Of a DNA stretch of 32,441 nucleotides, positions 1 to 32,441 are shown one piece after another. The stretch's first letter is position 1, and each line of letters opens with the position of its first letter. The stretch is from a bacterium (GTDB taxonomy: Bacteria > Patescibacteriota > Microgenomatia > UBA1406 > GWC2-37-13). The notes below the pieces were generated by a model. It was not told where the DNA came from. It saw only the letters and a list, made by a program, of their open reading frames with translations, and ran no database searches. The translations under genes and the position numbers were made by a program. The stretch spans positions 1 to 32,441 of the forward strand of contig JAKQDR010000198.1 of the NCBI GenBank assembly GCA_029573715.1. Direction: 5' to 3'.

Positions 1-2
1 TT

Positions 3-440
3 TTTTGCAGTTGGCATAACATTGATGTTTTTAAGCAAACATTAGGGGCGTATTTTAATGTGAAAAATATTTTGGTATGGGAAAAGAATAATCACGGTAG
101 CGGTGATTTACTTGGTGATTACGCCCCGAAATATGAATTGATTATATTTTGTAGCAACGGAAGCAAAAAATTAAATGGTGGGCGAAGTAGCAACGTGATT
201 AAGTGTGCAAAGATGCCAACGGATAATCACCCAACCGAAAAGCCAACCAACCTGCTAAGGCACTTGATAGAAAAAAGCACCAACAAAGGCGATTTAGTTT
301 TGGACACTTTTGCTGGTAGTTTTTCAACTGCAAGGGCTTGTAAAGAAATAGGGCGGAATTTCATTTGTTTTGAAGTCGAAGCCGAATATTGTCGAACCGC
401 TAAAAAACTGCTTAATGGTGTATCCGTGTCGCTGTTTTAG
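3..440 (+). CDS. DNA methyltransferase, C-terminal part (5' end outside window)
   Basis: The frame is open from the left edge, so the gene starts before the window; the GTG at 60 is internal. Visible are NILVWEKNNHGSGDL, DYAPKYELIIF, the HPTEKP signature and LDTFAGSFSTA followed by IGRNFICFEVEAEYC. This is the usual C-terminal half of beta-type amino-methyltransferases that act on adenine N6 or cytosine N4, with target-recognition part followed by the SAM-binding FxGxG motif. The catalytic (D/N/S)PP(Y/F) motif should lie upstream, out of view. Motif I reads FAGSFST where FxGSGT is usual, so a small residue is replaced by Phe; activity is therefore not certain. Family assignment is strong; target base and sequence cannot be told. 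No restriction partner is in view. The likely role is shielding phage DNA from host restriction (inference). Confidence 0.85.
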   Translation, partial: FCSWHNIDVFKQTLGAYFNVKNILVWEKNNHGSGDLLGDYAPKYELIIFCSNGSKKLNGGRSSNVIKCAKMPTDNHPTEKPTNLLRHLIEKSTNKGDLVLDTFAGSFSTARACKEIGRNFICFEVEAEYCRTAKKLLNGVSVSLF

Positions 441-537
441 CATTGCGGGTAACGTCCGTATATACGCCAAAATCCTTAACACGTAAGAAAAACATGTTAA
501 CAAAATTGATAAAACATCAAACAAAACCATTTTACAT

Positions 538-870
538 ATGAAAATCTTTATCAGTGGTAAAATCACCGGCGAGCCCGTCGAGGCTTGCGTCAACAAATTT
601 GCAGAGGCAGAGCTCTCTATGTACTGCCGCACCGAGGTGGACGACGTTGTCAATCCCTTGAACCTTCAAGGTATTCATTTTGGCATCAGCCATGAGGAGG
701 CCATGCGACTTTGCATATCAGCACTTGACGATTGCGACGCTATATGTATGCTGCCGGACTGGACAAAGAGTCGCGACGCATCGATGGAATTTGAACACGC
801 CACCCGCACAGGTAAAAAGGTGCTATTCTATGGCGCCAGTGTCGGCATGGATGATTACGAACTGGTTTAA
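538..870 (+). CDS. DUF4406-like protein (nucleoside deoxyribosyltransferase-like fold)
   Basis: A 110-residue protein starting MKIFISGKITG and ending with a segment containing CDAICMLPDW, SRDASMEFEHA and GKKVLFYG. This order (beta-strand with SGxITG, a middle N-P-L segment, then a D-W-x-x-S-x-G/D-A-x-x-E stretch) is typical of DUF4406, a small family common in phages and related in fold to nucleoside 2-deoxyribosyltransferases. The Glu in SMEFEHA is where the catalytic Glu of that superfamily would be, so nucleotide salvage or modified-nucleotide metabolism is possible but unproven. It follows the methyltransferase after about 100 bases that hold nothing recognisable, and ends 12 bases before the next start. 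Start chosen: the ATG at 538, preceded by A/T-rich DNA. Confidence 0.75.
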   Translation: MKIFISGKITGEPVEACVNKFAEAELSMYCRTEVDDVVNPLNLQGIHFGISHEEAMRLCISALDDCDAICMLPDWTKSRDASMEFEHATRTGKKVLFYGASVGMDDYELV

Positions 871-882
871 TATTCACTACTT

Positions 883-1116
883 ATGGAATGGAATATCATC
901 GCCATGCTGCTCGCCGTCATACTACTTATTGCCGTAGTTGCTGTAGTCCTCCTGCTCAAGATATGGGAGATCGAGGCTGAGCAAAAAAGATTTATGATTT
1001 CCTTACTTTCTGTGCAGTACTTTGAGCTCATGCGACAAGAAGAATATATCATGGCCGGCAGGATAGCCGCCTTCCTTAGAGATGAGTACGGCATTGACAA
1101 CGTAAAAATAATGTGA
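883..1116 (+). CDS. Small single-pass membrane protein
   Basis: A 77-residue protein. Residues about 5-26 are almost entirely Ile, Leu, Val and Ala and form one clear membrane helix. The rest is a charged, probably helical tail rich in Glu and Arg with an YFELMRQEEY segment. No family recognised. It lies 12 bases after the DUF4406-like gene, and its stop overlaps a GTG that could start the next gene. Small N-terminally anchored phage proteins of this shape include superinfection-exclusion, lysis-timing and anchoring factors, but nothing here selects among them. The codon pattern and tight packing support a real gene. Confidence 0.6.
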   Translation: MEWNIIAMLLAVILLIAVVAVVLLLKIWEIEAEQKRFMISLLSVQYFELMRQEEYIMAGRIAAFLRDEYGIDNVKIM

Positions 1117-1124
1117 TTTTAATA

Positions 1125-2012
1125 ATGGAACAGATTAAAAAATATACGATGACCATCAATCACAACGAAGAAATTCAAAGGGATAATGGTTCATTTTATA
1201 AAATAGTTGACCTTTTCGGAAATGAGCAAAAGGTCATGATTCAAAAAGATAATAAAAAGCCAAATTTATTCAGCGATTACGAAGGATTTTTAGAAAAGTT
1301 TGAAGTCAAAAAGACGACGGACGATTGTTACACACCACCGGAAGTGATGGATATAATTCTTGAGTATGTCAATGAAAAGTATCCACTGGAAGGGAAAAAG
1401 ATTGTAAGACCATTTTATCCTGGTGGGGATTATGAGGCGGTAGAATATACAGACGACATGGTGGTTATTGACAACCCGCCGTTTTCGATTATCACGAAAA
1501 TATGCAGGTTTTATATTGAAAATAATGTAAAGTTTTTCCTGTTCGCACCACACCTGACATTATTTACCGCCGATATAGACTGCACGCATATTGTTGCAAG
1601 TGCAGATATAATTTATGAAAATAATGCAAATGTAAAAACATCATTTTTAAGCAACCTTTTCGGAGATGTCAAGATAATAGGAGCGGCAGACCTTAATCGT
1701 AGATTTAAAAAGCTGAACGATAAAAATAAAGTAAACCTGCCTAAATATGTATATCCTGACAATATAATAACGGTTAGCAAAATTGCCTACTGTGTAGAAA
1801 AAGGCATTAGCATCACGATTGATAAAAAAGATGTAATGCATTATAAAGGCATGGATGCGCAAAAGGTACATAAAAAAAGCATTTTCGGAGCAGGCTTCAT
1901 TTGTTCTGACAAAGCAGCAGCGGCAACAGCAGCGGCAAAGGATAAAGAGAATGTTATAGAATGGGAGCTATCGGCAAAAGAAAAGGAAATAATAAGATTA
2001 TTAGGCGATTAA
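1125..2012 (+). CDS. Probable adenine-specific DNA methyltransferase-like protein, A/T-rich
   Basis: A 295-residue protein from the ATG at 1125; a GTG at 1113 would add four residues and overlap the upstream stop. The key feature is VVIDNPPFS with NPPF at residues 117-120, the catalytic motif IV of amino-methyltransferases. It is preceded by CYTPP (68-72) and RPFYPGGDYE (95-104), which sits where SAM-binding motif I should be but is poor in the usual glycines. FFLFAPHLTLF follows motif IV. This resembles phage proteins related to the EcoRI methylase group (family placement is an inference). No endonuclease partner is nearby. The gene is clearly more A/T-rich than the primase gene after it: 20 of 60 bases from 1261 are G or C, against 40 of 60 from 3301. 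That suggests acquisition from another source. Target unknown. Confidence 0.6.
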   Translation: MEQIKKYTMTINHNEEIQRDNGSFYKIVDLFGNEQKVMIQKDNKKPNLFSDYEGFLEKFEVKKTTDDCYTPPEVMDIILEYVNEKYPLEGKKIVRPFYPGGDYEAVEYTDDMVVIDNPPFSIITKICRFYIENNVKFFLFAPHLTLFTADIDCTHIVASADIIYENNANVKTSFLSNLFGDVKIIGAADLNRRFKKLNDKNKVNLPKYVYPDNIITVSKIAYCVEKGISITIDKKDVMHYKGMDAQKVHKKSIFGAGFICSDKAAAATAAAKDKENVIEWELSAKEKEIIRLLGD

Positions 2013-2029
2013 ATAAAAATATTAACAAT

Positions 2030-2131
2030 ATGAAAATGATAAAATGGAGCGAAGAGCAAGAATTGAAAGTAGTCCACTGGATACTGTATGCCGTGCTGCT
2101 GATCTTCCTCATCCGCAATGTATTGATTTGA
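2030..2131 (+). CDS. 33-residue membrane micropeptide (candidate)
   Basis: An ATG at 2030 opens 33 codons ending in TGA at 2129-2131. A charged start with WSEEQE is followed by one hydrophobic helix of about 18 residues (ILYAVLLIFLI) and a short tail. It lies 17 bases after the methyltransferase stop and 23 bases before the primase start, with A/T-rich DNA before it, as the other genes here have. The hydrophobic helix, in-frame fit and snug position argue for a real small gene, but 33 codons can arise by chance. Function unknown. It could be an anchor, a toxin-like peptide or a lysis modulator; none can be preferred. Confidence 0.4.
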   Translation: MKMIKWSEEQELKVVHWILYAVLLIFLIRNVLI

Positions 2132-2154
2132 TAATATATTAAAGTTGATTTCCT

Positions 2155-5100
2155 GTGATAACTAATATTGATGATATAATCGCCAGATCAGACCTCGTCG
2201 CTGTCATTGAGCGCGTCGCCGGCATCACATTCAAGCGCGCCGGTAGCAATATGAAAGCCTTTTCGCCATTTACTGACGAAAAGACGCCATCCTTTATGGT
2301 GTCGATGAGCAAAGGTATATGGAAGTGCTTCTCTTCCGGGCGCGGTGGTGTAGGCCCTGCATCATTTATTATGGAATACCGAGGCGTCACCTATCCGGAG
2401 GCCATCGAAGAGCTCGCTGAGATCAGCGGTGAGATTGTAATATATGACACTAAAGTCAATAAGGCAGACTACATACGAAAGAAAAAAGAAGAACGCACAG
2501 CACGGGACTTGATGATCACCGCAGTGCAAAAGGCGCATGACTACTATGTCAAAAAAAGCAGTATCACAGGAATTGACGCTGCGACGGAGCTCGCCGGCAA
2601 AGTGTATGAGCCTACCACCTTAAAAAAGTGGGGTCTCGTCATCACCGGCGATGCTCTGTCACTATCTAAGGCCAGTGCCACCTGGCCCGACCGATCAGCA
2701 CTCATTGATGCAGGCCTACTCAAAGAAAGCAAGCACAATAACGGGTATTATGATTTTTTCCATTCCAGATTGATCTTCCCTTTGTTCGACCGTGACGGTC
2801 GTGTCATCGCCTACAATGGCCGCATACTACAGGCCGACGCTGACAAAAAAACGCCTAAATACATCAACAGTCCGGAGTCTATCATCTATTCTAAAGGCGA
2901 GTACGTCTATGGCTTCAATCAGCAGTGGCGCAACATAGCAGACAAAGGCATGGCCTATCTATGCGAAGGGCCTACCGACGTCATCATGCTGGATCAGGCC
3001 GGCATCAATAATGCAGTATGCTCCATGGGCACGGCATTCACTGCTGACCAGGCCGCTATCATCGCCACATGTGCCGATCAGGTCATCGTCTTGCCGGATG
3101 GAGACAAGCCCGGTCATGGCGCTATCGCTAAGGCCGTGCAGATCATCATCGCCGCACAGATGGACGCAAAGGTCAAGATCATACCATCGGGCGATGATCC
3201 TGCGAGCTACATCACAAGAGAAGGACTTGACGCATTCAGAGCGCTGGAAGTGGTCGATGGGATCGAGTGGATACTGCAGCAAGAATGCGGCGACATGGCA
3301 CAGGCAGGCCCTCATGAGCGCGCCGCTGTGCTCAGCACCGCTGCAAAGTTGCTCGCAGACATCAAGAGCGAGCAGGTGCGCACCCAGTACTATTCTACCA
3401 TCAGCAAGATGATCGACGTGACAGCCACCGTGCTCAAAAATGCAGTCAAAGATGAAGCCGCCGCCAGACTTGATAAAAAATCAAAGCTCACGCGTGAGCA
3501 AGAACATACAAAGATGCTCTATGGCGTGTACGAAGATGGACATCGATATTATGACCACAACGGCATCGAGATTTCAAACTTTGTCGTCAAGCCATTATTC
3601 TTAATTTCCTACGGCGACTCCGCACAGCGCGCATTTGAGATCGTCAATAAATACGGCTTTAAAAAAATAGTCAATATGAATTCTGACGACTTTGTCACCT
3701 TAGCAGGATTCAGGCGCGCTACAGAGATGCTGGGGTCATTCATATTCAAAGGCAATGATGCTCAATTTGTCAAAATAAGAGAATGGATATATAACGACAT
3801 GCGCGAGGTCACACCTATCGAAACGATGGGATATCAGCCTCGATCCGGCATATACGCATGGAGCAATGGCATCACACTGCCAGGCACTAATGAAGTGCGT
3901 GAGGTCAATGAGTACGGCATCGTCGAGTATGAAGATAGCGACGGCATCAAGACCAGCTATTGGTTGCCTGGTGAGAGTAAGATCAATGTAAGTAAGGATG
4001 AAGACTATGATCACGAACTTGAAAAGCACTTCCGCTGGGAAGTACCACCATCAGGCAGCCGTGCGCCACGCGACCTCAAAGGATGGGCCGAAGGGTTCAG
4101 CCGTGTCTTTGGCGACAATGCGTCCATCGCCCTGTGCTATGTCATGGCATCGGTACATCGTGATTTATTGCATCGCCGGTACTCGATGTTTCCGCATCTC
4201 AATCTATTCGGCCCTGCCGGATCCGGAAAGACATTCATGGCGCAGATCATCACTGGCATATTTGGCAAGCCCATGCGCGCCGTGCATCTTGTATCATCAA
4301 GCCAGGTGGCATTCTACAGGCGCATCGCTCAGACCCGCAACGCCATCGTATGGTATGAAGAGTATTCTGAAAAAGTAAGCCCTGAAAAACAGGAAGCCTT
4401 AAAGAACTTCGCTGACGGCTTCGGACGTGTCACCGGTCAAATGACTAACAACAATAAGACAAAGAGTACACCTGTGCTCAATGCGTGCATCATCAGCGGT
4501 CAGATCCTACCGGGGCATGATCCGGCACTACTCGAGCGATGCATCACCTTGTCATTTGATAAGTATTATGGCGACAAGAAATCGATGCAATACGGAGAGC
4601 AATTTAAGGAATGGACAAATGACGGCATCTTTGCCTTTGTCGCTGCTGAGATTTTTTCACATCGCGAGTATGTAGAGCAGCGCTTTGCTGACAAAATGGA
4701 AGAAGTCAGAGACCTGCTGCGGAGCTGCTTCCAGCCCACCACCATGCCGAGTGATCGGGTGATGAATAACTTTTCGATGATCGCCACCGTATATCTGCTC
4801 ATAGCTGACAAAGTGCCTATGCCATATACCATGCCACAGATACTCGACATGTGCGTCGTGCGTATGCAAGAGCAGAGCAGAGCTGTAGAAGGAGTGGACG
4901 AGCTGAGCGGTTTCTTCAGCATTTTAGTATATCTGATCACCATGGGCAAAGAGCGCAATGGATCAGGCATCAGCGATGATCACTATGCTGTAGAATATCA
5001 TCGCCAGGTCAAGGTCAAAGTCACCGAGACCGAAACCCGCGACGTCGTATTTGATCGCGAAAGCAAACTATTGTTCTTGAGGCTCAATCACGCGCACACC

Positions 5101-5409
5101 ATGTATATGAAAGAAGGCCGCTCCATGCTGCCGCGGGTCGTGGACAAACATACACTCATGCGCTATATGCGACAGCATCGGTCGTGGGTAGGAGAGATGA
5201 AGGCTAAAAAGATCAATGACAAGCCACAACGATGCATCGTCTTCAATCTCGAGCTGCTGCCAGATGTGGAGCTCGAAGAAACCACTTTTTTCACTAAGCC
5301 GGACGCCACAAAAGTCGACACCTCGACGCCGCCGTATAATCCTGAAAACATACCTAATGAAGAGAAGCCGTCACTGGATGGCGACCTGTTTGAAAATCCA
5401 TTTGAATAG
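2155..5409 (+). CDS. Large DNA primase-helicase (degenerate CHC2, TOPRIM, P-loop ATPase)
   Basis: A 1084-residue replication protein with a GTG start at 2155. Residues 1-75 have the CHC2 primase layout (IIARSDLVAVIERV, then SPFTDEKTPSF and WKCFSSGRGG), but three of four zinc ligands are replaced: CPFH reads SPFT at 37-40, and in CFGC only the first Cys remains (CFSS, 58-61). A TOPRIM domain follows with LCEGPTDV (269-276) and VLPDGDKPGHG (312-322), giving the acidic residues for primer synthesis. The C-terminal half has a Walker A motif GPAGSGKT at 686-693, a likely Walker B near IVWYEEYSE, and a conserved LERC segment, as in phage helicases fused to primases. It probably primes and unwinds DNA at the fork. 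The candidate origin lies just downstream. The last 50 residues are acidic and Pro-rich. Confidence 0.88.
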   Translation: MITNIDDIIARSDLVAVIERVAGITFKRAGSNMKAFSPFTDEKTPSFMVSMSKGIWKCFSSGRGGVGPASFIMEYRGVTYPEAIEELAEISGEIVIYDTKVNKADYIRKKKEERTARDLMITAVQKAHDYYVKKSSITGIDAATELAGKVYEPTTLKKWGLVITGDALSLSKASATWPDRSALIDAGLLKESKHNNGYYDFFHSRLIFPLFDRDGRVIAYNGRILQADADKKTPKYINSPESIIYSKGEYVYGFNQQWRNIADKGMAYLCEGPTDVIMLDQAGINNAVCSMGTAFTADQAAIIATCADQVIVLPDGDKPGHGAIAKAVQIIIAAQMDAKVKIIPSGDDPASYITREGLDAFRALEVVDGIEWILQQECGDMAQAGPHERAAVLSTAAKLLADIKSEQVRTQYYSTISKMIDVTATVLKNAVKDEAAARLDKKSKLTREQEHTKMLYGVYEDGHRYYDHNGIEISNFVVKPLFLISYGDSAQRAFEIVNKYGFKKIVNMNSDDFVTLAGFRRATEMLGSFIFKGNDAQFVKIREWIYNDMREVTPIETMGYQPRSGIYAWSNGITLPGTNEVREVNEYGIVEYEDSDGIKTSYWLPGESKINVSKDEDYDHELEKHFRWEVPPSGSRAPRDLKGWAEGFSRVFGDNASIALCYVMASVHRDLLHRRYSMFPHLNLFGPAGSGKTFMAQIITGIFGKPMRAVHLVSSSQVAFYRRIAQTRNAIVWYEEYSEKVSPEKQEALKNFADGFGRVTGQMTNNNKTKSTPVLNACIISGQILPGHDPALLERCITLSFDKYYGDKKSMQYGEQFKEWTNDGIFAFVAAEIFSHREYVEQRFADKMEEVRDLLRSCFQPTTMPSDRVMNNFSMIATVYLLIADKVPMPYTMPQILDMCVVRMQEQSRAVEGVDELSGFFSILVYLITMGKERNGSGISDDHYAVEYHRQVKVKVTETETRDVVFDRESKLLFLRLNHAHTMYMKEGRSMLPRVVDKHTLMRYMRQHRSWVGEMKAKKINDKPQRCIVFNLELLPDVELEETTFFTKPDATKVDTSTPPYNPENIPNEEKPSLDGDLFENPFE

Positions 5410-5436
5410 GTTATTTTTTTGTACACCCGCGCTCAG

Positions 5437-5478
5437 CAGGTGGCACTTTTCGGAGTGTCACCTGTTTTTTTGTGTTTT
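5437..5478 (+). terminator. Rho-independent terminator after the primase-helicase
   Basis: The arms CAGGTGGCAC and GTGTCACCTG (5437-5446 and 5455-5464) form a 10-bp stem with one G-T pair around an 8-base loop. Seven T residues and a T-rich tail follow directly. It lies 28 bases after the primase stop, so it should end the early/replication transcript before the repeat cluster. Confidence 0.85.
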
Positions 5479-5481
5479 CAG

Positions 5482-5528
5482 CGGCATGAATGCCGATATT
5501 TACAACATTAAATTGTCGTTTATATCGG
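5482..5528. promoter_or_regulatory. Nested inverted repeats, possible regulator binding site
   Basis: CGGCAT-GA-ATGCCG (5482-5495) is a perfect 6-bp inverted repeat. It overlaps a second pair, CCGATAT (5493-5499) and ATATCGG (5522-5528), which encloses ACAA/TTGT (5502-5505, 5513-5516). The 12-mer ATGCCGATATTT (5490-5501) recurs at 29110-29121, where the same two heptamers form a tighter dyad over a promoter-like element. A shared operator is an inference; the repeats themselves are seen directly. Confidence 0.4.
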
Positions 5529-5604
5529 AATACCCTGAAAAATGCCTATTTTTAGGCGAAAAAAAATTCATTTTTTTTCAAAAGTAGATATATGTTGAAA
5601 AAAC

Positions 5605-5864
5605 GCAACCAGAGGCCAAAAAAGGGTCGAGTTTCCATAAAATCACCCCTTAATATATTGTATATCAGTGTATTATCTTGGTTGCGTTTTGGTTGCGTTT
5701 TGGTTGCGTTTCCCTATGATTTTGGCGCAACGGTTGCGCCATTTTTGAAGGTTGCGAAAAATGGCGCAACCAGAAGCCCAAAAGTTGCGCGGTTGCGTTT
5801 CAGTTATTCCTTTGATATTCAATTAATTAAGTGCTTTTTTATCCCCCGGTTGCGCGGTTGCGCC
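5605..5864. repeat. GGTTGCG repeat cluster, candidate replication origin (iterons)
   Basis: This covers most of the one long gene-free stretch (5410-5924). GGTTGCG occurs on the + strand at 5680, 5691, 5702, 5732, 5750, 5791, 5848 and 5856, and reversed as CGCAACC at 5605 and 5765; a partial copy GTTGCG is at 5785. The first three are an exact 11-base tandem (GGTTGCGTTTT), one helical turn apart. GGCGCAAC-G-GTTGCGCC (5724-5740) is an 8-bp inverted repeat. A/T-rich stretches (5651-5677, 5818-5832) flank the dense part and could melt. Placement next to the primase-helicase, regular spacing and the melting regions fit iterons of an origin. A repressor operator array is the main alternative. No convincing gene lies here. 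Confidence 0.6.
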
Positions 5865-5924
5865 AAAAAAAGGGGTTACCTGTGGAGCGACATATATTTT
5901 TTTCAACCTTAAAATCATGTAAAA

Positions 5925-6200
5925 ATGACAGCAAAAATCAAAGCTTTTGACCCTCATTCTACAGCTTCTTTTATCCATCCATCTGACGAAGACGAGATCA
6001 TCCGCCATGAGATAGCTCAGATGCAGCGGCGCAATGATCAAGCCCTCAAAGAAATCGAAGCCCGCAATCAATTGATCGACTATCTGCGCTCATCCTGTAC
6101 ACACGACTGGCAAGACTATGAAGATGACGTCTTAGGCACGATGCGAGCATGCACGATCTGCGGCAAGGTCTCAGATGGAGGTCTCTGTCCTATCCGGTAG
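5925..6200 (+). CDS. Small protein with putative zinc-binding C-terminus
   Basis: A 91-residue protein. Residues 22-55 are charged and probably helical (DEDEIIRHEIAQMQRR...). The end carries SCTHDW (C58, H60) and RACTICGKV (C76, C79), plus C88. C-x-H with a later C-x2-C-G is a plausible zinc ribbon of a type seen in many small phage proteins. It is the first gene after the repeat cluster and lies just upstream of the lysis genes. No specific function recognised; nucleic-acid or protein binding is a guess from the zinc site. Confidence 0.65.
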   Translation: MTAKIKAFDPHSTASFIHPSDEDEIIRHEIAQMQRRNDQALKEIEARNQLIDYLRSSCTHDWQDYEDDVLGTMRACTICGKVSDGGLCPIR

Positions 6201-6244
6201 CGTCATTCATTAATATATTTGCTTATTATTTAATATATAAATCA

Positions 6245-6745
6245 ATGCGAAAATACATGAAACGACTAATGGAAAGTACCTGGGTGGGCATTATCTCGAT
6301 CATCACTGATCAGATTTTGCCCTTTGTCGCCCCGGTATCCGGATACCTGATCTTCATGGTCGCCGCTATTATGGCCGACAGCATCACAGGTGTGCTGGCT
6401 TCGCTCAAAGAAAACCAGAAGATCACCTCAAATGGTATCTGGCGCACCCTCGAGAAGATCGTCATAGCAGGCATCGCCATCATGTTGTCGCATGGCTTTG
6501 AAACGTTGTGGATCCCTGACATACCGATGACAAAGGCAGTGAGTGCGATCATTGCATTTGCTGAGCTGAAAAGTAATATGGAAAACTATCACAGGCTCAC
6601 AGGAGTAGATATCGGCGCCGGATGGATGGACGCCATCAAGGAGCGCCTATTTCCTAAGCATCATACACCGGCCACAGATGTGCCGACAGATATTGACCTT
6701 AATGACGCTAAAAAGTACGATCAATATGGCAGCACAGACGATTAA
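6245..6745 (+). CDS. Phage holin (Phage_holin_4-like)
   Basis: A 166-residue protein from the ATG at 6245, chosen because an A/T-rich TAATATA leader (6231) precedes it; a longer frame from 6149 would run inside the upstream gene, and ATG 6257 is an alternative. It has hydrophobic helices near residues 12-50, 70-90 and 95-110. The signature ADSITGVLASLKENQKITS followed by GIWRTLEKIVIAG matches the D-x-x-TG...K...SNG...K pattern of the Phage_holin_4 group. The C-terminal 35 residues are charged and cytoplasmic-looking. Its end overlaps the lysozyme gene by 20 bases, the usual holin-endolysin pairing. Role: opens the inner membrane at the end of infection so the lysozyme reaches the cell wall. 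Confidence 0.85.
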   Translation: MRKYMKRLMESTWVGIISIITDQILPFVAPVSGYLIFMVAAIMADSITGVLASLKENQKITSNGIWRTLEKIVIAGIAIMLSHGFETLWIPDIPMTKAVSAIIAFAELKSNMENYHRLTGVDIGAGWMDAIKERLFPKHHTPATDVPTDIDLNDAKKYDQYGSTDD

Positions 6746-7220
6746 TGAGGCAGGCATAGCACTGATCAAGCGATGGGAAGGATTCCGCCCGCGCCCTTAT
6801 CTCGACCCGGTGGGCATCCCTACGATCGGATACGGCACTATTGTCTATCCTGACACCAGCAAGCGCGTCACTATGAAAGATGCGCCGATCTCAGAAGAAA
6901 GAGCCACGGCACTACTGCGCATGCACCTCATCAGAGTAGAGATGGATGTGCGCCGATTGCTGGAAGTAAAGCTCAATGGCAATCGATTTTCAGCCCTGTG
7001 CTCATTTGTGTACAATTTAGGCATCGGCAATTTCAGGAAGAGCACACTACTCAAAGTCATCAATGCTGCGCCTGGCAGTCCGGGCATTCGTGTTGAATTT
7101 ATGAAGTGGGTCAATGCCGGTGGCAGGCGGATGGAGGGCCTGGTGCGCCGTCGTAAAGAAGAGGCGGATCTGTACTTCACGCCTGAGCAATGCGATACCT
7201 GTGGATTCTCAAGAGTATAA
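6726..7220 (+). CDS. Endolysin, GH24 (T4/P22-type) lysozyme
   Basis: A 164-residue protein from the ATG at 6726, overlapping the holin. The GH24 catalytic triad is intact with exact family spacing: Glu18 in KRWEGFRP, Asp27 in PYLDPVG and Thr33 in IPTIGYGT (E-x8-D-x5-T). The downstream NRFSALCSFVYNLGIGNFRKSTLL and GLVRRRKEEADLY segments are also typical. Length is normal for this family. It cleaves the N-acetylmuramic acid to N-acetylglucosamine bond of peptidoglycan. No signal peptide or SAR anchor is visible, so it should depend on the holin for release. The ending EQCDTCGFSRV carries two cysteines beyond the usual domain end. Confidence 0.95.
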   Translation: MAAQTINEAGIALIKRWEGFRPRPYLDPVGIPTIGYGTIVYPDTSKRVTMKDAPISEERATALLRMHLIRVEMDVRRLLEVKLNGNRFSALCSFVYNLGIGNFRKSTLLKVINAAPGSPGIRVEFMKWVNAGGRRMEGLVRRRKEEADLYFTPEQCDTCGFSRV

Positions 7221-7266
7221 AATCATCAATGCATATTATTTATTATCAAAAAAAAAATCGTAAAAC

Positions 7267-7653
7267 ATGAAAAAAGGATTTATTCTTATGCTTCTGCTGG
7301 TCATTTTGGCGGCGGTCGCTTACGCTCAGATACCTAATCCGGGCGATATCGTGGACGGTATCAAAGGCGCGGAAAGCTGGACAGATCTGCTCAAGCAGGA
7401 GACCATCATCTATACTTTCCTGATCACACTGGGTGGATGGTTCAGTGCCTTTATTCCGGGCCTGAATAAGATCGACTCAGGAGTATATCGCGTACTGGTA
7501 TGGGCTATCCTCGTCATCGCCGGTGGAGTGACTTTGGGCTTCGGCGATGTATGGGTAGGCGCTATATCGTACTTCTTCTCTACCTCACTGTATGAGGTCG
7601 TCATCAAATGGTTTGCAAAATCACCTAAGCCGACGCCATCGGCCGATAAGTAA
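7267..7653 (+). CDS. Membrane protein with signal peptide, lysis-region
   Basis: A 128-residue protein. It begins MKKGFILMLLLVILAAVAYA, a clear signal peptide with likely cleavage after AYA or before QIPNPG. At least two further hydrophobic stretches follow (IIYTFLITLGGWFSAFIPG near 47-65; YRVLVWAILVIAGGVTLG near 72-90), then SYFFSTSLYEVVIKW and a Pro/Lys tail. No family recognised. It lies 46 bases after the lysozyme and 3 bases before the next gene. It may be a second holin/antiholin, or an envelope protein acting with the lysozyme; position is the only support. The upstream gap (7221-7266) is A/T-rich, with a run of ten A residues. Confidence 0.6.
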   Translation: MKKGFILMLLLVILAAVAYAQIPNPGDIVDGIKGAESWTDLLKQETIIYTFLITLGGWFSAFIPGLNKIDSGVYRVLVWAILVIAGGVTLGFGDVWVGAISYFFSTSLYEVVIKWFAKSPKPTPSADK

Positions 7654-7656
7654 TAT

Positions 7657-8448
7657 ATGACGCTCTCCGTAAGTCACCGTGCGCAGGAAGCCTCTATCAT
7701 CCTTCCTGATAAAATGAGTGAGCTACCTGCCGCTGTGTGGGATAGCTCCTCATTTGTTGCGGCAGTGATGAAGGGTGACGACACGGAGTTGAAGCTGCAG
7801 TATCTATTATCACAGCATCCTGACTGGTCACGCCGCATGAATGCCACGCAGCTCAGCGACATCCTGAGAGCGTGGGAGTTGACCTATGACTACATGGACG
7901 TAGCTCCACTCGAGGCATGGCAGTGGATGACCTTGCATTATGTAGCGCCGCCTGCAGATTTTCGCACAGGAACGGTTCGCGAGTTCATGTATATGCACGA
8001 ATATATGGAAGAGGGCAATATGCTGGAGTTGACGGCCCTGCTCTATCGCCGCAGATCAAAGGATAAAGAAGACGCTATCAAGCGAGACGATATGCGGATG
8101 AGACTGATATCACGTGCACAGGTATCGCAAGAGGCTAAGATTCTGCAGCAATATATAGAGCGTCGAGGGGTGCAGCGCATGATTTGCGGCGCATACATTT
8201 ATTCTATCGGCACGAAGCATCTCATACATGATCTATACGGCAGCCGTATATTCAGCGGAGAGCCTTCATCATCGCACAATCTGGGATGGATGGCCGTCGC
8301 CATGCAGGTGGCGGAGCATGGGGTCTTTGGCGATTATGAGCACGTACTGGACACGACCCTGCATGAGGTATTATCGTACATGGTGGTCAAGCAATCCGAA
8401 GCCGACGCTTCAAAATCATCAATGCCGGAAGCACCAGTCGATACGTAA
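7657..8448 (+). CDS. Hypothetical phage protein, possibly tail or assembly related
   Basis: A 263-residue soluble protein whose ATG is inside the TAATATATG string right after the upstream stop. It is helical and rich in Met, Tyr and charged residues, with WELTYDYMDVAPLEAWQWMTLHYVAPPADF in the middle third (residues about 72-101) and LTALLYRRRSKDKEDA after it. No known motif or membrane segment is visible. It opens the block of presumed tail genes (7.7-13.8 kb). Tail-assembly factors and minor virion proteins are the natural candidates from position, but the sequence does not decide. Confidence 0.6.
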   Translation: MTLSVSHRAQEASIILPDKMSELPAAVWDSSSFVAAVMKGDDTELKLQYLLSQHPDWSRRMNATQLSDILRAWELTYDYMDVAPLEAWQWMTLHYVAPPADFRTGTVREFMYMHEYMEEGNMLELTALLYRRRSKDKEDAIKRDDMRMRLISRAQVSQEAKILQQYIERRGVQRMICGAYIYSIGTKHLIHDLYGSRIFSGEPSSSHNLGWMAVAMQVAEHGVFGDYEHVLDTTLHEVLSYMVVKQSEADASKSSMPEAPVDT

Positions 8449-8480
8449 TCATTTGATGTATTCAAAAAAATAATATATAA

Positions 8481-8936
8481 GTGAAATATAGCGAATTCTT
8501 AGATTATTTAAAAACATTGGGCGAAAGCCATGTCAATGTAAAGTCCGTCGTGATGGGCGATTATGAGGAGATCCTCGAGATGGAGCGCACTACGATTGAT
8601 TATCCGTGCCTATGGATCGAGACCCCATCCGTCATATATCAAGGCGATAATGACTCGGTGCGGCAGATCTATCAAGGATCGCTCGTCGTCCTTCATAATA
8701 ATGCAGCCGTGCATGATCCCGAGACCGCAAGAGCTAATCTCGAATCAACCTTTGACCTGGCACGTGAGATACTATGGCGCATGACCGTACACGACAATCT
8801 TTTTGATATCAGAGGTGTCCGGATGGATGCGATCGCAACACTGGGCAATGACAACGATCAGGGCTGGCGCTTTGAATTCCAAATAGAAACCGACGTCACC
8901 GATGATGATTGCTACATCGAGACCAACTGGACATAA
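8481..8936 (+). CDS. Hypothetical protein, possible tail-completion protein
   Basis: A 151-residue protein with a GTG start at 8481, preceded by TAATATATAA (8471-8480). N-terminal helix MKYSEFLDYLKTLGESH, then alternating strands including YPCLWIETPSV and GSLVVLHNN, a helix with DLAREILWRMTVHD, and an acidic end with DDDCYIETNW. The compact alpha-beta layout and size resemble tail-terminator or head-tail joining proteins, which are often 130-160 residues, but no diagnostic motif is present, so this is an inference from size and position. It sits 27 bases before a large structural gene. Confidence 0.55.
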   Translation: MKYSEFLDYLKTLGESHVNVKSVVMGDYEEILEMERTTIDYPCLWIETPSVIYQGDNDSVRQIYQGSLVVLHNNAAVHDPETARANLESTFDLAREILWRMTVHDNLFDIRGVRMDAIATLGNDNDQGWRFEFQIETDVTDDDCYIETNWT

Positions 8937-8963
8937 CCTTTTTTTTAAGAAAATACAAATACG

Positions 8964-10133
8964 ATGGCGACATTTACATTAACACCGAAAGCAGTCAACT
9001 GGCTCGGCGATCCATGCTGGATAGAAGTGGAAGAAACGACGCTCATCAATGGTGCCGGTGAGCCTCAGCAGGATAATCTCTCAGCTTACTTTGAAATCAA
9101 ACAAGGCGGTCAGTTTCTCTGTGAATTTATGGCGCCATATGATTTAGCCACCCGCAAGGCCGATCTTGATCTGTCAGGACTGGCCGTCTGCTATCCTGAG
9201 CCACCTGCCGACGGTTCGATGGGCACGGCTTCGTCCGGTATCCTTGACCATCCCGCCGTATTTATCAATATTGAACACAAGAATATGTATGGCACGCCTG
9301 CATCCAAGCAAGCACCTGGCCTCAGCATCGGATCCTATACTATGATATACGGGTCAACGCCTTACTGGTGGGGTATCGGCGCATCCGGCAAAGACGTATT
9401 GTTGCATTCTTATCACACGATGGATGGATTTGTGGCGATCAAAGAGATCAGAAAAAATCAGCCGGAATACATATATATATATAGTCACAATGGCGCATCC
9501 GTTACTATTGATGTAGAGCTATTGTACATGGACAACACATCAGACAATGTATCGCTGGGCACGGTCGCAATGGGCACGCGCAAGGTTGCCTGGATCAATG
9601 TAGGATGGAATGCCCGATCGATGGATACGCACGTCGATCCCGCCAAAGATCTCAACAGCTATGTGGTCAGAGTGACGCTCAATGGCACTGTGCACACGAT
9701 ATCCTATCAGCTCGATGACCACGACACCGAGTATGATCAGTATTTGATGTATGAAAATGGCATCGGCGGATGTGAAGTGATCCGTTGCTCAGGCCGTCAT
9801 CAGATAGGCGTCAAGGGCAAAAAAGATGAAATCAATTATGCACGCGTCAGAGGGCGATCCTTTAGAGAAGGCTTCCGCCTGTACGAAAATGCACGTGGTG
9901 CCGAAGTATGGAAAATGAACACTGGATATCAAAATAGGCACTACATACGCCACCTGCAGCAGCTATTCTTAGCTTCTCATGTGTGGTACATCGACATGAT
10001 CCGCGAGACCTTCCACAGCGTCACCATCATGGAAAGTGAAGCCACGCTGGTGGACATGCAGGAAGATCTGCAATCCTTTGAATTTACCATGGTATTCGAC
10101 GACCGACCGTCGCTCAATACATTTAATATATAA
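8964..10133 (+). CDS. Probable structural protein (tail/baseplate candidate)
   Basis: A 389-residue protein dominated by beta-strand-like alternation (TFTLTPKAVNWLGDPCWIEVEE near the start; ASVTIDVELLYMDN, YVVRVTLNGTVHTISYQL in the middle), with many Gly, Tyr and Trp. The last 100 residues contain FREGFRLYENARGAEVWKMN and VTIMESEATLVDM. It shows no catalytic motif. Gene length, beta content and position, six bases before the 602-residue gene, suggest a virion component such as a distal-tail or baseplate protein. I do not recognise the family, so the role is inferred from context. Confidence 0.55.
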   Translation: MATFTLTPKAVNWLGDPCWIEVEETTLINGAGEPQQDNLSAYFEIKQGGQFLCEFMAPYDLATRKADLDLSGLAVCYPEPPADGSMGTASSGILDHPAVFINIEHKNMYGTPASKQAPGLSIGSYTMIYGSTPYWWGIGASGKDVLLHSYHTMDGFVAIKEIRKNQPEYIYIYSHNGASVTIDVELLYMDNTSDNVSLGTVAMGTRKVAWINVGWNARSMDTHVDPAKDLNSYVVRVTLNGTVHTISYQLDDHDTEYDQYLMYENGIGGCEVIRCSGRHQIGVKGKKDEINYARVRGRSFREGFRLYENARGAEVWKMNTGYQNRHYIRHLQQLFLASHVWYIDMIRETFHSVTIMESEATLVDMQEDLQSFEFTMVFDDRPSLNTFNI

Positions 10134-10139
10134 TAACGC

Positions 10140-11948
10140 ATGGCATTTGGACTGAAAATCGGAACCACATTTCTCGACATGTTACCCTCCACACAGCTGA
10201 CGCTGGAGATCAATACAGAGCTATGGGTGACAGGTGAGCCATCTATTCAGCTGGGCTCATTCACCTATCCATTTGATCTGCCATTGACGGTGACCAATCG
10301 CAAGCTGCTCCGATATCCTGACCGGATCGACGCATATACCACGCCCGTAGTTATTGAAAATGTAGTATTGTACATCGGCGAGGGTGCCAGCGTCGGCGCT
10401 CCATATCGTACGGGCCGCCTATTCGTCAGAAAAGCCACCGAGACCACGTGCAATGTTGCCTTTATAGTAGATGGCCTTTCAAATAAGAATAACCTCAAAT
10501 TTGAAGACATCGACATGGGCGTGTTCAATCTGGCACCGCCACTGGATCTCGCCGCTATCATGGATCATACTACGACCGATCCGCTGGATCAGCCATTTAT
10601 CTTCTTCCCTGTATGGAATGAAACACTTTATAAAGAATATGAAGGCACGGACAATATCACGAAGTTCAGCGATGGATACTTCGGCTCCAGAACGATGAAT
10701 CACTATATCAGCGGCTGGCGCTTTGATTCCGAAGCAGATGCTATCCGACAGTGCAATGCCTGTATCACGCCTTTTTTGCGATTAGAATATGTACTCGATC
10801 GGATCGCTGATCAAATCGGTTATACATTAGTCAATGATTTTATAGGCACAGATGAAGAATTGCGCCGGATTGTCATTTTCAATAATAAATCGATCAATGA
10901 TCTGGAGCTGGTGTATAAGTGGAAAATCAGATATAATGAGCACTTGCCAAAAGATATGCTGATCACTGATTTTCTTAAGAACATTGCAAAATGGGCTTTT
11001 TGTGGACTTTTTGTCAATCACACCGCTAAGGTCATTACGATCAGACCTTACAAGCTGGTACTTGCGGCAGCCGTGCGCCACAACTGGACGTCGCGCACAC
11101 TGGACGGCTACGAAGTAGAGCAGGATAATGTATTGCCTAAGACCATCAAGTATGGCACAGATGGCAGCGATGCGTATTTTAATAATAATTTTGTGACCAC
11201 AGCACCGCTCATAGCAGATGGCGCTGTCATTACTGATTATTATGAGCCAGGCGGCAACCCCAACAGCCACTCGCTCATCGATGGGTATTATCATGTCATC
11301 CGTGATAATACGATCATGCGCTATGATCCATCGCGCACTTTCCTGCATGAGCAATGGAAAAAGTGGTCGCACCGATTTGCAGCAGTCGAGGTAGGCGGTC
11401 GTGGAGAATCGTGGGAAATTCCGGTCATACCCATGTGGCAGGAGTCCGGCAGCCCATCTCCATTAGCATTCGTATATCGATACTGCATCCCACGAGCTGA
11501 CATTCCGCTCAATATCGATCTGAATATGGATACCACCGACGAGGAGGTTTCTGTGCATAATGCAGAGCTGAGCAGTATCAGGCTGACCATATATAGAGGT
11601 ATGAAAGACTACGTCGGCGGTTCGGGCCAGTATCCATACGCTAATAGTAATGCCTACGATCCCGCCACCGAGGATGAGACCTACAATCACTCACTACACC
11701 TCGACGGTGACAAAGGCATGTACAACACATATGCCCGCGACTGGATCGAATTTATGAAATATAAAAAGATAGTAAAAAGAAAGCTGCGCCTACGGGTGGC
11801 CGATCTTATGAATCATCAAGAATTTGATAAAGTACGCATCGGCAATATGAACTACTTTGTAAAGTCGATCAAGATAACGGTCACGTCCGGCGGATTGAGC
11901 GTTGCAGATTGCGATCTGGTGACTATTCCATTTGCCACAAAGGTATAA
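10140..11948 (+). CDS. Large structural protein, possible tail-hub/baseplate protein
   Basis: A 602-residue protein starting MAFGLKIGTTFLDM. The first 130 residues read like stacked beta strands (TQLTLEINTELWVTGEPSIQ); the middle contains ITDFLKNIAKWAFCGLFVNHTAKVITIRPY, and the end a basic stretch (KKIVKRKLRLRV) followed by VKSIKITVTSGGLSVADCDLV. A segment of the form 'ITDFLKNIAKW..GLF......TI.P' is reminiscent of hub proteins related to the phage tail-associated/gpD fold, where one domain places a strand hairpin before a helix; this is a weak resemblance. It follows the 389-residue gene by six bases, so both probably belong to one complex. The 138 bases after it are A/T-rich. Confidence 0.5.
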   Translation: MAFGLKIGTTFLDMLPSTQLTLEINTELWVTGEPSIQLGSFTYPFDLPLTVTNRKLLRYPDRIDAYTTPVVIENVVLYIGEGASVGAPYRTGRLFVRKATETTCNVAFIVDGLSNKNNLKFEDIDMGVFNLAPPLDLAAIMDHTTTDPLDQPFIFFPVWNETLYKEYEGTDNITKFSDGYFGSRTMNHYISGWRFDSEADAIRQCNACITPFLRLEYVLDRIADQIGYTLVNDFIGTDEELRRIVIFNNKSINDLELVYKWKIRYNEHLPKDMLITDFLKNIAKWAFCGLFVNHTAKVITIRPYKLVLAAAVRHNWTSRTLDGYEVEQDNVLPKTIKYGTDGSDAYFNNNFVTTAPLIADGAVITDYYEPGGNPNSHSLIDGYYHVIRDNTIMRYDPSRTFLHEQWKKWSHRFAAVEVGGRGESWEIPVIPMWQESGSPSPLAFVYRYCIPRADIPLNIDLNMDTTDEEVSVHNAELSSIRLTIYRGMKDYVGGSGQYPYANSNAYDPATEDETYNHSLHLDGDKGMYNTYARDWIEFMKYKKIVKRKLRLRVADLMNHQEFDKVRIGNMNYFVKSIKITVTSGGLSVADCDLVTIPFATKV

Positions 11949-12054
11949 TCTGATAAAATATTGAAAAATCAATTAAAAAACGCAAATCAAAACACAAAAT
12001 AAAATACATAACAATTATATAATCCGCATTTTTATAACATATATGATATATTAT

Positions 12055-12086
12055 TAATATATTTACAGTGTTAAAATAATAGATAT
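12055..12086 (+). promoter_or_regulatory. A/T-rich leader, possible promoter of the HTH gene
   Basis: The gap 11949-12086 is extremely A/T-rich. TAATATA (12055) runs into TATATTTA, one base away from the Bacteroidota -7 element TAnnTTTG. The gap is the longest in the tail region and precedes a gene with a helix-turn-helix end, so a separate promoter is plausible. No clear -33 element is visible. Confidence 0.25.
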
Positions 12087-12836
12087 ATGATCATCACCTT
12101 GCCGGTAAGCCGCCTATCAAAAAAAATGCTCCTATCAGAGTACCCATGCGACGAGCGCACAGCACTCATCAAGGCTGGCGCACACACCTTGCTATGTCGT
12201 CAGCTCCGGATGAAGTATAGAGATAAGTATCAGCACCTGCGCACCCATGAGCTACTGGTAGATAGTGTCAAGATTTCAGCACCACAGATGCCGCCGCTCA
12301 GCGACGCTGCCCGCGCCATGATCGGTTATATGGTGCATCAAGAGCACAGGATGAGCATCATGCGATGGATAGAAAGTGCGGTGATCCTCGGCCATACCGC
12401 CAGTGAAGGCATACGCACTTTCTTTGAGCGATACGACCTCGACGACGATGATCTTAATTATGAGTCTGTCTTCCGGCAGTGGCAGCGGCACAAGAGACGC
12501 ATCATGCAGGATGTGTCAGAGGATGACCTCGCCGCCGTCCGTAATTTTGCAAAAGAAAATCCGCCACCGCCTACGCTGGAAGATCAAGAGCGACGGTTTC
12601 AGATCTTCATCAGCCGCATCACGGATCATCTTTACGACTCCAGGCAGATGTGGCGACGTGGACAAGTGCGCAATCTGAGGCTGTACATGCGATCGAGATC
12701 AGAGCGCATCGACGACCTCGCAGTAGAATATGGCATTCATGCCAGCAATGTATATAGAGCAGTACAACAGGCACAGCGATGGATATCGGAGCGACGTATA
12801 GTGAGAGAAGCTGCCGCCGCATTGATAAATGTATAA
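12087..12836 (+). CDS. Hypothetical protein with C-terminal helix-turn-helix
   Basis: A 249-residue protein beginning MIITLPVSRLSKKMLLSEY. The middle is helical and charged (EHRMSIMRWIESAV, FERYDLDDDDLNYESVFRQWQRHKRR). The end, about residues 203-230, reads RSERIDDLAVEYGIHASNVYRAVQQA, a good match to a sigma-factor or transposase-like helix-turn-helix (D-L-A-x-x-Y-G-I-x-x-S-x-V-Y-R). DNA binding is therefore likely. The position, alone among tail genes and behind its own A/T-rich leader, fits a late-gene regulator better than a virion protein, but this is an inference. Its end overlaps the start of the next gene by eight bases. Confidence 0.6.
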   Translation: MIITLPVSRLSKKMLLSEYPCDERTALIKAGAHTLLCRQLRMKYRDKYQHLRTHELLVDSVKISAPQMPPLSDAARAMIGYMVHQEHRMSIMRWIESAVILGHTASEGIRTFFERYDLDDDDLNYESVFRQWQRHKRRIMQDVSEDDLAAVRNFAKENPPPPTLEDQERRFQIFISRITDHLYDSRQMWRRGQVRNLRLYMRSRSERIDDLAVEYGIHASNVYRAVQQAQRWISERRIVREAAAALINV

Positions 12837-13770
12837 AATCAAAAGTATGATCAAAAATATCGAAGATGTAAAATCGCTGTGTGAGCTCGGGCTTAAAAAT
12901 CTACCCGGCGTGCGCTCGATGTCATTTACCGACGCAGCTAATATCAATGAGTATGGCGTGCTCAATCCGCTTGCCACCATATACAAGGTGGCCTATCGCA
13001 ACTGGTCAGGCGAGATCCGAGACGAACATCAGTTGTCACGCGCCGGTGATTATTATGTCAAATCCATCGAAGTATATGTGCCGCGATATCGCGCAGTGTG
13101 TGAGCGCATCATCGAGGAGCTGATGGATAGGAAAGTCGCCGTATTTGCCACAGACAAAAATGGTCAAGATCATCAGATACACTTCGCCACCTTTTCATCT
13201 AAGATGAGCACAGGCCGCCGTGGTGGTGATAGCAATGGTTATGTGTGGACATTCACGGGCAAAGATCGAAAAAAACGATTTCTCGGATCGCTCGATGAGG
13301 TAGATATGACCGGTGAGAGTGGCGTCCCACCTGCAGCGGACGAGCCTAACCTGTCACCGGCTCCAGATCCGGAGACGCCTATGTTTGAAAGCTGTTGCGT
13401 CACCGTCCTGGTCACGCCGATACCGGAAGCGCCACTCCCGACCGGCAATATTCTCAATTTAAATAAATTTGTCACCGTCGCAGGCAGCGGTGAAAAATAC
13501 TTCATCGACAAAGATGGAACCAGCATATTGCTGACGGCATCGCTATTCCGGGAGCGCATCATCGGCGATGGCAGCTACACTTATACGCTCAGCCATGACT
13601 ACGACCCCGACAAAGTCATCATCAACCGCACACAGAATACTATCATCAGAGAGCTGGCGCCGCCACCCACTGAGATACATACATTTGACATACAAGGCGA
13701 TCAATTGATACTGCCGGAAGACTGGCCACTCGAGCCTGGCGAATATGTTGAGATATATCAAGTCGCATAA
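12829..13770 (+). CDS. Hypothetical structural protein with Pro-rich linker
   Basis: A 313-residue protein. The ATG at 12829 overlaps the upstream stop (ATGTATAA), typical of coupled translation; ATG 12847 (MIKNIEDVKSL) is an alternative. Residues 1-155 form one globular part with WSGEIRDEHQLSRAGDYYVKSIEVYVPRY. A Pro/Glu/Asp-rich linker follows (about 160-190). The rest is beta-rich and contains a motif GEKYFIDKDGTSILLTASLFRERIIGDGSYTY. A two-domain protein with a flexible linker directly before the fibre gene suggests a baseplate or fibre-attachment component (inference). No catalytic motif seen. Confidence 0.5.
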   Translation: MYKIKSMIKNIEDVKSLCELGLKNLPGVRSMSFTDAANINEYGVLNPLATIYKVAYRNWSGEIRDEHQLSRAGDYYVKSIEVYVPRYRAVCERIIEELMDRKVAVFATDKNGQDHQIHFATFSSKMSTGRRGGDSNGYVWTFTGKDRKKRFLGSLDEVDMTGESGVPPAADEPNLSPAPDPETPMFESCCVTVLVTPIPEAPLPTGNILNLNKFVTVAGSGEKYFIDKDGTSILLTASLFRERIIGDGSYTYTLSHDYDPDKVIINRTQNTIIRELAPPPTEIHTFDIQGDQLILPEDWPLEPGEYVEIYQVA

Positions 13771-13804
13771 ATTTTCAAACAACACACATTAAAATAATAT
13801 ATAT

Positions 13805-16666
13805 ATGAAAAAAATATTATACCTTCTTACGCTCCTCATGACCATCAGCTTCGGCAGTTATGGTCAGCAATTAAAGCAGATCCAAAAAGGCACAGATAAA
13901 AATCAAATCCCTGTCACAAATGGAAAGCAAAACACCCAGGTGTATCGTGACGCTGTGCCTTATATACTTGACACCTTACACTTGCGAGATTCTCTTGCCG
14001 GCATCAAAGGATCTGGCATACCCACCCGAGTAGCATACTGGGCGGCGGTGGATAGCTTAGGACATGATCCACAGCTTGTATGGGATACCATTACAAAGGG
14101 CTTGACGGTGAACACCTTTAAAGTGTGGCGGGGTGCTAATAATGTGGGCACGAACTTAGGCATAGGTAAGGAGACGTTACAAAATGCAACGGGGATTAAC
14201 AATTTTGCGATCGGTGACAACGCTCTAAAAAATAATACCACAGGGGTTGCTAACGTAGCGATCGGCAAGGAGGCTTTAAAAAGTAACACCACAGGAAGTT
14301 ATAACCTCGCAATCGGCAATGATGCTTTAAAAAATGCAACAACGGCATCAAATAACGTGGGAATAGGCGATGGAAGCCTTACAAATGCAACCACAGGTTA
14401 CAACAACGTCGGGCTCGGGGTTAATACTTTGAGTTCATTGACAACGGGGTCTTTAAACATAGGCATAGGAGGTAACAGCCTATACAATGCAACCACAGCA
14501 CATAGTAACATCGGACTCGGATATGGTGCTTTAAATACCACGACCACAGGCACATACAACATGGCTATAGGCTATAGTAGTTTGAACTTAAATCAGACGG
14601 GGCGCTATAATGTGGCAATAGGGGCGTTTAGTCTTTTTAAAAACAATTCCGTAGGGTTTAACGTGGCAATAGGCAGTAATGCAGGGTATAATAACACGAG
14701 TGGCACGTCTAATGTCTTTATAGGAAACGAAGCGGGCTATAATGAGACGGGGTCAAATACCTTATACATAGATAATAGCGGCACATCGTCTCCGTTAATA
14801 GGCGGTAACTTTAGCAGTAATAGAGTGGGGATTAATAAGGCAATTTCAGGCATCAACACCACCTTACACGTAGGAGGCAACGCAACAATAGATGACATTT
14901 CAGGCACGGCAACTAAGATAGCAGGCTTTGATAGCAACAACAAAGTAGTTGAGGCTACTGTAGGCACGGGATTGAGCATAACGGGCGGCACATTGATTAA
15001 TACAGTGACGCAGGCGGATGGAAGCGAAACAAAGATAAATGCAGGTACGGACATCAATGTAACGGGTGACGGCTCAAGTGGCAACCCGTATGTAATTAAC
15101 AATACCTATACAGCAGACGGTAGCGAAACGAAAATAAACGCCGGTACTAACATTTCAATCAGTGGCACAGGAACGACGGGCAACCCGTACGTAATTAATA
15201 GCACGGGAGGTTCAGGCACGGTCACAAGTGTAGCAGCCGGCAATGGTATGAACTTTTCAACAATCACAGGTTCAGGAAGCGTGACATTAGGCACGCCTTC
15301 AGCTATTACGCTATCATCAACAAACAGCGTAACGTCAACAAGTCACACCCATGAGTTCAATCCTGGCGGCACGGCAGCACAATACATTAGAGGCAACGGA
15401 ACGCTTGCGACATTCCCACCAATAGGCAGCGGCACCGTAACAAGCATAGCCACTAACAACGGCATCACGGGTGGAACGATCACCACAAGCGGAACAATAG
15501 GACTAACGGGTCAAGCCTTAGCGCTTCACAACTTAGGCACCAACGGCCTTATTGCCCGTACCGGTTCAGGCACGGTAGCGACACGCACAATAACGGCGGG
15601 CAATGGTATTGCAGTCTCTAATGGCGACGGGGTGAGCGGCAACCCTTCAATAGCTTCTTATGGTATGTGGTTCGATTGGGGGTCTGAATTAACCAACTGG
15701 GGCATGAGTAACACGTTCAATTCAGGTAAAAAGGTAGGATTAGGAGACCAACCGACAAGGCTATTTGACGTTAACGGCGACACAAGATTCAGAGGCGCAA
15801 TCTACAGTAGTAGCAACAGCCCCGGATCAGCCGGTCAGGTGTTAACATCCAACGGTTCAGGGGCATGGTCATGGCAGACACCGACGGGTGGTGCTACTAA
15901 TTTGAGCTACTCTATAAAGTCAGGTACAGACGTATATCTTGAATCATCGACGGGGGCGGATGTTATAATAAGAGATGGTATTAACACAACGGTCAATAGG
16001 GTTGCAAGTAATGTCATCAAGATAGACGCAACAGGCGGCACGACATACAACGGAGTGAGAAATTCAGGATCTGATTATTACGTTCAAAATTATGATACGG
16101 GCGGCACGGCACAAGGTAACGGTGTCAAGATGGAAGGAGGCAAAGGAACGGTTGTAACGGGTACGACGTCAACAAATGGAGGTGTAATAAAAGTAGAAGC
16201 AGAGGTGGCGAAGTTTGGGCAGTTGTATAGAACTTCGTCTGATTATACCAACAGTTCAATTTCAGGATCAGAATTTAAAGTTGATTTTGACGCCTCTATG
16301 AACAACGTCCTGACCGTCAACACGTCAACGGATAGGATAACAATACCGTCAACCGAGACCGGTGAATATCGAATCACTTATTCATTGACATACAAGATCA
16401 ACACGTCGGGAGCGTATGTCGGTGGGTTGGACTTCTATGTAAAAAAGAACGGCACATCTATTGGATATAGGAGTACAAACAAGTCACGTAATTACATCAA
16501 TGATTCTGATAATATGGTGACAATTTCAAGGGACTTTATATATTACCTTGCAGGCAGTGACTACATCGAACTCTTTGCCATTCGTAATGCAGGCACGTTC
16601 ACAAGTGCAACGTTAATGAATGCAGTGTTTAATGTGCAAAAAATAACAAATACAGTATATCCATAA
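13805..16666 (+). CDS. Tail fibre/adhesin with signal peptide, YadA-like repeats and C1q-like tip
   Basis: A 953-residue protein. It starts with MKK, a hydrophobic core (LYLLTLLMTISFG) and SYG-QQ near residue 20, a typical Bacteroidota signal peptide and unusual for a virion protein. Residues 117-315 hold about eleven 17-residue repeats of the type NVAIGKEALKSNTTGSY, like the head of YadA trimeric adhesins. Two 33-residue repeats with ADGSETKINAGT follow (404-469). The middle is Gly/Ser/Thr-rich with GSGTVTSVAAGNG and SHTHEF. The last 135 residues (EFKVDF, GEYRITYSLTYK, FYVKKNGTSIGY, YIELFAI) resemble a C1q/TNF-like beta sandwich, a likely trimeric receptor-binding tip. It is probably the host-recognition fibre; alternatively a secreted adhesin expressed by a lysogen. 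Confidence 0.75.
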   Translation: MKKILYLLTLLMTISFGSYGQQLKQIQKGTDKNQIPVTNGKQNTQVYRDAVPYILDTLHLRDSLAGIKGSGIPTRVAYWAAVDSLGHDPQLVWDTITKGLTVNTFKVWRGANNVGTNLGIGKETLQNATGINNFAIGDNALKNNTTGVANVAIGKEALKSNTTGSYNLAIGNDALKNATTASNNVGIGDGSLTNATTGYNNVGLGVNTLSSLTTGSLNIGIGGNSLYNATTAHSNIGLGYGALNTTTTGTYNMAIGYSSLNLNQTGRYNVAIGAFSLFKNNSVGFNVAIGSNAGYNNTSGTSNVFIGNEAGYNETGSNTLYIDNSGTSSPLIGGNFSSNRVGINKAISGINTTLHVGGNATIDDISGTATKIAGFDSNNKVVEATVGTGLSITGGTLINTVTQADGSETKINAGTDINVTGDGSSGNPYVINNTYTADGSETKINAGTNISISGTGTTGNPYVINSTGGSGTVTSVAAGNGMNFSTITGSGSVTLGTPSAITLSSTNSVTSTSHTHEFNPGGTAAQYIRGNGTLATFPPIGSGTVTSIATNNGITGGTITTSGTIGLTGQALALHNLGTNGLIARTGSGTVATRTITAGNGIAVSNGDGVSGNPSIASYGMWFDWGSELTNWGMSNTFNSGKKVGLGDQPTRLFDVNGDTRFRGAIYSSSNSPGSAGQVLTSNGSGAWSWQTPTGGATNLSYSIKSGTDVYLESSTGADVIIRDGINTTVNRVASNVIKIDATGGTTYNGVRNSGSDYYVQNYDTGGTAQGNGVKMEGGKGTVVTGTTSTNGGVIKVEAEVAKFGQLYRTSSDYTNSSISGSEFKVDFDASMNNVLTVNTSTDRITIPSTETGEYRITYSLTYKINTSGAYVGGLDFYVKKNGTSIGYRSTNKSRNYINDSDNMVTISRDFIYYLAGSDYIELFAIRNAGTFTSATLMNAVFNVQKITNTVYP
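14153..14760 (+). repeat. 51-base repeats coding 17-residue YadA-like units
   Basis: About eleven in-frame units begin N-(V/L/I/F/M)-x-(I/L)-G and end with TTG or a variant, for example NLAIGNDALKNATTASN and NVGIGDGSLTNATTGYN. The spacing is 17 residues in most units and the last two are degenerate (NVAIGSNAGYNNTSGTS, NVFIGNEAGYNETG). Copies differ at many third positions, so the array is old rather than freshly amplified. Confidence 0.85.
15014..15211 (+). repeat. Tandem 99-base repeat (two copies) in the fibre gene
   Basis: Two adjacent 33-codon units start at 15014 and 15113. Both carry ADGSETKINAGT, then a short strand, GTG/GDGSSGNP or GTGTTGNP, and YVIN. The unit is common in Bacteroidota phage fibres and probably adds one beta-helical step to the shaft (inference). 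Confidence 0.8.
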
Positions 16667-16721
16667 TATAGAAAAAATTGTAATATGTTAGGCTGTCCTA
16701 AAGCCATTTTCAAGTAATATA

Positions 16722-16729
16722 TATTTTTG
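16722..16729 (+). promoter_or_regulatory. Promoter -7 element candidate before the capsid module
   Basis: TATTTTTG matches the Bacteroidota -7 consensus TAnnTTTG exactly and lies 19 bases before the ATG at 16749, at the boundary between fibre and head genes. TAATATATA just before it adds A/T-rich DNA. No convincing -33 TTTG is present. A weak GGCT/AGCC hairpin (16691-16704) precedes it and might end fibre transcription. Confidence 0.4.
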
Positions 16730-16748
16730 AATCCGAAAATCAGCAATA

Positions 16749-17822
16749 ATGAACAATATATGTGAATTTAAGCTACCTAACGGCTCAGCAGTATCGACGT
16801 CTGATAATGTTGATATCACTTCACGTACCATCACGTCTGTGATCATTATGAATCGCGGCCGCATAAAAGATGCCCGCGAGTACATGCTGGATGATGCCTT
16901 TGCAAAGGCGCTCATGCGTTCAGCGTCGCGCCATAAAAATGGTGTGATTTCAAACTTTGGTCACAACTGGAACAATCTCGGCAAGCGTCTCGGCCGGTTT
17001 TCAAACTTCAAAGACGACGGCACCAGCATAAGGGCCGATCTGTCGATTTATGAGTCCGCCGACGAGTCGCCCGGCCTTCCAGGACTGGGATCTTACGTGC
17101 TGAATCTCGCGCAGGAAGACCCGGAAGTGATCATGTCGTCCATCCGATTTTCATACAAGTACCAGTATCAGCTCAGCAGCGATGGCGCTGAAAAAAAAGT
17201 AAACTACTGGGACGAAAAATCACAGCGATGGATTGATCCCGTCGAGGCTGACGGCCCTGTATTGTTAAAGTTTGACGAGTTGATCTCTGTCGATCTTGTG
17301 GATGAAGGTGCAGCAACAGATAGCCTATTCAGCACAGAGGATAGATGGAAAGAGACCGTACGACGGGTATTGAGCAGCCCGGAGATAGAGCAGCACCTCG
17401 CCACAGAAGAATGGCCGGTACTGGACGCATTTTATAAGAATAAAATCACTCAAAAAGTGAGTATAATAGATCAGTTGAAGGCGCTCATAGGCCTGGGAAA
17501 TGCTGAAGAAAATTTTGAAACAGAAAAAACAGAAAACGTGGAAAATAATGAATCAAAAGAAGTCGTTCAGCCTGCCACTACTGAGCAGGTCGCTATGAGC
17601 GCACAGATTACCGAAGAGTTCACTAAGATGATGTCAGCACAGCAAGACCTTCTTGCTAAGCTCACAGAACAGGTAGAGGCTCTTTCGGCTCGAGTCTCAA
17701 ATGTAGAAAATAGCCCCGCCGCAGATCACGCAGTCGGTGATGAAGAGGTCTCCGCCCAAAAAGAACTGAAGGCATACGAAAAGAATCCGATCAATCGGAA
17801 ATGGTTGTCACGTCGCTCATGA
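16749..17822 (+). CDS. Prohead protease-scaffold fusion
   Basis: A 357-residue protein. The N-terminal 200 residues fit the phage prohead protease fold: SNFGHNW with candidate catalytic His72, EVIMSSIRFSYKY with candidate catalytic Ser130 or Ser131, and the family-typical ending FDELISVDLVDEGAATDSLF (about 187-206). The C-terminal 130 residues are a low-complexity Glu/Asn/Gln region with a coiled coil (TEEFTKMMSAQQDLLAKLTEQVEALSARVSNVE), as in scaffolds, and a basic end KNPINRKWLSRRS. Protease plus scaffold in one chain is known in several phages; the scaffold part is cut away when the head matures. The next gene is the capsid protein, the expected neighbour. The exact catalytic Ser is uncertain. 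Confidence 0.75.
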   Translation: MNNICEFKLPNGSAVSTSDNVDITSRTITSVIIMNRGRIKDAREYMLDDAFAKALMRSASRHKNGVISNFGHNWNNLGKRLGRFSNFKDDGTSIRADLSIYESADESPGLPGLGSYVLNLAQEDPEVIMSSIRFSYKYQYQLSSDGAEKKVNYWDEKSQRWIDPVEADGPVLLKFDELISVDLVDEGAATDSLFSTEDRWKETVRRVLSSPEIEQHLATEEWPVLDAFYKNKITQKVSIIDQLKALIGLGNAEENFETEKTENVENNESKEVVQPATTEQVAMSAQITEEFTKMMSAQQDLLAKLTEQVEALSARVSNVENSPAADHAVGDEEVSAQKELKAYEKNPINRKWLSRRS

Positions 17823-17867
17823 TGCGACACCCTTTATTTATTTAAAAAAATAATATAAAATAAAAAC

Positions 17868-18803
17868 ATGAGTTTATCAGTCAAATTAACAGATGCGGCC
17901 TCATTTCAGGCCTATGTACAAGACTATTATGACGAGTTGCTCAGCGAGCTCTTTGTCGGGTTTCAATCAGCGCCATTATTCACCGCACATGAAGGCGTCA
18001 AAGGGAAAAAGCTGCTCACACAGCTGGTCACAAATGACCTGGTCACCAGGTATTCTGCCACTTTTGCACCTGTAGCAGATGCCTTAGAATTCAAACCAAG
18101 AAACCTGGTCGTCGCTGACGCAAAGGTGGACTTAAAAATCATACCAAAAGATTTTGAAGGCACTTACCTGGGGATGTATAGAAAGAAAGGACAAGACCCG
18201 ATGGACTTGCCTTTTGAAGGTTATATCCTCAAGTCCGCGCTTGACAAAATCAAAAGCGAAATGGAATATGCCATCTGGCGTGCCGAGATCCCGAATTTAC
18301 CGGCAAGTACCGACAAGTTGATTAAACTTTTTGATGGTATTCAGGTGATCATCCAGGATGAAATCACAGCGACAAACTTGACGGCAACCACCACAGGTGC
18401 GTTAACCAGTTCTAACGCCGTCGCTGCGGTCGAGAGTGTATATGCCGCACTGGGCGATGCGTATCTCGGCAGATCAGTGGACGTCTTCTTGTCGCCCAAG
18501 GATCGTATCAAATTTGTTCAGGACTACAGAGACAAGTATGGCAAGTATTACGAAGCACCCGATGGCTCTGTAGAGCTGGAAGTGGGCACTGCTAATGTAC
18601 ACATCTTGCCTGGGGTGCCTGAAAATTGCATTTTGATAACGCCTAAAGAAAATATCCATTATGGATACGATGCAGACTGGGATTCTAATACGTTCAACTT
18701 TGAGCAAGAAGACCGATCTATAAAAATGTGGATGGACTTCAAAATCGGCGTCAACTTCGGTATTGTAAATGACAATATCATCGCGGTCAATGACCAATGG
18801 TAA
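17868..18803 (+). CDS. Major capsid protein (HK97-like)
   Basis: A 311-residue protein right after the protease-scaffold gene. It starts MSLSVKLTDAASFQAYVQDYYDELLSELF (helical N-arm), then has VVADAKVDLKIIPKDFEGTYLGMYRKKGQDPMDLPFEGYILKSALDKIKSEMEYAIW, which resembles the E-loop and long spine helix of the HK97 fold, and ends in strands typical of the A-domain (DVFLSPKDRIKFVQDYRDKYG, VHILPGVPENCILITPKENI, MDFKIGVNFGIVNDNIIAVN). Size and the neighbouring hairpin terminator fit a highly expressed capsid gene. No Pro-Lys-Asn crosslink residues can be assigned with confidence. Confidence 0.8.
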   Translation: MSLSVKLTDAASFQAYVQDYYDELLSELFVGFQSAPLFTAHEGVKGKKLLTQLVTNDLVTRYSATFAPVADALEFKPRNLVVADAKVDLKIIPKDFEGTYLGMYRKKGQDPMDLPFEGYILKSALDKIKSEMEYAIWRAEIPNLPASTDKLIKLFDGIQVIIQDEITATNLTATTTGALTSSNAVAAVESVYAALGDAYLGRSVDVFLSPKDRIKFVQDYRDKYGKYYEAPDGSVELEVGTANVHILPGVPENCILITPKENIHYGYDADWDSNTFNFEQEDRSIKMWMDFKIGVNFGIVNDNIIAVNDQW

Positions 18804-18812
18804 TTAATACTG

Positions 18813-18840
18813 AGCAGGGCGATGCAATTCGCCCTGCTTT
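18813..18840 (+). terminator. Hairpin after the major capsid gene
   Basis: AGCAGGGCG (18813-18821) pairs perfectly with CGCCCTGCT (18830-18838) around an 8-base loop, ten bases after the capsid stop. Only a short T stretch follows (TTTA), so it may end transcription weakly or stabilise the capsid mRNA 3' end. Confidence 0.6.
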
Positions 18841-18855
18841 ACAAAATAAATAAAT

Positions 18856-19194
18856 ATGTCAACGGAATCAAGACTGGAAGCTTTAGAAACTTTTCAATCA
18901 GCGACAGAATCGGCACTTAATGGTATCGATGCTGATATTGTCAGTATAAAAAAAGAAATACCGAATCTAAACACTATCCCACGTAGCGTGACACCGCCGA
19001 CACTGACAGACCCGTCACCGGTATCTGTCACGGACGGCGGCAGTCCTAAATCGGTGGATTTTGTATTGCTAAAATTCAAAGTCGTTGACGACGGCGTTGT
19101 CAAGACATACACAGCCGCAGAGGTGGCTGCCGATCAGACGCTTTTGCAGTCCATCTACGACAATCACCCGTCACTATTTGTAGAACATATATAA
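18856..19194 (+). CDS. Hypothetical small protein after capsid, possible decoration or head-completion protein
   Basis: A 112-residue protein. Residues 1-35 form an amphipathic helix (ESRLEALETFQSATESALNGIDADIVSIKKEI), probably a trimeric coiled coil. A Pro/Thr segment (RSVTPPTLTDPSPVSVTDGG) and an alpha-beta end follow. No family recognised. Coiled coil plus location right after the capsid gene suggests a head decoration, fibre-like or completion protein; this is an inference. Confidence 0.5.
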   Translation: MSTESRLEALETFQSATESALNGIDADIVSIKKEIPNLNTIPRSVTPPTLTDPSPVSVTDGGSPKSVDFVLLKFKVVDDGVVKTYTAAEVAADQTLLQSIYDNHPSLFVEHI

Positions 19195-19203
19195 AAAAAT
19201 AAA

Positions 19204-19737
19204 ATGGCAGCAGGAAAAAATATCAGAAAAACATGCGGTCTCGGTAATGCCGCTGGTATTAGTAATGTGCTTTGGTTTACAAAGAAAAACGAAGTCACAG
19301 CAATAACCGCCGCATCTTCAGGAGTGATATCCGGAGCAAGTGCATTTACCATGGCATCTTCTCCGACGGCAGGTTCGTTCAATGCGATGGATCTATCACC
19401 TATTAACAGCAAAAAGACGCTTGAAGTCGCTCCCGTCGGCGATGCAGACTCGCCGGGCTGGACAGTGACCTTGACGGGGTTCCATCCCAAGCTGGAAGGA
19501 GCGAAGTCTGAAATTCTCACTTCTTTAGCGGGTTGCGAGTATATCGTCGTATTTCAAGATAAGAACAAAAAAAGATGGTTGATCGGCGATATCGTAGATG
19601 GTGCCTATATCACCGTCAAGCCCATGATCAATGACGGCAGTAATGGATACGAAGTCACTGTTACACTGGAGGTCAGCAACCACCTACCATATGAAGTGGC
19701 AGAAAATGTATCATTGACCGTCGCCGCAGACGTATAA
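19204..19737 (+). CDS. Putative tail tube-like structural protein
   Basis: A 177-residue protein with beta-strand character. Key stretch: WTVTLTGFHPKLEGAKSEILTSLAGCEYIVVFQDKNKKRWLIGDIVDGAYITVKP, then NGYEVTVTLEVSNHLPYEV. The order 'strand-TGF-x-PK, helix, strand, charged turn with D-K-N, strand, GD..GA' is shared by a set of Bacteroidota phage virion proteins. The protein lies ten bases after the upstream gene and before the tape measure, where tube or head-tail joining proteins are normally found. Tail tube is the preferred guess; a connector is equally allowed. Confidence 0.45.
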   Translation: MAAGKNIRKTCGLGNAAGISNVLWFTKKNEVTAITAASSGVISGASAFTMASSPTAGSFNAMDLSPINSKKTLEVAPVGDADSPGWTVTLTGFHPKLEGAKSEILTSLAGCEYIVVFQDKNKKRWLIGDIVDGAYITVKPMINDGSNGYEVTVTLEVSNHLPYEVAENVSLTVAADV

Positions 19738-19748
19738 AAATTAGCATT

Positions 19749-19937
19749 ATGAGTAAAACATATAAGTACATTGGCCCTGAATATCCGGATAGATGCTACA
19801 TCAATGTATATGGATGGAATATCGATCCTAAGTCATGGACGCCCGATCAGATTGACGACTGGTTAAAAAAAGACCCTCGATTGAGTGCTTTTTTTGACAC
19901 TGCAGCAGCTCCGGCAGCTAAGCCCGTCAAGGAGTAA
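19749..19937 (+). CDS. Small hypothetical protein
   Basis: A 62-residue protein (MSKTYKYIGPEYPDRCYINVYGWNIDPKSW...). Tyr/Asp-rich, with a W-TPDQIDDWLKKDPRLSAFF helix and an Ala/Pro tail (AAAPAAKPVKE). It starts 11 bases after the tube candidate and ends 24 bases before a strong hairpin. No family recognised; its place suggests a small virion or assembly factor. Confidence 0.55.
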   Translation: MSKTYKYIGPEYPDRCYINVYGWNIDPKSWTPDQIDDWLKKDPRLSAFFDTAAAPAAKPVKE

Positions 19938-19961
19938 AAAGAACTGTTTTTCATATTAGGC

Positions 19962-19991
19962 AACAAAAGGGCACGCTTGTGCCCTTTTGTT
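19962..19991 (+). terminator. Strong hairpin between structural genes
   Basis: The 13-bp arms AACAAAAGGGCAC (19962-19974) and GTGCCCTTTTGTT (19979-19991) pair perfectly around a GCTT loop. The T residues of the 3' arm plus the following TATATAATAA could act as a terminator. It separates the capsid block from the tape-measure block. Confidence 0.75.
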
Positions 19992-20010
19992 ATATAATAA
20001 ATATATTAAT

Positions 20011-20538
20011 ATGTCAAAGAGAAGTGAAATCATAGAGCAAGTACTGGACAGGTGGACTGCTGAATTTTTAGCATCATTGCAGAGTAGTGCACGGCGGCTG
20101 CCTACCGACACCGGCACGGGCGCTCGATCATTTTCGATCCCGTCAAGAAAAGAAGGTCAAGACAGAGCACAGGTGATGCTGCAGTTTCAGAGCTATCTTC
20201 GATACTTTGACATGCGCAATAGCTCATTGCGACGAGATAAAGACTTTGACCCGCACGGCATGGAGCGTGTGAAAGACTGGGTGAGACGCAACCTCAGCAA
20301 GTTGATGAGCGGATATACAGGGCCGACAACCTATAAGTACAAAGAAGGCTTCGTGCCGGAAAAGCAAATCATCAACAATATAGCGTGGGGCATCAGCAAA
20401 AAGAGATCGAGACTCAAGCGCCGCCAGTGGTATGTTAAGTTGAAAGGATCGCAGCAATATAGACTCTATTACGAGCTTCTTGACGAGCTCATGCCTGTGA
20501 TGCTGGAGGAGGCAAAATCACAGCTCAAACTGTCATAA
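20011..20538 (+). CDS. Hypothetical basic head-tail protein
   Basis: A 175-residue basic protein from the ATG at 20011, chosen because an in-frame TTG at 19987 lies inside the terminator hairpin. It begins MSKRSEIIEQVLDRWTAEF and carries FSIPSRKEGQDRAQVMLQFQSYLRYFDMR, an FDPHGMERVKDW segment and a basic middle GISKKRSRLKRRQWYVK. The end is helical (YYELLDELMPVMLEEAKSQL). This resembles small head-tail connector or tail-completion proteins in size and position, right before the tape measure, but no diagnostic motif is present. The 47 bases after it are A/T-rich. Confidence 0.5.
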   Translation: MSKRSEIIEQVLDRWTAEFLASLQSSARRLPTDTGTGARSFSIPSRKEGQDRAQVMLQFQSYLRYFDMRNSSLRRDKDFDPHGMERVKDWVRRNLSKLMSGYTGPTTYKYKEGFVPEKQIINNIAWGISKKRSRLKRRQWYVKLKGSQQYRLYYELLDELMPVMLEEAKSQLKLS

Positions 20539-20585
20539 AAATATAGTAGGATACCCTTTATTATTGCATTAATAATATCAATAAT

Positions 20586-23500
20586 ATGTCACAACCTCGC
20601 GTAGATCAAGCGCAATTAATAATAACCATTGACGCAAAGGAAAGCGCCGCCTATCAGTCCACGCTGCGCAATACCGCCGCCGGTGTGGCACAGATGAAAA
20701 AACTGACCGCCGGCACCGAAGAATTCAATAAAGCGCTCAATGATCAAGCCGCTATCAGCAAGAAGCTCTTGGCCACTGACTATATGAAACTCAGCACAAA
20801 GCAACTTCAAGATCGACGCGGTCAGCTGATACAGTTACAGCGTATGCTGCCACAAGTCACATTTGCTGAGGCGGGCTTTGAAAAGGAGTTACAAAAGGTC
20901 AATGCGGCACTCACCACCGCAAGTCAGCGCACCCGCGCCGTCAGTGCCTCTTTAAATGAATCAGATAGTGCATTCAAAAGACTGGGCAGATCTATCCTGA
21001 GTGTCGCCGGAGGCTTTGCCCTATGGGAAGGTGCTAAGTCGATCTTTAAGAGCACCATCGGCAGCGCCATCAATCTCGCATCTACCTTTGAGACTACTTC
21101 CGCTTCATTTAAGATTCTGATCGGCGATCAAGAGCGCGCCGTTGCATTGATGAAAGAGCTCAATGCCTTTTCTACTGCGACACCTTTTGAGCCTGCAGAA
21201 GTGCAAGCAGCGGCAAAGACGTTGCTCGGATATGGAAGATCCGCCGAGACGGTACTTTCAGATATTGAGATTCTCGGCAATGCCGCCGCCGCTACCGGTG
21301 CAGACCTCAAAGGTCTTTCGTTAGTATTCGGTCAGGTTGCCGGCGCCGGGAAACTGATGGGACAAGATGCGCTTCAATTTATCAATCAAGGCGTACCCGT
21401 ATATCAGATACTGGGCGACATGCTGGGCAAGTCCGGAGCCGAGATCAAAGAGCTTCAGTCACAAGGGCGCATCACCTTTGATATGCTCAGAGAAGCATTC
21501 AAGCGTGCTGCAGAAGATGGCGGCAAGTTTGCCGGTGCTCTGGAAGCGCAAAGCAAAACGATGTCCGGCCTCTTTTCGACATTGCGTGGTAATATCGATG
21601 AGTTTATCAAGCGCATCGGCGACAGGATGATACCTGTGCTCAAGCCTGCGCTCGCCTTTTTAGGTCAGTTTTTTGAAGGATTGACTCAAAATCTTTTTGA
21701 AGGCAAAAAGGCGACCGGCGAATTTGCTGACGTCATCAACACTGCCGCCGACGTCATAAGAGGTGTCGGCAATGCGATCGCCATTGTAGGCGCAGGTATA
21801 GTCACATTCGTAGAGGTGTTGCGCTCCATTCCGCAATTTGTGCGCGAAAACAAAGACACCATCGCATCGCTACTGGTCGCCGTACTGAGCTTGAATAGTG
21901 CATTTATCGCTGGGGCCATAGCATCAAGAGCAAAAGCCGCCGCAGACATTTACCTTGCAGCGAAAACTAAAATCGTCACATTTGCCACAAAAGGGCTTAA
22001 TAAAGCATTTAAAGCAAATCCCATCGGCTTTGTAATCGGTTTAGTAGCCGCACTGGCAGCCGGGATGATCACGCTGTACAATAATAGCGAGACGGTACGG
22101 CGCATCGTCGGCGGATTATGGGCTGCGCTCAAGCAAGGCGCTGAAAATGCAGTCAATGGTGTAAAGACGCTCATTGCTAATATACAGATATTCGGAAAAG
22201 AAGTACAACTGGCCATTACATTTGACAGCAACAAAAAAGCGCAGTTGCGTCAAGAGATCGCCGAGCTCAAAAAAATGCGCGCAGAGTATCAGTTGGCAGG
22301 ACGCACGCTCGGGCAAGCATTTTCTGAAGGTTACAATGATCCATCACACGCTAAACCCAAAAAGTCAGAAAAATCTGCAGAAGAAGAAGAACGGTTAGCT
22401 AAAGAAAAGGCTGAGGCAGAAGCTAAACTTCAGGCTGAATTAGAAGCTAAAAAATCTAAGAAAAAAGAGAAAAAAGAGAAGGCCGCAGAGCCCATCATAC
22501 TGGGCGATCTCACCGCTCCGGAAGATCGACAAAAATTTATTGATTTTCAAGTAAAGCTCATACAAGACGCCGGTGAGTCCGAGCTGACAGAGCTCAAAAA
22601 ACAACATCTCGAGGGCAAAATCGAAACTGAACAATATGAGATCGAGCGCCTACGAATAGCTAAAGAAGGCATCCTCCGCAAAATAGACTTGCTCCGCAGC
22701 ATGGGCGACGAGGAGAGCGACATGATGAAGCAATTGCAAGTAGAGCTCCTTGAAAACGACAAAGCACTGACAGAACAGCGCATCAAGCAGATCGAAGGCC
22801 TTGAAAATACACAACTCGACGCCCTCGAAAATCAATATCTCAAGCGCCTGATATCAGAAGAAGAATATCAGCAAGCACGACTGAAGATTCAGAGCGATTT
22901 CTTTGCTGAACAACTGCGCATGATGGAAGAAAATGGCCTCACCGAGACCGAAGCGTATAAAAAGCTTGTAAAATTAAAACTACAAGCCGATTTTGAATAC
23001 AGCAAAAAGAAAGAAGAGCAACAGCAGCGACAGATCGACATGGAGCGCAAAATCTTGAACGAAGGCATGGCCGCATACAGTGGCCTACTTAGTGCCGCCG
23101 CTGATTACCTCGCCGCTGACGAACGCAATCGACGCAAGCACGGCGAAGCCATCCGCGCCTTTCAGATCGCATCCATTATGACGGACGGCCTCGCTGAGAT
23201 AGCGGGCATCTTTAAGAGTACTGCCGGATGGGGCCCGATAGGATGGGCGATAGGTATCGCACAGGCGGCCACAGCAGGCATTCGTACTGCTGCCGCACTA
23301 TCAAAGACACGAGCGCAGCAGTTCTGGCAAGGTGGACAGATACAGTCTGTTAGCGGATCTGTCATCGACGCTCCTGCTAATATACCTACACTGCCGGGCG
23401 GCGATAATGTACTGATCGCTGCTAAGGCGGGCGAGGTCGTACTCAATCAAGATCAACAACGCCGTGCCGGTGGTGCTGACTTTTTTAGGAGACTGGGCGT

Positions 23501-23768
23501 GCCGGGCTTTGCAGGTGGCGGCATGATTCCGCAGTTACCTAATACCACGCCTACACTGTCGCCGCGTGTCTTAAGTCCCACAGCGCCGCAGTCACTGCCT
23601 GATCCTCGCCTCGATGTCATGATAGCGATGGCGCATCGTATGACAGAAGCCGTGTCTGCTATGCCCGCCGTCATAAGTAATATGAATCTAAAGACGCATG
23701 TCGTATATAGCGACCTGGAGCAGGCAGGTAGCGACATTTCAGAAATCAGAAGATTAAGCAGTTATTGA
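20586..23768 (+). CDS. Tail tape measure protein
   Basis: A 1060-residue protein. It contains the tape-measure N-terminal signature near residues 165-360: FETTSASFKILIGDQERAVALMKELNAFS, TPFEPAEVQAAAKTLLGYGRSAE, and DALQFINQGVPVYQILGDMLGKSGAEIKEL with TFDMLREAF. Hydrophobic segments follow near 394-413, 424-446 and 476-498. A long Lys/Glu coiled coil occupies about 590-840, and a Gly/Ala-rich C-terminus has GGDNVLIAAKAGEVVLNQDQQRR. At roughly 0.15 nm per residue a tail of about 160 nm would be expected, fitting a siphovirus; this uses the family rule, not a measurement. Residues 592-601 lie in a 31-base stretch repeated exactly at 31707. Confidence 0.92.
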   Translation: MSQPRVDQAQLIITIDAKESAAYQSTLRNTAAGVAQMKKLTAGTEEFNKALNDQAAISKKLLATDYMKLSTKQLQDRRGQLIQLQRMLPQVTFAEAGFEKELQKVNAALTTASQRTRAVSASLNESDSAFKRLGRSILSVAGGFALWEGAKSIFKSTIGSAINLASTFETTSASFKILIGDQERAVALMKELNAFSTATPFEPAEVQAAAKTLLGYGRSAETVLSDIEILGNAAAATGADLKGLSLVFGQVAGAGKLMGQDALQFINQGVPVYQILGDMLGKSGAEIKELQSQGRITFDMLREAFKRAAEDGGKFAGALEAQSKTMSGLFSTLRGNIDEFIKRIGDRMIPVLKPALAFLGQFFEGLTQNLFEGKKATGEFADVINTAADVIRGVGNAIAIVGAGIVTFVEVLRSIPQFVRENKDTIASLLVAVLSLNSAFIAGAIASRAKAAADIYLAAKTKIVTFATKGLNKAFKANPIGFVIGLVAALAAGMITLYNNSETVRRIVGGLWAALKQGAENAVNGVKTLIANIQIFGKEVQLAITFDSNKKAQLRQEIAELKKMRAEYQLAGRTLGQAFSEGYNDPSHAKPKKSEKSAEEEERLAKEKAEAEAKLQAELEAKKSKKKEKKEKAAEPIILGDLTAPEDRQKFIDFQVKLIQDAGESELTELKKQHLEGKIETEQYEIERLRIAKEGILRKIDLLRSMGDEESDMMKQLQVELLENDKALTEQRIKQIEGLENTQLDALENQYLKRLISEEEYQQARLKIQSDFFAEQLRMMEENGLTETEAYKKLVKLKLQADFEYSKKKEEQQQRQIDMERKILNEGMAAYSGLLSAAADYLAADERNRRKHGEAIRAFQIASIMTDGLAEIAGIFKSTAGWGPIGWAIGIAQAATAGIRTAAALSKTRAQQFWQGGQIQSVSGSVIDAPANIPTLPGGDNVLIAAKAGEVVLNQDQQRRAGGADFFRRLGVPGFAGGGMIPQLPNTTPTLSPRVLSPTAPQSLPDPRLDVMIAMAHRMTEAVSAMPAVISNMNLKTHVVYSDLEQAGSDISEIRRLSSY
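22359..22389 (+). repeat. 31-base exact repeat, copy 1 (in tape measure)
   Basis: The segment coding KKSEKSAEEE (residues 592-601 of the tape measure) is identical base for base to 31707-31737, in the same codon phase. It lies at the beginning of the coiled-coil region. Confidence 0.9.
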
Positions 23769-23769
23769 T

Positions 23770-23979
23770 ATGGCACAGCGCAAAAAAATACTTTTCAAAC
23801 CACAAGAAGAGTGCTATGGATGCGGCAAGGTAGCTGACGAGCTGCCAGTCACAGGTCTATTCTCAAGAAGGAAGTTCTGCAGCAAGCACTGCATGTTGAC
23901 AAACTATTTTAAAATCGATAAAGAAAAATTATCATCATGGCAAAAAGATACTGGAGAGAAATCCTCATCGCAGGATTAA
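23770..23979 (+). CDS. Small zinc-finger protein
   Basis: A 69-residue protein that starts one base after the tape-measure stop. ECYGCGKVADELP and KFCSKHCM give a C-x2-C...C-x3-C zinc site; the rest is basic with a Ser-rich end. Such treble-clef or TRASH-like fingers are common in small phage proteins. Its last 43 bases are shared with the next gene in another frame. Role unknown; possible partner binding in tail assembly. Confidence 0.6.
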   Translation: MAQRKKILFKPQEECYGCGKVADELPVTGLFSRRKFCSKHCMLTNYFKIDKEKLSSWQKDTGEKSSSQD

Positions 23980-24581
23980 TAGGTCTATTGATTTGGACAA
24001 ATGCAAACACACCTACTAAGCACACCGGCAGCAGTCACACCGTGTGCATTATTGATACCTTATACATGGAGGCCCCCGTGCGCACGATTGTAAGGTATCA
24101 ACGCAGGTTAGTCCCTGTATTCGATACCATCACGTCTGTATATACGGATACGTTGTGGCAATACAGGGTGGATACCTCATGGCTTTACGCTGACATCCCT
24201 GTGCAAAAGTACACGCAAGGATACAGCCTATCTGTCAGTGACACCTCTATGAATAGCTGGTTGATTAGCCCGACCACCGCCACGCAACGGCATGGGCGCC
24301 ATATTGCTGACGTCGGCATAATGGTCAGAACGATCGGATGGCTCGACACCATCGCGGTGACACTTCACAGGCCGCTCAGTAGTGTGGACTCGTCTATGAA
24401 GCCGCCACAAAGGGAGTGGCCGTCATTATGGCTCAACCTACATAGCACATGGCCTACAGCGCCGGACTTGAGACCTGACATTGCGCCAGGTGTAGCGATA
24501 CAATGGCGGCAATGGTATGGCGGGTACAATTACAGCACTAATGGCACGCACACCATTAGCGTAGGCCATCGCCTGTGGTGA
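23937..24581 (+). CDS. Membrane-anchored periplasmic protein, DUF6808-like
   Basis: A 214-residue protein. Near its start is a membrane helix (ILIAGLIGLLIWTNA, about residues 9-23) with a positively charged N-terminus, so the bulk should face the periplasm. The stretch CIIDTLYMEAPVRTIVRYQRRLVPV and the beta-rich rest (WLYADIPVQKYTQGYSLSVSDTSMNSW) resemble DUF6808-type proteins of Bacteroidota phages, a resemblance from memory, not a search. Its start overlaps the zinc-finger gene by 43 bases. Anchoring, entry-channel or spanin-like roles are possible; a spanin has the same single-helix plus periplasmic layout, but no lipobox partner is seen. The end is rich in Trp and Tyr. Confidence 0.5.
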   Translation: MAKRYWREILIAGLIGLLIWTNANTPTKHTGSSHTVCIIDTLYMEAPVRTIVRYQRRLVPVFDTITSVYTDTLWQYRVDTSWLYADIPVQKYTQGYSLSVSDTSMNSWLISPTTATQRHGRHIADVGIMVRTIGWLDTIAVTLHRPLSSVDSSMKPPQREWPSLWLNLHSTWPTAPDLRPDIAPGVAIQWRQWYGGYNYSTNGTHTISVGHRLW

Positions 24582-24598
24582 TGTCCTATATTTATTTT

Positions 24599-24623
24599 GT
24601 CAATTGACTGATATTTGTATTAT
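24599..24623 (+). promoter_or_regulatory. Promoter candidate with palindrome before the portal operon
   Basis: GTCAATTGAC (24599-24608) is a perfect 10-base palindrome next to GATATTTGTATTAT (24610-24623). That 14-mer occurs exactly again at 29115-29128, and its GATATTTG differs in one position from the TAnnTTTG -7 consensus. It precedes the 24636 start by 12 bases. The palindrome could be an operator; no -33 TTTG at the usual spacing is seen. Confidence 0.45.
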
Positions 24624-24635
24624 AATTAATTATAT

Positions 24636-24887
24636 ATGTCAAACGACTTGATACCTATTGAATCGGTGCTATTTCATATCAAAAAAAATGACGGCACACC
24701 ATTCACGCTGGAGTACTTCTCCATACGAAGTAAGCAGCGCAAAAAGAAACAATTTTTATATCGATCCGTGATCGACATCCCAGGTGAAGGTACCATCACC
24801 CTGACAGATCCACAGCAGCCATCAGCGCCTATGTCTATTAAGATAGGCTTGATGATTTCATTTAATAACATGAAAATAAAACATTGA
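24636..24887 (+). CDS. Small hypothetical protein upstream of portal
   Basis: An 83-residue protein, MSNDLIPIESVLFHIKKNDGTPFTLEYFSIRSKQRKKKQFLYRSVIDIPGEG..., rich in strands with a basic loop. Its TGA overlaps the portal ATG (TGATG), so the two are translationally coupled. No family recognised. It begins the packaging transcript, and could be a small head-completion or portal-partner protein. Confidence 0.55.
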   Translation: MSNDLIPIESVLFHIKKNDGTPFTLEYFSIRSKQRKKKQFLYRSVIDIPGEGTITLTDPQQPSAPMSIKIGLMISFNNMKIKH

Positions 24888-26224
24888 TGCAGCAAGAAAC
24901 CAGCATTGTATCATTTACCATGGACGACGGCAAGGCAAAGACGCTGATGTTCTCAGCCGACCGCGAAGACATAGGCAATATTATACAATTAGCACCTGAC
25001 GTGCTGAATGGACGTCGGTTCAAACAATGGGGCAGTAAGAATGATCTGCCGGAATATCGCGAAGACATGCTCATGGATAGTAATATCATGGGTGAGCTCA
25101 TCGATACCAAGCGCAACATCGCACTGGGCAATGGTATGAAGGCATATCATGAAATCATAGAAGACGGTGTGCGCCGTCGCATCGACGTAAAGATCCCGGG
25201 CGAAATCGCCGACTGGCTGCGTGAAAGCGAATTTTACGAAAATTACCTCGATGCAGCATTTTTGCAGTGGTATATGCACGCTAATGTATTTGCAGAATTT
25301 GTGCTCACTAAAAAAGGTACGGTGCACAGCGTACAACTCAAGAACTGCCGTTATATACGGGCTGTCGAAAAAATCAACGGCAAGATACCGGGATACATAT
25401 ATGCGCCTAAATGGGGCAGCGCAAAGGAACTGCGGGAGCTCAAAAAATCAGAATGGATTCCTGCGTATAATCCGGAGCGAAAACAAGCAAAATTCATTCT
25501 ACATATTGCCGACAATGTATTTCACGATGGATATTATGGCATTCCTGCCTACTGGGGCGGCGTGGAGTGGATCAGGGTGTCAAATTCGATCCCTGTGTTC
25601 CATGAATCTAATTTGAAAAATGGATACAATATCCGCTTTTTGGTCAAATATCCGGAAGGCTATTTTTTGAATAAATACGAATATGACACAGCCGCCGGCG
25701 ACCCGGATAAGCAGCAAGAATGCCTCGACAAGGAGCGCATTGCTAAGCAGGACTTCATAGATAAGATCAATGAGCTTCTTTCAGGTAGCGAAAATGCAGG
25801 CAGGGCTGTATTTGTTGAAGACATGCTCAATCAAATCACATCAGAATATACAGGTGTCACGATCACGCCTGTTGATTTTGATATGAAAGACAAAGCCCTG
25901 CTGGATTTATACGAAAAAACAAACCAGGCCAATATCTCAGCGCAAGGCATACACCCGACACTGGCCAATATCGAGAGCCAGGGCAAACTGAGCAGCGGAT
26001 CTGAAATGCGCAATGCCTTCTTATTCTACGTGCTGACAAAAGTACCACGACCTCGTCGGCAGGTACTAAAGACGATGGATGTTGTAATGAAGATCAACGG
26101 ATGGGATAAAAAGTATCCTGATCTCAAATGGACATTTCAAGATTTTCAGATCACGACCCTCGACGATGAAAAAAACGGCTACAAACCAGTAAATAATGCA
26201 GATGATGACGGAGCGGGAATATAA
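24887..26224 (+). CDS. Portal protein
   Basis: A 445-residue protein from the ATG at 24887 (a TTG at 24884 is possible). The family is recognised from its order: WGSKNDLPEYREDMLMDSNIMGELIDTKRNIALGNGMKAY near residues 46-85, a middle VSNSIPVFHESNLKNGYNIRFLVKYP, and the conserved HPTLANIESQGKLSSGSEMRNAFLF segment near 365-390, shared by Bacteroidota phage portals. It forms the dodecameric ring at the head vertex through which DNA enters. Its last 29 bases overlap the next gene. Unusually it lies downstream of the tape measure and just two genes before TerL. Confidence 0.85.
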   Translation: MQQETSIVSFTMDDGKAKTLMFSADREDIGNIIQLAPDVLNGRRFKQWGSKNDLPEYREDMLMDSNIMGELIDTKRNIALGNGMKAYHEIIEDGVRRRIDVKIPGEIADWLRESEFYENYLDAAFLQWYMHANVFAEFVLTKKGTVHSVQLKNCRYIRAVEKINGKIPGYIYAPKWGSAKELRELKKSEWIPAYNPERKQAKFILHIADNVFHDGYYGIPAYWGGVEWIRVSNSIPVFHESNLKNGYNIRFLVKYPEGYFLNKYEYDTAAGDPDKQQECLDKERIAKQDFIDKINELLSGSENAGRAVFVEDMLNQITSEYTGVTITPVDFDMKDKALLDLYEKTNQANISAQGIHPTLANIESQGKLSSGSEMRNAFLFYVLTKVPRPRRQVLKTMDVVMKINGWDKKYPDLKWTFQDFQITTLDDEKNGYKPVNNADDDGAGI

Positions 26225-26879
26225 CATGCATCTCACACGACTGGAGCGGGCCAGGCCTGACCATCCACTACTGCCGAAGCTGCGTGCGCAGTACACCTTT
26301 TTCAATACGCAGCTGCTCATGACGGTGATCAAGAAAGTAGATAGCGAATCGACAGCAAAAATGGCCGTGCCCGCTAAGTTGTCAAAAAATGACAATGCCG
26401 TAAAATCAAAGAAGATCAGCAAGGTCATCACGCATGAAAATGTAATAGAGCCGGACTCGGTGATGTTGCGCAGCTACAACACACAGCTGCGCAAGCTATT
26501 TACCATGCGCGCACGCCTGAGCAATAGCTTTCATCTGAGCACCAGCCGTGATGAAGATCTTCACATCGCTGAGCAAGTAGTGGAAGTTCAAAATCAAATC
26601 AAAACCGTAATGGATGAAAAAGATATGTACCTTAGTACTAAGGAGCTGCCGCCGCAGAAGCCGTCAAAAGAAACCTTTGAAATTCCGACAGACCCGTACG
26701 AACTACAGCGGATGTTATCAAGCGTGGGCTCGTCGCTTTCGCACCGCAAAAGAGAACTAAAGAAGATCGATAAAGATAAAGACCCTAAAAAGTATAGTAA
26801 AAAATTAGAGACGATCGACCGTCTCACAAAACATAAGATGTACCTTGAGCAAGAAAAACGTTCTAAGATTAATAAGTAA
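26196..26879 (+). CDS. Coiled-coil hypothetical protein
   Basis: A 227-residue charged protein; ATG 26196 overlaps the portal end, with 26202 and 26205 as alternatives. Lys, Glu, Arg and Gln are abundant, with helices ERARPDHPLLPKLRAQYTFFNTQLL and ELQRMLSSVGSSLSHRKRELKKIDKD. The C-terminal 60 residues look like a coiled coil with repeated Lys. No family recognised; the place between portal and TerS suggests packaging or head assembly. Its end overlaps the next gene by 35 bases. Confidence 0.55.
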   Translation: MQMMTEREYNMHLTRLERARPDHPLLPKLRAQYTFFNTQLLMTVIKKVDSESTAKMAVPAKLSKNDNAVKSKKISKVITHENVIEPDSVMLRSYNTQLRKLFTMRARLSNSFHLSTSRDEDLHIAEQVVEVQNQIKTVMDEKDMYLSTKELPPQKPSKETFEIPTDPYELQRMLSSVGSSLSHRKRELKKIDKDKDPKKYSKKLETIDRLTKHKMYLEQEKRSKINK

Positions 26880-27447
26880 TGACGAGTATAAGGAGTCATC
26901 ACAGATAGATCGCCTTTATTATCATATGCTGGATCCATATCACTACCAGCTGACCGATTATGAAGAGCGATACCTGGATGATTTGAAAAAGGTATTCGTC
27001 ATTATGAGCGATGAGATGGAAGAACGCCGCGTTCGTAAAAAGATGCGCGAGATGCTCCCTGACAAAATTCATTATCACACTAAGATGATGAATGATGTCG
27101 AACAACTTTTCGGCAAGTTCCGAAAGGTCAGCAAAGATTTTCAGCGCGGGTTACAGCGTGAGCGCCTGAAAAGCTACATCGCAAAATTAAACCGTGATCA
27201 GCCGAAAGGCTATATCAGCGACATAGCAAAGTATGAAGAGCTATTGATGCGACTGGACAGGCTTGCTGATCCTGAGACCGAGGAGACCTTCGACTGGGAC
27301 ACATTGCAACTGCCGGATATCAACTATTCGTCATCGACAGCATTTCTTAATGGTGATAGCGAAGATATCGAGATCATAGAAGAAGTAGAAGATGAAGAGG
27401 AGGATCAGGATGATGATCAGATCAAATCGCTTCCCGAAAATCGTTAA
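26845..27447 (+). CDS. Putative terminase small subunit-like protein
   Basis: A 200-residue protein starting at TTG 26845, since no earlier or nearer ATG exists before residue 28. DRLYYHMLDPYHYQLTDYEERYLDDLKKVF at 22-51, followed by a helical middle and FDWDTLQLPDINYSS near 150-165, resembles the family next to TerL in Bacteroidota phages, where a helix-turn-helix recognises the packaging site. A recognisable HTH is not obvious here. The C-terminus is strongly acidic (EDIEIIEEVEDEEEDQDDD), common for TerS proteins. It lies 11 bases before TerL. TerS is the preferred call, but a second candidate stands at 31839. Confidence 0.5.
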   Translation: MSKKNVLRLISNDEYKESSQIDRLYYHMLDPYHYQLTDYEERYLDDLKKVFVIMSDEMEERRVRKKMREMLPDKIHYHTKMMNDVEQLFGKFRKVSKDFQRGLQRERLKSYIAKLNRDQPKGYISDIAKYEELLMRLDRLADPETEETFDWDTLQLPDINYSSSTAFLNGDSEDIEIIEEVEDEEEDQDDDQIKSLPENR

Positions 27448-27458
27448 TTTGTTATAAA

Positions 27459-29033
27459 TTGTACAAAAAAGGGCAAAAAATACGCTTCAAAGGCCGTGAT
27501 GGCCGCATCGAGACCATCGACAGTGATACAGGTGCGATCACGTCGATTTATTTCTTTGATACGCGCCGCACGGAGTCATTTATATATCTAAATCAAAAGC
27601 AGGAGCAATTTATGCAGCTCCGGCAGAAAGATAAGACGCTGATCGCCGGTCGTGGCTTTGGAAAAAGCCGCGTCATAGGCAATAAAAACCACAGCCGCAT
27701 GGCCACGCTGCCACGTGCTAAGTTCTTTTTCTCCAGCACCACCTTTGCGCAGCTACTCACTAAGACGCTGCCACCGGTCGAGGAGGCGTGGGCATCGCTC
27801 GGGCTTCGCGAGTACAAAGGGCCTAATGAGCCGGGCCATTACGTCGTGGGCAAGCGGCCACCGTCACAATGGGAGCGCCCATATTCCGCACCACGAAAGT
27901 ATGACAACATCATCACCTTCTGGAATGGCTACACTATCGAGCTATTGTCAATGGATCGCCCAGACCTGGCGCGAGGTGGTAGCTACGACGGCGGCGACAT
28001 CGACGAGGCGCTACTCGTCAAAAAAGAACACATCGACAAAGTGCTATATCCATCGATCAGAGGCAATAGGCATCGATTTACCCACTGGCAGCATCAAGAG
28101 CTGTGCCGCTACTCTTCCATGCCATGGCTCGCTGAGGGCCAGTATCTTCTAGAATACAAAGACAAGGCCATATCCATGCCTAAGCAGTATGGATATATAG
28201 AAGGCACTGTCATGGATAATATCGACGTGCTGGGCCAGGAGTATCTGGAGCGCCTTAGAGATGAGCTCGATCCATACACCTTTTCACTGGAAGTGATGAA
28301 TGAGCCTGTGGGCAAAAAAAAGCATGGGTTTTATCATGCGCTCAATGACGACTACCACAGCTATGAGCCGCAGTATGTATATGCAGAAAACGACCGCCTC
28401 GGCAGTGTCGCCGGCATGAAAGATCGCATCCGGACGGCAGCACTACACATGGCCTTTGACTTTCATGGATGGTTCAAGTGTGCGACGGTGTGGCAAGATC
28501 GCAATAATACAGAGTACTGTATAGACAGCTATTATAGGAAAGAAAATGACAGCATCGACCAGCTGATAGATGATATCTGCATCTCTTATCTGGATCAAAA
28601 GAATAAGCACGTACTGGTATGGGGCGAGCCGCACGGCCACGACCGCACGACATTCGGCGGCACGGTATTTGACCGTATCAAGGCAAAATTCAATAAAAAC
28701 GGTTGGCACGTCGAGATTATGGCGCCTGCTAAGATGAGCGACCTCCACAGTGTACGCTATGAGCTCATCAATGAGATGCTGGAAGAAAATAACCCGCTAC
28801 TGCCACGCATCAAGTTCAACCGCGACACCTGTAAGGCTGTGTTGATCTCCATGCTCAATGCCGAGGTCAACGACAAGTTTCAGAAGTCAAAAGCCGACGA
28901 AAAAAACAAATCCTTCAATCAGATATACGCTACCCACTTTAGCGACACGGTGGACTACTACCTCATGCAAAAGTACGGCAATAGGGTGCACTCGCGGGCC
29001 TTGCCGGCAAGAGGTAGCAACCGGGTAACTTAA
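27459..29033 (+). CDS. Terminase large subunit
   Basis: A 524-residue packaging motor with a TTG start at 27459. Walker A is AGRGFGKS at 63-70, and SYDGGDIDEA (175-184) gives the Walker B acids Asp182-Glu183. The C-terminal nuclease has MAFDFHG (331-337, candidate metal ligand Asp334), a GEPHGHDRTTFGG segment, and HFSDTVDYYL near 493-502 with candidate metal ligand Asp496 or Asp499. It translocates DNA into the prohead with ATP and cuts concatemers. Its direct neighbours, TerS-like and portal, are expected partners. A TTG start is unusual. Headful or cos packaging cannot be told from sequence alone. Confidence 0.92.
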   Translation: MYKKGQKIRFKGRDGRIETIDSDTGAITSIYFFDTRRTESFIYLNQKQEQFMQLRQKDKTLIAGRGFGKSRVIGNKNHSRMATLPRAKFFFSSTTFAQLLTKTLPPVEEAWASLGLREYKGPNEPGHYVVGKRPPSQWERPYSAPRKYDNIITFWNGYTIELLSMDRPDLARGGSYDGGDIDEALLVKKEHIDKVLYPSIRGNRHRFTHWQHQELCRYSSMPWLAEGQYLLEYKDKAISMPKQYGYIEGTVMDNIDVLGQEYLERLRDELDPYTFSLEVMNEPVGKKKHGFYHALNDDYHSYEPQYVYAENDRLGSVAGMKDRIRTAALHMAFDFHGWFKCATVWQDRNNTEYCIDSYYRKENDSIDQLIDDICISYLDQKNKHVLVWGEPHGHDRTTFGGTVFDRIKAKFNKNGWHVEIMAPAKMSDLHSVRYELINEMLEENNPLLPRIKFNRDTCKAVLISMLNAEVNDKFQKSKADEKNKSFNQIYATHFSDTVDYYLMQKYGNRVHSRALPARGSNRVT

Positions 29034-29097
29034 TAAGCTATTTATTTCAAAAAAAAAAGTGAAAAAAATGAAAAAAACTTTATAAAAAGTTACCAAT

Positions 29098-29128
29098 ATA
29101 TCGGTAATTATGCCGATATTTGTATTAT
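29098..29128 (+). promoter_or_regulatory. Operator-like dyad overlapping a promoter
   Basis: ATATCGG (29098-29104) and CCGATAT (29113-29119) form a 7-bp inverted repeat with an 8-base spacer. The right arm overlaps GATATTTGTATTAT (29115-29128), the 14-mer also found at 24610. It lies 25 bases before the ATG at 29154. The same heptamers occur at 5493 and 5522. This looks like a regulated promoter, perhaps for the XRE protein at 30545 (inference). Confidence 0.5.
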
Positions 29129-29153
29129 CAATAACGAAGTAAATAATACAACA

Positions 29154-29714
29154 ATGACAGCGCAAGAAGTAAGACAAATAGTTGACACAGCATTAGCAGG
29201 TTGCTCAGTATCTGATTATCCATCTGTATGTGTGAGCAAGACTGATTTCGGCACTTCTATTTATATTCAAAATGGCAGACATAAAATGCGATTTTCTGAC
29301 CACTCTGTTACTAACTTTGATAGAATGATCAATGAAGAGCATTATCCTATAGAAGCGTTGCCAACAAGCCTTGAGGATATCAAGAGAATCTTTTCTGACG
29401 ATTACACTACTTTAGTATTGAAAAATGGTGCAACGCCCATCAACTTTCACATGCAGGTACTTAAGAGCGAGGCACACAACTGGAAGACAGCACGCGTATG
29501 GTATGATGATGTAGTCGAGATGCCGATAAAATTAGAAGAACTTAGCAATTACAACATCGTGTCTATGGGCGATCTTACAAAAAAAGGAGACAAGAGATTC
29601 TGCAAAGTGCAGGTAAAAAAATACGCATTCGGCGCATACAATGAGGTGACAGGACAGATAGAATGTACAAGATTTTCATCATACGAAGGATACGAAGTAG
29701 AGGTATCACTTTAA
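29154..29714 (+). CDS. Hypothetical protein
   Basis: A 186-residue protein. N-terminus MTAQEVRQIVDTALAGCSVSDYPSVCVSKTDFGTSIYIQ, then acidic-aromatic stretches and a conserved-looking HNWKTARVWYDDVVEMP. No family or motif recognised. The upstream gap (29034-29153) contains a run of A residues, a small AACTTT/AAAGTT hairpin and a promoter with dyad, so this gene begins a separate transcript after TerL. It probably encodes an accessory or early function. Confidence 0.55.
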   Translation: MTAQEVRQIVDTALAGCSVSDYPSVCVSKTDFGTSIYIQNGRHKMRFSDHSVTNFDRMINEEHYPIEALPTSLEDIKRIFSDDYTTLVLKNGATPINFHMQVLKSEAHNWKTARVWYDDVVEMPIKLEELSNYNIVSMGDLTKKGDKRFCKVQVKKYAFGAYNEVTGQIECTRFSSYEGYEVEVSL

Positions 29715-29737
29715 TTAATACACTAAATTTAATAAAA

Positions 29738-29953
29738 ATGGCTAAATTCAGAAAAACAGAATTATTTATCCGCAGAGGTAATGGATATGGGCAGTACGTC
29801 ATACATGCGACATATAAAGGTCGTGAGGTCAAAGTACACACCACTAATAGTGAGTGCTACGACTGGCTCGAAGATGACAGCAATAAAATCAAGCATAAAG
29901 AAGCTAAGAGATATGCATATAGCGCAGTGATCAATGCTTCGAAAAATCTATAA
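29738..29953 (+). CDS. Small basic hypothetical protein
   Basis: A 71-residue protein from the ATG at 29738, preceded by AATAAAA; earlier in-frame codons belong to the upstream gene's other frame. Sequence is Lys/Arg/Tyr-rich (MAKFRKTELFIRRGNGYGQYVIHATYKGREVKVH), likely a small beta-sheet protein. It ends 10 bases before a terminator, so with the upstream gene it forms a two-gene transcript. Function unknown. Confidence 0.55.
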   Translation: MAKFRKTELFIRRGNGYGQYVIHATYKGREVKVHTTNSECYDWLEDDSNKIKHKEAKRYAYSAVINASKNL

Positions 29954-29963
29954 CCACACACAC

Positions 29964-29991
29964 GGCGCACCAGCACAGGTGCGCCCTTTCA
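29964..29991 (+). terminator. Terminator after the two-gene accessory transcript
   Basis: GGCGCACC (29964-29971) pairs with GGTGCGCC (29978-29985) around a 6-base loop, followed by CTTTC and A-rich DNA. The perfect 8-bp G/C-rich stem fits a terminator, with a weak T tract on this strand. Confidence 0.6.
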
Positions 29992-30042
29992 AAAAAAAGT
30001 AAAAAAATATAATAAAAATGATACAAAATATAAAATACCGTG

Positions 30043-30050
30043 TATCTTTG
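30043..30050 (+). promoter_or_regulatory. Promoter -7 element for the leader-XRE operon
   Basis: TATCTTTG matches TAnnTTTG exactly. Start of transcription would be expected about five to eight bases downstream, near 30055-30058, which is where the folded leader begins. No clear -33 element is visible in the A-rich DNA before it. Confidence 0.55.
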
Positions 30051-30054
30051 TATC

Positions 30055-30187
30055 GACAACAATATCGACGGGACAATCCTCGATTTATTTTTTTTAAACG
30101 ATAAGAGCGTATCTACGGGTATCGTAACCGAAAGGCCGAACAAATCCATTCCGTCGAATGTGTTGTCAACCCTAAGGGTGCGCTCGC
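30055..30187 (+). ncRNA. Structured RNA leader (candidate regulatory RNA)
   Basis: GACAACA (30055-30061) pairs with TGTTGTC (30161-30167) and TCGACGG (30065-30071) with CCGTCGA (30151-30157), giving 14 base pairs with a symmetric 3x3 internal loop. The enclosed 79 bases hold ACGATA/TATCGT (30098-30103, 30120-30125) with a small inner CGT/ACG pair, a CC-GAAA-GG tetraloop (30128-30135), and a T-rich run (30085-30095). ACCC-TAA-GGGT (30169-30179) follows. It begins at the expected transcription start and ends 20 bases before the 30208 ATG. No known riboswitch class is recognised; a leader that controls translation or attenuation, or a free small RNA, is possible. The pairing is seen directly, the function is inference. 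Confidence 0.5.
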
Positions 30188-30207
30188 ATAATTAAACCTT
30201 TTTTGAT

Positions 30208-30552
30208 ATGACAACAAAAGAGAATGTAGGCACAGGTACCGATACGGCCACCACTACACCACGACCACAGGATGAGAAAATCATCTCTGTAGATTTCTAC
30301 AAGTGCATAGAAGACTTCTTCTTGCTAAATGATCCACACGACTATCAGCACTTTAATAAGGAGATGCTGAATATCTTCATGGATCGCGTTCTTGACGGTG
30401 ACGAGGAGTTTGATCCGATCTACGTAAAGAATGCCATCTTCATTATCAACGAACAAAGCAAATTTCTCGTTGAGCTCAAAGAGAAGTGGGAGCGATATAA
30501 AAAACTTGCACAATTAAAGGCTCTATTAATTTCAATTTGCACCGATGGATGA
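30208..30552 (+). CDS. Hypothetical protein behind structured leader
   Basis: A 114-residue protein. A Thr-rich disordered start (MTTKENVGTGTDTATTTPRPQ) leads to a helical acidic part (DFYKCIEDFFLLNDPHDYQHFNKEMLNIFMDRVLDGDEEFDPIYVKNAIF) and a Lys-rich helix at the end. No family recognised. Its stop overlaps the ATG of the XRE gene by eight bases, so they are cotranscribed and probably coupled. It is the first gene after the structured RNA. Confidence 0.6.
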   Translation: MTTKENVGTGTDTATTTPRPQDEKIISVDFYKCIEDFFLLNDPHDYQHFNKEMLNIFMDRVLDGDEEFDPIYVKNAIFIINEQSKFLVELKEKWERYKKLAQLKALLISICTDG

Positions 30553-30982
30553 AGCTATCAACATCATCATCACCCAGCTCATCCGGCCACGCATGGATGA
30601 GCTGGGCCTATCGGAGCGACAGCTCGCCATCGCATCCGGCATCAGCCAGTCACAGGTCAATGCCTGGCTCACCGGCAAGAGCGATATCACGCTCACTAAG
30701 TTCTTCATGATACTCCGTACGCTCAGGATCTCACCGCAATACAGCACAGGTGACACCGCCGAAGCTGCAGATACACAGTTCCAGGTCGAGGCTGCCGGCC
30801 GTGATACATGGCGATGCGTCGATGTGACGCATGGTTTTTTTGTGACTTGGAAGGCAGGCCTATTTAATGATACATCAAAGGTCAAGTGGTATCAAGATCA
30901 GCCACAAGATGTAGCACATATAGCACGTCTTATGCGGATGATGGGAGACTGGTTATTTTTGCATCATCCGGAAAAATTATAG
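30545..30982 (+). CDS. XRE/Cro-type helix-turn-helix protein
   Basis: A 145-residue protein with an XRE HTH at about residues 20-60: LGLSERQLAIASGISQSQVNAWLTGKSDITLTKFF, matching the pattern in which Q-L-A-x-x-x-G-x-x-x-x-x-V-x-x-W lies in two helices. The C-terminal 85 residues are unrecognised and may sense or dimerise. It overlaps the gene before it and ends two bases before the PLD-like gene. It is a candidate regulator of the dyads at 29098 and 5493 and the promoter at 30043 (inference). Confidence 0.8.
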   Translation: MDEAINIIITQLIRPRMDELGLSERQLAIASGISQSQVNAWLTGKSDITLTKFFMILRTLRISPQYSTGDTAEAADTQFQVEAAGRDTWRCVDVTHGFFVTWKAGLFNDTSKVKWYQDQPQDVAHIARLMRMMGDWLFLHHPEKL

Positions 30983-30984
30983 AA

Positions 30985-31680
30985 ATGTTCAAAGAAAATA
31001 ACGATACATCATTTGAGATCAACCTCGGCCACTTTGACACCGATTTCAAGACAAAGGTCAGCGCTGATTTTGACACTCGATACATCAAGCCAAAGTATCA
31101 TCACGTGCCGCCGGAGCGATATGCAAAGTATGCACGGGCGGAAGATCTCGCAAAGGTCACAGACCTGAGCGACGGCAGCAGGATGTTTGCCATTATCAAT
31201 GGCAGCTTCATTTTCGGTGATTACATTGAGGCGCTTGCCGTCACCTATGATCTCGGCATCAAAGAGATGACCATCTCGACGTTGTCTTTCTCAGAAAATA
31301 ATGTCGATAGCCTCGCTAACCTCATGAACGGCGGATATCTCGACCATCTAAATGTGATAGTTTCTGATTACTTTTTCTCGCACGAGCGCAACAATCTCAT
31401 CCGATATGCTTACAAAGAACTGGATATCGACAATAGATTTCAGCTATCCGTGGCCGCCACACACTGCAAAATGACGATATTCGAGATCGACGACGGGCGC
31501 AAAGTCGTCATTCACGGTAGCGCTAACTTGAGATCTTCCGGCAATATAGAGCAGATCTGTATAGAAGTGAACAGCGATCTATATAATTTCAATTTTGAAT
31601 ATCAGCAGAAAATCATAGAAGAATATAAATCCATTGATAAGTCCGTGAGGTATAATAACCTCTGGGACACCATTACATAA
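30985..31680 (+). CDS. Phospholipase D-like (HKD-type) nuclease-like protein
   Basis: A 231-residue protein from the ATG at 30985; an in-frame extension upstream overlaps the XRE gene and is less likely. The segment THCKMTIFEIDDGRKVVIHGSANLRSSGNIEQ gives H160-x-K162 and G178-S179-x-N181, the HKD motif of the PLD superfamily, though the expected Asp after HxKx4 is Glu167. Only one HKD half is present, as in PLD nucleases that dimerise. The N-terminal part has a predicted strand-helix core (RMFAIINGSFIFGDYIEALAVTYDL). It might cut nucleic acid or be a structural relative; the Glu leaves activity open. It follows the XRE regulator by two bases. Confidence 0.65.
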   Translation: MFKENNDTSFEINLGHFDTDFKTKVSADFDTRYIKPKYHHVPPERYAKYARAEDLAKVTDLSDGSRMFAIINGSFIFGDYIEALAVTYDLGIKEMTISTLSFSENNVDSLANLMNGGYLDHLNVIVSDYFFSHERNNLIRYAYKELDIDNRFQLSVAATHCKMTIFEIDDGRKVVIHGSANLRSSGNIEQICIEVNSDLYNFNFEYQQKIIEEYKSIDKSVRYNNLWDTIT

Positions 31681-31700
31681 CTATCAAAATCATTTATACT

Positions 31701-31835
31701 ATGGGTAAAAAGTCAGAAAAATCTGCAGAAGAAGAAGGTGGCAAAGCAGGCACAGGTGAACCATCAGCTGCTAAGAAAAGAAGCCCGTCAAGAAAGAAAG
31801 GTAAAAGTAAGAGTAAAAAGAAAAAAAAGAGCTAA
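31701..31835 (+). CDS. 44-residue lysine-rich peptide
   Basis: ATG 31701 opens 44 codons ending in TAA at 31833. After MGKKSEKSAEEEGGKAG comes SAAKKRSPSRKKGKSKSKKKKKS, a lysine-rich tail like histone H1 tails. Codons 3-12 are identical in DNA to the tape measure (31 bases). It lies 20 bases after the PLD-like gene and 3 bases before the next gene, fitting a real gene. DNA binding or nucleic-acid condensation is plausible from charge alone. Confidence 0.5.
   Translation: MGKKSEKSAEEEGGKAGTGEPSAAKKRSPSRKKGKSKSKKKKKS
31707..31737 (+). repeat. 31-base exact repeat, copy 2 (in lysine-rich ORF)
   Basis: Identical to 22359-22389 and in the same codon phase (KKSEKSAEEE). It covers codons 3-12 of the small ORF. 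Identity at silent positions suggests a recent copy, although simple Lys/Glu codon use makes partial coincidence possible. Confidence 0.9.
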
Positions 31836-31838
31836 CAA

Positions 31839-32330
31839 ATGGCAAAGAATGTAAATCCAGATCCGGCAACATCATCGTTGCTGGATCTTACATCCAAAGA
31901 AATGGAAGCAATGGCAAAGGATACATCGCAGCCATTTGTACTGCGCAAGCTAATCGAGATGGTCTCCTCCGAAAACCAGGCCATCGCCATGCAAGCCATA
32001 AAGTACATCAAGGATCGCGAGGCACAGCCCACATCTGACCAGTCACAGCAGACCGACGATACAGCACTTCAGGCCCTGATCACCGACATGGGTATCGTCG
32101 GGTATCCGGTAGAAAAGATACTCAGCATCTTGCCGGATGATGTAGATCATGAAGACTTTATCAAGAATTTCAACGATCCCACATCCGACATCGCCAGATG
32201 GTACAAAAGAGGCGTCGATCTTGCTGATTTTCGGATCGACAAGCAACTATTTAACCAGTCGCTCACGGGCGATCTCAATGCGTTATCTGAATTTGAACGG
32301 CGCAAAAGAAGAAGATCTGATGATGATTAA
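31839..32330 (+). CDS. Hypothetical protein with TerS-like C-terminus
   Basis: A 163-residue protein. Residues about 78-105 (LITDMGIVGYPVEKILSILPDDVDHEDF) could form an HTH, and the end (ARWYKRGVDLADFRIDKQLFNQSLTGDLNALSEFERRKRRR) fits the Y-x-x-G...G-(D/N)-x-x-A pattern of small-terminase C-termini. This makes it a second TerS candidate, though TerL is 3-5 kb upstream and already has a TerS-like neighbour. It starts three bases after the lysine-rich peptide and belongs to the same operon. Alternatively a DNA-binding accessory protein. Confidence 0.45.
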   Translation: MAKNVNPDPATSSLLDLTSKEMEAMAKDTSQPFVLRKLIEMVSSENQAIAMQAIKYIKDREAQPTSDQSQQTDDTALQALITDMGIVGYPVEKILSILPDDVDHEDFIKNFNDPTSDIARWYKRGVDLADFRIDKQLFNQSLTGDLNALSEFERRKRRRSDDD

Positions 32331-32385
32331 AAGTCCCTGCATATTACCTGAAAATTTCAAATATTTTTTTTGGTATTTATATGAT

Positions 32386-32441
32386 ATGAAAATGATCATA
32401 ACAGAAAAACAACTTGCATCGATATTAAATAAAGATCAAGA
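32386..32441 (+). CDS. Start of a further gene, cut by the window edge
   Basis: ATG 32386 opens MKMIITEKQLASILNKDQ and the frame remains open to the last base. A/T-rich DNA precedes it, as for other genes here. Too short to identify; a second ATG at 32392 is also possible. Confidence 0.35.
   Translation, partial: MKMIITEKQLASILNKDQ

Follow-up and report, generated by a model that had tools for sequence, protein, structure and literature searches.

A leader RNA of a Bacteroidota-like phage very probably belongs to the C4 family of antisense RNAs and would cover a start codon

An operon of uncharacterized genes on a 32,441-nucleotide contig (JAKQDR010000198.1, assembly GCA_029573715.1; the whole stretch is called the window here) follows what appears to be a structured leader. 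The question raised by this locus is what kind of RNA that leader is. A sequence-only reading knew of no riboswitch or small RNA class with such a layout, and it proposed a regulatory leader, an attenuator, or a free small RNA. However, the leader falls among the C4 antisense RNAs of Rfam clan CL00128 and is nearest to the family c4-2. Sequence comparison gives us high confidence that it is a C4-family antisense RNA of a Bacteroidota phage. All coordinates below are window positions, and all features are on the forward (+) strand.

The leader begins at a Bacteroidota-type −7 promoter element (TATCTTTG, 30043 to 30050), a consensus element that had already been recognized, and its spacing is conserved in homologues. 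From this element, transcription would begin at approximately 30051 to 30055. Farther upstream, a predicted hairpin at 29964 to 29985 (GGCGCACC-AGCACA-GGTGCGCC, 8 bp, −17.3 kcal/mol), followed by CTTTC, is a probable terminator of the upstream operon, a role that we infer with caution because the T tract is short. Downstream, the putative target gene (30208 to 30552), whose start codon would be the antisense target, encodes 114 amino acids and has no Pfam match. It is overlapped by a gene for a 145-amino-acid Cro/C1-type helix-turn-helix (HTH) regulator (30545 to 30982; Pfam HTH_3, E = 2.9e-9). The third gene (30985 to 31680) encodes a 231-amino-acid protein that is weakly PLD nuclease-like (PLDc_2, E = 0.01, below the Pfam cutoff). 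Pfam searches found no antirepressor domain in this operon.

The sequence-only reading had described a 14-pair long-range stem with a symmetric 3-by-3 loop, and this stem is real: 30055 to 30071 pairs with 30151 to 30167 through 14 Watson-Crick pairs. GACAACA (30055 to 30061) pairs with TGTTGTC (30161 to 30167), TCGACGG (30065 to 30071) pairs with CCGTCGA (30151 to 30157), and the internal loop between these helices is ATA/ATG. Two more pairs, G30072-U30150 and A30073-U30149, extend the inner helix. RNAfold assigned pair probabilities of 0.77 to 0.99 to the long stem and only about 0.5 to 0.6 to the internal hairpins. Folding energy alone is weak (z = −0.85 for the 165 nt; z = −2.1, p = 0.033 for 30055 to 30167), and the 32-kb window has about four other inverted repeats of equal quality. 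Even so, conservation, as judged by comparing sequences, lifts the long stem far above chance.

Homologues were sought with a covariance model, R1, built from the single leader sequence. R1 had matches in 4 of 395 Bacteroidia genomes, with E values down to 1.5e-8. Two weak R1 matches (L211 and L212, 23 bits) were discarded because they are without the C4 core described below. Among 380 genomes of the assembly's own phylum, the leader model gave no credible match (the best had 23 bits and was without the core). We also scanned IMG/VR with a DNA pattern from the common core (CCGAAAGG, 24 to 36 nt, CAACCCTAA), which returned 45 stretches, and about ten different ones were confirmed by R1. Fifteen distinct copies make up alignment A5, and five further copies were checked afterwards. 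DNA similarity searches with the leader and operon against 72 genomes of the window's family and the phage collection yielded nothing useful. Protein searches with the 114-amino-acid protein, the HTH regulator, the PLD-like protein, and a 163-amino-acid protein found no leader-bearing relatives. The loci of TerL and portal relatives contained no leader homologue except for L187, a weak R2 match that serves as out-of-sample evidence. An exact 20-mer match in a Bacteroidales genome (L125) was a coincidence inside a proA-like gene, and matches to GACAACANNNTCGACGG in viral contigs were due to chance only.

The homologues divide the long stem into four elements. Its 5′ arm consists of a1 (30055 to 30062, the 5′ end of the proposed transcript) and b1 (30065 to 30073), and its 3′ arm consists of b′ (30149 to 30157) and a′ (GTGTTGTCA, 30160 to 30168). 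The partnership of a1 with a′ rests on pair counts in 15 homologues, given below, and that of b1 with b′ on the energies of the a1b1:a′b′ duplexes. These averaged −24.6 kcal/mol for native arms and −9.7 kcal/mol when arms were swapped between homologues, and the native partner was the best one in 14 of 15 copies. Across the homologues, the stem covaries and is very stable, with 16 to 20 pairs and energies of −22 to −29 kcal/mol. The b1:b′ pairing is present in every one. In 15 of 15 homologues, the same 3 nt of spacing separates the sequence TATNTTTG from the 9-nt a1 window. This constant spacing supports the proposed transcription start.

This long stem, as first described, accounts for only half of the RNA; the sequence-only reading had missed the second, pseudoknotted half (stems P1 and P2, 30105 to 30187). 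The whole RNA is a two-part pseudoknot, in which a1b1 pairs with b′a′ inside the loop region of a C4 fold. The unconstrained minimum free energy structure of 30105 to 30187 is that C4 fold, with closing stem P1, stem P2, and tetraloop hairpin P3 (z = −2.5), and the core, stems P1 to P4, also follows from an alignment to Rfam c4-2 (RF02944). Stem P1 pairs 30105 to 30113 with 30177 to 30185; it is paired in 96% of cells, 6 of its 8 pairs are changed on both sides, and its strands have −17.7 kcal/mol when native and −8.2 kcal/mol when swapped. In stem P2, GGGT (30117 to 30120) pairs with ACCC (30169 to 30172), with 95.6% of cells paired and two pairs doubly changed. P3 (30122 to 30139) pairs 30122 to 30124 with 30137 to 30139 and 30128 to 30129 with 30134 to 30135, and it carries the GAAA tetraloop noted in the sequence-only reading (CC-GAAA-GG, 30128 to 30135). 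Its tetraloop pairs are kept in 94% of cells; the outer three pairs are present in only 59% yet include double changes. Hairpin P4 (CATTC-CGTC-GAATG, 30147 to 30160) presents b′ and is mutually exclusive with b1:b′ pairing; 76.5% of cells are paired, and 5 of 5 pairs are doubly changed. A second small hairpin proposed earlier (ACCC-TAA-GGGT, 30169 to 30179) more likely represents the 3′ strands of stems P2 and P1.

Over 17 copies of the core, 86.7% of cells were paired, compared with 71% after shuffling and 30 to 45% when strands were slid, and 17 of 23 pairs had double changes, although these statistics lean favorable because the alignment was fitted to the structure. In an independent MAFFT alignment, 86% of cells in stem P1 were paired, and double changes occurred in 5 of its 8 pairs. 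Overall, compensatory changes occur in five helices. They are found in both of the stems for which the sequence-only reading had proposed to look for them. Directly 5′ of stem P1 is a conserved motif, ACGATAA (30098 to 30104), which is the expected RNase P cleavage site if the C4 RNA of phage P1 is a guide; ACGATA or ACAATA occupies this side of the stem in nearly all homologues in A5. We also observed that two motifs flank stem P1 in A5, ACGATAA(G) before it and CGCATACA after it (30098 to 30104 and 30185 to 30190 in the window). A TTTTCGAT-like motif, which resembles ACGATAA(G), lies 5′ of the start codons of many homologues.

How does this RNA relate to known families? At its own cutoffs, Rfam had no match in the window. 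The c4-2 model aligned over its full length (1 to 79 of 79) to 30105 to 30187, with 26.8 bits and an E value of 0.0015 on 348 nt. That score is below the RF02944 gathering score of 41, so we place the window copy in the C4 group but outside RF02944 itself. Two relatives, L215 (53.6 bits) and L238 (41.4 bits), pass the cutoff. Most members of the subgroup have no c4-2 match at E < 1, and Rfam therefore misses the group. The C4 model proper (RF01695) had no match at its gathering score and none listed up to an E value of 2, with only the best match per clan given.

The family c4-2, reportedly described in a 2017 paper, shares with the window RNA the order of stems, a GGG(U) P2 strand, a purine-rich tetraloop hairpin, and CCTAA between the 3′ strands of P2 and P1. 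Both c4-2 and the window subgroup are present in Bacteroidia. A search with RF02944 found one Bacteroidia genome (G729) with six c4-2 copies over the cutoff; one of the six (L215/L273) is also in the window subgroup. Several of the copies in this genome (L267 and L269 to L273) precede related genes (MSTxxxLSKExE...), as if multiplied in one host. In the five classic c4-2 copies (L267 and L269 to L272), the repeated target is upstream of the ATG (for example, CCTAAATTACAGAGTTATGAG), whereas in the window subgroup it comprises the start codon and the codons directly after it. The subgroup also differs from classic c4-2 in its longer, continuous a1b1 stem and in the two flanking motifs. The c4-a1b1 motif of Weinberg et al. 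(2010) is a possible further relative: its name is alike, and its a′ and b′ elements reportedly have complementary segments, a1 and b1, lying upstream. It is listed for gamma-Proteobacteria and phages and not for Bacteroidota.

The C4 RNAs of phages P1 and P7 (RF01695, immI operon c4-icd-ant) share with the window RNA the leader position, a three-stem fold with a tetraloop, and a′ and b′ elements (PMC5320573, PMC8198154). Phage P1 has the gene order c4, icd, ant (PMC8198154), and a small gene and then an antirepressor behind the RNA are common to P1, P7, and relatives of the window RNA (PMC8198154). Five relatives have an antirepressor as the first or second gene: AntA (L250 and L232), Bro-N (L256), P22_AR_N (L221), and KilA-N with ANT (L234). 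In L213 (1686 to 2182) and L216 (1944 to 2410), small gene pairs beside the C4 unit have, by eye, a RelE/YafQ-type toxin-antitoxin look. In phage P1, RNase P cleaves on the 5′ side of stem P1 to free a 77-nt C4 RNA, whose a′ and b′ elements bind the target (PMC5320573). Because C4 RNAs arise as a leader and, in phage P1, are then excised (PMC5320573), the names regulatory leader and free small RNA both fit. The window RNA differs in having a Bacteroidota promoter. It also differs in its target: in phage P1 the ribosome-binding site is partly masked by b′, and a′ attaches upstream of that site (PMC5320573), whereas in the window RNA a′ would cover the start codon.

That last point was overlooked in the layout proposed earlier. 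A copy of the 5′ arm lies on the start codon at 30208, and the a′ arm (TGTTGTCA) pairs with both a1 and this start codon (aTGACAACA). The target element, a2 (TGACAACAA, 30209 to 30217), comprises positions 2 to 10 from the A of the start codon, a register termed ATG+1, and makes 8 of 9 pairs with a′. In the homologues, a′ was taken as the 9-nt element directly before (CA)ACCCTAA, and it pairs with a1 and a2 in all of them. Over 15 homologues, a1:a′ had 127 Watson-Crick pairs of 135 (permuted mean, 77; maximum, 101; 20,000 permutations) and a′:a2 had 111 of 135 (permuted mean, 78; maximum, 96), so that the match has a permutation p of <5e-5. Part of the a′/a2 likeness across relatives is shared ancestry, and the permuted mean of 78 of 135 is that background. 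The element-wise test was preferred over the a1:a′ count in A5, where 53% is an understatement because MAFFT does not bring the uneven 5′ ends into register. The a2 register is ATG+1 in 15 of 15 aligned homologues. It is also ATG+1 in 5 of 5 copies outside the alignment (L264, L187, two in L238, and L268), each with 8 or 9 of 9 pairs. The three-way match is thus present in 20 of 20 copies, always at ATG+1, though the sequence of the element varies. In L234, two units about 1.5 kb apart have different a′ elements, and each fits its own start codon. These tandem units (985 to 2620) each precede a RadC-like gene, and the KilA-N/ANT gene is between them. The viral contig L238 also has two c4-2-like units, and a′ matches the start codon at 9 of 9 positions in both (ATGCAAACC and ATGCGTACT). 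For b′, we saw only partial matches near the start codon, by eye (TTCAGA in L213 and TTTGAT, with two G-U pairs, in the window). Genes of Bacteroidota mostly have no Shine-Dalgarno sequence, and an a′ element placed on the start codon itself fits this.

These comparisons suggest the following mechanism. The nascent RNA would carry a1b1 at its 5′ end, followed by the C4 core, and a′ and b′ may fold back on a1b1. If processing is as in phage P1, a cut 5′ of stem P1 would release the core (about 30105 to 30187) from the transcript. Once free, the C4 RNA would use a′ (UGUUGUCA) to pair with the downstream mRNA over its start codon and first codons (AUGACAACA) and would block translation initiation at 30208; the translationally overlapping genes behind the target gene may be silenced too. 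The a1b1 arm would hold a′b′ in the unprocessed transcript or serve as a second binding site. Because the genes behind it in relatives include antirepressors, the RNA would keep the prophage repressed, and it would give immunity to phages carrying the same a2 sequence. The C4 fold, the three-way match, the promoter position, and the antirepressor neighbors are each supported by comparison of homologues; cleavage, action in trans, the effect on translation, and immunity are carried over from P1 and P7.

Could the leader act purely in cis, with the a1b1:a′b′ hairpin serving, for example, as a transcript stabilizer or translation switch and no free RNA being made? The length, stability, and covariation of the long stem would suit such a role, as would the presence of a1 and a2 in the same transcript, where they compete for a′. 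However, a cis hairpin has no need of the core, and stems P1 to P4 covary strongly. Furthermore, the core matches an Rfam small RNA family whose relatives in P1 and P7 are processed, trans-acting RNAs (PMC5320573). A purely cis-acting leader is therefore improbable.

Two other explanations have very little to recommend them. A metabolite riboswitch or transcription attenuator would be expected between a promoter and a start codon, and the leader does have alternative pairings, but no Rfam riboswitch model matched it, and the stretch from the leader to the target gene yielded no intrinsic terminator. We saw no sign of the attenuator proposed earlier. In addition, the most variable parts are the paired arms, which covary with the start codon, unlike a ligand pocket. 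This explanation is highly unlikely. It is just as hard to credit that there is no RNA, only a chance fold or a DNA inverted repeat acting as an operator or packaging site. The weak folding z scores (−0.85 to −2) and the similar inverted repeats elsewhere in the window would fit, but compensatory changes in five helices, the fixed −7 spacing, and the start codon match across 20 copies do not. Counting against the C4 reading are the score of the window copy below the c4-2 cutoff, the lack of c4-2 matches at E < 1 in most subgroup members, and a window operon in which no antirepressor was recognized. We conclude from the sequence comparisons that the leader RNA represents no new RNA class; it is a diverged Bacteroidota variant of C4 that can pair over the start codon itself.

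What is a Bacteroidota RNA doing in this assembly? TerL and portal both had their best match in Polaribacter phage Leef_1 (26 to 28% identity), and identity to IMG/VR contigs reached 44%. By sequence, these relatives place the phage among those of Bacteroidota. The assembly, in contrast, is assigned to a small-genome lineage, whose family and phylum members mostly have 0.5 to 1.5 Mb. Given the Bacteroidota-like phage genes and the promoter type, the contig is probably a mis-binned Bacteroidota phage. Elsewhere in the window, a probably noncoding stretch of about 515 bp (5410 to 5925) follows the primase gene. It contains many GGTTGCG(C/T) repeats, which run in both orientations, together with direct 15-mers spaced 11 bp apart and a perfect inverted repeat of 15 bp. 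In these features it resembles a replication origin of the iteron type.

C4 RNAs are a classic case of phage immunity, and to our knowledge the experiments on them rest on P1 and P7 only. A covarying C4 subgroup with antirepressor operons, missed by the Rfam cutoff, can now be placed in Bacteroidota phages. The a1/a′/a2 triplet predicts the target of each RNA letter by letter, so target choice and cross-immunity become predictable from sequence. On balance, we lean toward the broader view that Bacteroidota phages carry a distinct, unmodeled C4 subfamily, with a 9-nt element over the start codon that is duplicated at the 5′ end of the transcript, and that promoter-proximal RNA, antisense RNA, and start codon coevolve as an immunity code. 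If so, the pattern of immunity between phages would follow from differences among the codes of related or tandem prophages. By pairing over the start codon of the next gene, the leader RNA probably helps to keep the prophage silent and immune. An unknown structured leader of an uncharacterized operon has thus become a concrete hypothesis about the genes that may control a lysis-lysogeny switch.
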